From Haloarcula marina (lineage in GTDB: Archaea > Halobacteriota > Halobacteria > Halobacteriales > Haloarculaceae), in the NCBI RefSeq assembly GCF_024218775.1, contig NZ_CP100404.1, positions 2,046,001 through 2,110,000 on the forward strand: 64,000 nucleotides of DNA. Reading direction: 5' to 3'. The notes beneath the pieces were generated by a model. It did not search any database. It was not told where the DNA came from and worked only from the letters and a program-made list of their open reading frames with translations. Made by a program: the position numbers and the translations under genes. This document shows, piece by piece, positions 1 to 64,000 of this stretch; the first letter of the stretch is position 1, and each line of letters opens with the position of its first letter.

Positions 1-180
1 GTCACCGACGAGGGCGAAGATTTCACCCTCCTGGATGTCGAGCGTGACGTCGTCGACGGCGATGATGCGACCGAACTGCTTGGTGACGTTCTCGACGCGA
101 AGTTTCGGCGCGGAGCCATCGCTGGTGTCCTGCCCGCTCGCGCTCTCTTGTGCGGTTTCGGCGGCGTCTTCGACGCTCAT
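1..180 (-). CDS. Sugar ABC transporter ATP-binding protein, N-terminal part
   Basis: Partial gene running off the left edge; only the first 60 residues are inside. After a variable acidic leader of about 25 residues, the segment KLRVENVTKQFG...VDDVTLDIQEGEIFALVGD is the start of an ABC nucleotide-binding domain; the window ends just as the Walker A loop begins. The ATG overlaps the stop of the upstream permease gene by four bases (ATGA), so it is translationally coupled to it. It should energise sugar import with the binding protein and permease at 177-2451. Whether it has one or two ABC domains cannot be seen. Confidence 0.85.
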   Translation of the reverse strand, partial: MSVEDAAETAQESASGQDTSDGSAPKLRVENVTKQFGRIIAVDDVTLDIQEGEIFALVGD

Positions 181-1193
181 GCCGCACCACTCGCGAGGAT
201 GCGAGCCCGAATCTTCGCCTGCGTGCTGTACAGCAGTATCGCCACCAGTAACACGATTCCGTTAATCATCTGAATTTGGGTCGCCCCGACTGCGGGGCTG
301 TTGTTGAGTGCCGATTGGACGAGTTGGATGAGGATGACGCCGCCGAGCGCGCCGGTAATCTTCCCGCGCCCGCCGAACAGGCTGATGCCGCCGATGACCG
401 CCCCGGCGAATGCCTGAAACACCAGTCCTTCACCGATGAGCGGTGGGACGACGCCGACGAAGCCGGTCAGCATCAGTCCGGCGATAGCCGCCAGCGTCCC
501 GCTGATGGTGTAGACGAGGATGATGAGCCGTTCGGTGTCGATACCGACCTCTCGCGCCGACTTCTCTGAACTGCCGAGCGCGTACACGGACTGACCGAAC
601 GTGGTAAAGTGCATCAGGAGGCCGAACACGAGGAACGCAACCAGTAACACACCGATAGCGAACTCGGGGTTCCCACCGACGTCGACGTACAGGCGCGGCA
701 GTCCCGTCACCGGTTGGGTCTGCATCGCCGTCTTCGCGCCCTCGAAGATGATGAGGAACGCGAGCGTCTGCAGGAACGGGTTCAGTCCGACTTTCGCGAT
801 CATGATACCGTTGACGAGGCCGATGAGCGACCCGGTCAGCAGGATGATGACGAAGCCAGCCCACGGGCTCGTGGTGATGCCCCAGCAACTCGGGCAGGTC
901 CCGAGAATCATGCCGGTGAACATCGCCGAGAACCCGGCAATTGAGCCGATAGACAGGTCGAAGTGCCCGGACAGCAGACACAGACTCTCCGCGAGGACGA
1001 GCAGTCCGATGGGGACAGACGCCCAGAGCACGAGGCGGATGGCGTTGACGTTTCTGAGCGTCTGCGGGACGAACACGAGGACGCCGAGGATGACGATGGC
1101 CAGAATCGGCCAGATCATGTTGTCCAGCAGCGTGAGTATTACGTCGTCTCTGTCGCCGAATGTCCGTCCGATGAATCCTTGTTCCGTAGACAT
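177..1193 (-). CDS. CUT2-type sugar ABC transporter permease (RbsC-like)
   Basis: 338 residues, strongly hydrophobic, with roughly eight to ten membrane segments. The pattern fits the branched-chain/ribose permease superfamily: a segment like LCLLSGHFDLSIGSIAGF near residue 70 and GAVIGGISLFGGRGKITGALGG near 270 are hallmarks of RbsC/XylH proteins. The gene lies 34 bases downstream of the binding protein gene and overlaps the ATPase gene by ATGA, so binding protein, permease and ATPase form one leftward operon. The substrate is unknown; the nearby aldolase, kinase and sugar dehydrogenase suggest a monosaccharide. Confidence 0.9.
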   Translation of the reverse strand: MSTEQGFIGRTFGDRDDVILTLLDNMIWPILAIVILGVLVFVPQTLRNVNAIRLVLWASVPIGLLVLAESLCLLSGHFDLSIGSIAGFSAMFTGMILGTCPSCWGITTSPWAGFVIILLTGSLIGLVNGIMIAKVGLNPFLQTLAFLIIFEGAKTAMQTQPVTGLPRLYVDVGGNPEFAIGVLLVAFLVFGLLMHFTTFGQSVYALGSSEKSAREVGIDTERLIILVYTISGTLAAIAGLMLTGFVGVVPPLIGEGLVFQAFAGAVIGGISLFGGRGKITGALGGVILIQLVQSALNNSPAVGATQIQMINGIVLLVAILLYSTQAKIRARILASGAA

Positions 1194-1227
1194 ATTTGAA
1201 GGGATATGGTGTCGTTAGATGCCGCGT

Positions 1228-2451
1228 TCAGCCCCAGACGTTGCCCCAGAGGAATGGCTGGTCGTAGTTCTCGTCCGTGATGACGACGCTGTTGGTGCGG
1301 AACCACGGGTGACCGTTCTGTTCGCGCATGACTCCGGGTTCCCAGATGGGTTCGGACCACATCTCGACGCCCTTGTGCTGGCCGGGCTGGATGTTGAGTT
1401 GGTCGGCAGTGACCTCGGACCCGACTTCGGGGATGACGCTCGGGTCGTTGCCAGCCTCGACGTACTCCTTCATGTACTGCATCGCGATGGGGTTGTAGAA
1501 GTAGTTGGGCTGGTCGACGGCGGCGTCGATGGTGCCATCGCCGACGAGCGGGTTCACTTCTGGGCTACCGTCCATCTGCGTCAGACAGATGTGGCCCTCT
1601 TCGCCTTTCGGAACGAGCATGTCGAGGTTCCGAAGCGCCTGCACGACGCCGAGACCCATCGAGAGGTTGCCGGAGTAGATACCGTCGACGCGACCGTTCG
1701 CGTTGATCCACTCCTGCACTGTCGACTGGGCCTGGTCGCGGGCGTACTCGCCGTTGAGGGTCTGGACGACTTCGATGCTGTCGTTCTCGGCCAGAACGTC
1801 GAGGTACCCCTGCGAGCGCTGGTTCGCGGACTGGTTCCCTTGCGGGCCGCGGACGTTCAGCACGCGGTAGTTGTCCTTATCGGGGTACTGCGCTTCGAGC
1901 GCCGTGACCATCTCCTCTGCCGAACTCGCGCCGCCGTCGTAGTTGCTGAACCCGACGTACAGCGGAATCTGCGAACTCGACGTGTCGGCGTTCGTCGCGA
2001 ATACCGGCGTGCCAGCGTCCATCGCGGCGTTGATGGCGCTCTCTGCGGCACCCGTCGACCAGACACCGACGAGGATGGCGTCGTGGTCGCTGTTGGTGAA
2101 GTCCCGGATGTCCTGCACCTGCTTCTGTGCGCTCTGCTGGTTCGGGCGCACGTCCAGTTCGATGCCGAGGTCCTCGGCGTAGAAGCGCGCCGCCTCGATG
2201 TAGGCCGTAATCCACGACCCGCCGCGGACGTACGCTGACATCCCGACCTTCTGGAGCGTGTTGCCGCTGCCGCCGTCCGAACTGCCCGTCGTACCGCCGT
2301 CACTGCCGCCGTCACTGCCACCGTCGCTACCGCCGTCACTGCCGCCGTCGCCACCGCCGCCGCCGTCGCCACCACCACACCCGGCGAGCGAAACCGTCGT
2401 TATCGCAGCACCTGTCGTCTTGATGAACTTCCGTCTGGTATTCTCTGCCAT
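1228..2451 (-). CDS. Sugar ABC transporter substrate-binding lipoprotein (RbsB-like)
   Basis: 407 residues from the ATG at 2451; an upstream in-frame start would place ten residues before the signal and is unlikely. The N terminus has a twin-arginine signal (Arg6-Arg7) and a lipobox LAGC with Cys25, then a low-complexity Gly/Ser/Asp linker to about residue 65. The rest is a periplasmic-binding-protein fold of the ribose/xylose family. It should be anchored on the outer face of the membrane and deliver a sugar to the permease at 177-1193. First gene of the leftward operon. Confidence 0.9.
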   Translation of the reverse strand: MAENTRRKFIKTTGAAITTVSLAGCGGGDGGGGGDGGSDGGSDGGSDGGSDGGTTGSSDGGSGNTLQKVGMSAYVRGGSWITAYIEAARFYAEDLGIELDVRPNQQSAQKQVQDIRDFTNSDHDAILVGVWSTGAAESAINAAMDAGTPVFATNADTSSSQIPLYVGFSNYDGGASSAEEMVTALEAQYPDKDNYRVLNVRGPQGNQSANQRSQGYLDVLAENDSIEVVQTLNGEYARDQAQSTVQEWINANGRVDGIYSGNLSMGLGVVQALRNLDMLVPKGEEGHICLTQMDGSPEVNPLVGDGTIDAAVDQPNYFYNPIAMQYMKEYVEAGNDPSVIPEVGSEVTADQLNIQPGQHKGVEMWSEPIWEPGVMREQNGHPWFRTNSVVITDENYDQPFLWGNVWG

Positions 2452-2871
2452 ACAAAGGTCAGCTACAGGGTGTATATACATAAAGATTGTTGAAAACTGC
2501 TGTCGTCGGTCGTTCGTCGAGGTTAATATGCCTTCGAAGGATTTCGCGATAGTTCACGGACGAGACTGGGTAACGTGAGGATACTCTCCACGCTCCCACC
2601 GGCCGCAGATGTTGTACGATATCGTGTTTGTTTCGAACGTTTCTTTTCGGGAATTAACCGCCGTCGTCTCGTCGCATCACCGGGTATGTTCGCGCTGAGA
2701 AGTGGGTTCAGCCTTCTACGGTACCCTGACGTTAGAAGAAACATCTGTTCTCGACTCTCGACCGTGTGTGTTCGAACACGATTCGCGAACGGTCACACGT
2801 CGGTGCAAGACCACGGGCGGGCGGTCCGGTCGAGCGGTACATTCATCTGAGCGCGCCGCGCACGAAATTGT
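2452..2871. promoter_or_regulatory. Divergent promoter region between binding protein and aldolase genes
   Basis: About 420 bases without a gene. On the minus strand a TATA-like stretch (around 2470-2482, reading TTTATGTATATAC) lies about 25 bases before the binding protein start. The right half precedes the aldolase gene and contains a perfect palindrome at 2768-2779. Reading frames here look like shadows. Confidence 0.5.
2768..2779. promoter_or_regulatory. Palindrome GTGTTCGAACAC, possible operator
   Basis: A perfect 12-base palindrome about 93 bases before the aldolase start. Its half-site GTGTTC/GAACAC also forms the arms of the inverted repeat at 5513-5533, with different spacing. It may be a regulator site for the sugar genes; that link is inference. 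Confidence 0.3.
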
Positions 2872-3528
2872 ATGAAACTGTACCTCGATACCGGCGACAC
2901 CGGCGCCGTCCGCGAAGCGATGGCGCTGGGCGTCATCGACGGTGTCACCACCAACCCGTCGCTCGTGGCGTCGACAGACGACTCGTATAGGACCGTCATC
3001 GCGAACCTCGCAGACCTCGTCGACGGCCCGTTGTTCGTCCAAGTCCTCGCCGACGACGTAGAGGGGATGGTCGAGGAAGCCCACGGCTATCAGCAGTGGG
3101 CCGACGACATCGTTGTGAAGATTCCCGCGACGCGCGAGGGGTTCGAGGCGCTGGGCAGACTCAGAGAGACCGGCGTCCGCGCGGGAACGACCGTCCTGTT
3201 CTCCGTCGAGCAGGCCGTTCTGGCGGCGAAGAACGACGCGACGTTCGTAGCACCCTACGTCGGCCGCCTCGACGACGCGGGTTCCGACGGCGTCGGGACA
3301 GTCAAACGCATCCAGACGATATACGACACCTACGGCTTCGAGACGGAGGTGCTGGCGGCGAGTATCCGCAACACCACGCAGGCCGTGGCGCTGTACGAGG
3401 CGGGCGTCGACGCGGTGACGATGTCCCCGTCCGTCCTCGACGACCACATCCCACACCCCGGCACCGACGAAGGCGTCGCCGGGTTCGAGGCCGACTGGGG
3501 CGACCGCGGCAGTCCGCTGACGGAGTGA
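2872..3528 (+). CDS. Transaldolase / fructose-6-phosphate aldolase family protein
   Basis: 218 residues, the usual length of the short transaldolase family (FSA/TalC). Motifs seen: DGVTTNPSL near residues 23-31 and the Schiff-base lysine Lys83 in VVKIPAT. The family catalyses reversible aldol cleavage of ketose phosphates or related sugars through a lysine imine in the cytoplasm. The PfkB kinase gene follows after 43 bases on the same strand, so the two may supply and split a phosphorylated sugar. Whether it is a transaldolase or a true aldolase cannot be decided by eye. Confidence 0.85.
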   Translation: MKLYLDTGDTGAVREAMALGVIDGVTTNPSLVASTDDSYRTVIANLADLVDGPLFVQVLADDVEGMVEEAHGYQQWADDIVVKIPATREGFEALGRLRETGVRAGTTVLFSVEQAVLAAKNDATFVAPYVGRLDDAGSDGVGTVKRIQTIYDTYGFETEVLAASIRNTTQAVALYEAGVDAVTMSPSVLDDHIPHPGTDEGVAGFEADWGDRGSPLTE

Positions 3529-3571
3529 CACTCGGGCAGTAGCTAAGTACCGGCACGCTGAACGGGCGAGT

Positions 3572-4543
3572 ATGTCCGAACATCCCACGGTGCTGGTCGC
3601 AGGCGACACGCTGGTCGATTTGGTCCCCGAACGCTCCGGGCCGCCGGGCGACGCCGGTGGTTACGCCCCGAAGTTCGGCGGGTCGGGCGCGAACGTCGCC
3701 CTGGCGATGGACCGAATCGGCGCGCCGCCGCTGTTCTGGACGCGCCTAGCGACCGACGACTTCGGGGCGTTCCTGCGGTCGCACTTCGAGGAGTCGGCCA
3801 TCCCCGACCGCTTCATCGTGACAGATACCGGCGGACGGACCACGCTCGCCGTCGTCACGCACGACCAGACCGGGGACCGCTCGTTCACGTTCTACCGTGA
3901 CCGCGGGGCGGACACCCGCCTCGAAACCGGCACCGTACCGGACGAGGCGCTCGATTCGCTGTCGTGGGTCCACACGACGGGCGTGACGATGAGCGTCGAA
4001 CCGAGTCGGTCCGCGACGCTGGAACTGCAGTCGCGCGCGGCCGACCGGTGTACGGTGTCGCTCGACCCCAACTGGCGGCCGGAGATGTGGCACAGCACCC
4101 ACGAGTTCCGGGCGGTCGTTCGCGGCGCGCTAGAGAGCGTCGACGTCGTCAAGGCGACGCCGGAGGACCTCGACGCCGCCGGGTTCGAAACCGACGACCA
4201 CGAGGCGCTCGCTCGCGACGTCGCCGCGTACGGGCCGCACACCGTCGTCCTGACCCGCGGCGACCGCGGTGCGCTGTGCTACGGCACGGACGATAGCCCC
4301 GTGGCGGGATGGGCACGACACGCCGGGTACGACGTGGACGTGGTCGACACGACGGGGGCGGGCGACGCCTTCCTCGCCGGATTCATCGCGTCGCTCACCC
4401 ACGGCGTCACCGACCCCGAGGAGGCGCTGGCGCTCGCGAACGCCGCCGGGGCCGTCGCCACGACGCAGGCCGGGGCGGTGTCGGCGCTGACCGGGTTCGA
4501 CCGAATTCGACAGTTCCACGACCGAATTCCGTGGGCCGAGTGA
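3572..4543 (+). CDS. PfkB-family carbohydrate kinase (fructokinase-like)
   Basis: 323 residues, typical for ribokinase/PfkB proteins. The first family signature is GGSGANVALAMDRIG (residues 36-50) and the second is DTTGAGDAF (259-267), with catalytic Asp265. It should phosphorylate a sugar or a 2-keto-3-deoxy sugar acid with ATP. It lies between the aldolase and the IclR regulator on the same strand. Candidate substrates are fructose, ribose or a KDG-type acid; sequence alone does not choose. Confidence 0.88.
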   Translation: MSEHPTVLVAGDTLVDLVPERSGPPGDAGGYAPKFGGSGANVALAMDRIGAPPLFWTRLATDDFGAFLRSHFEESAIPDRFIVTDTGGRTTLAVVTHDQTGDRSFTFYRDRGADTRLETGTVPDEALDSLSWVHTTGVTMSVEPSRSATLELQSRAADRCTVSLDPNWRPEMWHSTHEFRAVVRGALESVDVVKATPEDLDAAGFETDDHEALARDVAAYGPHTVVLTRGDRGALCYGTDDSPVAGWARHAGYDVDVVDTTGAGDAFLAGFIASLTHGVTDPEEALALANAAGAVATTQAGAVSALTGFDRIRQFHDRIPWAE

Positions 4544-4616
4544 GCGTCCGGACTGGCCGCACAGTCGTCCCGCGATAGTGAACAGTGTTAAGTCAGGGGC
4601 TATCGTAGGCTGGGCT

Positions 4617-5378
4617 ATGCCCAGTCAGAACAACACCGTCGCCGCAACGAAAACGTCGTTCCGTATCCTCGAAGAACTCAAGCGGGCCGACGGGGCGGGC
4701 GTCACAGACGTAGCGAGCGAACTCGGCATCGCGAAAAGTACGGTCCACAACCACCTGCAGACGCTCTCAGAGGAGGAGTACATCATCTGCGAGGATGGGA
4801 CCTACCGCGTGGGCCTGCGCTTTCTCGAACTCGGCGAGTACACGCGAAATCGGATGGATATCTACGAGAAAGCGCGCCCGGAGGTGAACGCACTCGCCGA
4901 GGAGACGGGCGAGATGGTGAACGCCGCCGTGGAGGAACACGGTGAAGGCGTCTATATCACCAGAGCGGAAGGCGGACAGGCGGTGAGCGTCGACACCTAC
5001 GCGGGCAAACGCGTGAAACTCCACTGCACCGCGCTCGGAAAGACGATTCTCGCCCAACTGCCCGAGTCGCGCGTCGACGAGATAATCGCCATCCACGGCC
5101 TGCCCGAACGCACGGAGAACACGATTACCGACCCGGCCGAACTGAAGACAGAACTCGACGAGGTCAGAGAGCGCGGGTACGCCTACGACCGCGAGGAACG
5201 ACTCCCCGGCCTCCGCTGTGTCGCCGCCCCCGTGGTCGCCGACGACGGGAACCTCGTCGCCGCTCTGAGCGTCTCGGGGCCGACGACGCGCATCAAGGGC
5301 GACCTGTTCCACGAGGAGATTCCGGAACTCCTGCGCTCGTCGGCCAACGTCATCGAAATCAACATGGCGTACTCGTAA
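4617..5378 (+). CDS. IclR-family transcriptional regulator
   Basis: 253 residues from the ATG at 4617; the frame extends 13 codons upstream but the HTH begins right after this Met. Residues about 10-60 form the winged helix (VTDVASELGIAKSTVHNHLQTL), and about 80-250 the IclR effector domain, ending in the pattern seen in the paralogue at 25420-26178. It probably senses a sugar or sugar acid and controls adjacent genes. Just before it lies AACA-G-TGTT (about 4581-4590), which resembles the half-sites at 5513-5591 and could allow self-regulation (inference). Confidence 0.9.
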   Translation: MPSQNNTVAATKTSFRILEELKRADGAGVTDVASELGIAKSTVHNHLQTLSEEEYIICEDGTYRVGLRFLELGEYTRNRMDIYEKARPEVNALAEETGEMVNAAVEEHGEGVYITRAEGGQAVSVDTYAGKRVKLHCTALGKTILAQLPESRVDEIIAIHGLPERTENTITDPAELKTELDEVRERGYAYDREERLPGLRCVAAPVVADDGNLVAALSVSGPTTRIKGDLFHEEIPELLRSSANVIEINMAYS

Positions 5379-5512
5379 CTCGGATTCTCGTGACCTTTGT
5401 CCGTTCTCTGGTCCCCGTGGTTCGTCGGCCTGTGACCCGGTGAGCACCCCGCAATTCGCCCGTGTACTGTCAGAACGAGCGATTTCGATAGTCGTTCAGT
5501 CAGGCAGTTCTG

Positions 5513-5533
5513 GTGTTCACCCCTGCTGAACAC
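5513..5533. promoter_or_regulatory. Inverted repeat GTGTTCA-N7-TGAACAC, candidate operator
   Basis: Perfect 7-base arms around a 7-base spacer, placed about 20 bases upstream of the TATA box at 5555. That position suits an activator. The neighbouring IclR protein (4617-5378) is the natural candidate, by inference. Confidence 0.5.
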
Positions 5534-5554
5534 ACTGTAGCCCTAACCCAACTG

Positions 5555-5562
5555 ATATAAAA
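5555..5562 (+). promoter_or_regulatory. TATA box for the HpcH aldolase gene
   Basis: ATATAAAA, close to the archaeal TATA consensus. It predicts a start of transcription near 5585-5590. Confidence 0.5.
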
Positions 5563-5571
5563 GGCCGGTTA

Positions 5572-5591
5572 TAACACAAATACTGGTGTTA
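5572..5591. promoter_or_regulatory. Inverted repeat TAACAC-N8-GTGTTA at the predicted transcription start
   Basis: Perfect 6-base arms around an 8-base spacer, spanning the expected transcription start. A protein bound here would block the promoter. The half-site GTGTT is shared with the repeat at 5513-5533. Confidence 0.4.
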
Positions 5592-5735
5592 GTAACTGAG
5601 CTAAAACGGAGCTAGTTTCGTAACACCGCCGTTCCGCAGAAGTGAACGCAGTTTCACTCTCACCGTACCGATTTCGAGGACCCGACCAGCGATTGCGCCG
5701 ATAGAACCATATTGATTGACATGATTGTAGTGTGT

Positions 5736-6497
5736 ATGGACCCACAGTCGTTTAGAGAGCGCTTACTCGACGGTGAGACGGTCGTCGGGACGTTCCAACT
5801 CCTCGACTCGGCGATGGCGGCGGAGATGCCAGGTGTCGCGGGGATGGACTTCACCATCCTCGACCAGGAGCACGGACCGCTGACAGCCGAAACCACCGCC
5901 GGGATGTGTGCGGCCGCCCAGCGGGCGGGGGCCGCGCCAATCGTCCGCGTTCGGAACAACTCCGAGGCGGAGATACAGCGTGCCCTCGACATCGGCGCGG
6001 CCGGAGTGGAGATTCCGCAAATCGAGACGGTCGAGGACGCGCGGGCCGCGGTGGAACACGCGCGGTTCGACCCTCTCGGTTCCCGCGGCCTCTCGCAGTA
6101 CGTCCGAGCGGGCGGCTATACCGGGGCCGATGACTACACCGACCGGGAGAACGAGCGGCGGGCAGTCATCGGCCACATCGAAGGCGAGCGCGGTGTCGAG
6201 AATCTCGACGGCATCCTCGAGGTGGACGGCATCGACGTGCTGTTTCTCGGCCCCTACGACATGTCCCAGTCCATCGGCATCCCCGGGCGGGTGCGCGACG
6301 ACCGGGTGGAGGCGCTGATGACGGAGGTCTGCGACCGGGCCACCGAGGCGGGAAAAGTCGTCGGGACGTTCGCCGACGACCCCGCGATGGCGCGCCAGTG
6401 GCTAGACGCCGGTGTGCAGTACGTCGCCGTCGGCGTCGACGGCGCGCTTCTGACACGGGCCTTCGAGGACATCGTCGACGCCGTCGACGCGGAGTGA
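5736..6497 (+). CDS. HpcH/HpaI aldolase family protein (2-keto-3-deoxy sugar acid aldolase-like)
   Basis: 253 residues from the ATG at 5736, where MDPQSFRERLLDGE matches the usual family N terminus; TTG 5712 and ATG 5721 are weaker starts. Seen features: DFTILDQEHGP near residue 40, GAAGVEIPQIET near 95, and DVLFLGPYDMSQSIG near 170, the metal- and pyruvate-binding framework of class II HpaI aldolases. Relatives cleave 2-keto-3-deoxy acids (rhamnonate, glucarate) or 4-hydroxy-2-oxoheptanedioate to pyruvate plus an aldehyde. With the dehydrogenase that follows 53 bases later it fits sugar-acid breakdown. Confidence 0.88.
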   Translation: MDPQSFRERLLDGETVVGTFQLLDSAMAAEMPGVAGMDFTILDQEHGPLTAETTAGMCAAAQRAGAAPIVRVRNNSEAEIQRALDIGAAGVEIPQIETVEDARAAVEHARFDPLGSRGLSQYVRAGGYTGADDYTDRENERRAVIGHIEGERGVENLDGILEVDGIDVLFLGPYDMSQSIGIPGRVRDDRVEALMTEVCDRATEAGKVVGTFADDPAMARQWLDAGVQYVAVGVDGALLTRAFEDIVDAVDAE

Positions 6498-6550
6498 CCG
6501 CCCTCCCGCGCCGCCGGTAGTTCTTTTGTCACTCGGAGAGAGTGTCGGAT

Positions 6551-7633
6551 ATGGAGCTATCGGACCTGACTACGGCGTTCGACGACCGAGACTGGCAGAC
6601 GCTCACCGAGACGGACGACCCCGTCCGCTTCGCGATGGTCGGGGTCGGATGGTGGACGCGCGAGCAGGCGATGCCCGCCGTCGCCGCCGGTGACCTGGCC
6701 GAAACGACGGTGCTGGTCAGCGGTGACTCGGAGAAAGCGGCGTCCGTGGCCGCCGACTCCGAGACGGTCGAACACGCCATCACGTACGAGGAGTTCCACG
6801 ACGGCGTCGCCAGCGACGCCTACGACGCCGTCTACGTCGTGACCCCGAACGCGAAACACCTCCCGTTCGTCGAGACGGCCGCGGAACTCGGCAAGGCCGT
6901 CCTCTGCGAGAAGCCGATGGAGGCGACCGTCTCACGGGCCGAGCAGATGGTGTCGGCCTGTAACGAACACGACGTGACCCTGATGGTCGCCTACCGGATG
7001 CACACGGAACCCGCGGTCCGGCGGGCGAAGGACCTCATAGAGGCGGGCTACGTCGGCGACCCCGTCTTCGTCCACGGCAACATGACAGAACCCATTCTCG
7101 AACTCGTACCCGACCCGGACCAGTGGCGACTCGACTGGGACCTCTCCGGTGGCTGTGCGGCTATGGACATCGGCATCTACTCGCTCAACACCGCCCGGTT
7201 CCTGCTGGATGCCGACCCCATCGGGGTTCAGGGGTCGGTCGCTTCGGTCGCCGAAGAGTTCGACGACGTGCCCGACGAACACGCCGCGTTCAAGGTGGAC
7301 TTCCCGAACCACGTGTTCGGCCTCTGTACCGCGAGTCAGAACGCCCACATGGCGAGTCACATCCGGGTGACCGGAACCGAGGGCGAGGTACGGGTCGAAC
7401 CCGCGTTCTACCCGTGGGACGAGCGGAAACTCCACGTCTCCCACGGCGGGAGCGAGATGGAAATCGAGTTCGAGCAAATCGACCAGATGGAAGAGGAGTT
7501 CGAGTACTTCGCGCACTGTCTGCTGACCGAGACGGAACCGTACGGAACCGGCGAACACGGGTTAATGGACATCAAGACCATCAAGGGCGTCTACGAATCG
7601 GCCGAGACGGGCCGGGTCGTCGAACTCGACTGA
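6551..7633 (+). CDS. Gfo/Idh/MocA oxidoreductase, D-xylose 1-dehydrogenase (Gfo6)-like
   Basis: 360 residues from the ATG at 6551; a GTG nine bases upstream is also possible. The N-terminal Rossmann domain contains VRFAMVGVGWWTREQAMPAV, followed by the family motif CEKPMEA and the C-terminal substrate domain. The stretch GWWTREQA..PAV, the spacing and MDIGIYSLNTARFLLDADP resemble, from memory, haloarchaeal D-xylose dehydrogenases, which oxidise D-xylose to xylonolactone with NADP. The exact sugar is not proven. It follows the HpcH aldolase gene on the same strand. Confidence 0.85.
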   Translation: MELSDLTTAFDDRDWQTLTETDDPVRFAMVGVGWWTREQAMPAVAAGDLAETTVLVSGDSEKAASVAADSETVEHAITYEEFHDGVASDAYDAVYVVTPNAKHLPFVETAAELGKAVLCEKPMEATVSRAEQMVSACNEHDVTLMVAYRMHTEPAVRRAKDLIEAGYVGDPVFVHGNMTEPILELVPDPDQWRLDWDLSGGCAAMDIGIYSLNTARFLLDADPIGVQGSVASVAEEFDDVPDEHAAFKVDFPNHVFGLCTASQNAHMASHIRVTGTEGEVRVEPAFYPWDERKLHVSHGGSEMEIEFEQIDQMEEEFEYFAHCLLTETEPYGTGEHGLMDIKTIKGVYESAETGRVVELD

Positions 7634-7649
7634 ACCCGGGTCGGGACGG

Positions 7650-8519
7650 CTACGATTCCCGGTGCGTCGACGGCCCGACGACGCCCGGCGACCCGAGGTC
7701 AACCCGGTCGCCGACGCGGACGACTTCGAGGGTTCGCGGATACTCGTAGGAGGCGGCGTGTTCGTGGAGTGACTTCGGGTCGGCCGCGACGCCCTTCCAC
7801 ATGTCGTAGTGCGAGGGGAGCAGTCGGGTCACTCGGAGGGCGTTGGCCGCCTCGACGACCTCGGACTCGGTCATGTACCACTTCGTCGGCCGCGTCCCGC
7901 CGTCGTCGGTGTGGTGGATGCGGCCGACCGTACCGAACGCGAGAACGCCGAGGTCGATGTCGAACTCCCGACCGATGGCCGCGAAGGCGTCGGCGGGCTT
8001 GCTGTCCCCGGGATGGAAGAATGTCCCGGCGTCGTGGTCGACGACGAACGACACCGGTTCGATGGCGTCGCCGTCGTCGGCCCCGCGGACGTGGACCGTG
8101 AAATCCCCGACCGAGAACTCGTCACCGACGGCGATGCGCTCCCGTCGGTCCGTATCGACCCGCAGGTCACCGTCGTAGTCCGGTTCCTCGTAGGCAGCCT
8201 CGGGCGCGTACAGCGTTCCCGATTCCTCGATGAGTGGGCCGTACGACGGCGGGTGCATGTGGTCGATGTGTTCGTGGGTGACGAGGACCGCATCGCAGGT
8301 ATCGACGGCGGCGGGGTCGATTGGAACGGGAATCATCCGCACCAGCGTCGGCGGGTCGCCGTCGCCGAAGTACGGGTCGACGAACAGCGTCGTGGCCTGC
8401 GATTTGAGGACGAAGCCGTTACAGCCGAGGTACCACACGGCGACGCCGTCCGGTTCCGTGCGCGCTATCTCGTCCGCGAGCCACGTCCCCCACGTCGCGT
8501 GAATCGTGTCCTGTGTCAT
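7650..8519 (-). CDS. Metallo-beta-lactamase-fold hydrolase (UlaG-like)
   Basis: 289 residues. The metal motif THEHIDHMH supplies His82, His84, Asp86 and His87; FHPGDSK and LPSHYDMWK add later ligands. This arrangement is typical of the UlaG group, whose known member opens L-ascorbate-6-phosphate lactone. Here it may open a sugar lactone, a step needed after a dehydrogenase such as the one at 6551-7633; that role is inference. It is convergent with the dehydrogenase (16 bases between stops) and 46 bases downstream of nothing obvious in its own direction. Confidence 0.82.
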   Translation of the reverse strand: MTQDTIHATWGTWLADEIARTEPDGVAVWYLGCNGFVLKSQATTLFVDPYFGDGDPPTLVRMIPVPIDPAAVDTCDAVLVTHEHIDHMHPPSYGPLIEESGTLYAPEAAYEEPDYDGDLRVDTDRRERIAVGDEFSVGDFTVHVRGADDGDAIEPVSFVVDHDAGTFFHPGDSKPADAFAAIGREFDIDLGVLAFGTVGRIHHTDDGGTRPTKWYMTESEVVEAANALRVTRLLPSHYDMWKGVAADPKSLHEHAASYEYPRTLEVVRVGDRVDLGSPGVVGPSTHRES

Positions 8520-8565
8520 CGGTGTGTCGGGCGACAGGGCGGTGACGGCCCCTGGCTGGCCGTCC

Positions 8566-9627
8566 TCAGAAGTACTGGTTCAGGTAGTCCGAGGCGTTGT
8601 CCTGCGTGACTTCGAGCCCTTCGATGACGATGGTGTCTTCGACGCTCTCGTCGTTGAGGTAGGCAATCCCGCTCTCGATGGCCGTCGTCACCATCTCCTC
8701 GGGGAGTTGGGCGACGGTCCCGTAGTACTGGTTGTCCGAGAACAGTTGCACCCACGCCTCGGTGCCGTCGATGCCCGTCACCGGGATGGACCTGTTGGCG
8801 TTTCGGAGCGCCTGGTGCGCGCCGAGGGCCATCAAGTCGTTCTGACAGAACACGCCGTCTATCTGGTCGCCGTACTGCGTGAGGAAGTCCTCCATCACGT
8901 TCAGGGCGTTCTGCGTCGAGAACTCGCCGGTCTGACTGGCGAGGCGAGTGAGGCCGTCGTTCTCGCTCACGGCGTTGCTGAACCCCTCTCCGCGGTCGTT
9001 GGTGACGCTCGCGCCGGGCGTCCCTTCCAGTTGGACGACGTTGTAGGTGTCCTGACTGCCAGCGTCCTGCATGAACTGGAGACACAACTCGGTCGAGCGC
9101 TGGCCGAGTTGGACGTTGTCGGAGGCGACGTAGGTGACCGTCTCGCCCTCGGCGACGTTGCGGTCGATGGCGATGACGGGGATACCCGCCTCGTTGGCCT
9201 GCCGGATAGCGTTGATGACCCCCTCGGCCGTGATGGCCGAGATAAGCAGGAAGTCGATGTCGTTCGAGATGGCCGTCTCGACGTTCGAAACCTGCGTACT
9301 CTGGGAGTTGCCCGCGTCGTAGAACGTGGAACTCTGGGCTATCATGCCGTCGCTCTTGGCCTGATTGAACGCGTTCTGCATCCGCGCGAAGAACGTGAAC
9401 TCCAGCGATGGAACGGACAGACCGACGGACGGCGGTTCGCTCGACTCCGTTGTCGAGGTAGTGTCTGTCGTACCGCCGTCGCCGCCGGTGGTGCCAGTCC
9501 CCGTCTCCGTATCGGCGCCGCCGTCGCCACCGTCGCCGCCGTCGCCGCCGCCACAGCCAGCGAGCAGGGCTGTTCCGGCAATCGCGCCGCTCCGAATAAA
9601 CGTCCGTCTGCGAATGTCTCGTGGCAT
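8566..9627 (-). CDS. Sugar ABC transporter substrate-binding lipoprotein (RbsB-like), second set
   Basis: 353 residues with a twin-arginine run (Arg6-Arg8) and lipobox LAGC, Cys25, then a Gly/Asp/Thr linker to about residue 65. The remainder has the type I binding-protein layout: NAFNQAKSDGMIAQ and ISAITAEGVINAIRQANEAGIPVIAIDRNV are typical of ribose/galactose binding proteins. It is transcribed leftwards after the permease gene (71-base gap). Together with the permease at 9699-10685 and the ATPase at 10784-11581 it forms the second CUT2 importer. Confidence 0.9.
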   Translation of the reverse strand: MPRDIRRRTFIRSGAIAGTALLAGCGGGDGGDGGDGGADTETGTGTTGGDGGTTDTTSTTESSEPPSVGLSVPSLEFTFFARMQNAFNQAKSDGMIAQSSTFYDAGNSQSTQVSNVETAISNDIDFLLISAITAEGVINAIRQANEAGIPVIAIDRNVAEGETVTYVASDNVQLGQRSTELCLQFMQDAGSQDTYNVVQLEGTPGASVTNDRGEGFSNAVSENDGLTRLASQTGEFSTQNALNVMEDFLTQYGDQIDGVFCQNDLMALGAHQALRNANRSIPVTGIDGTEAWVQLFSDNQYYGTVAQLPEEMVTTAIESGIAYLNDESVEDTIVIEGLEVTQDNASDYLNQYF

Positions 9628-9698
9628 ACGGTGACAGTATTCACCCCCACGGGTAAAAGAAGTATCGGTCAGGCTGACAGTTTTTTCAGTTATCAGTT

Positions 9699-10685
9699 TC
9701 AGTCCTGTCCGACAACGTTGGCGAGGACGGCCAGCATCAGGACGATACCCTGTGCCACCAGTTGGCCCGAGGGGCCGACGCCGAGGAGGTTCAGACCGTT
9801 CTGGAGGATGCCGAGTATGAGGACGCCGATGAGCGTCCCGACCATGTTACCGGACCCGCCGAAGAGGTTCGCGCCACCGAGGATGACGGCGGCGATGGGC
9901 GGGAGGAGGAGGCCCGTTCCCATCGTCGGGACGGCGCTTCCGAGGCGCCCGAGCGTCACCAACCCCGCGATGGCGGCGAACACGCCGGAGATGACGAGCG
10001 TCCCCATCCGGACGACCATGACGTTGATGCCCATCCGTTCGGCAGACTGCTTGTCGCCGCCGATAGCGTAGATGTAGAGGCCGAACTTCGTGTACGAGAG
10101 AATCAACTGCGAGATGACCAACAGCGACAGGAAGACGATGACGATGCTCGGAAAGCCGAAGATTCGTGACCCGCCGATGGCCGTCAGCGACGACGGGAGG
10201 CCGATAATCGGGCGGTTCCCGGAGACGATGAGGCCGAGGCCGTCGGCGAGGAACAGCATCGCCAGCGTCGTCATGAACGAGGGGACGCCGAACCGGGCGG
10301 TGACGTAACCGGAGATGAGGCCGAACAGCGCGCCGAGAGTCAGCCCGGCGAGGATTGCCACGACCACCGGGACACCGAACCCCTCGAACAGTCGCGCACC
10401 GACGGCGAGCGTCGCGATAGTCAGCCCACACACCTCCATCACCTGCGCGATGCTCAGGTCGATTTCGGCACAGAGAATGGGGAAGGTGACGCCGATAGCC
10501 ATGATGCCGATAATCGACACCTGCTGGAGGACGTTCACCTGATTCTGGACGGTGAGAAACCGGTCGTTCAGCACCGAGAACGCCACGTAAAGACCGATCA
10601 GTCCGATAATCGGTCCGTACTGGCTAATCTTGGCTACCGTCAGTCGTTCGCCTATCGTGCCGGATTTGACGACCGAACTCGACAT
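9699..10685 (-). CDS. CUT2-type sugar ABC transporter permease (RbsC-like), second set
   Basis: 328 residues from the ATG at 10685; the frame extends 19 codons further into the divergent promoter. Many membrane segments, with the RbsC-type stretches CAEIDLSIAQVMEVCG near residue 70 and AAVILGGANLFGGSGNMVGTLIG near 270. It feeds imported sugar together with the binding protein downstream. Its ATPase partner lies on the opposite strand, starting 98 bases away, which is less common than a single operon. Confidence 0.9.
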   Translation of the reverse strand: MSSSVVKSGTIGERLTVAKISQYGPIIGLIGLYVAFSVLNDRFLTVQNQVNVLQQVSIIGIMAIGVTFPILCAEIDLSIAQVMEVCGLTIATLAVGARLFEGFGVPVVVAILAGLTLGALFGLISGYVTARFGVPSFMTTLAMLFLADGLGLIVSGNRPIIGLPSSLTAIGGSRIFGFPSIVIVFLSLLVISQLILSYTKFGLYIYAIGGDKQSAERMGINVMVVRMGTLVISGVFAAIAGLVTLGRLGSAVPTMGTGLLLPPIAAVILGGANLFGGSGNMVGTLIGVLILGILQNGLNLLGVGPSGQLVAQGIVLMLAVLANVVGQD

Positions 10686-10783
10686 GCGAATACGTTTCAA
10701 TGGATATACAATATACCTTTGGGCCTCGATAGCGCGGCGCATCGGCGGGAACCTTTTTACAGTTTGGCCGACACGTGTCTGTC

Positions 10784-11581
10784 ATGGCCGCGGGCACCGA
10801 AACCGGCGCAGACCACATCGTCGAGATGGAGGGAATCACGAAGAAGTACGGCGAAGTGGTCGCGTTACAGGACGTGACGTTCAATCTCCGGCGTAACGAG
10901 GTGCTGGCGCTGGCGGGCGACAACGGCGCGGGCAAGTCGACGCTCATCAAGTGCCTCGCCGGGGCGATTCACCCCGACTCGGGGACGATACGCGTCGACG
11001 GGGAGACGGTCCGGATAGACAACCCCCGGCAGGCGAAGGACCTCGGTATCGAGACGACGTTTCAGGACCTCGCCGTCGCGGGTAACCTCACCGTCACGCA
11101 GAACATCTTCCTCGGACGAGAGGAAGTCAACGGCTACGACTCCCTGTTGGGCGTCCTCAACAAGAAGCGGATGCGCAAACGGGCCCAGGAACTCTTGGAC
11201 GACTTGGAGATTCGCGTGGACGTCGACGAGAAGGTGTCGAACCTCTCGGGCGGCGAGCGCCAACTCGTCAGCATCTCGCGAACCCTCCTCTCCGACCCGA
11301 AAATCGTCATCATGGACGAACCGACGAGTGCGCTCTCCGTCGAAGGGGCCGACCGCGTCCTCGACCTCATAGACCGGATGCAGAACCAGGGCATCTCCAT
11401 CATCCTCATCTCGCACAACCTCGACTACATCCGGCGGGCCGCCGACCGCATCCAAATTCTCCATCAGGGCCAGAGCGCGGGCATTCTCGACGGCGAACAG
11501 TTCGACCAGGACGAAATCGTCAAGCGGATGGTCGGCGGGATGCCAGAGGAGGAGCAGAGCGAACGGGCGGCCGACGCCTGA
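10784..11581 (+). CDS. Sugar ABC transporter ATP-binding protein, single ABC domain
   Basis: 265 residues from the ATG at 10784 (a GTG at 10775 is the alternative). Walker A GDNGAGKST, signature LSGGERQ and Walker B KIVIMDEPTSAL are intact, followed by the switch His in LISHNLDY. Only one nucleotide-binding domain is present, half the size of bacterial RbsA with its two fused domains, so a homodimer must act. It is divergent from its presumed permease at 9699-10685 and convergent with the stress protein gene (stop codons one base apart). Confidence 0.9.
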   Translation: MAAGTETGADHIVEMEGITKKYGEVVALQDVTFNLRRNEVLALAGDNGAGKSTLIKCLAGAIHPDSGTIRVDGETVRIDNPRQAKDLGIETTFQDLAVAGNLTVTQNIFLGREEVNGYDSLLGVLNKKRMRKRAQELLDDLEIRVDVDEKVSNLSGGERQLVSISRTLLSDPKIVIMDEPTSALSVEGADRVLDLIDRMQNQGISIILISHNLDYIRRAADRIQILHQGQSAGILDGEQFDQDEIVKRMVGGMPEEEQSERAADA

Positions 11582-11582
11582 G

Positions 11583-12038
11583 TCACTCCCGTTTGACGTA
11601 CAGCACCGGACACGGCGCGTTCAGGAGGACTTGTTGGGCGGTGTCGCCGAACATTGCCTTCCCCGTCGGTGACCGTCGCGTTCCGCCGACGACCACCACG
11701 TCGGCAGCTAACTCCTCGACTCGCTTGACGACCTGTTCGGCCGGGTCGCCGCCAGCGACGCCCCGGACTTCGTGCTCGATGCCCGCTTCGGTCAATCGGG
11801 ACGCGGGCAGTTGCACGCTGTCGTGCCGGGCGGCGAGTTCGTCGGGCGAGAGAAGGTCGGTCGTCGGGTCGACGTCCATCTCCGCCGCCACGGCCTCGAA
11901 GTCGTCGTCCGGAAACAGGTAGAGCAAGTACACCGTCGCCGCCGTCCCCGCGGTCAATTCCACCACGGCGTCGACGAGCGGTTCGAGGTGGGCGCGGTCC
12001 GCCGGCGGTATCGCCAACAGCACTCGTTCGAGAGCCAT
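11583..12038 (-). CDS. Universal stress protein (UspA family)
   Basis: 151 residues, one Usp domain. The C-terminal segment VVVGGTRRSPTGKAMFGDTAQQVLLNAPCPVLYV is the ATP-binding G-x2-G-x9-G(S/T)-like element of the family with a variant ending. The gene follows the enolase-family gene at 12099 by 60 bases and may be read with it. Function in sugar metabolism is not evident; such proteins bind nucleotides in the cytoplasm and respond to stress. Confidence 0.85.
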   Translation of the reverse strand: MALERVLLAIPPADRAHLEPLVDAVVELTAGTAATVYLLYLFPDDDFEAVAAEMDVDPTTDLLSPDELAARHDSVQLPASRLTEAGIEHEVRGVAGGDPAEQVVKRVEELAADVVVVGGTRRSPTGKAMFGDTAQQVLLNAPCPVLYVKRE

Positions 12039-12098
12039 ACACCTCGTTTCGTCTGGGTGACAATTAGCTGTTGCGGGCAGTCGTCCCTCACACGGCCG

Positions 12099-13265
12099 CT
12101 ACCGGTACTCGCGCCGCCCGAGTTCGTTCGCTTCGATGTAGTCCCAGTCGTACTCGACGCCGAGGCCGGGGCCGTCGGGGACCGGGACCCTCCCGTCGTC
12201 GTCGACGGCGTCGAGTTCGTCCCGGTAACCGCCCGCGTAGATGGGCGGCGTGGTGTTGGGGGCGTCCGGGTGGACCAGCGCCATCTCGTAGTAGTTCGCG
12301 TTCCGCGTCGCCGCGATGCAGTGGCGTTGGGCGGGCCCCGGCGCGTGGAACTCCACGTCCAGACCGAACCCCTCGGCCATCGCCGCAATCTTCGACGCGC
12401 CGGTAAAGCCGCCGTCGTACTCGGGGTCCGCCCGGACGAAATCAGTCGACTCGGTGGCGACGAAGTCAGTGTGTGGTTCCAGCCCTCGGATATGCTCGGT
12501 CTGGAGGATGGGGGTGTCGAGCGCCTGCCGCAACTTCCGGTGTCCGTGCTGGGAGATGCCGCCGTCCCGGTACGGGTCCTCGTACCAGAGGTAGCCGTAC
12601 TCGTCGCAGGCCCGCCCCACCTGTAGCGCTTCGGCGTAGGTGTCGAGGTCACACGCAGGGTCGACCATCAGGTCCATCTCGTCGCCCACTCGCTCGCCGA
12701 CGGCGCGCACCGTCTCGGCCAACAGGTCCGGGTCACGCCAGTCGCCGTCCCACCCGTGGACCTTGAAGCCCGGATACCCCATCTCCAGACACTCCTCGGC
12801 GAAGTCGGCGTACGCCGCGGGCGAGTCGAGGCCGCCGCTCCGGTCGCCCTGATACGTCGACGCGTAGGCGGGGAACCGGTCCCGATAACTCCCCAGCAAC
12901 TCGTGAATCGGCGCGTCGTACTTCTTGCCTGCGTAGTCCCACAGCGCGATGTCCAACGGGCCGATGCCCATCCGGTCGTACTTCCGCAGCGCGCGTTTCA
13001 GTTCGGACCAGTGCCGCTCGCGGGCCGTCGGGTCTCGGCCGACGAGGTAGTCAGCGACCATGTTTATCTGGGCCGCACCCGGCGAGTTACTGCCGACGTA
13101 CTCGCCCGTTAGCCCGTCGCTCGTCGAGATTCGGACGGCGAACAGCGAACGCGTCATCGTGTTGCCGGGGTCGTAGATAACGTCGAACCCGCCGGGCGGC
13201 GTCCCCACGTCTGGGAGTTCGTACTCGAACTCGACGGTTTCGATGCGGTCGATAGTGACAGCCAT
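12099..13265 (-). CDS. Enolase-superfamily sugar-acid dehydratase (MR/MLE), copy 1
   Basis: 388 residues: an N-terminal capping domain, then the (beta/alpha) barrel. Catalytic features visible: FKVHGW (K-x-H), DPACD and WYEDPY and TEHIRG supplying the Asp/Glu/Glu metal ligands, and EFHAPGPAQRH with a candidate general-acid His. Members remove water from sugar acids to give 2-keto-3-deoxy acids. It is a close paralogue of 15148-16323. It ends the leftward run SDR (14194), lactonase (13320), dehydratase, which matches lactone opening then dehydration. Substrate unknown. Confidence 0.87.
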   Translation of the reverse strand: MAVTIDRIETVEFEYELPDVGTPPGGFDVIYDPGNTMTRSLFAVRISTSDGLTGEYVGSNSPGAAQINMVADYLVGRDPTARERHWSELKRALRKYDRMGIGPLDIALWDYAGKKYDAPIHELLGSYRDRFPAYASTYQGDRSGGLDSPAAYADFAEECLEMGYPGFKVHGWDGDWRDPDLLAETVRAVGERVGDEMDLMVDPACDLDTYAEALQVGRACDEYGYLWYEDPYRDGGISQHGHRKLRQALDTPILQTEHIRGLEPHTDFVATESTDFVRADPEYDGGFTGASKIAAMAEGFGLDVEFHAPGPAQRHCIAATRNANYYEMALVHPDAPNTTPPIYAGGYRDELDAVDDDGRVPVPDGPGLGVEYDWDYIEANELGRREYR

Positions 13266-13319
13266 ACGGAGGGAAACGCGTTCGGTCGGTAAACCGCTAG
13301 GGGTCCCGACGAGTCGCCG

Positions 13320-14189
13320 TCAGGACTCGTGAATCCGCTCGAACGTTCGGTGCGCCATGTAGGCGTAGTCGCGGGCGGACGCGAACTCCGCTTCCTCGAC
13401 CCAGGAGAGACAGGACTCGTAGTCGGCCCAGTCGTCCATCCACGGGTAGTCCGACCCGAGCATCAGCCGCTCGGGGCCGAACCACTCCAGCAGATTGCGG
13501 ACGTAGCCCCACAGGTCCTCGTAAGGCCACGCCTCCTCGCTGGACCGCGGGAGCGAACTTACCTTCACCGCGACGTTGTCGTGGTCGGCCAGTGACTCGA
13601 AGTCCGTCCACGGGGCCGCGTCTGGGTCGGTGGTCTCGTCCGGGAACGCCATGTGGTCGACGACGATTTGCACGTCCGGGTAGCGGCCAGCGAGCGTCTC
13701 GATGGTCGAAATCTGCTCGGCCTTCGGGAAGATGAATATCGAGGTGTCCAGTTCGGCCGCCTCGTCCCACACCACGTCGAGTTCGTCGTCGAGTATCCAG
13801 TCGGCGGTGCGATTCAGTTCGGTGGAGTGTTCGGCGTACTCCAGACAGGCGTGCATCCGAACGCCGAGCATTCGGTCGTGACCGACGACGCGCCGAAGGT
13901 CGGCCCGCACGTCGTCGGGGTCGCCGTAGAAGTCCATGAGACCGACGCCCCAGAGGCGGTCGGGGTAGGCCTCGGTAGAGCGCATCGTGTACTCGTTGGC
14001 GCGGACCCCGCGGCCGTACATCGGCGTCGTGACCATGACGCTCTCCGCGACGCCCGCGGCGTCCATGTCGGCCACGAGGTCGTGGCCGGTGTACGCGCCC
14101 TCCCACCCCGGCGGCAGGACGTCGACCGGCCACGGCAGTTCCTCGGTGTTCGGTCCCCACGTGTGGGTGTGTGTATCGACGAATCGCAT
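13320..14189 (-). CDS. Amidohydrolase-2 family lactonase (COG3618-like)
   Basis: 289 residues. The start DTHTHTWG carries the H-x-H metal pair; VVDHMAF and GSDYPWMD give later His and Asp ligands of the metal-dependent TIM barrel. This family contains sugar lactonases such as rhamnono- and fuconolactonase. The start codon is five bases after the stop of the SDR gene upstream, so the two are co-translated. It is paralogous to the equally long protein at 38599-39468, which sits in the other sugar module. Confidence 0.82.
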   Translation of the reverse strand: MRFVDTHTHTWGPNTEELPWPVDVLPPGWEGAYTGHDLVADMDAAGVAESVMVTTPMYGRGVRANEYTMRSTEAYPDRLWGVGLMDFYGDPDDVRADLRRVVGHDRMLGVRMHACLEYAEHSTELNRTADWILDDELDVVWDEAAELDTSIFIFPKAEQISTIETLAGRYPDVQIVVDHMAFPDETTDPDAAPWTDFESLADHDNVAVKVSSLPRSSEEAWPYEDLWGYVRNLLEWFGPERLMLGSDYPWMDDWADYESCLSWVEEAEFASARDYAYMAHRTFERIHES

Positions 14190-14193
14190 CGAA

Positions 14194-15000
14194 TCACTCC
14201 AAGTTCCCGCCGCCGCTCACTCTGAGGATGTCGCCGACGACGTAGGAGGCCTTGTCGCTCGCGAGGAACAGGACGGCGTTCGCGAGGTCTTCGGGTTGGC
14301 CGAGGCGGCCGATGGGCCGTCTCTCACCCCGCGCCCGCAGAATCTCCTCGGCCGTCCGGTCGGGTTCGTTCTCGGCCTCCGCTTCGGCTTCCACCCACGT
14401 CTGGTGCGTCTCGGTCACGTCCGTCGAGATGGCGTTCATGCGGATACCGTCCTCAGCGAGTTCCTGTGCCATTCGCCACGTCAGGCCGTTGATAGAGGTC
14501 TTCGAGATACCGTACATCCCGAAGGGGCCGGTTCGTCTGTCGCCCGCCTGGCTCGTGTGGTTGATGATACTCCCCTTGATGTCGTTCTCGCGCATGTGTG
14601 CGGCGACGAGTTTCGCGGCGTAGTACTGCGACCGAACGTTGACGTCCATCGTCGAGTCCCACTGTTCGATGTCGGAGTCGACCAGCGAGTCCTCGTTCGG
14701 CCAGACGGCCGCGTTGTTCACGAGGAGGTCGATTTCGCCGAAGGCGTCGATTGCCGTCTCGACCAGTCTCTCGATGTCTCCCGGGTCGCCCATGTCGGCG
14801 GCGACGCCGATGACCTCCCCGCTTCCGTGGTCGGCCAGTTCGTCGGCGACGGACGTTACCTCCGACTCGCTGCGGGAGTTGACGACGACGTTCGCGTCGG
14901 CCCCGGCCAACCCCTCCGCGATACCGCGTCCGATACCCTTCGTCGACCCGGTGACGATAGCCGACTCGTCACCGTAGTCGTACTCGGTGTGACCTACCAT
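14194..15000 (-). CDS. Short-chain dehydrogenase/reductase (SDR)
   Basis: 268 residues from the ATG at 15000; the upstream extension covers the promoter and has no SDR character. Cofactor loop GSTKGIGRG, NNAA near residue 90 and the catalytic YGISK are present. NSRS after strand 2 hints at NADP preference. In this operon it probably oxidises a sugar to its lactone or a 2-keto-3-deoxy acid to the diketo acid. It is first in the leftward run with the lactonase and dehydratase copy 1, and divergent from dehydratase copy 2. Confidence 0.87.
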   Translation of the reverse strand: MVGHTEYDYGDESAIVTGSTKGIGRGIAEGLAGADANVVVNSRSESEVTSVADELADHGSGEVIGVAADMGDPGDIERLVETAIDAFGEIDLLVNNAAVWPNEDSLVDSDIEQWDSTMDVNVRSQYYAAKLVAAHMRENDIKGSIINHTSQAGDRRTGPFGMYGISKTSINGLTWRMAQELAEDGIRMNAISTDVTETHQTWVEAEAEAENEPDRTAEEILRARGERRPIGRLGQPEDLANAVLFLASDKASYVVGDILRVSGGGNLE

Positions 15001-15147
15001 ATCACGACTCTCTCGCCACGCGGTCAAGAATCCACCGGTAGGGTCCAGTTCGGCGGCGACATCGCCCGACGGCCGCGGCCCCCGACCAAACGGCAAGTGA
15101 CCACACAAGCACCTACGTTTATTGTGGTGGTATCTCATGATACGAGT
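15001..15147. promoter_or_regulatory. Divergent promoter with inverted repeat GTATC-TCAT-GATAC
   Basis: The 147 bases separate two sugar-acid operons. On the plus strand a TATA-like GTTTATTG lies near 15116-15123, and the repeat at 15130-15143 falls between it and the ATG at 15148. The dehydratase mRNA would be nearly leaderless, and a protein on the repeat would block initiation. Confidence 0.45.
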
Positions 15148-16323
15148 ATGGCTCCAGAGATAACTAGCATCGAATCAGTGGAGTTTGCCTATCCCATCGA
15201 GGACGTGGGCACAGACCAGCACGGGTACAATCTCGTCTACGAACCCGGTGCAGTCACCGAGCGCAAACTGTTCGGCCTGAAGATTCACACCGACGAGGGC
15301 ATCACCGGCGAGTACGTCGGCGGGAACTCCCCCGGCGCAGCCCAGATAAACATGTTCGCCGACTACCTCGTCGGCAAGAACCCCCTCGAACGGGAGAAAC
15401 ACTGGAGCGAGGTGAAACGCGCGCTGCGGAAGTACGACCGGATGGGCATCGGCCCCATCGACGTCGCCCTGTGGGACTTCGCCGGGAAGTACTACGACGC
15501 GCCGATTCACGAACTGCTCGGAACCTATCGGGAGCGATTCCCCGCCTACGCGTCGACCTACCACGGCGACGAGAACGGTGGCCTCGACACGCCCGAGGCG
15601 TTCGCGGACTTCGCCGAGGAGTGTCTGGAGATGGGCTACGGGGCGTTCAAGATTCACGGATGGGGCGGTAGCGAGGGGTCGCGCGACTTACGCCGTGAAA
15701 TCGAGGCGGTCCACGCCGTCGGCGAGCGAGTGGGCGACAAGATGGACATGATGCACGACCCGGCCTGCGAACTGGAGACGTTCGCCGACGCGCTGAAACT
15801 CGGCCGTGCCCTCGACGAGGAAGGGTTCTTCTGGTACGAGGACCCGTACCGGGACGGCGGCATCTCTCAGCACGCCCACCGGAAACTCCGACAGTCGCTC
15901 GACACGCCGATTCTCCAGACTGAACACGTCCGCGGCCTCGAACCGGCGACGGACTTCGTCGCCAACGAGTCGACGGACTTCCTCCGCGCCGACCCCGAGT
16001 ACGACGGTGGTATCACCGGTGCGATGAAGCGCGCGAAAGTCGCGGAAGGGTTCGGTCTGGACGTGGAGTTCCACGCGCCGGGACCCGCCCAACGCCACTG
16101 CATCGCCGCCATCCGCAACACCAACTACTACGAGATGGCGCTGGTCCACCCGGACGCCCCCAACACCACGCCGCCCATCTACGCGGGCGACTACGAGGAC
16201 CAACTCGACACCGTCGACAGCGACGGGATGGTCGAGGTGCCACACGGCCCGGGACTGGGCGTCGAGTACGACTGGGACTACATCGAGACCAACGCGACCG
16301 GCAGTCTCCACACGTACGAGTGA
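15148..16323 (+). CDS. Enolase-superfamily sugar-acid dehydratase (MR/MLE), copy 2
   Basis: 391 residues from the ATG at 15148; the long upstream frame is a shadow of the genes on the other strand. It matches copy 1 along its whole length: FKIHGW, DPACE, WYEDPY, TEHVRG and EFHAPGPAQRH. Both carry the rare shared run NTTPPIYAG near the C terminus. The Gfo/Idh gene starts four bases after the stop, so they are one transcript. Two similar enzymes so close suggest two stereoisomeric acids or a recent duplication. Substrate unknown. Confidence 0.88.
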   Translation: MAPEITSIESVEFAYPIEDVGTDQHGYNLVYEPGAVTERKLFGLKIHTDEGITGEYVGGNSPGAAQINMFADYLVGKNPLEREKHWSEVKRALRKYDRMGIGPIDVALWDFAGKYYDAPIHELLGTYRERFPAYASTYHGDENGGLDTPEAFADFAEECLEMGYGAFKIHGWGGSEGSRDLRREIEAVHAVGERVGDKMDMMHDPACELETFADALKLGRALDEEGFFWYEDPYRDGGISQHAHRKLRQSLDTPILQTEHVRGLEPATDFVANESTDFLRADPEYDGGITGAMKRAKVAEGFGLDVEFHAPGPAQRHCIAAIRNTNYYEMALVHPDAPNTTPPIYAGDYEDQLDTVDSDGMVEVPHGPGLGVEYDWDYIETNATGSLHTYE

Positions 16324-16327
16324 GGCC

Positions 16328-17425
16328 ATGACATACAGAGCCGGAATCATCGGAACGGGCGGTATCGCTGGGATGGGCATCCTCGGGATGCACGACGCCG
16401 AGGACATCGGCAAGAAGAAGGTCCGCGCGAGTCACGCGGGCGGCATCGACGCCGCCGACGGCATCGAACTCGCCGCGGTTGCCGACGTGGACGAGGAGAA
16501 ACTCGACCGGTTCGGCGAGGCGTGGGACATCCCACCGGAGAACCGGTACGTGGGTCACGAGGCGATGTTGGACGCCGAGGACTTGGACGTGGTCTCCGTC
16601 TGCACGCCGTCGTACCTCCACGCCGCCCACGTCGTCGACGCCGCCCGGTCGGCGGCCGACCCGTCGCTCGTCTGGTGTGAGAAGCCTATCGCGTCGGCCG
16701 TCAGCGACGCCGAGGAGATGGTCGACGTGTGCGACGAGACGGACACGGAACTGCTCGTCAACCACTCGTTCCGATTCACGACCAAACTCCAGCAACTCCG
16801 CGACTTGGTGCAGGAAGAAGATATCATCGGCGACGTGCTTTCGGTCTCGACGCAGTTCCGGATGGAACTGCTGCGGAACTCGACGCACCTGCTGGATACG
16901 CTGGTCTACTTGCTGGACGACAGGGCCAGCAAGGTCGCCGGACACATCACGGGCGAGAACGAGGCCGTCGAATCGCTGGAAGCCGCCGAACGCGTCGACG
17001 ACGCGGGCGGCGGCGGATTCGTGGTGATGGACGACGGGGCGTTCGTGACCATCGACTGCACGATACCCCGCGAACCCTCCTCGATGACGCTGAACTTCAT
17101 CGGCACCGAGGGGAAACTGTACTTGAACAACGACGACGGCGAGTGGCGCTACTGGCGTCTCGAAGACGGCGACCACGTCGAAGACTCGTTGCCCGGCATC
17201 GAGGGCGCGTGGACGTGGGACGAGGACTACCGCGACGCCTTCGCCAACGCCGCCTCGGATATCGTGTCGGTGCTGGACGGCGAGATGGACAATCCGTCGA
17301 CGGGCGAGGAAGCCACTCGCTCGCTCGAAATCATCGCGGCCTTCTACATCTCGCACTACACCGGTGGGCAGGTGTCCATCCCGCTGGACCGGCCGTTACG
17401 CGACGTGAACATCACGTCGTGGTGA
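16328..17425 (+). CDS. Gfo/Idh/MocA-family oxidoreductase
   Basis: 365 residues. Rossmann start YRAGIIGTGGIAGMGILGM, the motif WCEKPIAS near residue 118 and the C-terminal alpha/beta substrate domain define the family. The protein has a longer insertion after strand 1 than the Gfo6-like protein at 6551-7633 and is only a distant relative. Four bases from dehydratase copy 2, it should oxidise or reduce a sugar related to the dehydratase substrate with NAD(P). Confidence 0.87.
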   Translation: MTYRAGIIGTGGIAGMGILGMHDAEDIGKKKVRASHAGGIDAADGIELAAVADVDEEKLDRFGEAWDIPPENRYVGHEAMLDAEDLDVVSVCTPSYLHAAHVVDAARSAADPSLVWCEKPIASAVSDAEEMVDVCDETDTELLVNHSFRFTTKLQQLRDLVQEEDIIGDVLSVSTQFRMELLRNSTHLLDTLVYLLDDRASKVAGHITGENEAVESLEAAERVDDAGGGGFVVMDDGAFVTIDCTIPREPSSMTLNFIGTEGKLYLNNDDGEWRYWRLEDGDHVEDSLPGIEGAWTWDEDYRDAFANAASDIVSVLDGEMDNPSTGEEATRSLEIIAAFYISHYTGGQVSIPLDRPLRDVNITSW

Positions 17426-17511
17426 CTGCGCGGTCCGAAATCGTTCGGCTTCGCTGAACACGTTTTGCGCTGGCCGGGACACTTTAGGACTTGCGCGCCA
17501 ATCGCTCCGGT

Positions 17512-17784
17512 ATGGTCGACGTTGCGGACTCAGTGCGTCTCAGCGTGCCCGCCACGGGCGACGGCGTCGGGTCGAAGGTCCGAACGGTGCCGTTTCGTCG
17601 CTATCTCCGACGGCGTCGCGCGGGTCCCGTCGCTCCCGGCGACCAGTGGGACGAAGTCGTCAACGACGGGTGTGGCCAGACGACGGCGATAACTCTCACC
17701 GTCGAGAGCGTCTCCGGCGGAAGCGTCGTCGGCGAGACGACGCAGTTCGAGTTCGCCGTCGAGTCCAGCGAGCGAGACGGATGA
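17512..17784 (+). CDS. Small conserved-looking hypothetical protein
   Basis: 90 residues from the ATG at 17512; a further 7 codons upstream are open. No family recognised. The N-terminal half is basic (RRYLRRRR near residue 27-34), the C-terminal half looks beta-rich and acidic (DGCGQTTAITLTVESVSGG). No signal or membrane segment. It lies 86 bases after the Gfo/Idh gene on the same strand and ends just before a strong hairpin. It may belong to the same transcript. Confidence 0.5.
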   Translation: MVDVADSVRLSVPATGDGVGSKVRTVPFRRYLRRRRAGPVAPGDQWDEVVNDGCGQTTAITLTVESVSGGSVVGETTQFEFAVESSERDG

Positions 17785-17785
17785 G

Positions 17786-17811
17786 CGACTGCACGCACAG
17801 GCGTGCAGTCG
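17786..17811 (+). terminator. Strong hairpin just after the small hypothetical gene
   Basis: Perfect 11-base arms CGACTGCACGC / GCGTGCAGTCG with an ACAG loop, beginning two bases after the stop codon. No U-run follows, so it is a terminator or an RNA-stabilising element rather than a classical intrinsic terminator. Confidence 0.5.
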
Positions 17812-18013
17812 TCCGACGAACCAGGCCCGTTCATCCTATCGGAACGGTGCCTTCGTATATAAATGAACGGCAAAAACGAGGAAATTCTAACAATCGTACG
17901 CGCGTTATTACCGGGCAGATATGCGTTCGCCGCACGTGTAATTGCGTTCTGTAAAGGTGAACGGCTGTCTGTGTCGTCGGGACTTTTGTTCGTGAGAGCC
18001 CGACGGAGAAACC

Positions 18014-18029
18014 GGCGACGGTAGTCGCC
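18014..18029 (-). terminator. Hairpin next to the stop of the KDXD-like gene
   Basis: Arms GGCGAC / GTCGCC with a 4-base loop, directly 3' of the leftward gene ending at 18030, followed on that strand by a short pyrimidine run. Probably helps end the transcript. Confidence 0.4.
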
Positions 18030-18896
18030 TCAGACGGTCGTGACCGTGTTGGAGAGTCGACCGATACCGTCGATGTCGATGTGGATGTCGTCGCCGGGTT
18101 CGAGGGTGAACCCCTCCGCTGGAACGAGCGACGTGCCGGTGAGCAACACCGTGGTCTCAGAGATGTCGTTGTGCCGCGTGAGGTAGGAGACGAGTTCCTC
18201 GCAGGTGCGGACCATCTCGCTCGTCGACGTTCCCTCTTCGTACAACTGTTCGCCGTCGCGCGAGATGGTCATCCGCATCTCTAGGTCGTGCGGGTCGCCG
18301 ACGGCCTCCGGGGTGACGACGCAGGGACCGAGCGAACACGAGCGGGCGTAAATCTTCGCCTGCGGGAGATAGAGCGGGTTCTCGCCCTCGATGGAGCGAC
18401 TGCTCATGTCGTTGCCGACGGTGTAGCCGACGATGTCGCCGTCGTGGAGGACGATGCCGAGTTCGGGTTCCGGCACGTCCCACTCCGAGTCGGCCCGGAT
18501 ACCGACGGCGTCGCCCGGCGAGACGACGCGCGAGGGCGTGGCCTTGAAGAATATCTCCGGGCGGTCCGCCTCGTAGACGTCGAGATACATCTCGGGCATC
18601 CCGCTCTCGGCCTCGCGGGCCTGCTCGCTGATTTCGTAGGTGACACCCGCGGCCCACACTTCGTCGGCGCGGAGGGGGACGCGGACAGTCGCCTCGTCGG
18701 GGGGGTTGATTTCGTCGGCCTCGTCCAGTAGCCGACGGGCCACGTCGTCGACCGTTTCGCTCGCGACGTGCGCGACGTGCGCGAGTTCGTCGAATCCGGT
18801 CACCCGCGGTCGGGCGGCGGTGAGGTCGTACGCACGGTCGCCGTCGCGAGCGACGAGTCGGGGTCCCTCGGCACTGGCTGTGCGATAGTAACGCAT
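18030..18896 (-). CDS. FAH-family dehydratase, 2-keto-3-deoxyxylonate dehydratase-like
   Basis: 288 residues from the ATG at 18896; the longer frame overlaps the divergent ALDH promoter. Family motifs include VWAAGVTYEISEQAREAES, RPEIFFKATPSR and DVPEPELGIVL, with acidic metal ligands in EPELG. The segment order and SRSIEGENPLYLPQAKIY recall, from memory, the haloarchaeal pentose-pathway enzyme that dehydrates 2-keto-3-deoxypentonate to 2-oxoglutarate semialdehyde. The divergent aldehyde dehydrogenase 93 bases away supplies the next step, which supports the call. Confidence 0.85.
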   Translation of the reverse strand: MRYYRTASAEGPRLVARDGDRAYDLTAARPRVTGFDELAHVAHVASETVDDVARRLLDEADEINPPDEATVRVPLRADEVWAAGVTYEISEQAREAESGMPEMYLDVYEADRPEIFFKATPSRVVSPGDAVGIRADSEWDVPEPELGIVLHDGDIVGYTVGNDMSSRSIEGENPLYLPQAKIYARSCSLGPCVVTPEAVGDPHDLEMRMTISRDGEQLYEEGTSTSEMVRTCEELVSYLTRHNDISETTVLLTGTSLVPAEGFTLEPGDDIHIDIDGIGRLSNTVTTV

Positions 18897-18989
18897 ACGC
18901 ACGATACTGCACACCGGAGGCTCTTGGCCGTTGCGGTCACGCGTTCGGCACCAAAACTTACTCGTACTCCCGGCGTGTCCCTCAGAGCG

Positions 18990-20432
18990 ATGACGGAGAC
19001 ATACCACAACTACGTGGACGGCGAGTGGATCGCCGCGGAGACTGGCGAAACGTTCGAGACGCACAACCCCGCCGACCCGAGCGACGTAGTCGGTGAGTTC
19101 CAACAGTCAGGCGCCGAGGACGCCGAACGAGCCGTCGAAGCGGCCGACGCGGCGAGCGAGGAATGGGCGGCGACGCCCGGTCCCGAGCGCGGTGCGATTC
19201 TGCGCGAAACCTCGCAGAACCTCGCCGAGCGCAAGGAGGAACTGACCGAGACGCTGGTCCGCGAAGAGGGGAAAGCGCGTCCAGAGGCCGCCGGAGAGGT
19301 CCAGCGAGCCATCGACATCTTCGCGTACTACGCGACGAAGGCCAGCGACCTCGGGGGCGAAGTGAAATCCTCCAGCAGTCAGGATACGACGCTCTATACG
19401 GTAAACGAGCCAATCGGGGTCGCGGGCCTCATCACGCCGTGGAACTATCCCATCGCCATCCCGGCGTGGAAAATCGCCCCGGCGCTGGCGACCGGGACGA
19501 CCATCGTGTTCAAGCCCGCCTCCATCGCGCCCAGCGTCGCCCGTCAGTTGGTCGAGTGTCTGGACGACGCGGGCCTCCCCGACGGCGTCCTGAACTACGT
19601 CACCGGCCCCGGTAGCTCCGTCGGCGAGACGTTCACCACCCACGAAGCCGTCGACGCTGTCTCCTTCACCGGCAGTTCCGCCGTCGGAAACATGGTCGGC
19701 GACCAAGCCCAGGAGACGGGCAAGCGCATCCAACTGGAGATGGGCGGCAAGAACCCCGTCCTCGTGATGCCGAGCGCCGACGTGGACGAGGCCGTCGACA
19801 TCGCGGCGTCGGGCGCGTTCGGCGTCACCGGCCAGGCCTGTACCGCCACCTCACGAGCCATCGTTCACGAGGACGTCTACGAGGAGTTCGTCGCTGGCGT
19901 CGTCGACGCGGCCGAGTCCATCGACATCGGCGCCGGACTGGACGGCGCGGACATGGGGCCGCAGGTCGCCGAGAGCGAACGCGACAGCACCCTCGAATAC
20001 GTCGGCATCGGCGTCGACGAAGGCGCGACGCTCGAAACGGGGAGCGACGAGGCCAGCGAGGGCGACGGCTACTTCGTCGAACCCGCCGTCTTCTCGGACG
20101 TGGACCCCGACATGCGCATCGCCCAAGAGGAAATCTTCGGCCCGGTACTGGCGGTCATCCCCGTCAGTAGCTACGAGGAAGCCGTCGACGTCGCCAACGG
20201 CGTCGAGTACGGCCTCTCGGCCAGCATCGTCACGCAGGACCTCTCGGAGGCCCACGACTTCGTCGACGACTCCGAATCCGGCGTCGTGAAGGTCAACGAG
20301 AAGACGACGGGGCTGGAACTGCACGTCCCCTTCGGCGGGATGAAGAACTCCTCCAGCGAGACGTACCGCGAACAGGGCGACGCGGGACTGGACTTCTACA
20401 CCCTCTCGAAGACGGTGTACCTGAACTACTGA
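18990..20432 (+). CDS. Aldehyde dehydrogenase, 2-oxoglutarate semialdehyde dehydrogenase-like
   Basis: 480 residues from the ATG at 18990, the normal family length. NAD-binding FTGSSAVG, the general base in LEMGGKNP, and the catalytic Cys in GQACTATSR are all intact; PFGGMKNSS is the usual C-terminal signature. Paired divergently with the KDXD-like gene, it most likely oxidises 2-oxoglutarate semialdehyde to 2-oxoglutarate, ending the oxidative pentose pathway. Convergent with lutB-A copy 1; a T-rich stretch (20443-20447) between the stops may end the transcript. Confidence 0.88.
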   Translation: MTETYHNYVDGEWIAAETGETFETHNPADPSDVVGEFQQSGAEDAERAVEAADAASEEWAATPGPERGAILRETSQNLAERKEELTETLVREEGKARPEAAGEVQRAIDIFAYYATKASDLGGEVKSSSSQDTTLYTVNEPIGVAGLITPWNYPIAIPAWKIAPALATGTTIVFKPASIAPSVARQLVECLDDAGLPDGVLNYVTGPGSSVGETFTTHEAVDAVSFTGSSAVGNMVGDQAQETGKRIQLEMGGKNPVLVMPSADVDEAVDIAASGAFGVTGQACTATSRAIVHEDVYEEFVAGVVDAAESIDIGAGLDGADMGPQVAESERDSTLEYVGIGVDEGATLETGSDEASEGDGYFVEPAVFSDVDPDMRIAQEEIFGPVLAVIPVSSYEEAVDVANGVEYGLSASIVTQDLSEAHDFVDDSESGVVKVNEKTTGLELHVPFGGMKNSSSETYREQGDAGLDFYTLSKTVYLNY

Positions 20433-20450
20433 GTCCGCACCCGACGTTTT

Positions 20451-22631
20451 TCACGGCGCGAGCAGTTCTATCGGATGTCGGGGCTGTCGTTCGAGGAGCG
20501 CGTCTATCTGTTCGAGACACGAGGTCCCGCTGGCGACGACCGGGCGGTCCCGAACGTCCTGGGCCTCGAACTGCTCTCGTAGGCGGTCACCAACGTCCAT
20601 GCTGAGTTCGTAGTAGTCACTCTTGTAGCCGAAACTCCCGGCCATCCCGCAACACTCTACCTCTGAGGTCGTCACGTCGTAGCCACACTCCTCCAAGACG
20701 GCGACCGTGTGAGCTTCGAGGCCGAGCGTCCGTTGCTGGCAGTGACTGTGGTAGGCGATTTCGGGCGTCTCGACGCGGCCGAGCGAATCCGCGCTGGCCC
20801 CGTGCTCCAGCAGGCCGTAGACGTACTCCATGACCTCGTAGCTGTGCTCGGCGAGGGTCTCGAAGGTCGCAGTATCGAGCAGTTTCTCGTACTCCGAACA
20901 GAACATCGCGTGGTCGCTCGGTTCGACGACGACCACGTCTCGGCCCGCCTCGACGTGCGGCGAGAGTCCCTCTGCGACCCGTTCGGCGTGGTCCTGTGCG
21001 GTGGCTATCATCCCCTGTGAGAACGGCGCGCGACCGCTGGAGGCGACGGACGGGACGACAACGTCGACGCCGAGTGCTTCGAGGACCTTCACGGCCGCTT
21101 TCCCGCGGTCGACTTGCACGTGGTTCGTGTACACGTCGGGATAGAGAACCGCGCGGCGGTCGGGGTTCGAGACGGTCGACTCGCGCGCGGCGAACCACTC
21201 GACGAACGTCTCGCGCTGGAACTGCGGGAGGTCCCGACGCGGGTCGACGCCGACGGTACGGTCCATGAGCCACCGAGCCGTCTGCGTGTCGGCCAGCCAG
21301 TTCGAGAGGGGGGCGGTGGCGCTCCCGAGTTTCGCCATCGTCTCGAAGTTGCCGAAGAATCGTTTCTGGAGCGGCGCGCCTTCGTCCTCGTCGTCGGGCG
21401 TGAGGCCGTCGACCAGCCACGCCGCCGGAGCGTCCCCATCGCGGTTGATTCGGTCGCGGACGACCGTGTTTATCCACGGAATGTCTATCTTCACTGGGCA
21501 CGCGGTGGTGCAGCGGCTACACCCGGTACAGAGGTCGTTGAACTCGGCGGCGGTGTCGAGGCCTTCGATGCCCGCTTCCCATCCGGTGGCGATGCCGCCC
21601 GAGTACGTCTCGCCGCCGAAGGCGTGGCCGCCGACGCTCTGGAAGTTCGCACACGAATTGGCGCAGGCGGAACAGCGGATACAGTACAGCGTCTCTTCGA
21701 GGTGTTCGTCCTCGCGCATGTCCATGCGGCCGTTGTCGATGAGCACGAGGTGGAAATCCCGGTCGGCGTCGAACTCCGAGAGGGGCGTATCATCGTCCGA
21801 GAAGTCCACGACGGGTGTCTCGACGGGCGGAGTCAACAACGAGACGTAGGAGGTGATGTCCTGTCCGGTCCCCGACCGCCCGATGAGTTCGACGAACGGA
21901 TGAAAGTCGGCCACCGAGGGGACGACTTTCTCGACGCCCGCGACGGTAATCTGGGTGTCTGTCGCGGCCACCGTCTTGCGGGCGTTGCCCTCGCTGGTCA
22001 CCAGCGCCATGGTCCCGGAGTCGGCCGCGAGGAAGTTCGCGCCGGTGATACCGACTTCGCTGTCGACGATTTGCTCGCCGAGTTTCTCGCGAGCGAAGTG
22101 GGTGAGTTCTTCCGCGGTCTCCAGGGGTTCGTCGGGGTCGAAGACCTCGTTGAAGAGGTCGGCGATAGACTCGCGAGATTTGTGGATTGCGGGGGCGACG
22201 ATGTGGGAGGGCGCTTCGTCGGCCACTTGAAGGACCCACTCACCGAGGTCGGTTTCGACCACGTCGACGCCGTCACTCTCCAGTGCCTCGTTGACCTCGA
22301 TTTCCTCGCTGGTCATGGACTTGCTCTTGACGACGCGGTCGGCGTCCCGGTCGGCCACGACCTCGCGAATGTAGGCGTTGGCGTCCGCGGCGTCGTCGGC
22401 GACGTACACCGTCCCGCCGTTCTCGGCGACTGACTCCTGCAACTGTTCGAGGAGTTCGGGGAGTCGCTCGATGGCGTCTTCCTTGATGGCGCGGGCCTCG
22501 GTCTTCAGGTCCTCGTAGTCCTCCAGTTCGGCGACCGAGCGGTAGCGGCCCTCGTTGAAACCGCGCGTGTTCTCCGCGACGGCCGCGCCCTCGGTCCGCA
22601 TCAGTTCTCGAATGTCGTCTGCCTTCGACAT
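20451..22631 (-). CDS. LutB-LutA fusion-like iron-sulfur oxidoreductase, copy 1
   Basis: 726 residues from the ATG at 22631 (a GTG two codons upstream is possible; 22631 gives the same length as copy 2). Residues 1-300 are a LUD domain, then two 4Fe-4S motifs near 317-327 (CIRCSACANSC) and 368-378 (CTGCSRCTTACP), then a cysteine-rich CCG domain with HSHCQQR, ECCGMAGSFGYK and SGTSC. The first CCG site is replaced by SSGRAPFSQG. It should act with LutC in lactate or glycolate oxidation, passing electrons to the membrane. Overlaps lutC copy 1. Confidence 0.88.
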   Translation of the reverse strand: MSKADDIRELMRTEGAAVAENTRGFNEGRYRSVAELEDYEDLKTEARAIKEDAIERLPELLEQLQESVAENGGTVYVADDAADANAYIREVVADRDADRVVKSKSMTSEEIEVNEALESDGVDVVETDLGEWVLQVADEAPSHIVAPAIHKSRESIADLFNEVFDPDEPLETAEELTHFAREKLGEQIVDSEVGITGANFLAADSGTMALVTSEGNARKTVAATDTQITVAGVEKVVPSVADFHPFVELIGRSGTGQDITSYVSLLTPPVETPVVDFSDDDTPLSEFDADRDFHLVLIDNGRMDMREDEHLEETLYCIRCSACANSCANFQSVGGHAFGGETYSGGIATGWEAGIEGLDTAAEFNDLCTGCSRCTTACPVKIDIPWINTVVRDRINRDGDAPAAWLVDGLTPDDEDEGAPLQKRFFGNFETMAKLGSATAPLSNWLADTQTARWLMDRTVGVDPRRDLPQFQRETFVEWFAARESTVSNPDRRAVLYPDVYTNHVQVDRGKAAVKVLEALGVDVVVPSVASSGRAPFSQGMIATAQDHAERVAEGLSPHVEAGRDVVVVEPSDHAMFCSEYEKLLDTATFETLAEHSYEVMEYVYGLLEHGASADSLGRVETPEIAYHSHCQQRTLGLEAHTVAVLEECGYDVTTSEVECCGMAGSFGYKSDYYELSMDVGDRLREQFEAQDVRDRPVVASGTSCLEQIDALLERQPRHPIELLAP

Positions 22632-22633
22632 AC

Positions 22634-23155
22634 TCACTCGGCCTCCACGAGGAGGACGGCTACCGACTTCGGCCCATGTGCACCCCTGACGAGTGCGCCC
22701 ATGTCCGCCGTCGCACTCGGCCCCGTCGCGAAGATGGTGCTCCCGCGCGTCTCCCGAAGGTCGGCGTCTACTGCGGCGATGGCGTCGTCCATCGTCGCCA
22801 GCACGTCTTCTTCGCGGAGGACGACGACGTGGTGGTCGACGAACAGACTAACGAGTTCACTCCCGCGGTCGGTGAGACGGAGACTCAGCGTTCCGTAGTC
22901 GCCGACGCCGAACGCCGCGGCCGTCACACCCGTCGTCGCCTCGCGGAGTTCGACTGGCGTCGGGTCGACAGAGACTGCGGTGTCGTCGAGTGAGAAGTCT
23001 CGGCCGTCGAACTGTCCGTCGAGTGCGACGCCGACCGCAGGTGGGTCGACAGCCTCGTCGACGGCCGCGGCGAACCCCGTCTGAGAGACGGTAGTCACCG
23101 GAACGTCGTACGCCGAGAGTGACGACTCGAACGCGCCGAGCGTGTCAGTAGCCAT
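22634..23155 (-). CDS. LUD-domain protein (LutC-like), copy 1
   Basis: 173 residues. The C-terminal GPSATADMGALVRGAHGP is the LUD/LutC signature, and VSVDPTPVELREATTGVTAA lies mid-protein. LutC is a subunit of the LutABC L-lactate oxidation complex. The stop overlaps or abuts the lutB-A start (TGA at 22634-22636), so the two are coupled. It is clearly less similar to copy 2 (35882-36403) than the LutB-A proteins are to each other. Confidence 0.88.
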   Translation of the reverse strand: MATDTLGAFESSLSAYDVPVTTVSQTGFAAAVDEAVDPPAVGVALDGQFDGRDFSLDDTAVSVDPTPVELREATTGVTAAAFGVGDYGTLSLRLTDRGSELVSLFVDHHVVVLREEDVLATMDDAIAAVDADLRETRGSTIFATGPSATADMGALVRGAHGPKSVAVLLVEAE

Positions 23156-23180
23156 TGGTGTGCGGACACACGGAACACAC

Positions 23181-23190
23181 GTGTATAAAC
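23181..23190 (-). promoter_or_regulatory. TATA box for lutC copy 1
   Basis: GTTTATACAC on the minus strand, centred about 30 bases before the ATG at 23155, predicting a leaderless transcript. Confidence 0.45.
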
Positions 23191-23215
23191 GTTCGAGGTC
23201 CCGCGTCTCGGGCGG

Positions 23216-24067
23216 TTACTGACGTTCCGCGACGACCGGATTCTCCAGGACGCCGATGCCTTCGATTTCGACTTCCACGCTGTCGCCGGGATTCAGCAAT
23301 TCGGGCGGATCACGGAAGATGCCGACGCCGCCGGGCGTGCCCGTCGAGATAACGTCGCCCGGCCGGAGCGTCATCGCGTCGCTGATGTACGCGACGAGTT
23401 CGTCCACGTCGAAGATGAACTGCTCCGTGTTCGAGGACTGCTTCGTCTCGCCGTTGACGCGGCAGGCCACGTCGACGTTGTTCGGGTCGAACCCGTCGCC
23501 AGCGACGAGCGCCGGTCCCATCGGCGAGAACGTGTCGTAGCTCTTCCCGCGGAAGAACTGGCCGTCGTCGAACTGCGCGTCCCGGCCGCTCACGTCGTTG
23601 ATGACCGTGTAGCCAGCGACGTGGTCCCGAACCTCGTCGGGGTGGAGGTTGCTCGCCGTATGTCCGATGACGACGCCGAGTTCCACCTCGTAGTCCACCT
23701 CTCCCAGCGCGTTCGGATGGACGATGGGGTCGCCGGGGTTGGTGACCGACGTGGCCGCTTTCGAGAACAGCAGCGGTTTCTCGGGTATCTCCTCGTCCTG
23801 TTCTTCGGCGTGGTCCCGATAGTTCAGCCCCGCACAGACGATTTTGCCCGGTACCTCGACTGGAGCGAGCAGGGACACGTCGCCGTCTACTTCAGTCAGC
23901 GCCCCGGTTTCGAGCGCGGACCCGACCCGCCGCCGATAGCCCGCCGACCCGATTTCGGCGAGCGTCGGTTCCCCGCCCGGCCAATCGGCCAGCGAGTACA
24001 CTGTCTCGTCTGCACGAACTCCCCACGCTGGACTGGTACCGCCGACTGTGTAGCGAACGAACTGCAT
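23216..24067 (-). CDS. FAH-family hydrolase, 2,4-diketo-3-deoxy sugar-acid hydrolase-like, copy 1
   Basis: 283 residues from the ATG at 24067; the frame runs further but only into the promoter. FAH landmarks: KIVCAGLNYRDHAEEQ, DYEVELGVVIG with the E-x-E metal pair, NDVSGRDAQFD and STGTPGGVGIF. Relatives cleave 2,4-diketo-3-deoxy-L-fuconate or -rhamnonate to pyruvate and L-lactate. It directly precedes the lutC/lutB-A pair in the same orientation (60 bases), matching lactate production then oxidation. A TATA-like CTTATGTAC lies about 24 bases upstream. Confidence 0.85.
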   Translation of the reverse strand: MQFVRYTVGGTSPAWGVRADETVYSLADWPGGEPTLAEIGSAGYRRRVGSALETGALTEVDGDVSLLAPVEVPGKIVCAGLNYRDHAEEQDEEIPEKPLLFSKAATSVTNPGDPIVHPNALGEVDYEVELGVVIGHTASNLHPDEVRDHVAGYTVINDVSGRDAQFDDGQFFRGKSYDTFSPMGPALVAGDGFDPNNVDVACRVNGETKQSSNTEQFIFDVDELVAYISDAMTLRPGDVISTGTPGGVGIFRDPPELLNPGDSVEVEIEGIGVLENPVVAERQ

Positions 24068-24524
24068 GCAGAGAGAGGGTCGAAGCGCGGGTACATAAGT
24101 CTTCGATACTGTCTCGCCGTCGCACCGGTTACCCGACGACTCAGCTACCGAAGGTAGTTCCCTGAAATATGGTCTCGACGGAAGAAGAGTTTTGACAAGT
24201 GTGAGAGTAAGGTCGTCAGATAGTGAGACATTATGCGCAATAGTGTTCAAAAGTCGCCATTTATTATCTAAATACGGCCCATTGTGGGTTATGTCTGATT
24301 TTTCTATACCCAATTAGGAGTCTATGAGCCCTTTCTGGATACATACCCTCTCGAATTGGGTTCATAGTGTGAAATTGACTGAGAGTGCGCGGCCGAGTGC
24401 GGGAGCGGTGGCGACGCGGAAAATCGGCCCGAATCGTGACTTCTTCGATTAATCGCGGACGGATTCGAGAATGAGTCGTTGCTCGACGCGTGTGGCCTCG
24501 CGTTGGGCGTCGTGGACCGCGTCG
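24068..24524. other. Gene-free stretch of 457 bases upstream of FAH copy 1
   Basis: Holds the FAH copy 1 promoter at its left end and an imperfect long inverted repeat at 24304-24367. The middle (about 24170-24380) is poorer in GC than the surroundings. I see no coding signal, RNA gene or IS end. Confidence 0.4.
24304..24367. repeat. Spaced inverted repeat ACCCAATT / AATTGGGT
   Basis: Perfect 8-base arms (24308-24315 and 24354-24361) about 38 bases apart, extended outward by CTAT (24304-24307) and ATAG (24364-24367). Could be an operator pair, a looped RNA or a mobile-element scar; nothing decides. Confidence 0.3.
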
Positions 24525-25373
24525 TCAGTCCCGGTCGGCGACGACGTGGTTGGTCAGCGTGCCGATACCCTCGATTTCGACGTCCACGCTGTCGCCGGGT
24601 TCGAGCAGTTCGGGCGGGTCGCGGAAGATGCCGACGCCGCCGGGGGTACCCGTCGAGATGACGTCGCCCGGCCGAAGCGTCGTAAACCCGCTGATGTACT
24701 CGACGACTTCGTCGACGCCGAAGATGAACTCCTCGGTGTTCGAAGACTGCATCGTCTCGCCGTTGACGCGGCAGGCCACGTCCAACTCTGTGGGGTCGAG
24801 ATGCTCGTCGGGAACGAGCGTCGGCCCCATCGGCGCGAACGTGTCGTAGCTCTTTCCGCGGAAGAACTGGCCGTCGTCGAACTGCGCATCCCGCCCGCTC
24901 ACGTCGTTGACGGCGGTGTACCCGGCGACGTAGTCGCGGGCTTCCTCTGCCGAAACGTCCTTGGCAGTGCGGCCGATGACGACGCCGAGTTCCACCTCGA
25001 AGTCGACTTCATCGAGTTCCGCAGGATGGACGATGGGGTCGCCGGGGTTGGTGACCGACGTGGCCGCCTTCCCGAACAGCAGCGGTTTCTCGGGGACCTC
25101 TTCGTCCTGTTCCTCTGCGTGGTCGTGATAGTTCAGCCCCACGCAGACGATTTTCCCCGGGCGCGGGACAGGGGCGAGCAGTTTCGCCTCCGCGGCGGGT
25201 ATTGCGTGGTCGGCCATCGCGTCGACGGCGTCTTCGACGACGCGGAGGAATCCGGCGTCGGTCAGTTGTTGGTACGAGACGTCTTCGCGGAGTCCGGCCA
25301 ACGGGACGATGTCGTCGTCCCGGCGGACGCCCCACTGCGGGGCACTGCCAGTGGTGTAGCGAACGAACTGCAT
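24525..25373 (-). CDS. FAH-family hydrolase, 2,4-diketo-3-deoxy sugar-acid hydrolase-like, copy 2
   Basis: 282 residues from the ATG at 25373, chosen to align with copy 1 (both begin MQFVRYT); GTG at 25376 is the alternative. It shares KIVCVGLNYHDHAEEQDEE, DFEVELGVVIG, NDVSGRDAQFD and STGTPGGVGIF with copy 1. It is 46 bases downstream of the IclR gene 25420-26178. Probable role: splitting a diketo deoxy acid such as 2,4-diketo-3-deoxyrhamnonate into pyruvate and lactate. Which copy serves which sugar is unknown. Confidence 0.85.
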   Translation of the reverse strand: MQFVRYTTGSAPQWGVRRDDDIVPLAGLREDVSYQQLTDAGFLRVVEDAVDAMADHAIPAAEAKLLAPVPRPGKIVCVGLNYHDHAEEQDEEVPEKPLLFGKAATSVTNPGDPIVHPAELDEVDFEVELGVVIGRTAKDVSAEEARDYVAGYTAVNDVSGRDAQFDDGQFFRGKSYDTFAPMGPTLVPDEHLDPTELDVACRVNGETMQSSNTEEFIFGVDEVVEYISGFTTLRPGDVISTGTPGGVGIFRDPPELLEPGDSVDVEIEGIGTLTNHVVADRD

Positions 25374-25419
25374 CACCGGGAACTGCCGGCCACTGCTACC
25401 TAACTGTTGTGTTTACCGG

Positions 25420-26178
25420 CTACGAGTACGTCAGGTTCACCTCGATGACGTTCGCACTGCGCAGAATCTGCGCGGGAATCTCGTCGGTGAATCGCTCGCC
25501 CTGCATTCGACTCTTCGGCCCGGAGACACTCACGGCCGCGATAGCGCGGTCGTTCTGGTTCATTATCGGGGCGGCGATACACCGCATCCCCTTGACGCGT
25601 TCCTCGTCGTCGTACGCGTACCCGCGCTCTCTGACCTCGTCGAGCGTCTCGTACAGTTCGTCCTCGTCGGCGATGGTTCGGGGGGTGATTTTCGGAAGAC
25701 CGTGTCTGTCGACGATGGCCTCGACTTCCGTCCGCGGACGGAACGCCATTATCGTCTTCCCAAGCGCAGTCGTTTGGAGGGGGACCCGCATCCCGGCGTG
25801 CGTGTCGAGTTGGACCGCATCGGGGCCGCGCGCCCGATAGAGGAAGACGCCGAGGCCGTGTTCCTCTATCATGAGATTCGAGTGCTCCCCCGTTTTTTCG
25901 GCCAGTTCGTCCACCTCGGGGCGAGCGATGTTGAACACCTTCTTTCGGGAGCGGGCTTGGTCACCGAGTTGCAGGAACCGGGTGCTCACGTGGTACTGGT
26001 CCCCCTCCTTGATGAGGTACTGCTCCCGTTCGAGCGTCCGGAGGTGGTCGTGAACGGTGCTCGTCGGCTTGTCGAGTTCTTGTGCGACCTCCGAGACGCC
26101 AGCCCCGTCGCGTTCGCGGAGTATCTCCACTATCTCCAGCGACACCTTCGCCGCATTGACTGGGACATCGTTGCTCAT
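25420..26178 (-). CDS. IclR-family transcriptional regulator (sugar module 2)
   Basis: 252 residues from the ATG at 26178; the long upstream frame crosses the divergent promoter. Winged-helix segment VSEVAQELDKPTSTVHDHLRTL near residues 25-50, then the effector domain with GKTIMAF and the ending LRSANVIEVNLTYS. The L-rhamnose cluster of Haloferax volcanii has an IclR-type activator, so this is a plausible counterpart (inference). A TCCGT-N5-CCGGA repeat lies at 26213-26227 in its own promoter, and similar repeats precede other genes of the module. Confidence 0.9.
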   Translation of the reverse strand: MSNDVPVNAAKVSLEIVEILRERDGAGVSEVAQELDKPTSTVHDHLRTLEREQYLIKEGDQYHVSTRFLQLGDQARSRKKVFNIARPEVDELAEKTGEHSNLMIEEHGLGVFLYRARGPDAVQLDTHAGMRVPLQTTALGKTIMAFRPRTEVEAIVDRHGLPKITPRTIADEDELYETLDEVRERGYAYDDEERVKGMRCIAAPIMNQNDRAIAAVSVSGPKSRMQGERFTDEIPAQILRSANVIEVNLTYS

Positions 26179-26212
26179 ACGCGAACCATGGATAGACGCT
26201 GAAAAAAGTCTT

Positions 26213-26227
26213 TCCGTCATTACCGGA
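26213..26227. promoter_or_regulatory. Candidate IclR operator, TCCGTCATTACCGGA
   Basis: One mismatch from TCCGG-N5-CCGGA; flanking bases extend the symmetry (TTTCCG...CGGAAA, 26211-26229 region). It lies 35 bases before the IclR gene and about 60 bases upstream of the TATA element of the divergent binding-protein gene, so it could serve both. Confidence 0.5.
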
Positions 26228-26280
26228 AACATGGGAGAGGCGGATACGACGCCGAGTGGACCGTCGGAACCTGTGTGCCA

Positions 26281-26291
26281 ATTTTTAATAC
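26281..26291 (+). promoter_or_regulatory. TATA-like element before the signal-less binding protein
   Basis: TTTTTAATA within an A/T run. Transcription would start near 26315, leaving a leader of about 75 bases before the ATG at 26389. Confidence 0.35.
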
Positions 26292-26388
26292 CGTGTAGTT
26301 TAGACTCTGAATCGTACCACAGGACAGCCACATCGGCGGCGAGCGTCCCGTTCGGCGGTACATTCGGCGCTGACCCAACTCCCCCACC

Positions 26389-27585
26389 ATGCCCGAGCGA
26401 ACACTGCGGACCCAGGCGGCATCGACAGTCGACATCTTGCACCACTTCGTCGGTCGCGACCAACAGGCGATGGACGCGCTCCTCGAAACTGTCCGACGGA
26501 ATGTCCCCGACGCGAACGTGAGACAGCGGACGAATCCGAACGTGAGCCTCCAGGGGAAGGTCGACATCCTCCGCGGCAAGCCACCGAGCATACTGGAGAC
26601 GTGGCCCGGTCGCAACCTCGAACCGTACATCGACGCCGACGTCGTCGCCGACATCTCCCCGATGTGGGAGGCGGCGGGCTACACGGAAACGTACTTCGAC
26701 CGCGCGAAGGACGCGGTCAGGTTCGACAGCACCTATCGGGCGATTCCGACCAACATGCAGCGCCAGAACAATCTCTTTTTCAACCGCGCTGTCGTCGAGC
26801 GCGCCGGTGTCAATCCGTCGTCGATTACCGACGTCGCTGCGCTCGTGACGGCGTTGGAATCCGTCGAAGACGAAACCGACGCGGCGGGCCTCCTCGTGCC
26901 GCAGAAACGCCCGTGGCCGTCGCTGGACGTGTGGGACATGCTCGTGTTGAGCCACGGGACCGCCGACGCGTACGACCGCCTGTTCCGCGGCGACGACCCG
27001 CAGCGCGACGGGAACCTCGTCCGCGAGGCGCTGTCGTCGCTGGCGACCCTCGCCTCGTTCGTCCCCGACGACGCGCTGTACGACGACTGGCAGGCCGGTC
27101 TGGACCGGTTCGTCGACGGCGAGGCCGCCTTCTTCGCGATGGGCGACTGGGCGGGCGGCGTCCTCAAGAACCGCGACGGATTCGACTACGGGACCGACTG
27201 GGGCTGTGTCGCGTTTCCCGGGACGACCCAGACGTTCCAGTTGGTGATGGACGCGTTCCTCATGCCCTCGACTGCGACGAATACCGAGACGACCGAGGAC
27301 GTGCTTCGGCATGTCGGTTCAGCGACGGCCATCGAGCGCTTCACACGGACCCGCGGCGCGCTTCCACCGCGCGAGGACGTCTCGCTCGACCGCTTCTCGC
27401 CGTTCTTTCGGGACCAGATGGACGCCTACCGCTCGGCGAGGAACCACGTCGACGCGACCCGCGGACTCGGAATCGCCCCCGACCAGCGTGTCGGCGTGCT
27501 GACGGCGATAGCGACGTTCCTGTCCGAAGGGGACGTGGACGCGACGGCGACGCAGATACTGACCGCGCTCGACCGCGAGAAGTAG
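26389..27585 (+). CDS. Extracellular-solute-binding-family protein without signal peptide
   Basis: 398 residues. From residue 12 the sequence has the family 1 carbohydrate-binding-protein pattern (VDILHHFVGRDQQAMDALLE, ILETWPGRNLEPYI, RAIPTNMQRQNNLFFNRAVVERAG, FVDGEAAFFAMGDWAGG). Unlike the other binding proteins here it has no twin-arginine motif, lipobox, hydrophobic stretch or Gly-rich linker, and no in-frame upstream start adds one. It is probably cytoplasmic. It is divergent from the IclR gene with a candidate operator between. It could be a ligand sensor or buffer, or a former transport protein. Confidence 0.8.
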   Translation: MPERTLRTQAASTVDILHHFVGRDQQAMDALLETVRRNVPDANVRQRTNPNVSLQGKVDILRGKPPSILETWPGRNLEPYIDADVVADISPMWEAAGYTETYFDRAKDAVRFDSTYRAIPTNMQRQNNLFFNRAVVERAGVNPSSITDVAALVTALESVEDETDAAGLLVPQKRPWPSLDVWDMLVLSHGTADAYDRLFRGDDPQRDGNLVREALSSLATLASFVPDDALYDDWQAGLDRFVDGEAAFFAMGDWAGGVLKNRDGFDYGTDWGCVAFPGTTQTFQLVMDAFLMPSTATNTETTEDVLRHVGSATAIERFTRTRGALPPREDVSLDRFSPFFRDQMDAYRSARNHVDATRGLGIAPDQRVGVLTAIATFLSEGDVDATATQILTALDREK

Positions 27586-27606
27586 GTACGAGCGACCCGA
27601 CGGGGC

Positions 27607-28638
27607 CTATCGGAACTCCGGCATGACCTCGTCGGCGAACAGTTCCATCCCGCTGGTGTCGGGGAAGTCGACGAACCAGCACTGGAACTTCGTGACGCCG
27701 GCGTCGATACGTGACTCGATGGCCTCGGCGCACTCCTCGGGCGTCCCCATGACGAAGAACTCCCGGGCGTCCTCGGCGGTGCGAATCGGCGCTTGGTCCT
27801 GATACTCCGCTTCGAACTGGATGGGCGTCATCAGGTCGACGAGGTGGTCGAACTTCTCCTCGTCGCGCGTGCAGATGACGTGACCGTCCCACGAGTACTC
27901 GATGTCGTCCGGGTCGCGGCCGACCGTGTCGCAGTGGTCTTCGATGACACCGATTTTGTGGTTCAGCGTGTCAACGTCGCCGTTGAACACGTCCGTGTTC
28001 CACACGTCGGCGTGCTTCGCGACGAGTTTCAGCGTCACTTGCTCTCCCTGCCCGCCGACCAGAATCGGCGGGTGCGGGTCTTGGACGGGCGTCGGGGCAC
28101 AGGCCGCGTCCTCGATTTGGTAGTGGTCGCCGTCGAAACTCGCGCCGTCGCCGCCGGCGTCCCACATCCGCTTCATCAGCCGAATCGACTCGTCCAAGCG
28201 CATCAGGCGCTCGAACCCGTCGCGGTACTCCCAGCCGTACGCGTCGTATTCGGGTTCGTGCCATCCCGCGCCCAGACCGAGTTCGAGGCGACCGTCGGAG
28301 ATGACGTCCAGCGTCGCCGCCATCTTCGCGACCAGCGCGGGGTTGCGGTAGTCGTTACAGAGGACGAGCGACCCGATGTTCATCTCGTCGGTGAATCCGG
28401 CCATCGCCGACAGGAGCGTCCAGCACTCGTACTCCGCTCGATTCCGTCCGAGCATCAGGTGGTCGGGCGCCCACGCGGCGTCGAAGCCCAGTTCCTCGGC
28501 GAGCAGGATGCCCTCCTTGGTCGTCTCCCAGTCGAGCGCCTCGTACTCCGGCGTGTCCCGGTGGACGGGTTCGTCGTCGCCAGCATCTGGCGCACCGGCG
28601 AAGACGGGGACGTTGTACTCGAAACTGATGTCCGACAT
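27607..28638 (-). CDS. LLM-class flavin/F420-dependent oxidoreductase
   Basis: 343 residues from the ATG at 28638. Luciferase-like barrel features: EELGFDAAWAPDHLML near residue 50, GSLVLCNDYRNPALVAKMAATLDVISDGRLELGLGAGW near 95-130, and PPILVGGQGE near 195. Haloarchaea make F420, and this subclass often uses it. The gene starts three bases past the stop of the rhamnonate-dehydratase-like gene, so the two are coupled. Its reaction in a sugar pathway is unknown; a dehydrogenase step on a sugar or keto acid is one idea. Confidence 0.85.
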   Translation of the reverse strand: MSDISFEYNVPVFAGAPDAGDDEPVHRDTPEYEALDWETTKEGILLAEELGFDAAWAPDHLMLGRNRAEYECWTLLSAMAGFTDEMNIGSLVLCNDYRNPALVAKMAATLDVISDGRLELGLGAGWHEPEYDAYGWEYRDGFERLMRLDESIRLMKRMWDAGGDGASFDGDHYQIEDAACAPTPVQDPHPPILVGGQGEQVTLKLVAKHADVWNTDVFNGDVDTLNHKIGVIEDHCDTVGRDPDDIEYSWDGHVICTRDEEKFDHLVDLMTPIQFEAEYQDQAPIRTAEDAREFFVMGTPEECAEAIESRIDAGVTKFQCWFVDFPDTSGMELFADEVMPEFR

Positions 28639-28640
28639 GG

Positions 28641-29846
28641 TCACTCGATGGCGAAGTGTTCCAGTGCCTCGTGGTTCAGTTCCGTGCTGACGCCGGGTTC
28701 GTCGGGTAGCGGTATCGACCCGTCTTCGGGCGAGGGCGGATTCTGGAAGATGGCGTCGGCGTACGTCGACTCCTGCTCTTCCTGCTGCTCTTGGAACCAC
28801 TCGGGGATGGGGAAGTACTCGGCCATCGGCATGTTGGTGTGCCCGGCGATGGCGTGCAGCGTCGGGTTCGTCCCGGCGTGGGGGATGACCGGCACATCGT
28901 GGACTTCCGCCATGTCAGCGACCTTTTTCATCTCGGTGATACCGCCGACGCGACCCACGTCTGGCTGGAGGATGTCGACGGCTTCCCGTTCGAGCAGTTC
29001 CTCGTGGCCCCACCGCGTGAACTCGTGTTCGCCGCCGGAGATGGGCATCGGCGCGGCCTCCCGGACTTCGGCGTAGCCGTCGATGTCGTCGGCGATGACC
29101 GGTTCCTCGACCCACGCCATGTCGTACTTCGCGAGGCGCTGGGTCATCTTCTTCGCGTACTTTACCGACCAGCCCATGTAGGCATCCCCGGCGATGTCGA
29201 TTTCGTCGCCGACGGCGTCCCGCACGGTCTTGACGATTTCCTCGTTCTTCTTCATACCCGCGCGGCCGTCCTCGGGACCGTGGAGGAAGCGCAACTTCAT
29301 CGCGTCGAAGCCAGCCTCGGCGTACTGGATTGCCTCGCGTTCGAGTTTCTCCATGTCGACGGGGTGGAGGTTGGACGCGTAGGCGGGAATCTCGTCTTTG
29401 GTGGGACCGCCGAGCAGTTCGTAGACCGGTTTCCCGGTCTCTTTGCCGGCGATGTCCCACAGGGCTTGGTCGACGGCGCTGATGGCCATGACGGCGACGC
29501 CTTTTCGCCCGAAGGGGAGCGTCGCGCGGTACATCTGCTCCCAGAGGTGCTCGCGGCGCATCGGGTCTTCACCGACGACGAGTTTCGAGAGTGTCTCTTC
29601 GACGACGGTAGCGATAGCGCCGCTACCCCAGTTGCCGACGCCGACACCGGTGATGCCCGCGTCGGTCTCGACTTCGACGACCACGTCGCCCACCGGTCCC
29701 ATCCACTTCCGGCGGGCCTGGGGGTTCTCGCCGTCGACGTTGCGGTACTCGTCGTACTTCGACATGATGGTGACGAGGGGAAATTCGATGAACTCGCCCC
29801 ACGATTCGTTGCTGACTTTCGTCGCTGAAACGTCTGTAATCTCCAT
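28641..29846 (-). CDS. Enolase-superfamily dehydratase, L-rhamnonate dehydratase-like
   Basis: 401 residues. FPLVTIMSKYDEYRN near residue 22 and the barrel motifs DAYMGW, WVEEPV, SGGEHEF (metal ligands), QPDVGRVGG and IPHAG (Asp-His acid/base pair) recall the bacterial L-rhamnonate dehydratase group, which keeps MSKYRDY, SGEHHG and PDVG..GG at the same places. It would convert L-rhamnonate to 2-keto-3-deoxy-L-rhamnonate. It is different from the two dehydratases at 12-16 kb. The rhamnose mutarotase at 39547 and lactate-oxidation genes nearby support the assignment. Confidence 0.82.
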   Translation of the reverse strand: MEITDVSATKVSNESWGEFIEFPLVTIMSKYDEYRNVDGENPQARRKWMGPVGDVVVEVETDAGITGVGVGNWGSGAIATVVEETLSKLVVGEDPMRREHLWEQMYRATLPFGRKGVAVMAISAVDQALWDIAGKETGKPVYELLGGPTKDEIPAYASNLHPVDMEKLEREAIQYAEAGFDAMKLRFLHGPEDGRAGMKKNEEIVKTVRDAVGDEIDIAGDAYMGWSVKYAKKMTQRLAKYDMAWVEEPVIADDIDGYAEVREAAPMPISGGEHEFTRWGHEELLEREAVDILQPDVGRVGGITEMKKVADMAEVHDVPVIPHAGTNPTLHAIAGHTNMPMAEYFPIPEWFQEQQEEQESTYADAIFQNPPSPEDGSIPLPDEPGVSTELNHEALEHFAIE

Positions 29847-29961
29847 TGTGTGCTACTAGAACAGTCCGCACGACGGGGCTAAAGCCTTTCTATCCCCCTG
29901 ATTTGGTGTGGATTGAATAGCTGTCGCTACGTCGACGCGTTCGCGCGCTTCGGCGTCGCGG

Positions 29962-30990
29962 TTAGCTGAACTGGAAGACCGGTTTGCAGGTCTCGGAGGC
30001 GAGGAACGCTTCGAAGGCGTCCTGCGGGTCCTCCATCCCGTACGAGGTGTCGACGATTTCGTCGACGGCGATTTCGCCGCGCTCCATCAGGCGAAGCGCC
30101 TGCTCGAAGTTCGTCCACGTCGACCCGTAGGAGGTGTTGATATCGACTTCTCCGCGCACCGTCGAGGTGAGCGTCACCTCGCTGGCCGCGTTCGGGATGC
30201 CGACGACGACCACTTGTCCGCCCTTGCGGACGTGGTCGTTCGCCGTGACGATACCCGAGTGGTGACCGGTCGAGTCGAACACCACGTCGAACCCGATGCC
30301 GCCGGTGTGGTCCTCGGCCACGTCGCCGAGGTCTGTCGACTGGGCGTTGACTGTCTCGATTCCGAGGTCGTCGAGCAGGGGCAGGCGATAGGCGGCGTCT
30401 TGGTCGAGCCCGGAGACGACGACGTTCGCGCCGAGCGAGTCCGCGACGGCGGCGACGAGGACGCCGATGGGACCGGGCCCCTCCACGAGGACGTTGTCGC
30501 CCGGCGTCGTCACCGACTGTTCGAGCACCGCGCGCGTGGCGATGCTCGTCGGTTCGGTAATGGCGGCGTGCCGAAGGGGGACGCCGTCGGGGACGACGTG
30601 GAGGTGTTCCGGCGCGACAGCGACGTACTCTGCGTACGCTCCGTCGCGGTGCATCCCCGTGATGGAGAAGTTCTGGCAGACGTTCTCCTGGCCGTTCTTA
30701 CACTGGAAGCAGTGCCCGCAGTCGTGAATCGGTTCCTCGATTATCTTGTCGCCTTCGGCGTACCCGTCGACGGCGTCGCCGACAGCGACGACTTCGCCGG
30801 AGTACTCGTGACCCATGATTCGCGGGATGGGTATCCACTCGTAGCCGCCGTCGTACTTATACGCGTGCGCGTCGCTGCCGCACAGGCCCGCCGTGTGGAC
30901 TTTGACGAGCACTTCGTCGGGCGCTATCGTCGGTTTCTCTCGTTCCTGTATCTCGACGGACCGGGGTCCTGTCTGGACGATTGCTTTCAT
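29962..30990 (-). CDS. Zinc-dependent alcohol dehydrogenase (MDR family)
   Basis: 342 residues. Catalytic zinc ligands Cys37 (LCGSDAHAY) and His61-Glu62 (GHEYSGEV); structural zinc cysteines in DCGHCFQCKNGQENVC near residues 90-105; NAD(P) loop GPGPIGVL. Relatives are threonine, sorbitol and sugar dehydrogenases. In this module it could oxidise L-rhamnose or the 4-OH of 2-keto-3-deoxyrhamnonate; the SDR at 39851 is the rival for either step. It lies between the transporter operon and the dehydratase, same strand, with gaps of 33 and 115 bases. Confidence 0.87.
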   Translation of the reverse strand: MKAIVQTGPRSVEIQEREKPTIAPDEVLVKVHTAGLCGSDAHAYKYDGGYEWIPIPRIMGHEYSGEVVAVGDAVDGYAEGDKIIEEPIHDCGHCFQCKNGQENVCQNFSITGMHRDGAYAEYVAVAPEHLHVVPDGVPLRHAAITEPTSIATRAVLEQSVTTPGDNVLVEGPGPIGVLVAAVADSLGANVVVSGLDQDAAYRLPLLDDLGIETVNAQSTDLGDVAEDHTGGIGFDVVFDSTGHHSGIVTANDHVRKGGQVVVVGIPNAASEVTLTSTVRGEVDINTSYGSTWTNFEQALRLMERGEIAVDEIVDTSYGMEDPQDAFEAFLASETCKPVFQFS

Positions 30991-31023
30991 AGTTGGTAAG
31001 TGGTGGGTGCCGACGCTGACAGG

Positions 31024-32190
31024 TCACGCTTCGACGCTGTCGGCCGACGCTTCGTTCTCGCTCCGCTCGCTGACCAGTCGCCCTTTGAGCAGTTTCTCCG
31101 TGTTCGCGTCGAACAGGTAGACGTGCTCGGGCGCGATGGTGAGCGTCATCTGGTCGTTCGGTTCGAGGTCGTGGAAGGTACCGATTTTCGCTGTCACGTC
31201 GCCGAGGAACGAGGTCCCGTGAACGATAGCCTCTGTGCCGACCGGTTCGACGACGCGCACTTCGGTGTCGAACTCCGGACCGTCGGTGGCTCGGTTCCGG
31301 ACCTGGTACAGGTCCTGGGGACGGAAGCCGACGAGCACCTCGTCGGCGGTTATCTCCCCCTCGACCAGTGCCTTCGGGATGTCGAAGGTCGTCGTGTCCA
31401 TGTCCACGCGGTACGCGTCGCCAGCGTCGCTGAGCGTCCCGTCGAAGAGGTTCATGTCGGGGCTGCCGACGAACTGCGCGACGAAGAGGTTCGATGGCTC
31501 GTTGAACACCTGGTCGGGCGTGCCGAGTTGCTGGAGTTGGCCGTTGTTGAGGACGGCGATTTTGTCGGCGATGGTCATCGCCTCCTCTTGGTTGTGCGTG
31601 ACGTACGCCGACGTGATACCGACTTCCGACTGGAGTTCGTCGATTTCGGTCCGCATCGTCTTCCGGAGTTTCGCGTCCAAGTTCGCCAGTGGCTCGTCGA
31701 ACAGGAACATTCGCGGCTCTCGGATGATGGCCCGCCCGAGCGCGACGCGCTGTTTCTGGCCGCCGGAGAGCTGTGACGGTTTGTTGTTGAGTAGTTCCTC
31801 GATTTCGAGCATCTCGGCGACATCGGTGACGCGGCTGTCGATTTCGTCGTCGGACATCCCGTTGTCCTCGCGTTTGAGACCGAAGCCCAGGTTCTCCCGG
31901 ACGGTCATGTGCGGGTACAGCGCGAAGTCTTGGAACACCATCGCCACGTCGCGGTTACGCGCTTTCACGTCGTTGACGACGGTGCCGTCGAATCGGACTT
32001 CGCCCTCGGTCGGGTCTTCGAGGCCGCCAATCATCCGGAGTGTCGTCGTCTTCCCACAGCCAGACGGCCCGAGCAAGACGAGGAACTCGCCGTCCGGAAC
32101 GTCGATGTGCAGGTCGTTTACAGCGACGACGCCGTCTTTCTCGGGGTCGCCGAACACTTTCGTGACACTATCTAACTCTAGGTGTGTCAT
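31024..32190 (-). CDS. CUT1-type sugar ABC transporter ATP-binding protein (MalK/UgpC-like)
   Basis: 388 residues. Walker A GPSGCGKTTT, Q-loop region MVFQDFALYPHM, signature LSGGQKQRVALGRAI and Walker B FLFDEPLANLDA, followed by the extra C-terminal OB-type (TOBE) regulatory domain from about residue 240 (VGFRPQDLYQV). This layout is typical of the ATPases that serve oligosaccharide and sugar importers with two permeases. It follows the permease genes with a 62-base gap and completes the importer. Confidence 0.92.
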   Translation of the reverse strand: MTHLELDSVTKVFGDPEKDGVVAVNDLHIDVPDGEFLVLLGPSGCGKTTTLRMIGGLEDPTEGEVRFDGTVVNDVKARNRDVAMVFQDFALYPHMTVRENLGFGLKREDNGMSDDEIDSRVTDVAEMLEIEELLNNKPSQLSGGQKQRVALGRAIIREPRMFLFDEPLANLDAKLRKTMRTEIDELQSEVGITSAYVTHNQEEAMTIADKIAVLNNGQLQQLGTPDQVFNEPSNLFVAQFVGSPDMNLFDGTLSDAGDAYRVDMDTTTFDIPKALVEGEITADEVLVGFRPQDLYQVRNRATDGPEFDTEVRVVEPVGTEAIVHGTSFLGDVTAKIGTFHDLEPNDQMTLTIAPEHVYLFDANTEKLLKGRLVSERSENEASADSVEA

Positions 32191-32252
32191 TGAAAATTGC
32201 TACCATCCAGCGCACCTTAAAGCTAGCGTCATGTCGACGCTGACGAAGGGTG

Positions 32253-33218
32253 TTACCCCTTGATTGCGCCGCCGGTCAGCCCCTGCACGAAGTAGCGCTG
32301 GATGTAGGCCAACCCGGCGAGCACCGGAATCGAGACGATGATGGACGCCGCGGCGACCACGTTCCACTGCGTGTTGAACCCCTGCACGAAGGTCAGCAGT
32401 CCCGGCGGGACGGTGAACTTCGAGTTGTCGAGCAGCGTCAGCGCGAACACCAACTCGTTCCACGCGAGGAGGAACGCGAAGATGAACGACGCGATGAGCG
32501 AGTTGCGCGCCATCGGAACGAGCACGTACCAGAACGTCTCGAAGGGGGTACACTGGTCGATGCGCGACGCCTCGATGATGGAGTCGGGGAAGTCGTCGAA
32601 GAACCCCTTCATCAGCCAGACGACGAACGGCGCGGTCATCGCGCCGTAGATGAGGATGAGCGCGAGGTGCGTGTTGAACAGACCGAGCCACGAGATGAGT
32701 TCCCACTCGGGGACCATGATGGCGGTCCCGGGGAACATCAGCGACGCCAGCAAGAGGCTCATCAGTAGGTTCTTTCCGCGGAACTCGCGGCGCGAGAGGA
32801 CGTACGACGCCCCCGTGCCGAGGACGACGGCGATGACGCCCGCCCCGACAGCGACCTTCAGACTGCTGACGACGAGACCGAGCAGGTTGATGTCGATGGC
32901 CGACGTGACCGTGATACCGAACAGGTTCTGGACCAGTCCCGCGTACCCGCCCGCTTGTATCGACGACTCGATGACGAGTCTAAACCCTTCGAGCGAGAAG
33001 TCCTCGGGGAACACCGTCGGCGGAATCTGTTGAATCTCCGCCGTCGTCTTGAACGCGGTCACGACCATCCAATAGAGCGGGAACAGCACGAACACGCCGA
33101 TGACGAGCGTCAGGAGGCCGATGGCCGTCTTCCTGACGTACCCGCCCGCTTTCGAGTCGTAGAGCCACGACTGATTCTTCCGGAACTCCGCCGTCGGGTC
33201 TGAGTCTTGTGTCGCCAT
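32253..33218 (-). CDS. CUT1-type sugar ABC transporter permease (MalG-like)
   Basis: 321 residues, about six membrane segments, with the cytoplasmic EAA loop EASRIDQCTPFETFWYVLVP that docks on the ATPase. The N-terminal 30 residues are soluble. The ATG shares one base with the stop of the MalF-like gene (TAATG), so translation is coupled. It is the second permease subunit of the importer. Confidence 0.92.
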   Translation of the reverse strand: MATQDSDPTAEFRKNQSWLYDSKAGGYVRKTAIGLLTLVIGVFVLFPLYWMVVTAFKTTAEIQQIPPTVFPEDFSLEGFRLVIESSIQAGGYAGLVQNLFGITVTSAIDINLLGLVVSSLKVAVGAGVIAVVLGTGASYVLSRREFRGKNLLMSLLLASLMFPGTAIMVPEWELISWLGLFNTHLALILIYGAMTAPFVVWLMKGFFDDFPDSIIEASRIDQCTPFETFWYVLVPMARNSLIASFIFAFLLAWNELVFALTLLDNSKFTVPPGLLTFVQGFNTQWNVVAAASIIVSIPVLAGLAYIQRYFVQGLTGGAIKG

Positions 33219-34144
33219 TACATTTCACCTTGGACTTTGTCGTAGAACTGGATGTAGTAGTACGAGAACACCAGCAACACGACGAACAGCATCACCGAGA
33301 GCGCGGAGGCGAACCCGACTTCGAAGTCGATGAACGCCGCGCGGTAGATCATGACCGGGAGCGTGCTACTGGAGACGCCCGGACCACCTTTGGTCATCAC
33401 CCACACCATCGAGAAGTTCCTGACGTTGTAGATGAGCATCAGGAGGAAGCCGATGGCGAGGTTGTACTTCATCATCGGGATGGTGATGTAGCGGAACTGC
33501 TCCCACGGCGTCGCGCCGTCCATCCGCGCGGCCTCGTAGAGGTGTTCGTCGATACCCTGCAACGAGGTCAGCGTCAACAGCGCGAACAGCGGCGCCAGCC
33601 GCCAAATCATCCCGATGATGGGCGGCCACAGCGAGAGGTCCGACGACCCCAGCATGACGATGTACTCGTCGATGAGACCCATCTGCACCAGCAGTTCGTT
33701 GACGATACCCTGCGAGCCACCGAACATGAACTGCCAAATCGACGCGCCGACCACCCGCGGGAGGACCCACGGAATCAGCACGATGGCGCTCGCGACGCTC
33801 GTGTACGGGAGCTTTTCGTCTAGAAGCCATCCCATCAGGAAGCCGAGAACGATGGCCGCCAGACTGCCGACGGTCACCCAGACGAACGTGTTCCAGAGGA
33901 CCTGATGGATGTCCGGGTCCGTCCAAATCTCGACGTAGTTCGCGACGCCGACGAACTCCGCTTGGTCGGGCCGGAGGAGGCTCTTGGCGAAGAAACTGGA
34001 GTAAATCGCCTGTGCGATGGGGTAGAGAATGAACACACCCACCAGCGCCATCACCGGCAGTATCGGGAGATACACCTTGACGCCCTCTGGGATGTGCTTG
34101 GTCGCGTTCTCGTACGACGACTGTGCCTGGTCTACGTAACTCAT
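33218..34144 (-). CDS. CUT1-type sugar ABC transporter permease (MalF-like)
   Basis: 308 residues with about six membrane segments. The EAA loop is EAARMDGATPWEQFRYITIP near residue 210. It sits between the binding protein gene (59-base gap) and the MalG-like gene (one-base overlap). Together they form the membrane channel of the importer that feeds this module, perhaps for L-rhamnose or rhamnose-containing sugars. Confidence 0.92.
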   Translation of the reverse strand: MSYVDQAQSSYENATKHIPEGVKVYLPILPVMALVGVFILYPIAQAIYSSFFAKSLLRPDQAEFVGVANYVEIWTDPDIHQVLWNTFVWVTVGSLAAIVLGFLMGWLLDEKLPYTSVASAIVLIPWVLPRVVGASIWQFMFGGSQGIVNELLVQMGLIDEYIVMLGSSDLSLWPPIIGMIWRLAPLFALLTLTSLQGIDEHLYEAARMDGATPWEQFRYITIPMMKYNLAIGFLLMLIYNVRNFSMVWVMTKGGPGVSSSTLPVMIYRAAFIDFEVGFASALSVMLFVVLLVFSYYYIQFYDKVQGEM

Positions 34145-34203
34145 AGTTGAATCGTATCTACCTCGAATATCTATAGTCGTGGTTAAGAATATTTCCCCGG
34201 GGT

Positions 34204-35667
34204 TCAGGCGATCTGGTCGTCGACGACTTCCTGAATGGCGGAGTTGGCGTTGCTACAGGCTTCTTCAGCCGTCGCATCACCCAGCACGACGGGCTGGATG
34301 ACCTGCGTGTTGATGATGCTCTGCATCGAGGCGATGCCCGAGAACGACGGGAACCGCGAGGTTCGCGTGAACAGGTCGTCGTCCTGGTACAGCGTGACGA
34401 GGTCGCCGAACTGGCTCATGAACAGGTCGCTCGGGTCCTCGAACGCGCTCGTGAGCGTCGGAACGCGGCCGCGGATGCCCACGTCGGCGTCCGCGCTGTA
34501 CGTCCACGGTGCGAGTTGTTCGGGCTGGTTCCACCAACTGATGTAGTCGAACGCGGCGTCGCGCTCGGCGCTGCTGGCCGTCCCGCCGCCCATCATGAAG
34601 CCCTGTGCGTTCTGCAGGAGCAGGTCCTGAGGCTGGAAGCTCCCCGACGGGGAGTCCGGCAGAGGCGCGCGGGTGACCGTGTGACCTTCGCCGTCGAGCC
34701 ACGGCTGGGGCGCACCGGTCGTCTGGTAGACGGCGTTCGCGTGGGAGTACGTGATGAAGATACCCGACTCGCCCTCGCGGAGGAGTCGCCCGGCGTCGAT
34801 GTGGTTGTTCTCCGCCATCGAGTCCGGGAACAGGCCGGCTTCCGCGATGTCCTGATAGAGCTTCACGGCGTCGACGAAGCCGGGTTGATCGACGGTGGCC
34901 TCCATCGTCTCGGGGTCGAAGTACCGGCCGCCGTTGGCGTAGACGAAGCCGATGAAGTACCCGGTCGTCAGGCCGAAGTCCGTCCCCGGCGCGGTGATAG
35001 CGGCCGAGACTTCGTCGATTTCCTGCATCTCTTGGCCGAGTTGCAGGAGTTCGGGCCAGTTCCGAGGCGGCGCGTCGAAGCTCGTCTGTTCGAGGTAGTC
35101 CGTCCGGATGTCGATGAACGGTCCGAGGTCGGCGTAGCCGCCGGGGAGGCCCCACTGGCGCTCGCCGCTCGTCTCACCGAGGCCCTCGTAGACCATCGTA
35201 TCGATGTTGGCCTGGACGAAGTGGCTGTTAATCTCCTCCAGCTGGTCGGCGTAGGCGTCTTGGTCGAGCGGCTGAATCGCCTGCGCGCCGACGTAGTCGG
35301 GAATCTGCTGGCACTGGCCCGCCATCACGTCCGGGAGGTTGCTGTTGGCCGCCGCCGAGGCGATAATCTGGTACTTCTGGCCCCACTCTTGGTGCTGGTA
35401 GCTGATGTTGTGGGTCCCGTAGCTGTCGTAGTTGCCGCTGATGTACTCCCGTTCGGCAGGAATCCCGCCGAACAGCCAGAAGTCGAGGTTCTGCGTACCG
35501 GATCCACCGTCGCCGCTGCCGCCGTCACTTCCGCCGCCACCGCCGCCGTTACTTCCGCCGTCACCGCCGCCCCCGCCACAGCCAGCGAGGCCAGCAGCCA
35601 TTGCGGTTCCGAGGCCGGTCAGATATCGTCGCCTGTTGAGCCGAGTCCGCGAGCTATCGTTTGTCAT
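34204..35667 (-). CDS. CUT1-type sugar ABC transporter substrate-binding lipoprotein
   Basis: 487 residues. Twin-arginine signal (Arg12-Arg14), lipobox LAGC with Cys30, and a Gly/Ser/Asp-rich linker to about residue 60. The rest follows the family 1 binding-protein pattern (DVMAGQCQQIPDYVGAQAIQPLD; AFDYISWWNQPEQLAPW). It should be tethered outside the membrane and capture the sugar for the permeases. First gene of the operon; an AT-rich TATA zone lies at about 35698-35727. Confidence 0.9.
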   Translation of the reverse strand: MTNDSSRTRLNRRRYLTGLGTAMAAGLAGCGGGGGDGGSNGGGGGGSDGGSGDGGSGTQNLDFWLFGGIPAEREYISGNYDSYGTHNISYQHQEWGQKYQIIASAAANSNLPDVMAGQCQQIPDYVGAQAIQPLDQDAYADQLEEINSHFVQANIDTMVYEGLGETSGERQWGLPGGYADLGPFIDIRTDYLEQTSFDAPPRNWPELLQLGQEMQEIDEVSAAITAPGTDFGLTTGYFIGFVYANGGRYFDPETMEATVDQPGFVDAVKLYQDIAEAGLFPDSMAENNHIDAGRLLREGESGIFITYSHANAVYQTTGAPQPWLDGEGHTVTRAPLPDSPSGSFQPQDLLLQNAQGFMMGGGTASSAERDAAFDYISWWNQPEQLAPWTYSADADVGIRGRVPTLTSAFEDPSDLFMSQFGDLVTLYQDDDLFTRTSRFPSFSGIASMQSIINTQVIQPVVLGDATAEEACSNANSAIQEVVDDQIA

Positions 35668-35881
35668 GGTCCGCTATTACAAATGAGGTGTGTCGCATCT
35701 AATAAATTTATCGGAATTTATAATGGGCATTTCACAGAGTGACCGAGCGTCCGCGTGTGTTGCGAGGAAGTATGAGTGTGCGGGCGGGTGCGAAACGAAC
35801 GTCATACGTCGATACCGGACACAAACGCCGCCGCTCGGCAACCAAAGCTAAATGACGGAGTAGTGCCAGCGTACGCATACG
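35668..35881. promoter_or_regulatory. Divergent promoter between binding protein and lutC copy 2
   Basis: 214 bases. The left end is very A/T-rich (35698-35732) with TATA-like elements for the leftward gene. A candidate IclR operator lies at 35805-35819 and a weak TATA-like AGCTAAAT near 35846-35853 for lutC copy 2, about 30 bases before its ATG. Confidence 0.4.
35805..35819. promoter_or_regulatory. Candidate IclR operator half-conserved, TACGTCGATACCGGA
   Basis: Right arm ATACCGGA is exact; left arm matches TCCGG at three of five bases. It sits about 30 bases upstream of the lutC TATA element, a position suited to an activator. Confidence 0.35.
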
Positions 35882-36403
35882 ATGACAGAGAGCCGCTCGG
35901 CCTTCGAGACATCTCTCGACGAGTTGGGTGTGACAGTAACCCGCACAGAGGAATCGACCATCGCGGCGGCGCTCACCGAAACCGTCGTCGACCCGGCCGT
36001 CGGCGTCTCACTCGGGGACGCGTTCGGAAGCGACGGGTTCACGCTCGCCGACGCGGGGGTGTCCGTCGACCCGACGCCAGTCGAACTCCGCGAGGCGACG
36101 ACCGGTGTAACGGCCGCCGACCTCGCAGTCTCCGACTACGGGTCGCTCGTTCTGACGCTGGACGACCGCGCGAGCGAACTGGTGAGTCTGTTCGTCGAGC
36201 GCCACGTTGCCCTCGTCCGTGCGAGCGACGTCGTCGACGACATGGACACCGCCATCGAAACCCTCGACGCGACATTCAATCGGACTGGAGGGAGCGCGGT
36301 TCTCGCGACGGGACCGAGCGCGACGGCGGACATGGGCGCGCTCGTCCAGGGGGCGCACGGCCCCGAAACAGTCCACGTCGTCATCATCGAGGAGGGTGCG
36401 TAA
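35882..36403 (+). CDS. LUD-domain protein (LutC-like), copy 2
   Basis: 173 residues, same length as copy 1. VSVDPTPVELREATTGVTAA and GPSATADMGALVQGAHGP are shared, while the N-terminal third is divergent. Two bases separate its stop from the lutB-A ATG. It is expected to work with that protein in oxidising lactate, a product of the diketo-hydrolase pathway, to pyruvate. Confidence 0.88.
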   Translation: MTESRSAFETSLDELGVTVTRTEESTIAAALTETVVDPAVGVSLGDAFGSDGFTLADAGVSVDPTPVELREATTGVTAADLAVSDYGSLVLTLDDRASELVSLFVERHVALVRASDVVDDMDTAIETLDATFNRTGGSAVLATGPSATADMGALVQGAHGPETVHVVIIEEGA

Positions 36404-36405
36404 GG

Positions 36406-38586
36406 ATGGCGAGCGCCGACGAGATTCGAGAACTGATGCGGACGGAAGGCGTCGCTGTCGCGGAGAACACGCGCGGTTTCAACGAGGGCCGGTACCGCTC
36501 GGTCGCCGAACTGGAGGACTACGAGGACCTAAAGACCGAAGCCCGCGCCATCAAGGAAGACGCCATCGAGCGCCTCCCCGAACTCCTCGACCAACTGACC
36601 GAGGCCGTCGAAGAAAACCGCGGGACTGTGTACGTCGCCGACGACGCTGACGACGCCAACGCCTACATTCGCGAGGTGGTCGCCGACCGGGACGCCGACC
36701 GCGTCGTCAAGAGCAAGTCCATGACCAGCGAGGAAATCGAGGTCAACGAGGCACTGGAGAGTGACGGCGTCGACGTGGTCGAAACCGACCTCGGCGAGTG
36801 GGTCCTCCAAGTGGCCGACGAAGCCCCCTCCCACATCGTCGCCCCCGCCATCCACAAGTCCCGCGACAGCATCGCAGAGTTGTTCAACGAGGTCTTCGAC
36901 CCCGACGAACCCTTGGAGACGGCCGAAGAACTGACTCGTTTCGCTCGCGAGAAACTCGGCGAACAAATCGTCGACAGCGAAGTCGGTATCACCGGCGCGA
37001 ACTTCGTCACCGCGGACACCGGAACGATGGCGCTGGTGACCAGCGAGGGCAACGCCCGCAAGACGGTGGCCGCGACGGACACACACGTCGCGGTCGCTGG
37101 CGTCGAGAAGGTGATTCCGACCGTCAGCGACCTGCACCCGTTCGTCGAACTCATCGGCCGCTCTGGGACCGGACAGGACATCACCTCCTACGTCTCGTTG
37201 TTGACTCCGCCCGTCGAGACACCCGTCGTGGATTTCGAGGACGACGAGACGCCCCTCTCGGAGTTCGAGAACGACCGGGATTTCCACCTCGTGCTCATCG
37301 ACAACGGCCGCATGGACATGCGCGAGGACGAACACCTCGAAGAGACGCTGTACTGTATCCGCTGCTCGGCGTGTTCGAACTCGTGTGCGAACTTCCAGAG
37401 CGTCGGCGGCCACGCCTTCGGCGGCGAGACGTACTCGGGCGGCATCGCCACCGGATGGGAAGCGGGCATCGAGGGCCTCGATACCGCCGCCGAGTTCAAC
37501 GACCTCTGTACCGGATGTAGCCGCTGTGTGAACGCCTGTCCCGTCGGCATCGACATCCCGTGGATAAACACGGTCGTCCGCGACCGCATCAACCGGGAGA
37601 AAGACGAACCGGTAGAGTGGCTGGTCGACGGCCTCACGCCCGACGAGGAAAACGAAGGCGCGCCGCTCCAGAAGCGCTTTTTCGGCAACTTCGAGACGAT
37701 GGCGAAGGTGGGGAGCGCCACCGCCCCCCTCTCGAACTGGCTGGCCGACACCGGTCTGTCGCGCCGAGCGATGGCGTGGGCGTTGGACATCGACCCGCGT
37801 CGGGACCTCCCGCAGTTCCAGCGCGAGACGTTCGTCGAGTGGGTCGCCGCGCGCGAGTCGACCGTCTCGAACCCCGACCGCCGCGCGGTTCTCTATCCCG
37901 ACGTGTACACGAACCACGTGCAAGTCGACCGCGGGAAAGCGGCCGTAAAGGTCCTCGAAGCGCTGGGCGTCGACGTTGTCGTCCCGTCCGTCGCCTCCAG
38001 CGGTCGCGCGCCGCTCTCACAGGGGATGATAGCCACCGCGCAGGACCACGCCGAACGCGTCTCCACCGCCCTCGCCCCACATATCGAGGACGGCCGCGAC
38101 GTGGTCGTCGTCGAACCGAGCGACCACGCGATGTTCCAGCGGGAGTACGAGAAACTGCTCGGCGACCGCGAGTTCATGACCCTCGCCGAGAACAGCTACG
38201 AGGTCATGGAGTACGTCTACGGCCTGCTGGTGCACGGGGCCGACGCGGATGCCCTCTCGACGGTCGAGGACGGACGACTCGCCTACCACAGTCACTGCCA
38301 GCAACGGACGCTCGGCCTCGAAGCACACACTGTCGCCGTCTTGGAGCAGTGTGGCTACGACGTGACGACTTCCGAGGTGGAGTGTTGCGGCATGGCCGGG
38401 AGTTTCGGCTACAAGGGTGACTACTACGAACTCAGCATGGATGTCGGTGACCGCCTGCGCGAGCAGTTCGAGGCCGACGACGTCAGGGACCGCCCAGTGG
38501 TCGCCAGCGGCACCTCCTGTCTCGAACAGATTGACGCGCTCCTCGAACGACAGCCCCGACATCCGGTAGAACTGCTCGCCGAGTAA
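36406..38586 (+). CDS. LutB-LutA fusion-like iron-sulfur oxidoreductase, copy 2
   Basis: 726 residues from the ATG at 36406; the longer frame upstream is a shadow of lutC. Architecture as in copy 1: LUD domain, two 4Fe-4S motifs (CIRCSACSNSC, CTGCSRCVNACP), and a C-terminal CCG domain with ECCGMAGSFGYK. Long stretches are identical to copy 1; the differences cluster around residues 445-465 and 560-625. Role: electron-transferring subunit of lactate (or glycolate) oxidation. Copies 1 and 2 face away from each other. Confidence 0.88.
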   Translation: MASADEIRELMRTEGVAVAENTRGFNEGRYRSVAELEDYEDLKTEARAIKEDAIERLPELLDQLTEAVEENRGTVYVADDADDANAYIREVVADRDADRVVKSKSMTSEEIEVNEALESDGVDVVETDLGEWVLQVADEAPSHIVAPAIHKSRDSIAELFNEVFDPDEPLETAEELTRFAREKLGEQIVDSEVGITGANFVTADTGTMALVTSEGNARKTVAATDTHVAVAGVEKVIPTVSDLHPFVELIGRSGTGQDITSYVSLLTPPVETPVVDFEDDETPLSEFENDRDFHLVLIDNGRMDMREDEHLEETLYCIRCSACSNSCANFQSVGGHAFGGETYSGGIATGWEAGIEGLDTAAEFNDLCTGCSRCVNACPVGIDIPWINTVVRDRINREKDEPVEWLVDGLTPDEENEGAPLQKRFFGNFETMAKVGSATAPLSNWLADTGLSRRAMAWALDIDPRRDLPQFQRETFVEWVAARESTVSNPDRRAVLYPDVYTNHVQVDRGKAAVKVLEALGVDVVVPSVASSGRAPLSQGMIATAQDHAERVSTALAPHIEDGRDVVVVEPSDHAMFQREYEKLLGDREFMTLAENSYEVMEYVYGLLVHGADADALSTVEDGRLAYHSHCQQRTLGLEAHTVAVLEQCGYDVTTSEVECCGMAGSFGYKGDYYELSMDVGDRLREQFEADDVRDRPVVASGTSCLEQIDALLERQPRHPVELLAE

Positions 38587-38598
38587 GTCTGTCCGCGG

Positions 38599-39468
38599 TC
38601 AGTCGAGACCGACGTGCCGTCGGAACGATTCGCCGGTTATCCACTCGCAGTCTTTCGCCGACACCGAATCGACGTGTCGAAGCCAGTTGTACGACTCGGG
38701 GTACGTCGCCACGTCGCTTACGTTCGGGAAGTCCGACCCCCAGATGACGCGCTCACGGCCGAACGTGTCGAGGAACCACCGGACGTGGTCGTGCATGTCG
38801 TCGTAGGGGAACTGGGAGTCGGACATGTGTGGAATCTCGGAAACTTTCACCGCGACGCCGTCGTATGCGGCGAGGTCGGCAAACTGCGCGAACGTTCCCT
38901 CGTCAGTGGGCGTCTCCGGTCCCGCGTGCGCGAAGTGGTCGAACAGGAAAGTGAGTTCGGGGTAGGCGTCGACGAGTTCGAGCGCCTGGTCCAGTTGGCT
39001 GTGGTCGCAGAGAATCTGGACCGTCGCATCGGTCTGGACGGCGGCCTCCCAGAACTCGGTTTCCGCGATAGCGTCCCGTAGCCACGTCACGCTAGGGTCG
39101 AACGTCTCCCACATCTGGTCGTACGGACACGCCGCACCGAGGCGAAATCCGAGCACGCCATCGGTGTCCATGCATCGGCGCAGTTGGTCGGCGGCGTCGT
39201 CGGCGAACGGGTCGAGCATCACGATACCGTACAGACGGTCGTACTCCGCGGCCGCTCGCATCGTGTACCAGTTGTCCGTCCAGTCGCAGATAGGGTAGCC
39301 GACGACGACGGCCTCGTCGACGCCGTTGCGGTCCATGTCCGCGAGCAATCTGTCGGCTGTGTAGACCGTGTGCACGTCGAATCCGTCGACGAGGTCCAGT
39401 ATCGGGCCGTTCACCCACGGGTGCTCGTCGCTCGCCGCGCCCCACGCGTGGGTATGGGTATCGAGCAT
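38599..39468 (-). CDS. Amidohydrolase-2 family lactonase (COG3618-like), module 2
   Basis: 289 residues from the ATG at 39468. DTHTHAWG gives the H-x-H metal pair, CDHSQLDQ and FDHFAHAG add His residues, and WGSDFPNVSD gives the Asp. It parallels the enzyme at 13320-14189 in length and motif order. Likely reaction: opening a sugar lactone such as L-rhamnono-lactone before dehydration. Convergent with lutB-A copy 2 (12 bases) and divergent from the mutarotase gene. Confidence 0.82.
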   Translation of the reverse strand: MLDTHTHAWGAASDEHPWVNGPILDLVDGFDVHTVYTADRLLADMDRNGVDEAVVVGYPICDWTDNWYTMRAAAEYDRLYGIVMLDPFADDAADQLRRCMDTDGVLGFRLGAACPYDQMWETFDPSVTWLRDAIAETEFWEAAVQTDATVQILCDHSQLDQALELVDAYPELTFLFDHFAHAGPETPTDEGTFAQFADLAAYDGVAVKVSEIPHMSDSQFPYDDMHDHVRWFLDTFGRERVIWGSDFPNVSDVATYPESYNWLRHVDSVSAKDCEWITGESFRRHVGLD

Positions 39469-39546
39469 ACGCGGAGAATCGTCGGGCGGCCTACTAAATT
39501 GTACCGGGGAAGAACTAAGCCGAGGGCCGAGGAACTGCCTCAACGT

Positions 39547-39849
39547 ATGGCGCGAATAGCGTTCCACCTCCGCATCAAGGAGGGCCAGCGAGAGGCGTAC
39601 CGCAAAGAACACGAGAACGTGCCCGAGGCGCTGGAGTCGGCGTATCTCGACTCCGGCGCGGGCATCGAGACGTACAGCGTCTTCGAGAAGGACGGTCACG
39701 TCTTCGGCTTTCTCGACGTCGAGAATCCGGAGATACTCAAGGAAGTCATGGCCGAGAGCGACGCGCAAGCCGACTGGAACGTGGTGATGGACCCAATCCT
39801 CGTCGACGAGGACGACCAGTGGATGGACGAAGTGTATCGGATGGTTTAA
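39547..39849 (+). CDS. L-rhamnose mutarotase family protein (RhaM-like)
   Basis: 100 residues, the size of the RhaM family. The pattern FHLRIKEGQREAYRKEHENVPEALE, then YSVFEKDGHVFGFLDVEN, matches the ferredoxin-like fold with the conserved His in KEH. RhaM interconverts alpha and beta anomers of L-rhamnose; relatives act on other 6-deoxy sugars such as L-fucose. It is the strongest substrate clue in this module. Its stop is one base from that of the convergent SDR gene. Confidence 0.82.
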   Translation: MARIAFHLRIKEGQREAYRKEHENVPEALESAYLDSGAGIETYSVFEKDGHVFGFLDVENPEILKEVMAESDAQADWNVVMDPILVDEDDQWMDEVYRMV

Positions 39850-39850
39850 G

Positions 39851-40672
39851 TCAGCCTTTCAGATAGCCGCCGTCGACCGCAATCGACTCGCCCGTTATCC
39901 ACTCGCCCTCGTCGGAGAGCAACAGGACGGCGACGTGACCGATTTCTTCGGGTTGGGCCGGTCTGTCGAGGATGTGCGACGACAGCGACTCCGAGAGGAC
40001 TTCGTCGGGCGACTGACCGCTCTGGGCGGCCTTCTCTTCGAGCCACTGGGTGACCATCGGCGTCTCGACGGTCCCCGGTTTGATGGCGTTCGCGGTGATG
40101 CCGTGCTCGGCGAGTTCCTTCGCCAGTACCGTCGTCAACGTCAGGACCGCGGCCTTCGAAGCGCCGTAGGCCCCCTGTCCGGTGAACGGGCGCTCCGCCC
40201 CCACTGACGAGATGTTGACGATGCTCCCCGCCACGTCGTCCGCAATCATCTGCCCGGCGACCCGTTTCGCGACCAGAAACGTCCCTTTGGCGTTGACCGC
40301 GAAGTGCCGGTCCCACTCGGCCTCGCTCGTCTCCAGTAAGGGGACGGAACGCTGAATACCGGCGTTGTTGACCACGCCGTTGATGGGGCCGAACGTTGCG
40401 ACGGCCTCCTCGACGCCGCGGTCCACGGAGGCTTCGTCGGCCACGTCAACTTCGACGACAGCCGCTTCGCGCCCGAGTCCGCGCACCGCATCGGCCGTCT
40501 CGGCCGCTGTCTCTGTATCGAGGTCGAAGACGGTCACGTCGGCGCCCGCCCGCGCACACCGGACCGCGATGCCGCGACCGATGCCCTGTGCGCCACCGGT
40601 GACGACGACGTGGCGGTCACGAAGCCGTGTATCTGACTGTGCGGAACGGTCGCTCGTCTCTGGTGCAGACAT
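39851..40672 (-). CDS. Short-chain dehydrogenase/reductase (SDR), module 2
   Basis: 273 residues from the ATG at 40672; the longer frame is promoter. Cofactor loop GGAQGIGRG, Asp in VFDLD after strand 2 (suggests NAD), NNAGIQ, Ser in ISSVGA and YGASK. Likely an L-rhamnose 1-dehydrogenase or 2-keto-3-deoxyrhamnonate 4-dehydrogenase; the zinc enzyme at 29962 may take the other step. A perfect TCCGG-N5-CCGGA repeat lies 74 bases upstream. Confidence 0.87.
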   Translation of the reverse strand: MSAPETSDRSAQSDTRLRDRHVVVTGGAQGIGRGIAVRCARAGADVTVFDLDTETAAETADAVRGLGREAAVVEVDVADEASVDRGVEEAVATFGPINGVVNNAGIQRSVPLLETSEAEWDRHFAVNAKGTFLVAKRVAGQMIADDVAGSIVNISSVGAERPFTGQGAYGASKAAVLTLTTVLAKELAEHGITANAIKPGTVETPMVTQWLEEKAAQSGQSPDEVLSESLSSHILDRPAQPEEIGHVAVLLLSDEGEWITGESIAVDGGYLKG

Positions 40673-40745
40673 ATCCGCTCGTCCGTGGCGAGCGTACGTA
40701 AGCGTGTAGGGTGTTCGGTCGCGGTACCGACCTTCGAAAGGTGTG

Positions 40746-40760
40746 TCCGGCAATACCGGA
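40746..40760. promoter_or_regulatory. Candidate IclR operator TCCGGCAATACCGGA
   Basis: Perfect 5-base arms around 5 bases, 74 bases before the SDR start at 40672. Placed upstream of the expected TATA zone, so it would suit activation. Confidence 0.55.
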
Positions 40761-40922
40761 GAAAATTCACTCCAACTACTGGCCACGTAGAGCACGTGCG
40801 TACGTACCACACCACCGCATTCAGGTGGGGACATCAACACGTTCAAGCGCCCTTTCGGTTTTCCCGTCACTAATCTCGACATTGTGAATTTATTCCGCCG
40901 TGGAGCAACCGGTCGTAATTTT

Positions 40923-40937
40923 TCCGGTGATACCGGA
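40923..40937. promoter_or_regulatory. Candidate IclR operator TCCGGTGATACCGGA
   Basis: Perfect arms; symmetry extends to 6 bases (TCCGGT / ACCGGA). Its centre is 20 bases from that of the next site, about two helical turns. Confidence 0.55.
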
Positions 40938-40942
40938 GCATT

Positions 40943-40957
40943 TCTGCCAATACCGGA
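40943..40957. promoter_or_regulatory. Candidate IclR operator, degenerate, TCTGCCAATACCGGA
   Basis: Right arm exact, left arm with two changes; the spacer and right half (CAATACCGGA) repeat those of the site at 40746. Confidence 0.4.
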
Positions 40958-41182
40958 TTGCGGACTGGCGACAGCGACCGGTCGGTAGTCGATTGTTGGC
41001 GCGTCCCGGCCACAGTCAGGGAAGGGGAACAGGACCGAAGAGCCGTAAGATACCCGAAATCGACACAGTAAACGCTTCCAGTCGAGACGGCGGTGACCAT
41101 CTGGCTCTCGCGGTTATCGGCGATTGACTCCGCTCCGTTCGTGCCTCGATTCGAAATCCACGCGTCCGAGGCGATGATTTCG

Positions 41183-41197
41183 TCCGGTATCGCCGGA
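41183..41197. promoter_or_regulatory. Candidate IclR operator TCCGGTATCGCCGGA
   Basis: Perfect 5-base arms, more than 500 bases from the nearest recognised start codon. Confidence 0.5.
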
Positions 41198-41254
41198 AAT
41201 GCAGGGCTGAAGTAGTGCTACCGCCGCAGGTCAGCAGTCTGAGACCTCCATAAT

Positions 41255-41640
41255 ACACGTACTATTGTTATTCGCGTTCCGAGCGGAGAGTTCTTAGATA
41301 ACACCCGTACATACGTTATTTCGAATGAGAGTCTATCTTTCGACCGGGCGCCCGTCCGTGACCTCAATACGATTCTAGCAGTGATCGATTGAGATTATCT
41401 GGAGTGGATTTCCCAACCTATAACTAGATATTTAGTCACAATAGAATCTTATTTCGTACTTTTATCTCTAGTTTTCTATATTTATGTTCAAATATATTTT
41501 TAATGAGTTTATTAGCGCCAAATATACCACTATTATCGCAAATCTATATTCAGGTTGGCATTCTTCTACGCAAAATCTGATTACAAGCTCCATATAGACA
41601 TCCGTTAAATTCCGACGCAGAAGTTCGACGGTACGCCGCG
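41255..41640. other. AT-rich segment
   Basis: About 385 bases with many A/T runs (for example around 41400-41560), clearly unlike the GC-rich surroundings. Could be a recombination scar, a degraded element, or a structured intergenic spacer. No coding signal seen. Confidence 0.5.
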
Positions 41641-41688
41641 GCGTATCTCATACGTCGGTTCGTGCAAACGGGAACGGGACCGATGAAG

Positions 41689-41706
41689 CGCCGCCGTTCG
41701 GCGGCG
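41689..41706 (-). terminator. GC-rich hairpin after the YjdF-like gene
   Basis: Arms CGCCGC / GCGGCG with further pairing, located 7 bases past the stop at 41713 in the direction of leftward transcription. Confidence 0.4.
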
Positions 41707-41712
41707 GCGACC

Positions 41713-42372
41713 TCAACTCGTTCGCGTCTCCAGCCATCCCTCGACGTGACCGACAACGTCGGTGAGATGTGCGGTTCCCCAGACGGCGACGACGACTGCC
41801 CCGATGGTGTCGAAGACGAGGTCCAACATGGTATCGTCGAGGCCGTACTGGGTGAGAATCGTGGCGTTGCCCGACGCCTCCGCGGCCAACGTGATGGAGA
41901 ACTCGATGACCTCCCAGAGCACGCCGAATGCGAGGACGAACAGGAGGATGAACACGAAGACGAACCGGGACGGGAGGTAGATCTCCTCTGAGTGACGGTC
42001 GATAGCCCGGACCGTCGTGTAGCCGACGGCGGCGACGATAGACGACGAGAGCGCGTGGGTGACGTGATCCCACCACCAGATTCCGGCGTAGAAGTTCGTC
42101 TCGGAACCGGGCAGACCGAGGACGCCGAGAGCGTGGAGAAACACCGCCGAGGTAATCCACAGCGTCAGGGCCGGGTCGAGCGCGATGCCGTAGTCCCGTT
42201 CGAGCAGGGGCGGGAGTTGCGTGACCGCGAGGCCCACGGCCGTGTTGACGATGACGCCGGTGCTGCCGCGGTCGACGCCGATGGCGAGGATACCGACCAT
42301 CGCCAGCGTCATCGCCCGTGAGAGTTGCCGTTGGCGTCGGTGGCTGACCCCGAGGTAGTCGCGGACCCTCAT
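41713..42372 (-). CDS. Predicted membrane protein, YjdF/DUF2238-like
   Basis: 219 residues from the ATG at 42372; the frame extends upstream as a shadow of the next gene. About five membrane segments. WWWDHVTHALSSSIVAAVGY and FGVLWEVIEF match the DUF2238-type pattern, with conserved His, Glu and Asp in membrane-facing positions. Start overlaps the stop of the upstream membrane protein by four bases. Function unknown. Confidence 0.78.
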   Translation of the reverse strand: MRVRDYLGVSHRRQRQLSRAMTLAMVGILAIGVDRGSTGVIVNTAVGLAVTQLPPLLERDYGIALDPALTLWITSAVFLHALGVLGLPGSETNFYAGIWWWDHVTHALSSSIVAAVGYTTVRAIDRHSEEIYLPSRFVFVFILLFVLAFGVLWEVIEFSITLAAEASGNATILTQYGLDDTMLDLVFDTIGAVVVAVWGTAHLTDVVGHVEGWLETRTS

Positions 42373-42989
42373 CCCTCCGGTTGCACCTCCTCGGGAATCC
42401 GCGTCGTGCCGATTTGCCGACTGACGTAGACGGCGAAGACGACGCCCGCGCCGACCCCAGCGATAGTCGACGCGACGAACTCCCACATGATGGCGCGCTC
42501 TATCGCATGTTCGGTGAGCGCCGGATTGAGGATGAACGCGGTCCCGAGCGTTTGGTCCGCGACCCAGCGGACGACGGCCCAGACGCCAGCCGTCGCCATC
42601 GTCGCGACGGCCACGAACACGACAGCGAACCGCGGCGTCATCCGAACGGGTGTAAAGACGTGGAGTTCGACGGCGACGATGAGCGCGATGGCCGCCACCG
42701 AGAGGTACGTGGCTACGTTCCCGGTCACCCGAACCGTTGCGAACGCGCGCCCGACCACCGGAAGCGCGGCCAGAAGGAGAATCTCCCACGGGAGCATCGC
42801 GTCCCGATTCCAGAGGGCCACCGGTGGGAGCACCGCGAGCGCCGCTACGGCGGCGGCGAACGCCGCCCAGAGCAACTGTCCGTTGACGACGCTCGCGAGG
42901 ACGACGGCCGCCACGATGGCGACGAGCGTCCACGCGAGTATCGCGTTGGTCCGTCTATCGCGCAATAAATTCGTCACGTCACCACTCAT
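42369..42989 (-). CDS. Membrane protein of unknown function
   Basis: 206 residues with about five or six hydrophobic segments and a short cytoplasmic-looking N terminus (RDRRTN). No family recognised. Its stop overlaps the start of the DUF2238-like gene (ATGA), so the two are made together and may form a complex. The C-terminal tail SRQIGTTRIPEEVQPEG is soluble. Confidence 0.75.
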   Translation of the reverse strand: MSGDVTNLLRDRRTNAILAWTLVAIVAAVVLASVVNGQLLWAAFAAAVAALAVLPPVALWNRDAMLPWEILLLAALPVVGRAFATVRVTGNVATYLSVAAIALIVAVELHVFTPVRMTPRFAVVFVAVATMATAGVWAVVRWVADQTLGTAFILNPALTEHAIERAIMWEFVASTIAGVGAGVVFAVYVSRQIGTTRIPEEVQPEG

Positions 42990-43031
42990 ATCGCTTTGGA
43001 GCGGTTCTGCGTGGAAAATACTATCGGCGGG

Positions 43032-43952
43032 TCAGAGGAATCCGTACGCCACCGCGTACGCGAGTGCGGCGATGGTGACGGCAGTCAACCCGGTGACCAG
43101 CGTCTCTAGCCAGTCGACCCCGTGACGGAACGGCCGGACGGGCGCGCCGACGACGCCGATAGCCAGCACGCTGAAGACGAACTGCGCGGACTGGTCGAGC
43201 GTCGGGGCCGGAAGGACCAGGGCGGCCACGGCGTAGCCGACGCCGAGCGACGCCCGGGGATTGACGAGCGCGGGCAGACGATACCCGGACAGCCGGGCGT
43301 AGGTCCAGACGGCCAGCCAGACCGTCCCGAGTTCGATAGCGAACGCCGCCAAGAGGTGCCCGGTCGGGTCGGGATGGAGCGTCAGTCGCTCGGCGACGAG
43401 GACGGCGTCGAACGGGTACAACAACGGGGGCGGAGACCCGGTGAAGAGGTCGCCGAACGGATGTGAAAGGAGGCCGACCGCAGCGAGGGCAACGAGGGGC
43501 CGCGCCCCCACCTCGAAACGCCGTGCGAGGACGCTGACGCCGAGGCCGCCGAGTGCGAACACGAGGACGACCAAGCCGCCGACCAGGCCGCTGGCGGCCG
43601 TGGCGACGGCGACGAGCAATCCGACGAGCGACAGCGAGAGCGCCCGCGTACTCCGGGTTTCCAGCGCCCAGAGGCCGACGGCGACAGCGAGGGCTGCCCC
43701 CATCACGAGCGAGTGGGTCGGTCCGCGATGGATCACGTTGGCCGTCTCCCAGAACACGTCGGGACCGACGGTTTCGACCGACCGGAGGAGCAGCCCCACC
43801 GGCGCGTACACTACGTCCACGTCGGGGACTGACGCGAACAGTCCGGCGACGAAACCGAAGACGAGCGCGCGGTCACGGGGAACGTTCAGTCTATCGGCGA
43901 CGAGCGCCGCGATACTGAACGCTACTAATCCGTGGCCGATGAACATAGACAC
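43032..43952 (-). CDS. YdjM/DUF457-type membrane metal-dependent hydrolase
   Basis: 306 residues from ATG 43952 (a second Met two codons in, 43946, gives MFIGHGLVAF, the usual family start). The pattern GH near the N terminus, SVPDVDVVYAP and HRGPTHSLVMG supplies the conserved His/Asp set, amid about eight membrane segments. The family is named for phospholipase-C-like metal hydrolases, but its substrate is unknown. It lies 42 bases upstream of the unknown membrane protein, same strand. Confidence 0.82.
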   Translation of the reverse strand: MSMFIGHGLVAFSIAALVADRLNVPRDRALVFGFVAGLFASVPDVDVVYAPVGLLLRSVETVGPDVFWETANVIHRGPTHSLVMGAALAVAVGLWALETRSTRALSLSLVGLLVAVATAASGLVGGLVVLVFALGGLGVSVLARRFEVGARPLVALAAVGLLSHPFGDLFTGSPPPLLYPFDAVLVAERLTLHPDPTGHLLAAFAIELGTVWLAVWTYARLSGYRLPALVNPRASLGVGYAVAALVLPAPTLDQSAQFVFSVLAIGVVGAPVRPFRHGVDWLETLVTGLTAVTIAALAYAVAYGFL

Positions 43953-44024
43953 GAATTCGACGCCGAGAGATATAAGTATCGCGTGTCAGTCTGTGTCTCC
44001 CGTACAAACGCTTTCGAGACGCAT

Positions 44025-44558
44025 TCAGTCGTCCGATTCGACCTTCGTCCAGCGTTTCTCGATGTCTGCGTTCGCCCGAACGACGGTGTCTCCCGCTACG
44101 TCGAACCGGGTCTTTCGCAGTTCGATAGCCGTCACTTCGCCCGTCGTGTCGCCAGCGGTGACCGTATCGCCGGGGTTGAAGTCCGGGTCGCGGAGCAGAT
44201 ACACGCCCGCGACGGCGTCGGCAATCATGCCCGACAGGGCGTAGGAGACGCCGAGTGCGAGGAACCCCGTCGCCGTCCCGAGCGACGCTGCCACCAGCGT
44301 CAGGCCGACGATAGAGAGGAACGAGAGGCCGACGGCGAACCAGAGGAACACGAGGACGAGTGCGGCGATGAACTGACGGTACACCGGTGCTTCGCCGGGG
44401 AGCGTACGTGCGAGTATCGCCCGCACGGCCGTCATCACGACTTTGATGCACACCGCCGCGACGGCGAGGAACACGATTCCGGCGATTAGGTTCGGGAGGG
44501 CGGCGGCGATGCTGGCGTAGAGTTCTTCGAGCGCCGACGTGACGAGATTCGTTTGCAC
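44025..44558 (-). CDS. Small MscS-family mechanosensitive channel
   Basis: 177 residues: three membrane segments, the last (GFLALGVSYALSGMIADAVAGVYLL) matching the pore helix, then the beta domain (FNPGDTVTAGDTTGEVTAIELRKT). The C-terminal cage domain of larger MscS proteins is missing, a form common in haloarchaea. Expected to release solutes on osmotic down-shock. Confidence 0.83.
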   Translation of the reverse strand: MQTNLVTSALEELYASIAAALPNLIAGIVFLAVAAVCIKVVMTAVRAILARTLPGEAPVYRQFIAALVLVFLWFAVGLSFLSIVGLTLVAASLGTATGFLALGVSYALSGMIADAVAGVYLLRDPDFNPGDTVTAGDTTGEVTAIELRKTRFDVAGDTVVRANADIEKRWTKVESDD

Positions 44559-44582
44559 GGAGAGCGGTCGAACGCCGCTCCC

Positions 44583-44891
44583 CTAAAGGTTCTGTTCAGG
44601 ATGAACGACGTCGTAACTCCCGTCGCCGTGGACGCCGATGACCGCCCACTCGTAGTCGACATCCAGACGTGTGAGGCGACGGCCGAGCGCCGACGCCTCG
44701 GACGCCCACGTGACGAAACAGCGTAAATCGCCGGTATCCGGCAACCGCTCGTTGTTCTCGACCACGGTGACGCGGACGACGCGCCACTTGTGTTCGGCCT
44801 GAAGTCCCCGTTCGGTACGCGACACGGTGTATCCGATGTCGTCGAATATCGACTGGGCCTGCTCGCCTAGTGATGTGGTAACGGCCCCCAT
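44583..44891 (-). CDS. Conserved haloarchaeal hypothetical protein
   Basis: 102 residues, soluble, no signal. Starts MGAVTTSLGEQAQSIFDDIGYTV and contains KWRVVRVTVV and CFVTWASEASALGRRL. It resembles, from memory, a haloarchaea-only family of unknown function. 24 bases separate it from the MscS gene downstream. Confidence 0.65.
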   Translation of the reverse strand: MGAVTTSLGEQAQSIFDDIGYTVSRTERGLQAEHKWRVVRVTVVENNERLPDTGDLRCFVTWASEASALGRRLTRLDVDYEWAVIGVHGDGSYDVVHPEQNL

Positions 44892-44967
44892 CTGTCAACG
44901 CCTACCAGTGGCTGTATCATAAACGTTCCTACTGGACAGCCGTCCAACAACAACGGCGGCGACGCAG

Positions 44968-45207
44968 TTACTCGTGAGCGGCGTCCCACTCGTCGGGCTT
45001 GCGGAGGTTGCTACAGACGTTACACCGGATGCGCCCCATCGAGTCCATCGCGTTGTCGAACGTCTCGCAGTTCCCGCAGAAGTACCCCCACCGGCGCTCG
45101 CCGTCGGTGTCGGCGTAGACGACGTAGAACGGTCCGTTCGTCCCGATATCGGCGTCCGTCCTGTCCACGTACAGCGTCGCCCCGTCCGGCCCGGCGTGTG
45201 CGTTCAT
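44968..45207 (-). CDS. Small zinc-ribbon protein (haloarchaeal, DUF5816-like)
   Basis: 79 residues from the ATG at 45207; seven more codons are open upstream. Two CxxC pairs, CGNC and CNVC, form a probable zinc ribbon in the C-terminal half; GERRWGYFCGNC and GRIRCNVCSNLRKPDEWDAAHE look strongly conserved in haloarchaea (from memory). Function unknown, perhaps nucleic acid or protein binding. Confidence 0.7.
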   Translation of the reverse strand: MNAHAGPDGATLYVDRTDADIGTNGPFYVVYADTDGERRWGYFCGNCETFDNAMDSMGRIRCNVCSNLRKPDEWDAAHE

Positions 45208-45279
45208 ACCGTGGCGGTGGCAGGCCACCGGCTAAACGACTACGATACCGTCTTCCCGCGTCGTCGGTGTAAGCCGCTC

Positions 45280-45423
45280 CTACCGGTTCAGGTACTCTTC
45301 GAAGCAGGTGGGGCAGTACTCGATGTCGCCACCGAGGGGAAGCACACCGACGAGTCGAAAGGGGTCCTTACAGCTGAGACAAACCCTTGGTTCCCCGTCA
45401 CCTCTGGGATTCGATCCATTCAT
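45280..45423 (-). CDS. 47-residue zinc-finger microprotein
   Basis: Short gene found by reading the minus strand: ATG at 45423, TAG at 45280. It encodes MNGSNPRGDGEPRVCLSC then KDPF, VLPLGGDIEYCPTC and EEYLNR. Two CxxC knuckles (CLSC, CPTC) predict one zinc site, as in the many small zinc-finger proteins of haloarchaea. Neighbours are another zinc ribbon on the same strand (44968) and the phosphoesterase on the other. Confidence 0.65.
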   Translation of the reverse strand: MNGSNPRGDGEPRVCLSCKDPFRLVGVLPLGGDIEYCPTCFEEYLNR

Positions 45424-45564
45424 AGCCGCCGTACAGTATGCCGGTTTATAGCGTTCACGGTACGTAACAATTCCCTAACCATATTGTGTGACACTTACTC
45501 ACAGACGGCGACGTCACCGACTGACTGCGGAACCGATTAGTCGACCCGTCCGCTACGGTCGGTA

Positions 45565-46923
45565 ATGGGTCCCCGACTGGTCCACTACGCCGACGTAGAA
45601 GGTGCTTACGACGACGCCGACCGCATCGCCCGGTTGGCCGCCACCGTCACGTCGCTTTCCGGCCCCGACACCGTCGTCGCCGGGACCGGGGACAACACCG
45701 CGCCGGGCGTCCTTTCGCTCGTGACCGAAGGACGGCAGGCGCTGGACTTCTTCGAGGCAGTCCGACCCGACTTCGACGTGTTCGGCAACCACGACTTCGA
45801 CCACGGACTAGACGCCACCCGAGACATCGTCGAACGGTCCCCGCAGACGTGGCTGTCGGCGAACATCGAGCGCGACGGCCGCCGCTACCTCCCCGACGTG
45901 ACCGCGCCGTGGGCACTCCGCGAACTGGGCGGGCAAACGGTCGGATTCGTCGGCGTCACCACCCCGTCGACCGGGTCCGGAAACCCCGCAGCGGAACCAC
46001 TGACGTTCACCGACCCGTTCGCCGCCGTCCGGGACGCGGCGGCGACCCTCCGCGACCGTGGGGCCGAACTGGTCGTCGCCCTCTCGCACCTCGGCCGTGA
46101 GGACGACGAACTGGCGCGCCGGTGTGCGGTCGACGTGATACTTGGCGGCCACGTCCACGACCGCCGAGTCGATAGAGTCGACGGGACGCTCATCGTCAGG
46201 CCGGGGTCGGGCGGCAAGGCCGTCGCCGTAGTCGACCTCGGCGGCGACCGACCCGATGCGACGCTTCGGCCGACCGCGGAAATCGAACCGACGGCAACCG
46301 TCAGGACCCGCATCGAAGCGCGACTCGCCGAGACGGGATTAGACCAGACGGTCGCGCACGTCTCGGACCCGATTCATCGCGAACGGATGGACACCTACGG
46401 CGGCGAGAGCCGTATCGGCAACTTCGTCGCCGACGCCTACCGATGGGCGACCGACGCCGACGTGGGCCTCCAGAACGGCGGCGGCATTCGAAGCGACGAC
46501 GCGCCCCTCTCGGGCGCGGTGACCGTCGCCGACCTCGTCTCGCTCGTCCCGTTCGACGAGCGCGTGGTCGTCGCGGAACTGACGGGGCGAGAATTGCGAC
46601 AGTTATGCGCCGAGGGGAGCGGAACGACTATCGCGGCCAGCGACCCCGAGTGGTGGCACGCCCACCTCAGCGGCGTCGAACTCGTCTGGGACCGTGACAC
46701 CGAAACCGTCGAGCGCCTCCACGTCGGCGGCGACCCGGTCGATGCCGAGGCGACGTACACGGTGGCGACATCCGAGTATCTCCTCCACACGACTCACGAG
46801 TTCCCCGTCCTGACCGAGGGTCACCGGACGGCAGTCGACGACGTGCAGTACGAAGTGCTCGCGGCCTACGCCCGCACCGAAGGTATCGACCCGACGGTGT
46901 CCGGGCGCGTGGTTCGTCGCTAG
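45565..46923 (+). CDS. 5'-nucleotidase/2',3'-cyclic phosphodiesterase family metallophosphatase
   Basis: 452 residues. Metallophosphatase blocks: GTGDN, FGNHDFDHG, SHLG and GGHVHD, then the 5'-nucleotidase C-terminal domain (GGIRSDDAPLSGAVTVADLVSLVPFDERVV). The first metal block is YADVEG where the family usually has D-x-H, so His is replaced by Glu. No signal peptide, unlike the secreted bacterial UshA, so it is probably cytoplasmic. Likely hydrolyses nucleotides or related phosphoesters. Confidence 0.85.
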   Translation: MGPRLVHYADVEGAYDDADRIARLAATVTSLSGPDTVVAGTGDNTAPGVLSLVTEGRQALDFFEAVRPDFDVFGNHDFDHGLDATRDIVERSPQTWLSANIERDGRRYLPDVTAPWALRELGGQTVGFVGVTTPSTGSGNPAAEPLTFTDPFAAVRDAAATLRDRGAELVVALSHLGREDDELARRCAVDVILGGHVHDRRVDRVDGTLIVRPGSGGKAVAVVDLGGDRPDATLRPTAEIEPTATVRTRIEARLAETGLDQTVAHVSDPIHRERMDTYGGESRIGNFVADAYRWATDADVGLQNGGGIRSDDAPLSGAVTVADLVSLVPFDERVVVAELTGRELRQLCAEGSGTTIAASDPEWWHAHLSGVELVWDRDTETVERLHVGGDPVDAEATYTVATSEYLLHTTHEFPVLTEGHRTAVDDVQYEVLAAYARTEGIDPTVSGRVVRR

Positions 46924-46931
46924 GGATTTAA
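46924..46931 (+). promoter_or_regulatory. TATA-like element before the stress protein gene
   Basis: GATTTAAG about 26 bases before the ATG at 46956, overlapping the end of the preceding gene; predicts a leaderless transcript. Confidence 0.4.
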
Positions 46932-46955
46932 GGCCGGCTGTCAAATTTCTCGGTG

Positions 46956-47375
46956 ATGCCACAGGTCGTCGTCCCCGTTCGCTATCCGCTCTCCGAAAAT
47001 TCGCGCGCGACGCTCGCCGAAGGAATTGCGGTCGCCGAAGAAGACGACGCGGACCTGACAGTCCTGCACGTGAATCTCTATCAAAACGGCCACAGAGTGT
47101 CCCGGTCGCAACTGAAAACCGCCGTCGAGAAGGAGTTCGGCTACCTCCCGCGGACGCGCTACGTCGTCCGCTCGGGGATGCTCGTCGAGGAGACGATACT
47201 CGACGAAGTCGTCGCGCAGGACGCCGACGTTGTCGTCATCGGCACGAAACAGGTGAGTCGATGGCGCGACATGATTCGCCGCCTCGTCGACGACCCGGAC
47301 ATCGAACATTTCCTCCGGGACGAACTCGACTGCGACGTGGTGACCGTTAGCCCCGAGGTTCAGTCTTCGCGGTAG
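46956..47375 (+). CDS. Universal stress protein-like protein
   Basis: 139 residues from the ATG at 46956 (GTG one codon earlier). PVRYPLSENSRATLAEGIAVAEEDDADLTVLHV is the Usp start, and ADVVVIGTKQVSRWRDMIRRLVDDPDIEHFLRDELDCDVVTV the end; the ATP-binding glycine motif is largely lost, so it may not bind ATP. Its 3' end overlaps that of the convergent MscS gene by 16 bases. Confidence 0.8.
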   Translation: MPQVVVPVRYPLSENSRATLAEGIAVAEEDDADLTVLHVNLYQNGHRVSRSQLKTAVEKEFGYLPRTRYVVRSGMLVEETILDEVVAQDADVVVIGTKQVSRWRDMIRRLVDDPDIEHFLRDELDCDVVTVSPEVQSSR

Positions 47376-48394
47376 TCCGCGTCGTCGTCCGACAACTGCC
47401 CGTCGGAGGACTGGCCACCAGCCAACGTCTCCGCCCCCCGTTCCGCGACTGACACCTGCATCTCCCCGCTCGTCTCGTCGAAGTAGAGGTGCGAGTGGGG
47501 GTACGCTATCTCCACGTCGGCGTCGTCCAGTTGGCTCCAGACGTTCGTCTGCACCTTCGAACGGGCGGTCAGTAGTTTGTACGGTTCGGTCACCCAGTAG
47601 CGCAGGCGGAGGTTGACGCCGTGGTCGGCGAACGACTCGATGTACGCCGTCGGCGCGGCCGGGTACCGCGCGCCACCGACGCGGATGTTCGGCCCGCCCT
47701 CGATGACGTTGTCGACGCTCCGGGCCGCCTGTTCGATGAGACTCCGGGCCTCGTCGATGTCGCTCTCGTAGGTGACGAGCACGTCCAAAGAGAGCCGCGT
47801 CCGCGGGTCCTCGGCGGAGTAGTTGATTACGTCGCGGTCCCGCATCGTCCCGTTCGGGATGACCAGGAAGGTGTTGTCGAGCGTGAACACTTTCGTGTGG
47901 CGAAGCGTGATGTCCTCGACGAAACCGCGCTGGTTTCGGTCGGCGAGTTCTATCATGTCCCCGATTTCGTACGGTTGGTCCGCGAGTAGGAACACGCCCG
48001 AGATGAAACTGCCCACGATGGGTGCGATGACGACACCCACAACGGCGGAGAAGACGGCTACGGAGAGTCCGATATCGCTGATACTGAGCCCGTAAATGCC
48101 CATGATGGTGAACAGCGCGAACAGGAAGACGCCGACTCTGATACCCCGAAGGATGGTCCGCGTGACGCTCGGCCGCCGGAACCGCTGCGCGATGCGTCGA
48201 CCCAGTACCAGGACCACCAGTCGGGCGGTGACGAACGCGAGGATGACGACGAACAGCGACGCCAAGAGTTGCGCGGCCCACTTCGGGACGGCGAAGGGGA
48301 GCCACGACAGCAACGACTGCGTCGCCTCCGCCGCAGTCGGCGTGTCCGTCGGCGTGGGAGAGGTCTGGAATTCCCAGACGGGACCGGGTCGCAT
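47360..48394 (-). CDS. MscS-family mechanosensitive ion channel
   Basis: 344 residues from the ATG at 48394. Four hydrophobic segments, the last (VVGVVIAPIVGSFISGVFLLADQPYEIGDMI) being the pore helix running into the beta domain, then the C-terminal alpha/beta domain with FLVIPNGTMRDRDVINYS. The final 40 residues are acidic and polar. Expected in the cell membrane as an osmotic safety valve. Divergent from the PAC2 gene with 76 bases between. Confidence 0.88.
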   Translation of the reverse strand: MRPGPVWEFQTSPTPTDTPTAAEATQSLLSWLPFAVPKWAAQLLASLFVVILAFVTARLVVLVLGRRIAQRFRRPSVTRTILRGIRVGVFLFALFTIMGIYGLSISDIGLSVAVFSAVVGVVIAPIVGSFISGVFLLADQPYEIGDMIELADRNQRGFVEDITLRHTKVFTLDNTFLVIPNGTMRDRDVINYSAEDPRTRLSLDVLVTYESDIDEARSLIEQAARSVDNVIEGGPNIRVGGARYPAAPTAYIESFADHGVNLRLRYWVTEPYKLLTARSKVQTNVWSQLDDADVEIAYPHSHLYFDETSGEMQVSVAERGAETLAGGQSSDGQLSDDDADYRED

Positions 48395-48470
48395 GGGCCT
48401 GACTGCACGGCCCCGCGAGAAAAGGGTTGTCCTCCACAAACGCTTACTCCGGACCGACCGAGTCCCCAGT

Positions 48471-49217
48471 ATGGCAATGGATGACCGCCAGCGACCACAC
48501 TTCGAGCTAACCGCCACGGTTCCTGACGTCGAGACGCTCGTCGTCGGATTCACCGAGTACGGCCTCGCCGGGCTAACCGCCGTCGACTACCTCACCGACC
48601 AGTTGCCGCTCTCCGAGGTCGGCTATCTCGACGATAGCGGCCCACCGACCATCACCCCATTCGACGAGGGGACGCCGCGGCACCACACGCGGGTGTACGC
48701 CAGTGGACCGTTGTCGCTGGCTGTCGTCGTCGCCGAGCGGTTCGTCCCCCTGCAGTCGACGGGTTCGATTGCGGACGCCATCGAAGACCTCTGTGCGGCC
48801 GTCTCGCCGTCGAATCTGACTGTTCTCTCCGGCGTCCCCGTCGCGCACGGTCCGGAGGACCACGTCCCGTTCTACATCGCGACGGAAGACTATCAAGAAC
48901 GGTTCCTCGCCGACACCAGCATCGCCCCGATGGGGACCGGATTCGTCGACGGCGTCACCGCCGACCTCCTCGCCCGCGGTATCGACGACGACGAGCGACC
49001 GGTCGGCGTGTTCACGACGCCCGCCCATCCGCAGGCCCCCGACGCGGAGGCGGCCATCAGACTCCTCGACGCACTCTCACGGACCCACGGTATCGACATC
49101 GACACCGAACCGCTGGCGGCGTTCGCCGCCACCGTCGAAGCGCAGTACCGGGCGCTCGCAGAGCGTATCGACGCCGCCGACGAGGACGCCACGCCCGACG
49201 ACCGCATGTATATGTAA
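48471..49217 (+). CDS. PAC2-family protein (proteasome assembly chaperone-like)
   Basis: 248 residues from the ATG at 48471 (a second Met two codons in). VETLVVGFTEYGLAGLTAVDYLTDQL and TVLSGVPVAHGPEDHVPFYIAT are typical of archaeal PAC2 proteins. They resemble eukaryotic proteasome assembly chaperones, but the archaeal role is not settled. The frame upstream is a shadow of the MscS gene. Confidence 0.83.
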   Translation: MAMDDRQRPHFELTATVPDVETLVVGFTEYGLAGLTAVDYLTDQLPLSEVGYLDDSGPPTITPFDEGTPRHHTRVYASGPLSLAVVVAERFVPLQSTGSIADAIEDLCAAVSPSNLTVLSGVPVAHGPEDHVPFYIATEDYQERFLADTSIAPMGTGFVDGVTADLLARGIDDDERPVGVFTTPAHPQAPDAEAAIRLLDALSRTHGIDIDTEPLAAFAATVEAQYRALAERIDAADEDATPDDRMYM

Positions 49218-49341
49218 CCCGACGCCCCCGCACGAGGTCAGGAGTCTGTCACGTTTATTATCGGTGTACGTGGTGGTTCTCCGTGAACAATCAAACAGTT
49301 CGCCAACAAGTACTTGCGGCTCCGGGACGTGAATATAGACG

Positions 49342-49536
49342 ATGACGCACACCGAAACCCACCCCGTGGACGCCACTCGAACCGAGCGGTGTCCGCAGAA
49401 CCGACCGAAGGGCGTGCTGTTCTGCCCGACGTGCGGTCACGAGAGTCCCGTGGGTGGGGACTGGCACGTCGACTGGCGCGGCGACACCCGGTCGCTGACC
49501 TGCCCGGAGTGCCGGACGCTCGTCAGCGACCGCTAG
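49342..49536 (+). CDS. Small zinc-ribbon protein
   Basis: 64 residues. FCPTCGHESPVGGDWHVDWRG and LTCPECRTLVSDR give two CxxC knuckles, a standard zinc ribbon. No other domain. Its last four bases overlap the convergent eIF2B-like gene. Function unknown; one of three tiny zinc proteins in a 5-kb stretch. Confidence 0.72.
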   Translation: MTHTETHPVDATRTERCPQNRPKGVLFCPTCGHESPVGGDWHVDWRGDTRSLTCPECRTLVSDR

Positions 49537-50384
49537 TACTCGCGTATCTCTTCGTCCGTGACGACCGAATCGAGTAGCGCCGTCGGCGTCGCGTCGTAGG
49601 CGGGATTCGCCACGGCGAACCCCTCCGCCGGTTCGCGCAACACCTCCGCGGGCGACCGGAACTCGTTCTCGAAGGCGAACGCGCCGTCGACGAACTTCGC
49701 GTCGGCGCCGACGACGGTCATCGGTACCTCCGAGTGAGCGGCGGCCGTCGCGATAGGATAGGTCCCGACGCGGTTGTACAGCGTCTCCTCGACGATGCAG
49801 TCCATCCCGACGAGGACCCGGTCGACCTCTTGAAGGTAGTGGCCCGCGGCGCTGTCGATGATGAGCGTCACGTCCACGCCGTCGCGCTCGGCGAGCTTTC
49901 GGGCCGTCTTCCGCCCGAGGAACCGCGGCCGCGACTCCGTGACGTACACCTCGAACGTCGCCCCCGCCGCGAGGGCGTCGTCGATGGCGGCCAGCACCGT
50001 CGAGGAGAAGTCGTGGGTCAGGAGCACGTCGTCGGCGGCGATGAGGTCCGCCGCCCGCGCGCCCGCCCGGTCTTTCGCCGATTCCACTTCGTCGACGACG
50101 GCGTCGATGGCGTCGAGGGTCCGCTGTTTCGCCGTCTCGACGTCCGCCGGGTCGGCGTCCGTGACCATCTCGACGATGTCTCGCTGGGTCGTGTGCAACG
50201 ACGCGTGGGATGGGTTAGCCCGGCGGAACGCGTGGCTGTTGCGTTCGAGCGAGCGGAGATACTCCTCGACCGTCGGGAACTCCCGGTCGGCCAGCACTCG
50301 CAACGCTCGGGCCGCTTTTATCGCGACCACCGACGAGCTATGGGTCTGCATCTCCTCGATTTCTTCGACCGTCTCGTCTATCAT
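49533..50384 (-). CDS. eIF2B alpha/beta/delta-family protein (ribose-1,5-bisphosphate isomerase-like)
   Basis: 283 residues from the ATG at 50384. Helical N-terminal domain (IEEMQTHSSSVVAIKAARAL), then the Rossmann-like domain with TESRPRFLGRKTARKLAE, DSAAGHYL, GMDCIVEE and GADAKFVDG. Archaeal members of this family are either initiation-factor relatives or ribose-1,5-bisphosphate isomerases of the AMP pathway. It is shorter than typical isomerases (about 320), so the assignment stays open. Divergent from the pilin gene. Confidence 0.78.
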   Translation of the reverse strand: MIDETVEEIEEMQTHSSSVVAIKAARALRVLADREFPTVEEYLRSLERNSHAFRRANPSHASLHTTQRDIVEMVTDADPADVETAKQRTLDAIDAVVDEVESAKDRAGARAADLIAADDVLLTHDFSSTVLAAIDDALAAGATFEVYVTESRPRFLGRKTARKLAERDGVDVTLIIDSAAGHYLQEVDRVLVGMDCIVEETLYNRVGTYPIATAAAHSEVPMTVVGADAKFVDGAFAFENEFRSPAEVLREPAEGFAVANPAYDATPTALLDSVVTDEEIREY

Positions 50385-50462
50385 ATCGCGGACTGTGACC
50401 CGAATCGATATGTGTTTTCCCCTCGCCCGCCCGGACCCCACAAGATATAACGCCCTCTGTCC

Positions 50463-50915
50463 ATGTCCTACGCACGAACGATGGGACGAGGGGGCTTCAG
50501 CGCCGACACCGTGGGGATGTCCGAGTCGATAGGCGTCGCCGTCCTCATCGGGTTGACGCTCGTCGTCACCTCTATCGTCGGCCTGAACGTCCTCGTCGTC
50601 GAGTCCGACGACACCGGCGGCCCGCAGGCCAACTTCACCTACGACTACATCGACGACGGCGAAATCCTCATCGTCACCCACAGTCGCGGCGACTCGCTGG
50701 AAGCGGGCAGCATCGAGTTCGAGGGACCCTCGGAGACGACGACGTGGGCGGCCGTCGCCAACCGCAACGACACGTCGATGGTCGACCCGGGCGACATCGC
50801 GCAGTTGAGCAGTGGCAACGCCTATGGGCGGCGGGTCAGCGCGCGAGACACCATCACAATCTACTACAACCAGAGCGGCAACCGCACCCAACTGGACCAG
50901 TGGACCGGCGCGTAG
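50463..50915 (+). CDS. Type IV pilin-like protein with N-terminal class III signal
   Basis: 150 residues (a Met at 50481 is an alternative start). DTVGMSESIGVAVLIGLTLVVTSIVGLNVLV is the hydrophobic pilin N-terminal segment used by archaeal pilins after PibD cleavage; the rest is a beta-rich extracellular domain with possible N-glycosylation sites (NFT, NDT, NQS). It may be a minor pilin or a single-pass surface protein. A TATA-like ATATAACG lies near 50444-50451. Confidence 0.75.
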   Translation: MSYARTMGRGGFSADTVGMSESIGVAVLIGLTLVVTSIVGLNVLVVESDDTGGPQANFTYDYIDDGEILIVTHSRGDSLEAGSIEFEGPSETTTWAAVANRNDTSMVDPGDIAQLSSGNAYGRRVSARDTITIYYNQSGNRTQLDQWTGA

Positions 50916-50927
50916 CGCCGTCCCGCC

Positions 50928-52382
50928 TCAGCCCTTGATGTTGCAGACCGGGAACGTCCGGGCGACCCGGTCGCCGATTCCCAGCGCGTCGGAGACTCGC
51001 ACCACCTCGTCGATGTCCTTGTAGACCCCGGGCGCTTCCTCGGCAACCGTCGCGCCCGACTGGGCCTTCACGTAGATGTGCTGTTGGTCGCGCAGTTCGT
51101 CGCGCACGTCCTCGCCCCAGTACTGCTTTTTCGCCTGCGTCCTGCTCATCAGCCGTCCGGCCCCGTGGGCCGTCGACCCGAACGTCTCGGCCAGCGAGTG
51201 TTCCCCGCCCCGGAGGACGTACGACCCGGCCCCCATGCTCCCCGGAATGATGACCGGTTGGCCCACGTCGGCGTACGCTTTCGGGAGTTCCGGCCGCCCC
51301 GCCGGGAACGCTCTGGTCGCCCCTTTCCGGTGGACGAACAGTTCGCGCTCCTCGCCGTCGACGGTGTGGACCTCCTTCTTCGCGATGTTGTGGGCCACGT
51401 CGTACAACAGTCGGAGGTCCGACCGCGGCACGTCGAACACCTCCGTCAGCACGGTCCGCGTCTGGTGGGTGATGAGTTGCCGGTTCACCCACGCGAAGTT
51501 GATGGCCGCGCACATCGCGCCGTAGTACGACTCCGCCAGTTCCGACCCGGCGGGTGCGGCGGCCAGTTCCCGGTCGGGGAGTTCTGCCAGCAAGTCCCCG
51601 TGCCGTTTCTCTATCTGCCGCAGATAGTCGGTGCACACCTGATGCCCCAGGCCGCGAGACCCGCAGTGGACGAGAACGACGATTTGGTCGACTTCGAGGC
51701 CGAACTCGCGCGCCACGTCCTCGCGGAACACGTCGGTCACCCGCTGGACCTCCAGAAAGTGATTGCCCGACCCGAGCGACCCCACCTGCGTCGCCCCGCG
51801 GTCCTTCGCTCGGTCCGAGACTGCGCTCGGGTCCGCCTCGGGTCGATACCCCTCGTCCTCGCAGTGTTCGAGGTCCGCCTCGGTGGCGTAGCCGTGTTCG
51901 AGCGCCCAGTCCATCCCGCGGGCGAGAATGGCGTCGATGTCCGCGGTCGTCCCCTCGAAGACGCCGCCCCCGCCGAGTCCCGACGGAATCGCCTCGAACA
52001 GTCGGTTCACGAGTTCCTCCTCGTGGCCCTGCACGTCGTCGTAGGTGAGCGGCGTCGTCAGCATCCGGACGCCACAGTTGATGTCGTAGCCGACCCCGCC
52101 CGGCGAGATGCAGCCCTCCTCGGCGTCGATTCCGGCGACACCGCCGACGGGGAAGCCGTACCCCTGATGGCCGTCGGGCATGCACAGCGCCTGCTTGCGA
52201 ATCCCCGGCAGGTGGGCCACGTTCCGTAACTGTTCGAGTGTCTTGTCGTCGCTAATCTCGTCCAACAACTGCTCGCTCGCGAGTACCCGCGCTGGCACGC
52301 GCATCTCCCCCTGCTTGGGAATCTCCCAGACGTACTCCCGGACCCGTTCGAGCGTTATCTCCCCGGCAGTATATGTCGACAT
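50928..52382 (-). CDS. rtcB: RNA-splicing ligase RtcB
   Basis: 484 residues from the ATG at 52382. Family blocks: GGVGYDINCGVRML, VGSLGSGNHFLEVQ, VLVHCGSRGLGHQ, GSMGAGSYVLRG and HGAGRLMSRTQAKK, with the manganese-binding Cys/His residues and the guanylylated histidine region preserved. RtcB joins 2',3'-cyclic phosphate (or 3'-phosphate) and 5'-OH RNA ends, for example in tRNA splicing, using GTP. No intein is present, unlike some archaeal copies. Confidence 0.95.
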   Translation of the reverse strand: MSTYTAGEITLERVREYVWEIPKQGEMRVPARVLASEQLLDEISDDKTLEQLRNVAHLPGIRKQALCMPDGHQGYGFPVGGVAGIDAEEGCISPGGVGYDINCGVRMLTTPLTYDDVQGHEEELVNRLFEAIPSGLGGGGVFEGTTADIDAILARGMDWALEHGYATEADLEHCEDEGYRPEADPSAVSDRAKDRGATQVGSLGSGNHFLEVQRVTDVFREDVAREFGLEVDQIVVLVHCGSRGLGHQVCTDYLRQIEKRHGDLLAELPDRELAAAPAGSELAESYYGAMCAAINFAWVNRQLITHQTRTVLTEVFDVPRSDLRLLYDVAHNIAKKEVHTVDGEERELFVHRKGATRAFPAGRPELPKAYADVGQPVIIPGSMGAGSYVLRGGEHSLAETFGSTAHGAGRLMSRTQAKKQYWGEDVRDELRDQQHIYVKAQSGATVAEEAPGVYKDIDEVVRVSDALGIGDRVARTFPVCNIKG

Positions 52383-52452
52383 GGATGAACGTTCGCACCC
52401 AGCGGTCAAAGAGGTGTGGTGCGGGCAGTCCCGCGAGTCGACCGTCCGTAGC

Positions 52453-52460
52453 TTTATATC
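52453..52460 (+). promoter_or_regulatory. TATA box for the dodecin gene
   Basis: TTTATATC, 26 bases before the ATG at 52487; predicts a leaderless transcript. Confidence 0.5.
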
Positions 52461-52486
52461 CAGACCATGCGACGTGGTAACACGCT

Positions 52487-52687
52487 ATGGTGTTCAAGAA
52501 GATAACCCTGATCGGAACCAGTCCAGAGAGCTTCGACGCCGCCGCCGACGACGCCATCGAACGCGCAGAGCGGACACTGGACAACCTGAAGTGGGTGGAA
52601 GTGGACGAACTCGGCGTCGAGATAGCGAGCGTCGAGGGTCGGGAGTACCAAGCGGAAGTGACGGTGGCGTTCGAACTCGAAGAGTAA
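52487..52687 (+). CDS. Dodecin family flavin-binding protein
   Basis: 66 residues, the exact size class of dodecins. [28 protein letters not shown] and the aromatic Trp in [14 protein letters not shown] match the haloarchaeal riboflavin-storing dodecin, where Trp stacks on the flavin. It forms a hollow dodecamer in the cytoplasm. Its stop abuts the convergent HesB gene with no spacer. Confidence 0.92.
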
Positions 52688-53062
52688 TCAGGTCCGGAAG
52701 GACTCGCCACACCCGCACTCGCTGACCACGTTGGGGTTCTCGACGTGGAACCCCGCGCCCTGCAGTCCCCCTTCGTAGTCGAGGACAGAGCCTTCGATGT
52801 AGTCGATACTCGCGCCGTCGACGAACACGCGGAGACCGTTCCGAACGAAGACGTTGTCGCCCTCCTCCGGTTCGTGCTCGAATCGCATCCCGTACGAGAG
52901 GCCCGCACAGCCGCCCTGCTGGACGAACAGGCGCAGACCGGCCACGTCGGTGTCCAGCCCCTCGCTCTCCAAGAGGTCGAGGGCTTCCGCGGCGGCCGTC
53001 TCGGTGACGGCCACGTCGGACCCGCCGAGTTCAGAGTCGCCGTCCTCTGCAGTGCTACTCAT
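52688..53062 (-). CDS. HesB/IscA-type iron-sulfur carrier protein
   Basis: 124 residues. The three ligand cysteines are in GGCAGLSYG and ECGCGES, and LDYEGGLQGAGFHVENPN is the usual block between. A-type carriers pass Fe-S clusters to client proteins; the iron-sulfur LutB-A proteins and others here would be clients in general terms. The N-terminal 20 residues are an acidic extension. hisD lies 25 bases upstream on the plus coordinate side, same strand order. Confidence 0.9.
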   Translation of the reverse strand: MSSTAEDGDSELGGSDVAVTETAAAEALDLLESEGLDTDVAGLRLFVQQGGCAGLSYGMRFEHEPEEGDNVFVRNGLRVFVDGASIDYIEGSVLDYEGGLQGAGFHVENPNVVSECGCGESFRT

Positions 53063-53087
53063 ACAAGCAGATGCGTTCCCGAGCGTG

Positions 53088-54359
53088 TTAATCCTGACGC
53101 CGCTTTCGGACGCTCTCGGCGTGGGCTTCCAACCCTTCGGCCTCGGCGAGCGTCGTAATCGTCTCGCTCAAGTCCGACAGTGCGTCCTCGGAGAGGCGTT
53201 GCACCGTCGTCGACCGAACGAACGTGTCCACCGAGAGGCCGCCGGTGACCCGCGCGCTCCCGCCCGTCGGCAGGACGTGGTTCGTCCCGGCGGCGTAGTC
53301 GCCCGCGGCGACGGGGCTGTACGGCCCGAGGAAGACGGACCCCGCCGAGGGGATGCGGTCCAGTAGCGCCTCGTCGTCGTCGGCCTGAATCGAGAGGTGT
53401 TCGGCGGCGTACTCCTCGGCGAACAGCACCGCTTCGCTCATCGACCGGGCGAGGAAGACGCCGGAGGCGTCGTTGGCGAGCGCACCGTCGATTACGGATT
53501 CACGTTCGCGCTCGGCGGCCTGTTCCTCGACGCTCTCGGCGACGGCCTCCGCGAGGCCCTCGTCGTCGGTGACCGCGACGACGGAGGCGTTCTCGTCGTG
53601 TTCGGCCTGCGCGACGAGGTCCGACGCGACGAACTCGGGGTTTGCCGTCTCGTCGGCGACGACCATGATTTCCGACGGGCCAGCGAGGAAGTCGATGGCC
53701 ACGTCGCCCCGCACTTCGGCCTTCGCGGCCGTGACCCAGCGGTTGCCCGGGCCGACGACGATGTCCGTCGCCGTGACCGTCTCGGTCCCGTAGGCCAGCG
53801 CCGCGATGGCCTGCGCGCCGCCGACCTGATAGACGGCGTCCGCCCCGGCGACGTGAATCGCGGCCAGCGTCACGGGGTTCACCTCGTCGGCGGGCGGCGT
53901 CGCGACGGCGACGTGGTCGACGCCCGCAACCTTCGCGGGGATGACGCCCATCAGGGCGCTGGAGGGGTAGGCGGCCGTGCCGCCCGGCGCGTAGACGCCC
54001 GCGCTGTCCAGCGGTCGGAACCGGCGACCGAGTTCCCGGCCGTCGAAGTCCGCGCGCCAGTCCTCGGGGACCTGTCGCTCGTGGAACGCGCGGATGTTGG
54101 CGGCCGCCGTCTCGATGGCCTCGCGCACGTCGTCGTCTATCTCCTCGTAGGCGCGTTCGGCGGCGTCGGTGATGTCGACGTTCCCGACTTCCACGCCGTC
54201 GAACTCGCTGGCGAAGCGGCGAAGCGCCACGTCCCCCTCCTCGCGGACCTGGCCGACGATGTCGCGCACGTCGTCTCTCACCGCGTCGACGCCCGCGTCC
54301 CGGTCGAACAGCGCCGACCGCTCGTCCGGCCCGAGGTCGGCGACACTGCGTACGTTCAT
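53088..54359 (-). CDS. hisD: Histidinol dehydrogenase
   Basis: 423 residues, normal length. Landmarks: APGGTAAYPSSALMGVIPAKVAGV, VGPGNRWVTAAKAEV, FLAGPSEIMVVAD, QAEHDENA, EEYAAEHLSIQ (catalytic Glu-His) and GTNHVLPTGGSARVTGGLSVDTF. It performs the last two oxidations of L-histidine synthesis, histidinol to histidine with two NAD. No other his genes are adjacent. Leftward, upstream of the HesB-type gene by 25 bases. Confidence 0.95.
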   Translation of the reverse strand: MNVRSVADLGPDERSALFDRDAGVDAVRDDVRDIVGQVREEGDVALRRFASEFDGVEVGNVDITDAAERAYEEIDDDVREAIETAAANIRAFHERQVPEDWRADFDGRELGRRFRPLDSAGVYAPGGTAAYPSSALMGVIPAKVAGVDHVAVATPPADEVNPVTLAAIHVAGADAVYQVGGAQAIAALAYGTETVTATDIVVGPGNRWVTAAKAEVRGDVAIDFLAGPSEIMVVADETANPEFVASDLVAQAEHDENASVVAVTDDEGLAEAVAESVEEQAAERERESVIDGALANDASGVFLARSMSEAVLFAEEYAAEHLSIQADDDEALLDRIPSAGSVFLGPYSPVAAGDYAAGTNHVLPTGGSARVTGGLSVDTFVRSTTVQRLSEDALSDLSETITTLAEAEGLEAHAESVRKRRQD

Positions 54360-54407
54360 ACCCGCCGTTCGAGACGGGCGGAAAAACGGGTTTCCCTTTC
54401 GCGGTGG

Positions 54408-55688
54408 TCAGGGCGCGATAGCCAGCACCGTCTCGTCCTCACCGGCGAAGGCGTACGCCTCGCCGCCCACCAGACGGGTGAGCCTCGACTCGGCGGCGTA
54501 GGACCACGCGCTCTCGCCCGTCTCGGCGTCGAGAGCGAGGACGTGCCGGTCCCGGTCGTCCTGACTCGCCGAGCGCTGTATCACCAACTGGCCGTCCAGC
54601 AGGCACGTGGGCCGAGCGAGGTACGCGTCGACGGGCGTCCGCCACTCGACGCTCCCGTCAGATAGCGAAATGGCCGCGGCGTCCTCGTTGACGACGTACA
54701 GCGTGCCGTCGGCCACCGGCGCGTCGTAGATGGTCGCGGGCACGTCGGCACGCCACTCCACGTCGCCGGTCGTCGGGTCGAGGCTCGCGACGGAGTCCCC
54801 GCCGACGAGCAGTCGGTCACCGACGGCCTGCGTGGTGTAAGCCTTCCACTCCTCGAATGACCACCGCTGTTCGCCCGTCTCCCGGTCGAGGGCGACGACG
54901 GTCGGTTCCCGCGGGTCTTCGGCGTCCACGAACGCCACGGTGTCATCGACGACCGAGAGGGTCCGGAACTGGTACTCGCCCACCTCGTACTGCCACGCGG
55001 GAGTGCCGTCCTTCCCGACGGCGTAGAGGACGCCATACGACGGGACGTACACGCGCTCGTCTGTGACGAGACCACCGCTCGGGTCCCCGATTTCGGCGGC
55101 CCACCGCTCGGTCCCGTCGCCTAAGGCGAGCGCGTACAGCGTCTGTCCCGACGACTGGACGTGGTCGTCTCCGGTGGCGACGTACGCGGTGTCGCCGTCG
55201 GTGCCGACGACGTCGAGCCACCAGTCCGTCGGCGAGAACGTCCACCGCCGGTCACCGGTCTCGGCGTCGATGGCGTGGGCCGCGTGTGCGGAGTTCAGCC
55301 CGTCCGCTCCGGCGATGGCGGCCACCGTTCCGTCACCGACGACCGGCGAGCGCTGTACCTTCCGTTCGGCGTCGTAGGTCCACTGCGTCGTCCCGTCTGC
55401 GGGAGACAGTGCCGCCACCGTTCCGGCGTCGGTGCCGACGTACACGCTGTCGCTGGCTGGCGTCGGCGGATTCACCACCGCGCCGGACAGCGACTGCGCC
55501 CACGCGACGTGTTCGGCGCTGGCGCGGTCGGTAATCGTCTGTGCTTTCTCTGTATCAGGTGTCGACTCGCCGCCGCTACCGTCGGTTCCGTTCTGCGGCG
55601 TCGAACCGGTCGGTGACTGCGCGGTGTCCATGCACCCGGCGACGGCCGCCGTCGCCGAGAGCGCCAGAAAGGTTCGTCGAGAGGGCAT
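54408..55688 (-). CDS. PQQ-repeat beta-propeller lipoprotein
   Basis: 426 residues. Twin-arginine signal (Arg4-Arg5) and lipobox VAGC with Cys19, then about eight repeats of the type GTVAALSPADGTTQWTYDAE and VVALDRETGEQRWSFEEW, the PQQ-like/BamB-like beta-propeller. Probably anchored on the outer surface; it may not bind PQQ at all. Ligand or partner unknown. Gaps of 48 and 66 bases to its neighbours, same strand. Confidence 0.85.
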   Translation of the reverse strand: MPSRRTFLALSATAAVAGCMDTAQSPTGSTPQNGTDGSGGESTPDTEKAQTITDRASAEHVAWAQSLSGAVVNPPTPASDSVYVGTDAGTVAALSPADGTTQWTYDAERKVQRSPVVGDGTVAAIAGADGLNSAHAAHAIDAETGDRRWTFSPTDWWLDVVGTDGDTAYVATGDDHVQSSGQTLYALALGDGTERWAAEIGDPSGGLVTDERVYVPSYGVLYAVGKDGTPAWQYEVGEYQFRTLSVVDDTVAFVDAEDPREPTVVALDRETGEQRWSFEEWKAYTTQAVGDRLLVGGDSVASLDPTTGDVEWRADVPATIYDAPVADGTLYVVNEDAAAISLSDGSVEWRTPVDAYLARPTCLLDGQLVIQRSASQDDRDRHVLALDAETGESAWSYAAESRLTRLVGGEAYAFAGEDETVLAIAP

Positions 55689-55754
55689 GGCCCGTCGTAC
55701 TCCCAGACGGGGTACGTGCCTTGTGGTGACTCTGAACGCGCTTTGAGCGACCGG

Positions 55755-57788
55755 TCAGGCCAGCCACTCGTCGGGTTTCGTGTTGTAGTCGATGTCCGTC
55801 GCCGCGAGGTGTTCGACCGCCTCCCACGACACGTCCTCGACAGTAATCTGGTCGCCGTCGTAGCGGATTCGCTTACCCACTTCCTTGGGTTCCGGTTCCC
55901 GGTCGCGGCGCTTCGCCACCTCGATGTCGTGGTCGTCGAACTCCTTGACGATGGTGAGGAGGTTCACCGGGCGGCCCCACAACTCGAAGACGCGCTTGAG
56001 GACGCTCTGAGCCTGACTCAGGTCCAGCATGACGCCGTTGTACTGGTGGGCCAGCAGCAGTTCGTTCCGGTTGCGGTAGTTGCCGTCCTCGACGACGACG
56101 GTGGGCTTCCCGAAGTTCGTGAAGTTGAGCATCAGTTTCTTCTTCACGTCCTCGTGGTCCGTCGACGTGACCCGGTAGTCCCCGGAAGCGTGGGTGTACT
56201 CGTAGGTGAAGTAGTCGTTGTCGTCGACGAACTCCTGCGTGAGGAATTCGTCCAAGAACGTCACGTCGTTGTGGCTCTCGCGAATCTCGCGCATCCGCTC
56301 CCAGCCGCGAGTGTAGTCCACGTCCGCGAGGGCGTCTTCGACGCTTTCGTAACGCGAGTCGTCGAACATGTACCGCGAGACGCGTTCGAGTTCGGACTGG
56401 CTGACTCGCGAGACGAACCCGCGATACTGGGGCTTTACGAGCGAGTAGTGTCGCTGGGCCAGTCCCTCGTAGGTGAGGACCTTCCACGGATATTTCTCCA
56501 CGTCTATCTCGCCGCCACGGGCCTGTTCGAGTCCCTCGGCGTCGACGCGGGGGTCGTCTGGGTCCAGTTCGTCCAGATGGCCCGCCACGTCGCGTAGCCA
56601 CGCGGGCGGTTCGAGCAGGTCCTGGACCGCTCCGAAGTCCACCACGTCGTGGAACGCCCGCCACGTGACCCCGTCGACGCGGAGCAGGCGCTCGACGATT
56701 TCCCGACGGTTCTCCGTGTTCTCGACGTACTCCCATATCTCCATGCCGAGTTTGTACGGGTTCAGTCCGGGCGACCCCAGCACCTGGGCCATGTGGTCGG
56801 CGTAGAGGACGAACTCGTCGTCGCCCGCGAACCGCTCGCCGGTCATCATGAGCGACTCCCAGTAGGCCGCCCAGCCCTCGTTCATCACCTTCGTCATCTT
56901 CTGCGGAGCGAAGTAGTACGCCTCCCGGCGGAGCATCTCCAAGATGTCCTTCTGCCAGTCCTCCATGTCGACGGCCTTCCCGGCGCTCTCGTCGTAAGCC
57001 ATCCCGTGCTTGCGAAGGAAGCCGAGCACGTCCTTCTCGGGGTGGGCAGGGAAGGAGATGCCGTCCTCGTCGTCGCGCTGGGCGTCCAACCACTCGTCGT
57101 CGAACACCTGCCGCTTGACCTCCTCGGAGAGGTCCAGTTCGTCGAGTTGGTCGGCCACGTCGACGCCCTCGATGTCCTCGAAGTGTTCGTCCGCCGTCTC
57201 GACCGGGCTGTACGGTTCGTGCTGGTCGATGTTGTCCTCCAGACAGAGGACGTGGTCGATGAACCGCTCGACTTCGCCCCGGTCGATGTCCGGGTCCTGC
57301 ATGTACTCCCGGATGGTGTCGGCGTGCCGGGCCAACATTCCGGCGGCGTCCGGGCCTCTGTCGCGTCCCGCCTCGCCCGCCGACCGCGGCGCGCCGTCGC
57401 TGAACATCCCGAACCACTCGTTGTTGGCGAAGAAGTCGCCGTGGGCTTCGACGTGGGTGATGACCGCCTTCTGGTCGGCCAGCGTGTTCGACTCTTGGAG
57501 GAACGCGTGGGCCGGGTCGTCGTTGTTGACGATTTCGAAGGCCTTCCCGCCGAGGAACTGCCCCTGCTTTTGCTGGCGGTCGTACTGCATCCCCCAGCGC
57601 CAGTGCGGATATCGTTTCTGGAACCCGCCGTAGGCGATGAGTTCGTTCATCTCGTCGTAGTCGACGACCCAGTAGTTCACCGGGTACGGCGTCAGTCCGA
57701 GTCGGCGGGCGAGGTTGCCCGCTTCCCGGACCGGTTCTTCCAGGTCGTCGGCGATGCGTTGCTTCGCGAATCTGTCGTCGGTGCTCAT
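55755..57788 (-). CDS. SpoVR family protein
   Basis: 677 residues. The N-terminal half carries the SpoVR pattern ([60 protein letters not shown]), with conserved His/Glu residues that may bind metal. The start overlaps the stop of the YeaH-type gene by four bases (ATGA). SpoVR, YeaH/YhbH and PrkA occur together in bacteria and haloarchaea, in stress or starvation responses, but the biochemical role is unknown. Confidence 0.9.
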
Positions 57789-59098
57789 CCGTCGTCCTCC
57801 GTGCTCAGTATCTCGTAAATCGCTTCGACCACGTCCTCCGGCGAGGAGACGTACGCCACCGCGACGTTGTCGCTGTCGCGGAAGCTTCGTTCGACCTCCT
57901 CGGCGTGGGTGGCGTTGATGGCGTTCCCGCTGGGTTGGGTCTCCACGTAGGCGTGGAGGTTCGCGGGAATCTCGCGCATCATCGGGATGACGCGCTCCTC
58001 GGTGTCGTTCGAGGAGTTCTCGGAGTCACCGGCCGCGAAGACGTAGCGGTTCCACTCGCTCCACGGGTACTCCTCCTCCAGTATCTCGGCCGCTAGAGCG
58101 TACGCGCTGGATATTCGGGTGCCACCGCCCGACCGGATGCCGAAGAACTCCTCGCGGTCGACCTCCCACGCGTCGGCGTCGTGGGCGATGTAGACGAACT
58201 CGGCGTTGTCGTACTTCCCGGTGAGGTACCAGTCCAGCGGCGTGAACGTCCGCTCGACGAGTTCGCGCTTCTTCTGTCGCATCGACCCGGACACGTCGCG
58301 GATGTTGACGACGACGACGTTCTTCTCGCGCTCCTCGACGATTTCGGGGTAGCGGTAGCGCTCGTCCTCCCGCCGGAACGGAATCTCGTCGACCCCCTCA
58401 CGGCGGATGCGCTGGGGCGTCGACACCTGGTCGACGTTCTCCTCCATCTCCTCGATGGAGTCCCACGTCCCCTTCTCGTCGGCCGGGATGTCGTCGTAGG
58501 CGTCGTCTATCCACGCCTTCGAGACGGGGATGTTCTTACCGCGCGCCCACTCGAACACCGTCGCCGGTCCCCAGCCGTCGACTCGCAATGCCTCGCGGAC
58601 GTAGTCCTCGTCGAAGTCCATCGCCAGTTTCCGCTTCAGCCCCTGTTTGAACAGGCGCTCGAAGTCCAGCGTCGAGGACGGGCCGGTGCGGGTGATGTCC
58701 GTGAAGTCGCCTTCCTTCTCCTCGATGACCTTCTTGCCCTTCGGTTCGAGGTCCAAACCGAGTTGCTCGTCGAGTTCCTGGGCGAACTCCTCGGGGTCCA
58801 TCTCGTAGTACTCGTGTTCGCCGCCCTCCTCGCCGGGGTCGCCGTCCTCGTCGCCGTCGCCCGGTTGTGGTTGTGGCTGACCGACGGGGTCGCCCGGTTG
58901 CGCGCCCTCGCCCTGCCCGACGCCGCCCTTGTCCCGCTGGTCGTAGGCGAACTCCGGCAGGTCGACGATTTTGATGGGGATGCGGACTTCGTCGCCGCGG
59001 GACTGTCCCAAGTCGCCGTACTGGATGAACTCTGCGAGGTCCTGTCGGCGCTCCTCGCCGACTTCGCGGTAGCGTTCGAGGTCGTCTTTCAGTCCCAT
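57785..59098 (-). CDS. YeaH/YhbH family (DUF444) protein with VWA-like domain
   Basis: 437 residues from the ATG at 59098; the longer frame is a shadow. Basic start, a low-complexity Gly/Asp/Gln linker (about residues 60-95), then the domain with [17 protein letters not shown], a D-x-S-x-S metal-binding (MIDAS) motif typical of von Willebrand A folds. It overlaps both neighbours (10 bases with the second prkA, 4 with spoVR), so the operon is tightly coupled. Confidence 0.9.
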
Positions 59099-61371
59099 CG
59101 GTAACTCACCTGATTCATGACGTGACGGCTGGTCAGTTCCGCCGCCGCCTCGCTGTAGCCGTGCATGTCGACCATGTTCGCTATCGTCTGCTCCTTGATG
59201 CGGGCCGTCTCGGTCCCCGACGGCGGGGTGTCCCACTGCCGTGGGTCGAAGTCCTCGTAGGTCCGCTTCACGTCGTCCCAGTCGTGGCTCCCGAGCACGG
59301 TCTTGATGACGGGGATCTCCTTCGGGTTCACGTCGGCGACCCGGAACTCCTCGTCGCGGCGCTGCCACGCGTGGCGGTTCAGCGCCGTGATTATCTTGTC
59401 CGTCCGGAACGCGGCGACCGCCTCGTCGGGGTCGTTGTTCGCGTAGTTCGACTCGTCGAACCGCCCGAGGTGCTCTATCTCGAACACCTTCATCTTCAGG
59501 GGGTCCGGGTCGACGTACTCGCCGCGCTCGTTCTCTATCTTGTCGTCGGAGGCCCACGCGTACACCTGCTCGATGTACTCCTCGACGGTGGCCTCGTCGA
59601 CCCGCTTATCGCGCATCATCGCGTCCAACACGTCCCGCTCCTGTTCGCCGAAGATGTGGTTTTTCACGGGCACGACGCGCTCCTCGTTCTCGCTCGCTTC
59701 GGTGGTCGAGAACACGGGGGCGTCACCCATCCCCTCGGCAATCGCGTTCAGCACGTCGCGGGGCATGATGACGTGTTCGACGGGGAGGTCCGGATGGTGG
59801 CGGTCCTGCGTCTCGTGTAAGAGGTCGGCGACGATGTCCCGGACGTACGTCACGGGGATGCCGTGGTCGCCGTCCCGGTCTGTCGTCTCCAAGTCGTAGT
59901 CCTCGATGTCGACTCGCTCGTCGCCCTCCATCAGGTAGCCGCGGTCGAACAACAGCGCCTTGTCCACGAGGTCCAACCCGTTCGGGACGTTCGTCCCGTC
60001 GAGACGGGAGACGACGGCGTACAGCGCCGCCGCCTCGATGGTGTGCGGAGCCAGTTCCTTCTCGGTGGCCGTCTCGATGTCGTCGCGCACGGCGACGGTG
60101 ACCGGCTCCTGAATCCACGTCTCCAACTGCTCCCACGACTCGGGGTCCCAGACCTGCGTCTCGTTGGTCAGTTCCCGTCGGAGCAGTTGGGCCTCCAAGG
60201 AGAGGTTCGTCAGGTACGTGAACTCGTGTTTGTCCAGGCGTCGTTTCAGCGCCTTCAGCGGGTCCTGTCCCTCGCGTTCGGCGTGCTGGTTCAACTGGGC
60301 TTCCAGGTCGGGGTTCGAGATGATGACCAACTGCGTGTCCACGTCCATCCCGATGCCCTTGTCCAGTTTCACTCGACTCTCGTCGGGCACGTTCAGCAGT
60401 TTCTGGAGCAGGTCGGCGTGCTGAGCGGCGTCTTCGACGACGGTCAGCAGGCCGTTGCCCTGCGAGAGGACGCCGTCGTAGGAGAACGCTTGCGGGTTCT
60501 TCCGGCCCCGCGAGTCGAGTTCGCGGAGCATCCCGTGCATCCACGACCCGACGAGTCGCTCCTTCGGCGTCCCCTCGTCCTCGGAGTGGAGGATACCGAT
60601 GCCCCGGCCCACGTCGACGACGAAGTTCTTCACCCGCAGATGCGACGGGTCGGTGACCGCCGAGAACAGGTCTTCGACTCCCTCTCGGCGGTACTGCTCT
60701 TCGAGGAACTCGTACGCTTCGCGCGAGAAGGGGTCCAGTTCGCCCTCGACCCGAATCTCGATGTGGTCGTCGAGTCGCTCGTTCAGTTCGGCCAGCAAGT
60801 CCGCCCGCACGTCGGCGGGGAAGACGGTCAGCGGGTGGACTTGGACGGGACTCTCGTACCAGTCGTCCTCGTCTTGGACCGGCGAATCGCCGTAGGTCAG
60901 GGCGCTGTCGCTCGCGCCCGCCCCGGCGACGTTCCATTCAACGGTGTACCGTCGACCCTCGGGCGTCTTCGAGTACTCTCGAAGGCCGTTGATGAGACAC
61001 CGCTTCAGTTCGGACTTCCCGGTCGCCGTCGGCCCTTCGAGCCAGACGATTTTCTCGTCTTTGCCCCGTCCCGCCGCGATGGAGCGCAGGTCGTCGACGA
61101 ACGCGTTCAGCACCTCGGTGTTGCCGAGGATGGCGTGCTCGCCGTCGTTGTGCGGGTCGTCGAAGAAGCGGTAGCGCTCCTTCTCGTCGCCCTCCTCGAT
61201 GACGGTCCGCGTGCCCGCCGCCTCGATGGCCGCGAGCAGGTACTTCGAGGCGTGTGCCGCTATCTCGGGCGTCTCGAGGACGGTGTCGACGTACTGCGCG
61301 AGGCTCATCGGGGCCTCGTAGGTGGCGTCGAGGGACTCGTCCGCCCGGCCGATGTACTCCTCGCCGCTCAT
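59089..61371 (-). CDS. PrkA-family serine protein kinase, second copy
   Basis: 760 residues. AAA-type Walker [15 protein letters not shown] near residue 115, then [13 protein letters not shown] and [28 protein letters not shown], and a C-terminal PrkA domain with [14 protein letters not shown]. PrkA proteins are reported as protein kinases or AAA proteins acting in stress adaptation. It begins one base after the stop of the first copy and is more divergent from bacterial PrkA than that copy. Partner kinase or heteromer is likely. Confidence 0.88.
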
Positions 61372-63444
61372 CTAGTCCTCCATCTCGCTCTTGGCGACCT
61401 CCGCGCCGGCGAATTCGAGCACTTCTCGCGCGCCCGCCTCGGAGTAGCCCTGTTCGATGAGGGCGTCTATCCACTGGTTGCGCTCGTCGTCGTCCATCTC
61501 GCCGGACGACACCAGCGCCGAGAAGTTGATGTTGTGCTTCTTGTCCTCCCAGAGTTTGCGTTCCAGGGCGCGGCGCAGGCGGTCGTTGTCCTGCGGATTG
61601 AACGTGTCGCCCTCGCGCGCTCTGCGGGAGACCCAGTTGGACACCTCTTGGCGGAAGTCGTCTTTCCGGTCCTCGGGCAGTTCGAGTTTCTCCTCGACGG
61701 AGCGGAGGAACTGTTCGTCCGGTTCCTGTTCGCGGCCCGTGAGTTCGTCCTCGACGGTCGCGTCGTCGATGTACGCCATCACGTGGTCCATGTACTTCTC
61801 GCCCTGCCGCTGAATCTCGTCCATGTCGTAGGCCAGGGCGTGGCGCACGTCCTCGATGGCCCGCTCTTTGTACTCCTCGCGGACGAGTTCGAGGAAGCGG
61901 TAGTACTCGTCGAAGGACTCCTCGTCGATGGAGCCGTGGTTCTCCAAGTTGCCTTCGAGGTGATTGAACGTCGTCAGCGGCGAGAGGAACTGCCGGTCGC
62001 GGTGCATCGAGTCCATGATGGCCTCGGCGATTTCGTCGCCGATGAACCGCGGGGAGACGCCGTCCATCCCCTCGCCGATGTCGGCCATCTTGTCGGCCTC
62101 CTCGCGGAGTTTCTTCACGTCGATGTCGTCGGCCTCGTCTATCTCGCCGTTGTAGGCCTTCGCCTTCTGGACCAGGTCGACGGACTCGGTGTCGGGTTCC
62201 TCGATGCGGGTCAGGACGCCGAACAGGCCCGCCATCTCCAGCGAGTGCGGTTCGACGTGGATGTCCGGCAGGTCTGCGTTCCGGAGCATCTTCCGGTAAA
62301 TCTTCGCCTCCTCCTCGTACTGGAGGACGTACGGGAAGTCGATGCGTTTCGTCCGGTCGTTGAACGCCTCCATCTTCTCGTCGCCCTTCTTGTCCCGGTA
62401 CTCGGGCATGTTCGTCCGGCCGACGATGACCTGGTCGATGTCGATACGGGGGTTGTTCTTCGGCTTGATGGTCTGTTCCTGACTCGCGTGCAGGAAGTCG
62501 TAGAGGAACTCCCGCTGGAGTTTCAGCAGTTCCTCGCCGGAGAAGATGCCGCGGTTGGCGTTACAGAACGCGCCGGAGTAGTCGAACGCCCGCGGGTCGC
62601 TCTCGCCGTAGATGGCGATTTTCGAGTAGTTGACGTCGCCCGTCAGTTCCGTCTCGTCCTGGTTCTTCTTGTCCTTTGGCTCGAACGTCTCGATACCCTG
62701 TCGCTGGTTCTCGTCGGCGACGAAACGGATTATCTCGACGTGGTTCTCCAGGACCGCCTGTAAGTCGTCGTCGTAGTGGGCCAGCAACTGGTCCATGTAG
62801 AATTCGGAGGCGGGGTCCAGCGCTTGCTCGTTACGGATGGTGTAGGGGGCGTCCAGTTCCTCGTTTATCTGCTCGATGACCCTGTCTCGCTGGTCCTGCG
62901 GGAGCAAGACGAGGGGGTCCTGGTTCATCGGCGAGCGGACGAGGTCGTCGCCGGGGTCCTGGTCGTGGACCACGTCACAGAGGTTCGTCCAGCGGAAGGT
63001 GTACATCCGCCCCTCGTCGCGGCGGGTGTAGTCTTCGTAGTAGGTCCTGACCTGCCGGTCGAAGTCGGATTTCCCCGACCCGACCGGACCGAGCAGGAGT
63101 TTGATGCGTTTTTCGGGACCGAGTCCCCGCGCGCCGGATTTGACCTTGTTGACGAACTCGTGGATGGCCTCGTGGACCTCACGTCCGTAGAAGGTGTTCT
63201 CGCCGTCGTGGAGCGGGTCGTCGCTCGCGATTTCGTACTCGACGACGCCCGCGTCCTCGTCGTAGGCCGTCCCGTAGTAGTCGAACATGTCCGCGACCCG
63301 TTGGTGGGCGTTCCGGGCGATACGGGGTTCGTCGTAGAGCTGTTCGAGATACCATTCGAAACTCCGGGTTTTTCGGAGGTCCGCCGGTATCGTGTCTTGG
63401 TACTCCTTGCTCAGCGCTTCGAGTGTCTCTTTGTTCTTGCTCAT
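61372..63444 (-). CDS. prkA: PrkA-family serine protein kinase, first copy
   Basis: 690 residues from the ATG at 63444. Walker A GPVGSGKSDFDRQV near residue 118, YSGAFCNANRGIFSGEELLKLQREFLYDFLHASQEQ near 285-320, VIVGRTNMPEYR and the C-terminal PrkA block FIGDEIAEAIMD. First gene of the operon prkA-prkA-yeaH-spoVR. The leader before it is about 200 bases long if transcription starts from the TATA-like site near 63676-63690. Confidence 0.9.
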   Translation of the reverse strand: MSKNKETLEALSKEYQDTIPADLRKTRSFEWYLEQLYDEPRIARNAHQRVADMFDYYGTAYDEDAGVVEYEIASDDPLHDGENTFYGREVHEAIHEFVNKVKSGARGLGPEKRIKLLLGPVGSGKSDFDRQVRTYYEDYTRRDEGRMYTFRWTNLCDVVHDQDPGDDLVRSPMNQDPLVLLPQDQRDRVIEQINEELDAPYTIRNEQALDPASEFYMDQLLAHYDDDLQAVLENHVEIIRFVADENQRQGIETFEPKDKKNQDETELTGDVNYSKIAIYGESDPRAFDYSGAFCNANRGIFSGEELLKLQREFLYDFLHASQEQTIKPKNNPRIDIDQVIVGRTNMPEYRDKKGDEKMEAFNDRTKRIDFPYVLQYEEEAKIYRKMLRNADLPDIHVEPHSLEMAGLFGVLTRIEEPDTESVDLVQKAKAYNGEIDEADDIDVKKLREEADKMADIGEGMDGVSPRFIGDEIAEAIMDSMHRDRQFLSPLTTFNHLEGNLENHGSIDEESFDEYYRFLELVREEYKERAIEDVRHALAYDMDEIQRQGEKYMDHVMAYIDDATVEDELTGREQEPDEQFLRSVEEKLELPEDRKDDFRQEVSNWVSRRAREGDTFNPQDNDRLRRALERKLWEDKKHNINFSALVSSGEMDDDERNQWIDALIEQGYSEAGAREVLEFAGAEVAKSEMED

Positions 63445-63909
63445 GCTATCTCGATGAATTCGGCACGCGATGGCGCACCACGTGTCGGCGCGACCGTGTC
63501 GGACCCAGCACACGTCTTCCCCCGACTGGCGCTCCGTGCGTGCAGGCGGGCGGCCGGGGCAGGACCCGTCAACGCGGGTCGGGTTGTATACCTTGCCATA
63601 CGTTCGAGGGAGGTGGTCGCGGGGACCGTCTCCACCTCTGTGGTAACGGGTGACAGTGTGGTACTGCTTCCGATACTATTTATCATATGAGCGCTTCATC
63701 ACTAAGAGCCTTTTCCCAGTACCCATATAGGACCGGATTTGTAAACCCGGTATTTGACCCTAATACGGAGACGGCGCATCCGAGGTATGTGAACAATGAC
63801 CATAGCCCCGACTCAGTATTTATATACCCTGATTCTCAAAGGCGACGGCGGCGGGCGCTCGACACCCCCAGTCGACAGAGTATTGCCTTCGGACCGACAC
63901 CTGCCCGGC
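63445..63909. promoter_or_regulatory. Divergent promoter region of the prkA operon
   Basis: 465 bases without a gene. Leftward: TATA-like GATAAATAGTA near 63676-63687 on the minus strand. Rightward: TATTTATATA at 63817-63826, giving a leader of about 60 bases to the gene at 63910. A near-perfect palindrome sits at 63732-63751. Confidence 0.45.
63732..63751. promoter_or_regulatory. Palindrome ACCGGATTTGTAAACCCGGT, candidate operator
   Basis: Nine-base arms with one mismatch around a 2-base centre, upstream of both divergent TATA elements. A regulator here could control the prkA operon and the gene to the right. Confidence 0.4.
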
Positions 63910-64000
63910 ATGGACCTCGACGGCCTGGCCGACGACTGGACGGTGTGGAACGAGACCGAGGAGAAACTCATCCTCGCCTACCGCCCGGACGTTTTCGACA
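63910..64000 (+). CDS. Conserved haloarchaeal hypothetical protein, N-terminal part
   Basis: Partial gene running off the right edge; the first 30 residues are inside. DDWTVWNETEEKLILAYRPDVFD resembles the start of a haloarchaeal family of unknown function (possibly DUF5820; from memory). No signal peptide. Confidence 0.55.
   Translation, partial: MDLDGLADDWTVWNETEEKLILAYRPDVFD

Follow-up and report, generated by a model that had tools for sequence, protein, structure and literature searches.

The window analysed here, the whole stretch of 64,000 nucleotides at positions 2046001–2110000 of the 3.74 Mb genome of Haloarcula marina, encodes on its forward strand a solute-binding protein of 398 residues without a leader (26389–27585), which we call cSBP1. 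The GC composition of its three codon positions (0.66/0.46/0.87) indicates that it is a real coding gene. cSBP1 matches the Pfam families SBP_bac_8 (5e-16) and SBP_bac_1 (2e-11), and its profile matches the Thermus glucose-binding protein ttGBP (2b3b) and the Pseudomonas protein ppGBP (5dvf/5dvj) at 5e-51. The same two proteins are the nearest structures to its AlphaFold model, with Z ~30 over ~350 residues, in a model of modest confidence (pLDDT only 63, from an alignment of 7 sequences). cSBP1 is a full-length, two-lobed, CUT1-type sugar-binding fold. Its frame is closed by an in-frame stop 15 nt 5' of the ATG, only ~14 residues precede the first strand (start codons were assigned by inspection), and no export signal or lipobox was found upstream in its own frame or in either of the other two. 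Each of the window's three remaining binding proteins (1228–2481, 8566–9627 and 34204–35667) has a twin-arginine lipobox leader. The sequence-only reading had described an intact binding fold lacking an export signal, among binding proteins that carry Tat lipobox signals, and both observations are confirmed. A possible TATA element of cSBP1 (TTTTTAATA, 26282–26290, forward strand) is proposed from its position only; TTTTAATA also occurs in the corresponding intergenic region of G015, a second genome with this gene. No Rfam matches were found in the window.

Divergent from cSBP1 lies a gene for an IclR-family regulator (25420–26178, reverse strand), identified by NCBIfam IclR-type models and by orthologues that are 81–90% identical in 6 Haloarcula-group genomes. 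The intergenic region contains a palindrome, TTCCG-N7-CGGAA (26212–26228), whose distance is 34 nt to the start of IclR and 160 nt to that of cSBP1; it is the sole exact match to this motif within the window and a likely IclR operator. On the other side, an F420-type LLM oxidoreductase gene converges with cSBP1 (27607–28638, reverse strand) and is followed on the same strand by an enolase-superfamily sugar-acid dehydratase (28641–29846; best model L-rhamnonate dehydratase, below cut-off). Beyond IclR, also on the reverse strand, is an FAH-family hydrolase (24525–25376), for which the best model is 2,4-didehydro-3-deoxy-L-rhamnonate hydrolase, again below cut-off. The cluster includes a complete ABC importer on the reverse strand (31024–35667) that consists of an ATPase, two permeases and the Tat-lipobox binding protein at 34204–35667, and it also matches the NCBIfam L-lactate dehydrogenase model LdhH below cut-off. 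Judged from these matches, the neighbourhood of cSBP1 resembles an L-rhamnose-type diketo-hydrolase catabolic cluster. The wider region, 20451–40537, has a gene content like that of L-rhamnose/L-fucose diketo-hydrolase pathways, with two LutBC-like lactate-oxidation pairs (20451–23155 and 35882–38586), two FAH-family hydrolases, an amidohydrolase lactonase (38599), a mutarotase-like gene (39547) and an SDR gene (39851).

To place cSBP1 among its homologues, we built a maximum-likelihood tree of 58 proteins, from all of which leaders had been trimmed beforehand. The 33 leaderless and 25 leadered proteins were split on one branch with 100/100 support. The leadered homologues, from the same and related genomes, have twin-arginine leaders, which in nearly every case include a lipobox. 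The leaderless homologues start 10–20 residues ahead of the first strand; in many, an in-frame stop closely precedes the start codon. Their maximal 17-residue hydropathy within the first 45 residues averages 0.40, against 1.26 in the leadered proteins. Among the 391 genomes of the class, all high-scoring leaderless members belong to the Haloarculaceae, the family of the window. The leaderless proteins form a monophyletic Haloarculaceae subfamily of CUT1 sugar-binding proteins, and the simplest reading of the tree is that the export signal was lost once, after which the subfamily diversified. Genes for ABC permeases or ATPases lie within 1.5 kb of 21 of the 25 leadered genes and of 0 of 28 leaderless ones, which argues that the leaderless proteins are no longer part of ABC transport. 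cSBP1 itself has no linked permease partner of its own, the importer of the cluster having a separate binding protein.

Positive genomes encode one or two leaderless binding proteins. That of H. marina has a paralogue, cSBP2, which is 38% identical to cSBP1. In a scan of named genome contigs, cSBP1 alone gave no matches, and an alignment of the paralogue cSBP2 matched Haloarcula amylovorans, Halomicroarcula rubra, Haloarcula pellucida, Halapricum hydrolyticum, Halapricum sp. CBA1109, Halorhabdus salina and one Halobacteriales MAG. In the Halorhabdus group, the leaderless gene is flanked by a GH4 gene on one side and by split transketolase/transaldolase genes on the other, an arrangement conserved in 3 genomes (L051, L052 and L123).

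We then compared the ligand pockets, taking the residues from the alignment with ttGBP and ppGBP and not from the AlphaFold model. The identities of the sugar contacts in these two proteins are in part our assumption. In ttGBP numbering, Trp8, His119, Asp278, Lys312 and His348 are all kept in 25 of 25 leadered haloarchaeal proteins. Of the 33 leaderless proteins, 28 have lost the stacking Trp8, but His119, Asp278, Lys312 and His348 are each kept in 28–30. Like ttGBP and ppGBP, the leaderless family has the full-length fold and most of the polar pocket positions; unlike these exported ABC partners, it has neither an export signal nor an ABC partner. The pocket looks as if the subfamily still binds a ligand. 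In cSBP1, D288 is kept, and Q124, R322 and R358 replace His, Lys and His, a set of replacements common to the window and G015 copies. Given these changes and the loss of the stacking Trp in most members, ligand binding may have been altered or lost. An anionic intermediate from the adjoining pathway is no more than a plausible guess at the ligand of cSBP1.

The sequence-only reading had suggested that cSBP1 is a cytoplasmic sugar sensor or a partner of IclR. The first part is supported, and made more precise, by the subfamily, which is leaderless and in which most members keep the polar pocket. As a partner, cSBP1 would be a cytoplasmic sensor or co-regulator of IclR: by binding an intermediate of the pathway, it would modulate or buffer the IclR inducer. 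It is divergent from IclR, within a rhamnose-type cluster, in both the window and G015, and the Lys-to-Arg and His-to-Arg changes in the two pockets would suit an anionic intermediate. However, G015 is the only genome with a cSBP1 orthologue at the same place (60–62% identity). Eight of the ten genomes with the IclR cluster lack cSBP1 there; in these, IclR is 70–90% identical, the LLM oxidoreductase gene adjoins it, and four (G004, G017, G023 and G028) have no leaderless binding protein at all. IclR proteins moreover carry an effector domain of their own, and the leaderless genes other than cSBP1 are not neighbours of IclR. The palindrome is found at the same site upstream of IclR in G015 and also, without a leaderless gene, at L112, L116 and L117. 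As it also precedes IclR in genomes without cSBP1, it is most simply predicted to be IclR's own operator. A promoter region and candidate operator shared by the two genes had been proposed; the divergent arrangement and the palindrome are both there, but the palindrome lies in the IclR promoter and occurs without cSBP1. By this distribution, IclR can evidently do without cSBP1, and a partnership between them is poorly supported and rather unlikely.

Further palindromes of the IclR type were seen elsewhere. Two with one mismatch lie near the start of the SDR gene (40922–40938 and 41182–41198) and could be further IclR sites, at an expectation of 4.75 such matches per window by chance. In G017, an exact palindrome, TTCCGGTATAACCGGAA, at L118:6049–6065 lies 140 nt upstream of a Zn-dehydrogenase gene and is likely a site of the IclR regulon.

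A gene neighbourhood with IclR was thus not found to be general, and the leaderless family instead tracks a chemotaxis transducer. cSBP2 (G000:C1:1986292–1987479) is divergent from a gene for a methyl-accepting chemotaxis transducer, or MCP (PF00015, E ~1e-40). Such divergent pairs of a cSBP2-type gene and an MCP gene occur at 12 loci in three genera. The pair is kept in genomes of the Haloarcula group and of Halapricum; G036 has it too, with other flanking genes that differ. The intergenic gap is 102–202 nt in 8 measured pairs. In Haloarcula-group genomes, a gene for a 416-residue enolase-superfamily protein lies directly downstream of cSBP2 (L035 10641–11891; also L037 and L039–L044), and this gene is not found there in Halapricum. 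All members of the MCP family have two N-terminal hydrophobic segments with a short loop between them, and no extracellular sensor domain was found in any member, which would leave a binding protein outside the cell without a docking site. Each positive genome encodes one such MCP. cSBP1 adjoins no MCP, and the MCP of its genome is encoded 86 kb away. The first membrane helix of the MCP contains an invariant His and, four residues on, a Gln in a nine-row alignment, as do nearly all other members (L143–L168). These residues are unusual for a plain anchor, and the hairpin itself could sense something, as MpcT senses membrane potential.

Across ~450 genomes, some of them MAGs, 34 contained both a leaderless binding protein and this MCP, and none contained only one. 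The MCP orthologues are well separated, scoring at least 617 bits against 317 for the next MCP among 98 relatives. The MCP was present in 15 of these 98 relatives, in 25 of 391 members of the class and in 27 of 116 members of the family, each time in the same genomes as the leaderless proteins. Among the binding-protein matches, that of G431 is partial and lies beside the MCP gene on the same contig, and that of G308 contains one in-frame TAG. The co-occurrence is seen within a single archaeal family, and physical linkage or shared ancestry accounts for part of it. Several genera nevertheless have both genes unlinked, hundreds of kb apart in G032, G043, G051 and G055. On a tree of the EF-2 marker, the joint state of the two genes changes ~7 times, at least 5 of which are forced by well-supported branches. 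G441 lacks both genes and has nine other MCPs, and its congeners carry both, unlinked. In G352, a MAG, no MCP of any kind was detected and the leaderless protein is also absent. Given the marker, the distances in the MCP and leaderless trees show a partial correlation of 0.42, with paralogues mixed and a permutation that was not strict; this is a weak test, and our proposal does not draw on it.

We propose that, at the level of the family, the leaderless proteins are cytoplasmic receptors for a dedicated MCP, made up of a membrane hairpin and a cytoplasmic signalling domain without an input domain of its own, and that cSBP1 is a pathway-specific member signalling through the MCP 86 kb away; on balance, we consider this somewhat probable. 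Leaderlessness, monophyly, loss of ABC linkage, the divergent pairing of cSBP2 with the MCP and the exact co-occurrence are read from the genomes themselves. The cytoplasmic location, the ligand, the docking and the use of the MCP by cSBP1 are what we infer. A binding protein in the cytoplasm would close on an intracellular sugar or sugar-acid, and the closed form would dock on the cytoplasmic part of the MCP and alter CheA signalling, such that the cell would steer by sugars it has already imported. cSBP1 would serve as the receptor for the rhamnose-type cluster, using the single MCP. Its signalling through the MCP follows from family membership, as cSBP1 adjoins IclR and not an MCP in both genomes that have it, and it may instead, or also, act on the neighbouring catabolic cluster. 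More tentatively, several cytoplasmic sugar-binding proteins, each for a different sugar or intermediate, might converge on one MCP without a ligand-binding domain, and cells would then navigate by the success of uptake and metabolism.

The family could also consist of cytoplasmic sugar scavengers, chaperones or enzyme-like metabolic proteins with no signalling role. Sugar enzymes do lie beside several members, namely the enolase-superfamily gene in Haloarcula and the transketolase/transaldolase and GH4 genes in Halorhabdus-type genomes. However, G036 keeps the pairing with the MCP without those enzymes, and a purely metabolic role leaves unexplained why the genomes with leaderless genes are exactly those with one family of MCPs, making this reading quite unlikely. 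It is very improbable that cSBP1 is exported by hitchhiking or by another route and serves the ABC importer encoded in the cluster as an additional binding protein: that importer has its own Tat-lipobox protein, the leaderless genes do not adjoin ABC genes, and the N-terminus of cSBP1 has no hydrophobic segment. Finally, a truncated or decaying exported protein is hardly credible, even though closely related proteins of this fold are exported as lipoproteins and the stacking Trp is lost, as the leaderless clade is monophyletic with intact ORFs in many genomes, and the changes between the window and G015 copies at codon positions 1/2/3 (0.29/0.21/0.47) are coding-like. Homologues with signals that would expose a truncated copy, or a frameshift upstream, were sought and neither was found; with no leader in the upstream frames and the whole clade leaderless, truncation or frameshift of an exported protein was rejected.

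The proposed pairing of cytoplasmic receptor and MCP has partial counterparts. In Halobacterium salinarum, the binding proteins BasB and CosB co-purify with their transducers BasT and CosT, according to the part of PMC3579733 that cites Kokoeva 2002. Both binding proteins are described as extracytoplasmic, and other putative binding proteins of that location co-purify with Htr6 and Htr18 (PMC3579733). As in those systems, cSBP2 and its MCP pair a separate ABC-type binding protein with a haloarchaeal MCP; unlike in them, an export signal is missing from the binding protein and an extracellular domain from the MCP. Car of H. salinarum is a soluble cytoplasmic arginine transducer without a transmembrane helix, as stated in the part of PMC3579733 that cites Storch 1999. 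Car resembles the proposed system in directing chemotaxis towards an intracellular nutrient, but it is a single soluble transducer, whereas the system proposed here has a transducer anchored in the membrane and, as the presumed receptor, a distinct protein with the binding-protein fold. MpcT, the membrane-potential transducer, is listed with two transmembrane helices (PMC3579733). It is thus a two-helix transducer like the hairpin MCP, but is not known to depend on a binding protein. We take its extracellular part to be small. In bacteria, cytosolic proteins with this fold make up ~1% of Pfam hits to solute-binding proteins (PMC9602780). They share the fold and the absence of a signal peptide with the family described here, but are individual curated exceptions in bacterial proteomes. 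A literature search that covered few subscription papers found no description of an archaeal, MCP-linked leaderless CUT1 subfamily.

Binding proteins are the textbook extracytoplasmic receptors, and what would be new here is one that acts from inside the cell. If the proposal is true, it would show how a surface receptor can move indoors, and it would provide a concrete genetic system for testing metabolism-dependent taxis in archaea. The leaderless family also offers a candidate function for genes readily mistaken for truncated ABC binding proteins.

Follow-up and report, generated by a model that had tools for sequence, protein, structure and literature searches.

The window, i.e., the whole 64,000-nucleotide stretch of Haloarcula marina DNA that we analyzed, carries a sugar-catabolic island followed by a gene-free kilobase (Table 1). 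The island encodes an IclR regulator, two FAH-type hydrolases, an MR/MLE dehydratase, an alcohol dehydrogenase, an ABC sugar transporter, LUD proteins, an amidohydrolase-type lactonase and an L-rhamnose mutarotase (rhaM, PF05336), and the rhamnose pathway genes among them (mutarotase, lactonase, dehydratase, hydrolase) are clustered with the regulator gene. The best NCBIfam models in the island are those of L-rhamnonate dehydratase and 2,4-didehydro-3-deoxy-L-rhamnonate hydrolase, both scoring below the curated cut-off. Because the orthologous lactonase of H. pelagica is annotated rhcC, L-rhamnono-1,4-lactonase, the substrate of the island is, as judged from gene content, most likely L-rhamnose. 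The two LutB/LutC-like (LUD) gene pairs at 20451-23155 and 35882-38586 perhaps serve lactate from the rhamnose pathway. An ORF divergent from iclR (26389-27585) reads like an ABC substrate-binding protein; relatives carry an LLM-type gene beside iclR at this place, and the ORF is possibly an insertion.

Table 1. Features of the operator array and its surroundings in the window, and offsets of the operator triad at the SDR loci.
Feature	Position	Strand	Remarks
IclR-family regulator, RhcR-like	25420..26166	-	presumed binder; PF09339 (HTH_IclR) and PF01614 (IclR_C)
Operator before iclR, TCCGTCATTACCGGA	26213..26227	.	starts 47 bp before iclR start codon; presumed autoregulation
Weak operator-like site	35805..35819	.	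between ABC substrate-binding gene and lutC-like gene
SDR gene	39851..40672	-	presumed target of the array; right edge of the sugar-catabolic island
Core-promoter block, ACACCCTACACGCTTACGTA on minus strand	40695..40714	-	TATA-like part ~27 bp before ATG; putative function
Operator 1 (proximal), TCCGGCAATACCGGA	40746..40760	.	starts 74 bp upstream of SDR start codon
Operator 2 (distal), TCCGGTGATACCGGA	40923..40937	.	251 bp upstream of SDR start
Operator 2b (degenerate), TCTGCCAATACCGGA	40943..40957	.	2 mismatches; 20 bp from operator 2
Operator 3 (far distal), TCCGGTATCGCCGGA	41183..41197	.	511 bp upstream of SDR start
AT-rich junction, catabolic island/core chromosome	41250..41712	.	left limit approximate; GC 0.44
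DUF2238-like core gene	41713..42372	-	reads toward array; below Pfam cut-off; alignable with relatives from its stop codon on
Triad, window	74/251/511		bp before SDR start
Triad, G014	91/254/512
Triad, G006	71/244/579
Triad, G010	71/257/514
Triad, G002	71/255/515
Triad, G272	90/267/531
Triad, G011	82/342/554
Triad, GH36	71/244/580

A first-pass annotation of this DNA had described four operator-like sites spread over about 450 bases of a gene-free kilobase, two of them 20 bases apart, and our analysis bore out this description. All four coordinates were right: the operators at 40746, 40923 and 41183 are perfect TCCGG-N5-CCGGA palindromes and the site at 40943 is a degenerate copy that starts 20 bp from its neighbor, for a measured span of 452 bp (40746-41197). 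The region contains no credible gene, as its ORFs are 33 to 80 aa long and mostly basic. Typical haloarchaeal proteins are acidic, and these short basic ORFs are thus atypical. The neighbor on the right does read leftward and end at 41713. On the SDR side, the proximal operator begins ~45 bp upstream of the TATA-like part of the core-promoter block, and a similar block is present in two related genomes, G014 and G006.

Within the 64 kb, the exact TCCGG-N5-CCGGA sequence (0 mismatches) occurs at operators 1, 2 and 3 only. Genome-wide, the bare palindrome was found at 15 places, compared with 16 for a reversed control, which is the level expected by chance; therefore, the palindrome alone is uninformative, and it is its AT-centred form and its clustering that are informative. 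The exact AT-centred form, TCCGGYRWYRCCGGA, has only three copies in the 3.74-Mb genome, operators 1, 2 and 3. With at most one mismatch, it occurs at 19 places versus 6 in the control, and of the 16 one-mismatch places, the one before iclR is the only one that we examined. We built a weight matrix from 19 seed sites, of which the window itself contributed three; it scored >12 at six places in the 64 kb, namely, the four array sites, the site before iclR (26213) and the one at 35805, the next best score being 7.1. No counterpart of the 35805 site scoring >11 was found at the same place in the relatives mapped.

RhcR is described in PMC11519228 as an IclR-type activator of rhamnose catabolism. 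A search of 392 genomes with the regulator of the island gave matches at threshold in 151, and 30 matches were taken as loci and examined. An operator lies 19 to 70 bp upstream of the regulator gene in 28 of these 30 RhcR-like orthologues, the two genes without an upstream site being those of L185 and L195, and none of the sites before the 28 genes had been used as a matrix seed. These sites link the motif to the RhcR-like regulator across several families. Because it precedes so many of the regulator orthologues, the array sites are very probably operators of the island's own RhcR-like IclR regulator (L-rhamnose), which would bind them. The palindromic operator is common to the regulator gene and the SDR arrays, placing both in a putative RhcR regulon. 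No published operator map for RhcR was found in the literature searched, and a whole-word search for RhcR returned no title on haloarchaea among the matches listed. In the same literature, no publication on these operators was found either.

A DNA search of 32 genomes of the genus with the whole 1-kb region returned, apart from its own genome, nothing but short, weak matches, and conservation was therefore sought site by site. The SDR gene was found at threshold in 7 of the 32 genomes, own included. A triad of operators ~70 to 90, 245 to 340 and 510 to 580 bp before the SDR start is present at eight SDR loci of the same layout, in G014, G006, G010, G002, G011 (two identical copies), GH36 and G272, i.e., in six other Haloarcula species and one haloarchaeon of another family (G272). 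Loci of differing layout were kept apart from this count: G004, whose SDR gene is part of an operon and has no array before it; the Haloferax loci and the Halorubrum locus (G333 = L072); and G092 and G100, in which a triad precedes iclR, at 46, 238 to 240 and 483 to 485 bp. With no training on these loci, the plain rule TCCG-N7-CGGA was run over the 1 kb upstream and detected exactly three sites in the window, G014, G006, G011 and G272, four in G010, three in G002 and two in GH36, against a background of 13 in 157,358 bp. The proximal site of G002 misses the rule and the far site of GH36 has one mismatch to it, yet both score as sites in the matrix. G010 and G002 have a fourth site ~953 bp upstream. 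The 20-bp doublet of operators 2 and 2b recurs with unchanged spacing in G006 and GH36 and, in weaker form, in G014; it is absent from G010, G002 and G272.

The operators are better preserved than the DNA between them. In the G006-GH36 pair, 58 of 60 operator positions are identical, versus 365 of 457 spacer positions (0.80; P = 0.0003), and in the G010-G002 pair the counts are 48 of 60 and 553 of 829 (0.67; P = 0.02). We also simulated site positions in the lineages G014, G006, G010, G011 and G272, drawing the three distal sites of G006 as two and leaving out GH36, G002 and the second identical G011 copy as near relatives. Seven of 10 distal sites coincide within 20 bp with 251 or 511, which only 4 of 200,000 runs reached, under assumptions of independence and free placement; common ancestry with few indels may explain part of this agreement. 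The distal sites are thus conserved among relatives, the opposite of the lack of conservation that the first-pass annotation had named as a refutation, and such conservation is what a looping or enhancer-like promoter predicts. On these comparisons of sequence, a conserved long-range operator array is well supported.

Two further features of these loci were noted. The G011 copies (L063 and L064) lie on one contig and share identical 1.7-kb upstream DNA; the alignment of the lutB-like gene falls into two pieces in both copies, and that of the substrate-binding gene into three in one of them. A second inverted repeat, CCGATCAG...CTGATCG, has been kept ~440 to 470 bp before the SDR start in both G006 (L168) and GH36 (L167), where it falls between operators 2 and 3.

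Beyond the array, the AT-rich DNA at ~41.25 to 41.71 kb has no second copy in its own genome and at most short, weak matches in 31 genus mates. In genus mates devoid of the island, a short ORF follows the DUF2238 gene within ~50 bp, and two further genes come next; going by their translations, these read as dodecin-like, iscA-like and hisD-like, respectively. The window has the DNA corresponding to this segment at 52.4 to 53.9 kb, with its relative orientation reversed. The longest alignments to relatives start at 41712-41717, at the DUF2238 stop codon, and together these findings indicate that an inversion-type rearrangement abuts the island. With a breakpoint at 41712/41713, the DNA from DUF2238 to ~52 kb is inverted relative to its usual neighbors in genus mates. 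The 41250-41712 segment is probably unrelated junction DNA. This breakpoint, together with the divergent histidine kinase gene that the SDR gene faces in G006 and GH36, might indicate that the rearrangement at 41.71 kb stranded operators 2 and 3 as relics when a divergent gene or second promoter was lost. We consider this very improbable, as the triad persists beside neighbors as different as an iclR paralogue, an alcohol dehydrogenase, a histidine kinase and DUF2238, and relics would be expected to decay as the spacers did.

The spread of the sites had also raised the possibility that a hidden transcript, either a small RNA or a microprotein mRNA, starts between or beyond the distal sites under their control. 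The spacers between operators are mostly unalignable among the SDR loci. In the two close pairs they appear to evolve about as freely as silent sites: fourfold-degenerate sites are 0.74 to 0.90 identical in four flanking genes between G006 and GH36 (spacers, 0.80) and 0.71 identical in the SDR gene between G010 and G002 (spacers, 0.67). As the spacers are conserved no better than these sites and their indels are not multiples of three, the comparison speaks against the conservation of a small RNA or microprotein in Haloarcula; a species-specific one, or one in the AT-rich junction with its at most short, weak matches in relatives, would escape it. An Rfam search detected no family in the region, the one match listed (E = 0.18) being outside it and far below the cut-off. 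When all short ORFs were compared between the upstream regions by tblastn, many weak matches but no consistent frame were obtained, except between G010 and G002, which are alignable throughout; no ORF between the sites is consistently conserved.

What speaks for such a transcript comes from other genera. Two operators 476 to 577 bp apart (the spacing in L070 being as in L069) separate the SDR stop codon from rdfA (PF21811) in seven named species of Haloferax, and between these operators lies a block of ~200 nt (5250-5450 in L074, and its orthologues in all seven species examined). Over six pairs, this block is 0.90 to 0.97 identical without H. massiliensis and 0.73 to 0.74 with it, while the flanking spacers are 0.36 to 0.82 identical and fourfold sites in the SDR gene 0.82 to 0.89. 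The block has a TATA-like stretch upstream of it, contains hairpins and ends in a T-run; we regard it as a candidate conserved structured RNA, mainly on account of its sequence conservation. Its structure is modestly supported: the single-sequence fold has a z-score of -1.6, and three pairs are changed on both sides, a number that 20 of 500 shuffles reach. The block has no match in Rfam, and a search of 392 genomes detected it in the seven Haloferax genomes that have the SDR gene at threshold. The sole other match, of 47 nt, was judged to be due to chance; a weak covariance hit in L166, located within a coding ORF with the look of a transporter gene, was rejected as chance. In Halorubrum lipolyticum (L155, 10663-11384), a triad occupies a 720-bp gap between two converging genes. 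Both genes have their 3′ ends at this gap, where the annotation shows no promoter that the triad could serve, and a fourth site lies inside the neighboring DUF2264 gene. Because of the Haloferax RNA candidate and this Halorubrum triad, the idea of a hidden transcript may hold elsewhere in the group. However, neither the window nor the Haloarcula arrays gave a homologue of the Haloferax RNA in nhmmer and covariance-model searches. Together with the spacer comparison, this makes a hidden transcript unlikely at this locus. Thus, of the two options in the first-pass annotation, a hidden transcript or a distal regulatory element, only the latter is supported here, the distal sites being kept in every examined SDR locus of this layout.

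We therefore favor, with fair confidence, the reading that the SDR gene has its regulatory region at 40673-41200, with three strong operators and one weak operator for the RhcR-like IclR regulator. This suggests that the gene-free kilobase is mostly a switch for the long-range control of a sugar gene and not a hidden gene. The regulator would probably occupy all operators of the array, the proximal site being ~80 bp upstream of the presumed transcription start and the conserved distal sites ~250 and 510 bp upstream. The distal sites would probably tighten control of the core promoter, keeping expression low without sugar and allowing strong induction with sugar. The simplest route would be for the distal operators to bridge to the proximal site via a DNA loop, which is plausible. 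Operator spacings are 163 to 186 and 257 to 264 bp in most loci, with 335 bp in G006 and 260 and 212 bp in G011; they share no common helical phase, and thus no rigid loop geometry is evident, although long spacers need not be phased. The similarity of the spacings may in part be inherited from a common ancestor, with few indels since. In Haloferax and Halorubrum, the SDR gene is inside an operon and the operators lie beyond the 3′ end of that operon, indicating that the array is not tied to one promoter.

Published promoters bear on how the distal sites might act. In Haloferax volcanii, a 250-bp fragment of the xacE (xylose) promoter is constitutive (PMC10448506), and at 750 bp expression without xylose is ~5.5-fold lower and rises 10.3-fold with xylose; its authors propose regulatory elements between 250 and 750 bp, and the IclR-type XacR is the candidate regulator. 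According to a review, archaeal promoters can have auxiliary and distal sites, for which loops or wrapping are proposed (PMC7408454, section 6.2). On the xacE parallel and the review, we favor a regulator that would bridge or cooperate between proximal and distal operators. Alternatively, the distal sites might be auxiliary or decoy operators that raise the local concentration of the regulator or titrate it without any loop contact. The absence of a common helical phase would fit this possibility, as would archaeal auxiliary upstream sites acting by concentration (PMC7408454, section 6.2), but the distal region of the xylose promoter converts a constitutive promoter into a regulated one, which goes beyond what mild titration predicts. 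We hold this alternative to be possible but the less likely one. A bolder reading, likewise possible but less likely than not, is that for haloarchaeal IclR-type sugar regulators in general, the conserved triad (~80, 250 and 510 bp) is an enhancer-like, loop-forming switch, and that in some genera the operators also bracket a sugar-linked structured small RNA.

Archaeal regulators that act at a distance are poorly documented, and a specific regulator with a defined operator and conserved sites at ~250 and 510 bp represents a directly testable case. The array offers an explanation for a haloarchaeal sugar promoter losing its control once trimmed to 250 bp, and the operator motif provides a means to list the RhcR-like regulon across haloarchaea. 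The array resembles Pxyl (P250/P750) in that both have a candidate IclR-type regulator and that regulation of Pxyl needs sequence 250 to 750 bp upstream; unlike the array, Pxyl has no mapped operator sites in the section of the paper devoted to it, and its regulator and sugar are different. Like the promoters of RHH activators (PMC7408454, section 6.2) and Ss-LrpB (cited in the reference list of that review), with several spaced sites at one promoter and reported distal sites, the SDR promoter has several sites; unlike those proteins, which belong to other families, the regulator here is of the IclR type, with sites up to 511 bp away. A parallel in gene content is the RhcR rhamnose cluster of H. 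volcanii (Reinhardt et al. 2019, as cited in PMC11519228), with an IclR-type regulator, a CUT1-like ABC transporter, a lactonase, an MR/MLE dehydratase and a FAH-type hydrolase. Compared with that system, the sites described here form a positionally conserved multi-operator array.
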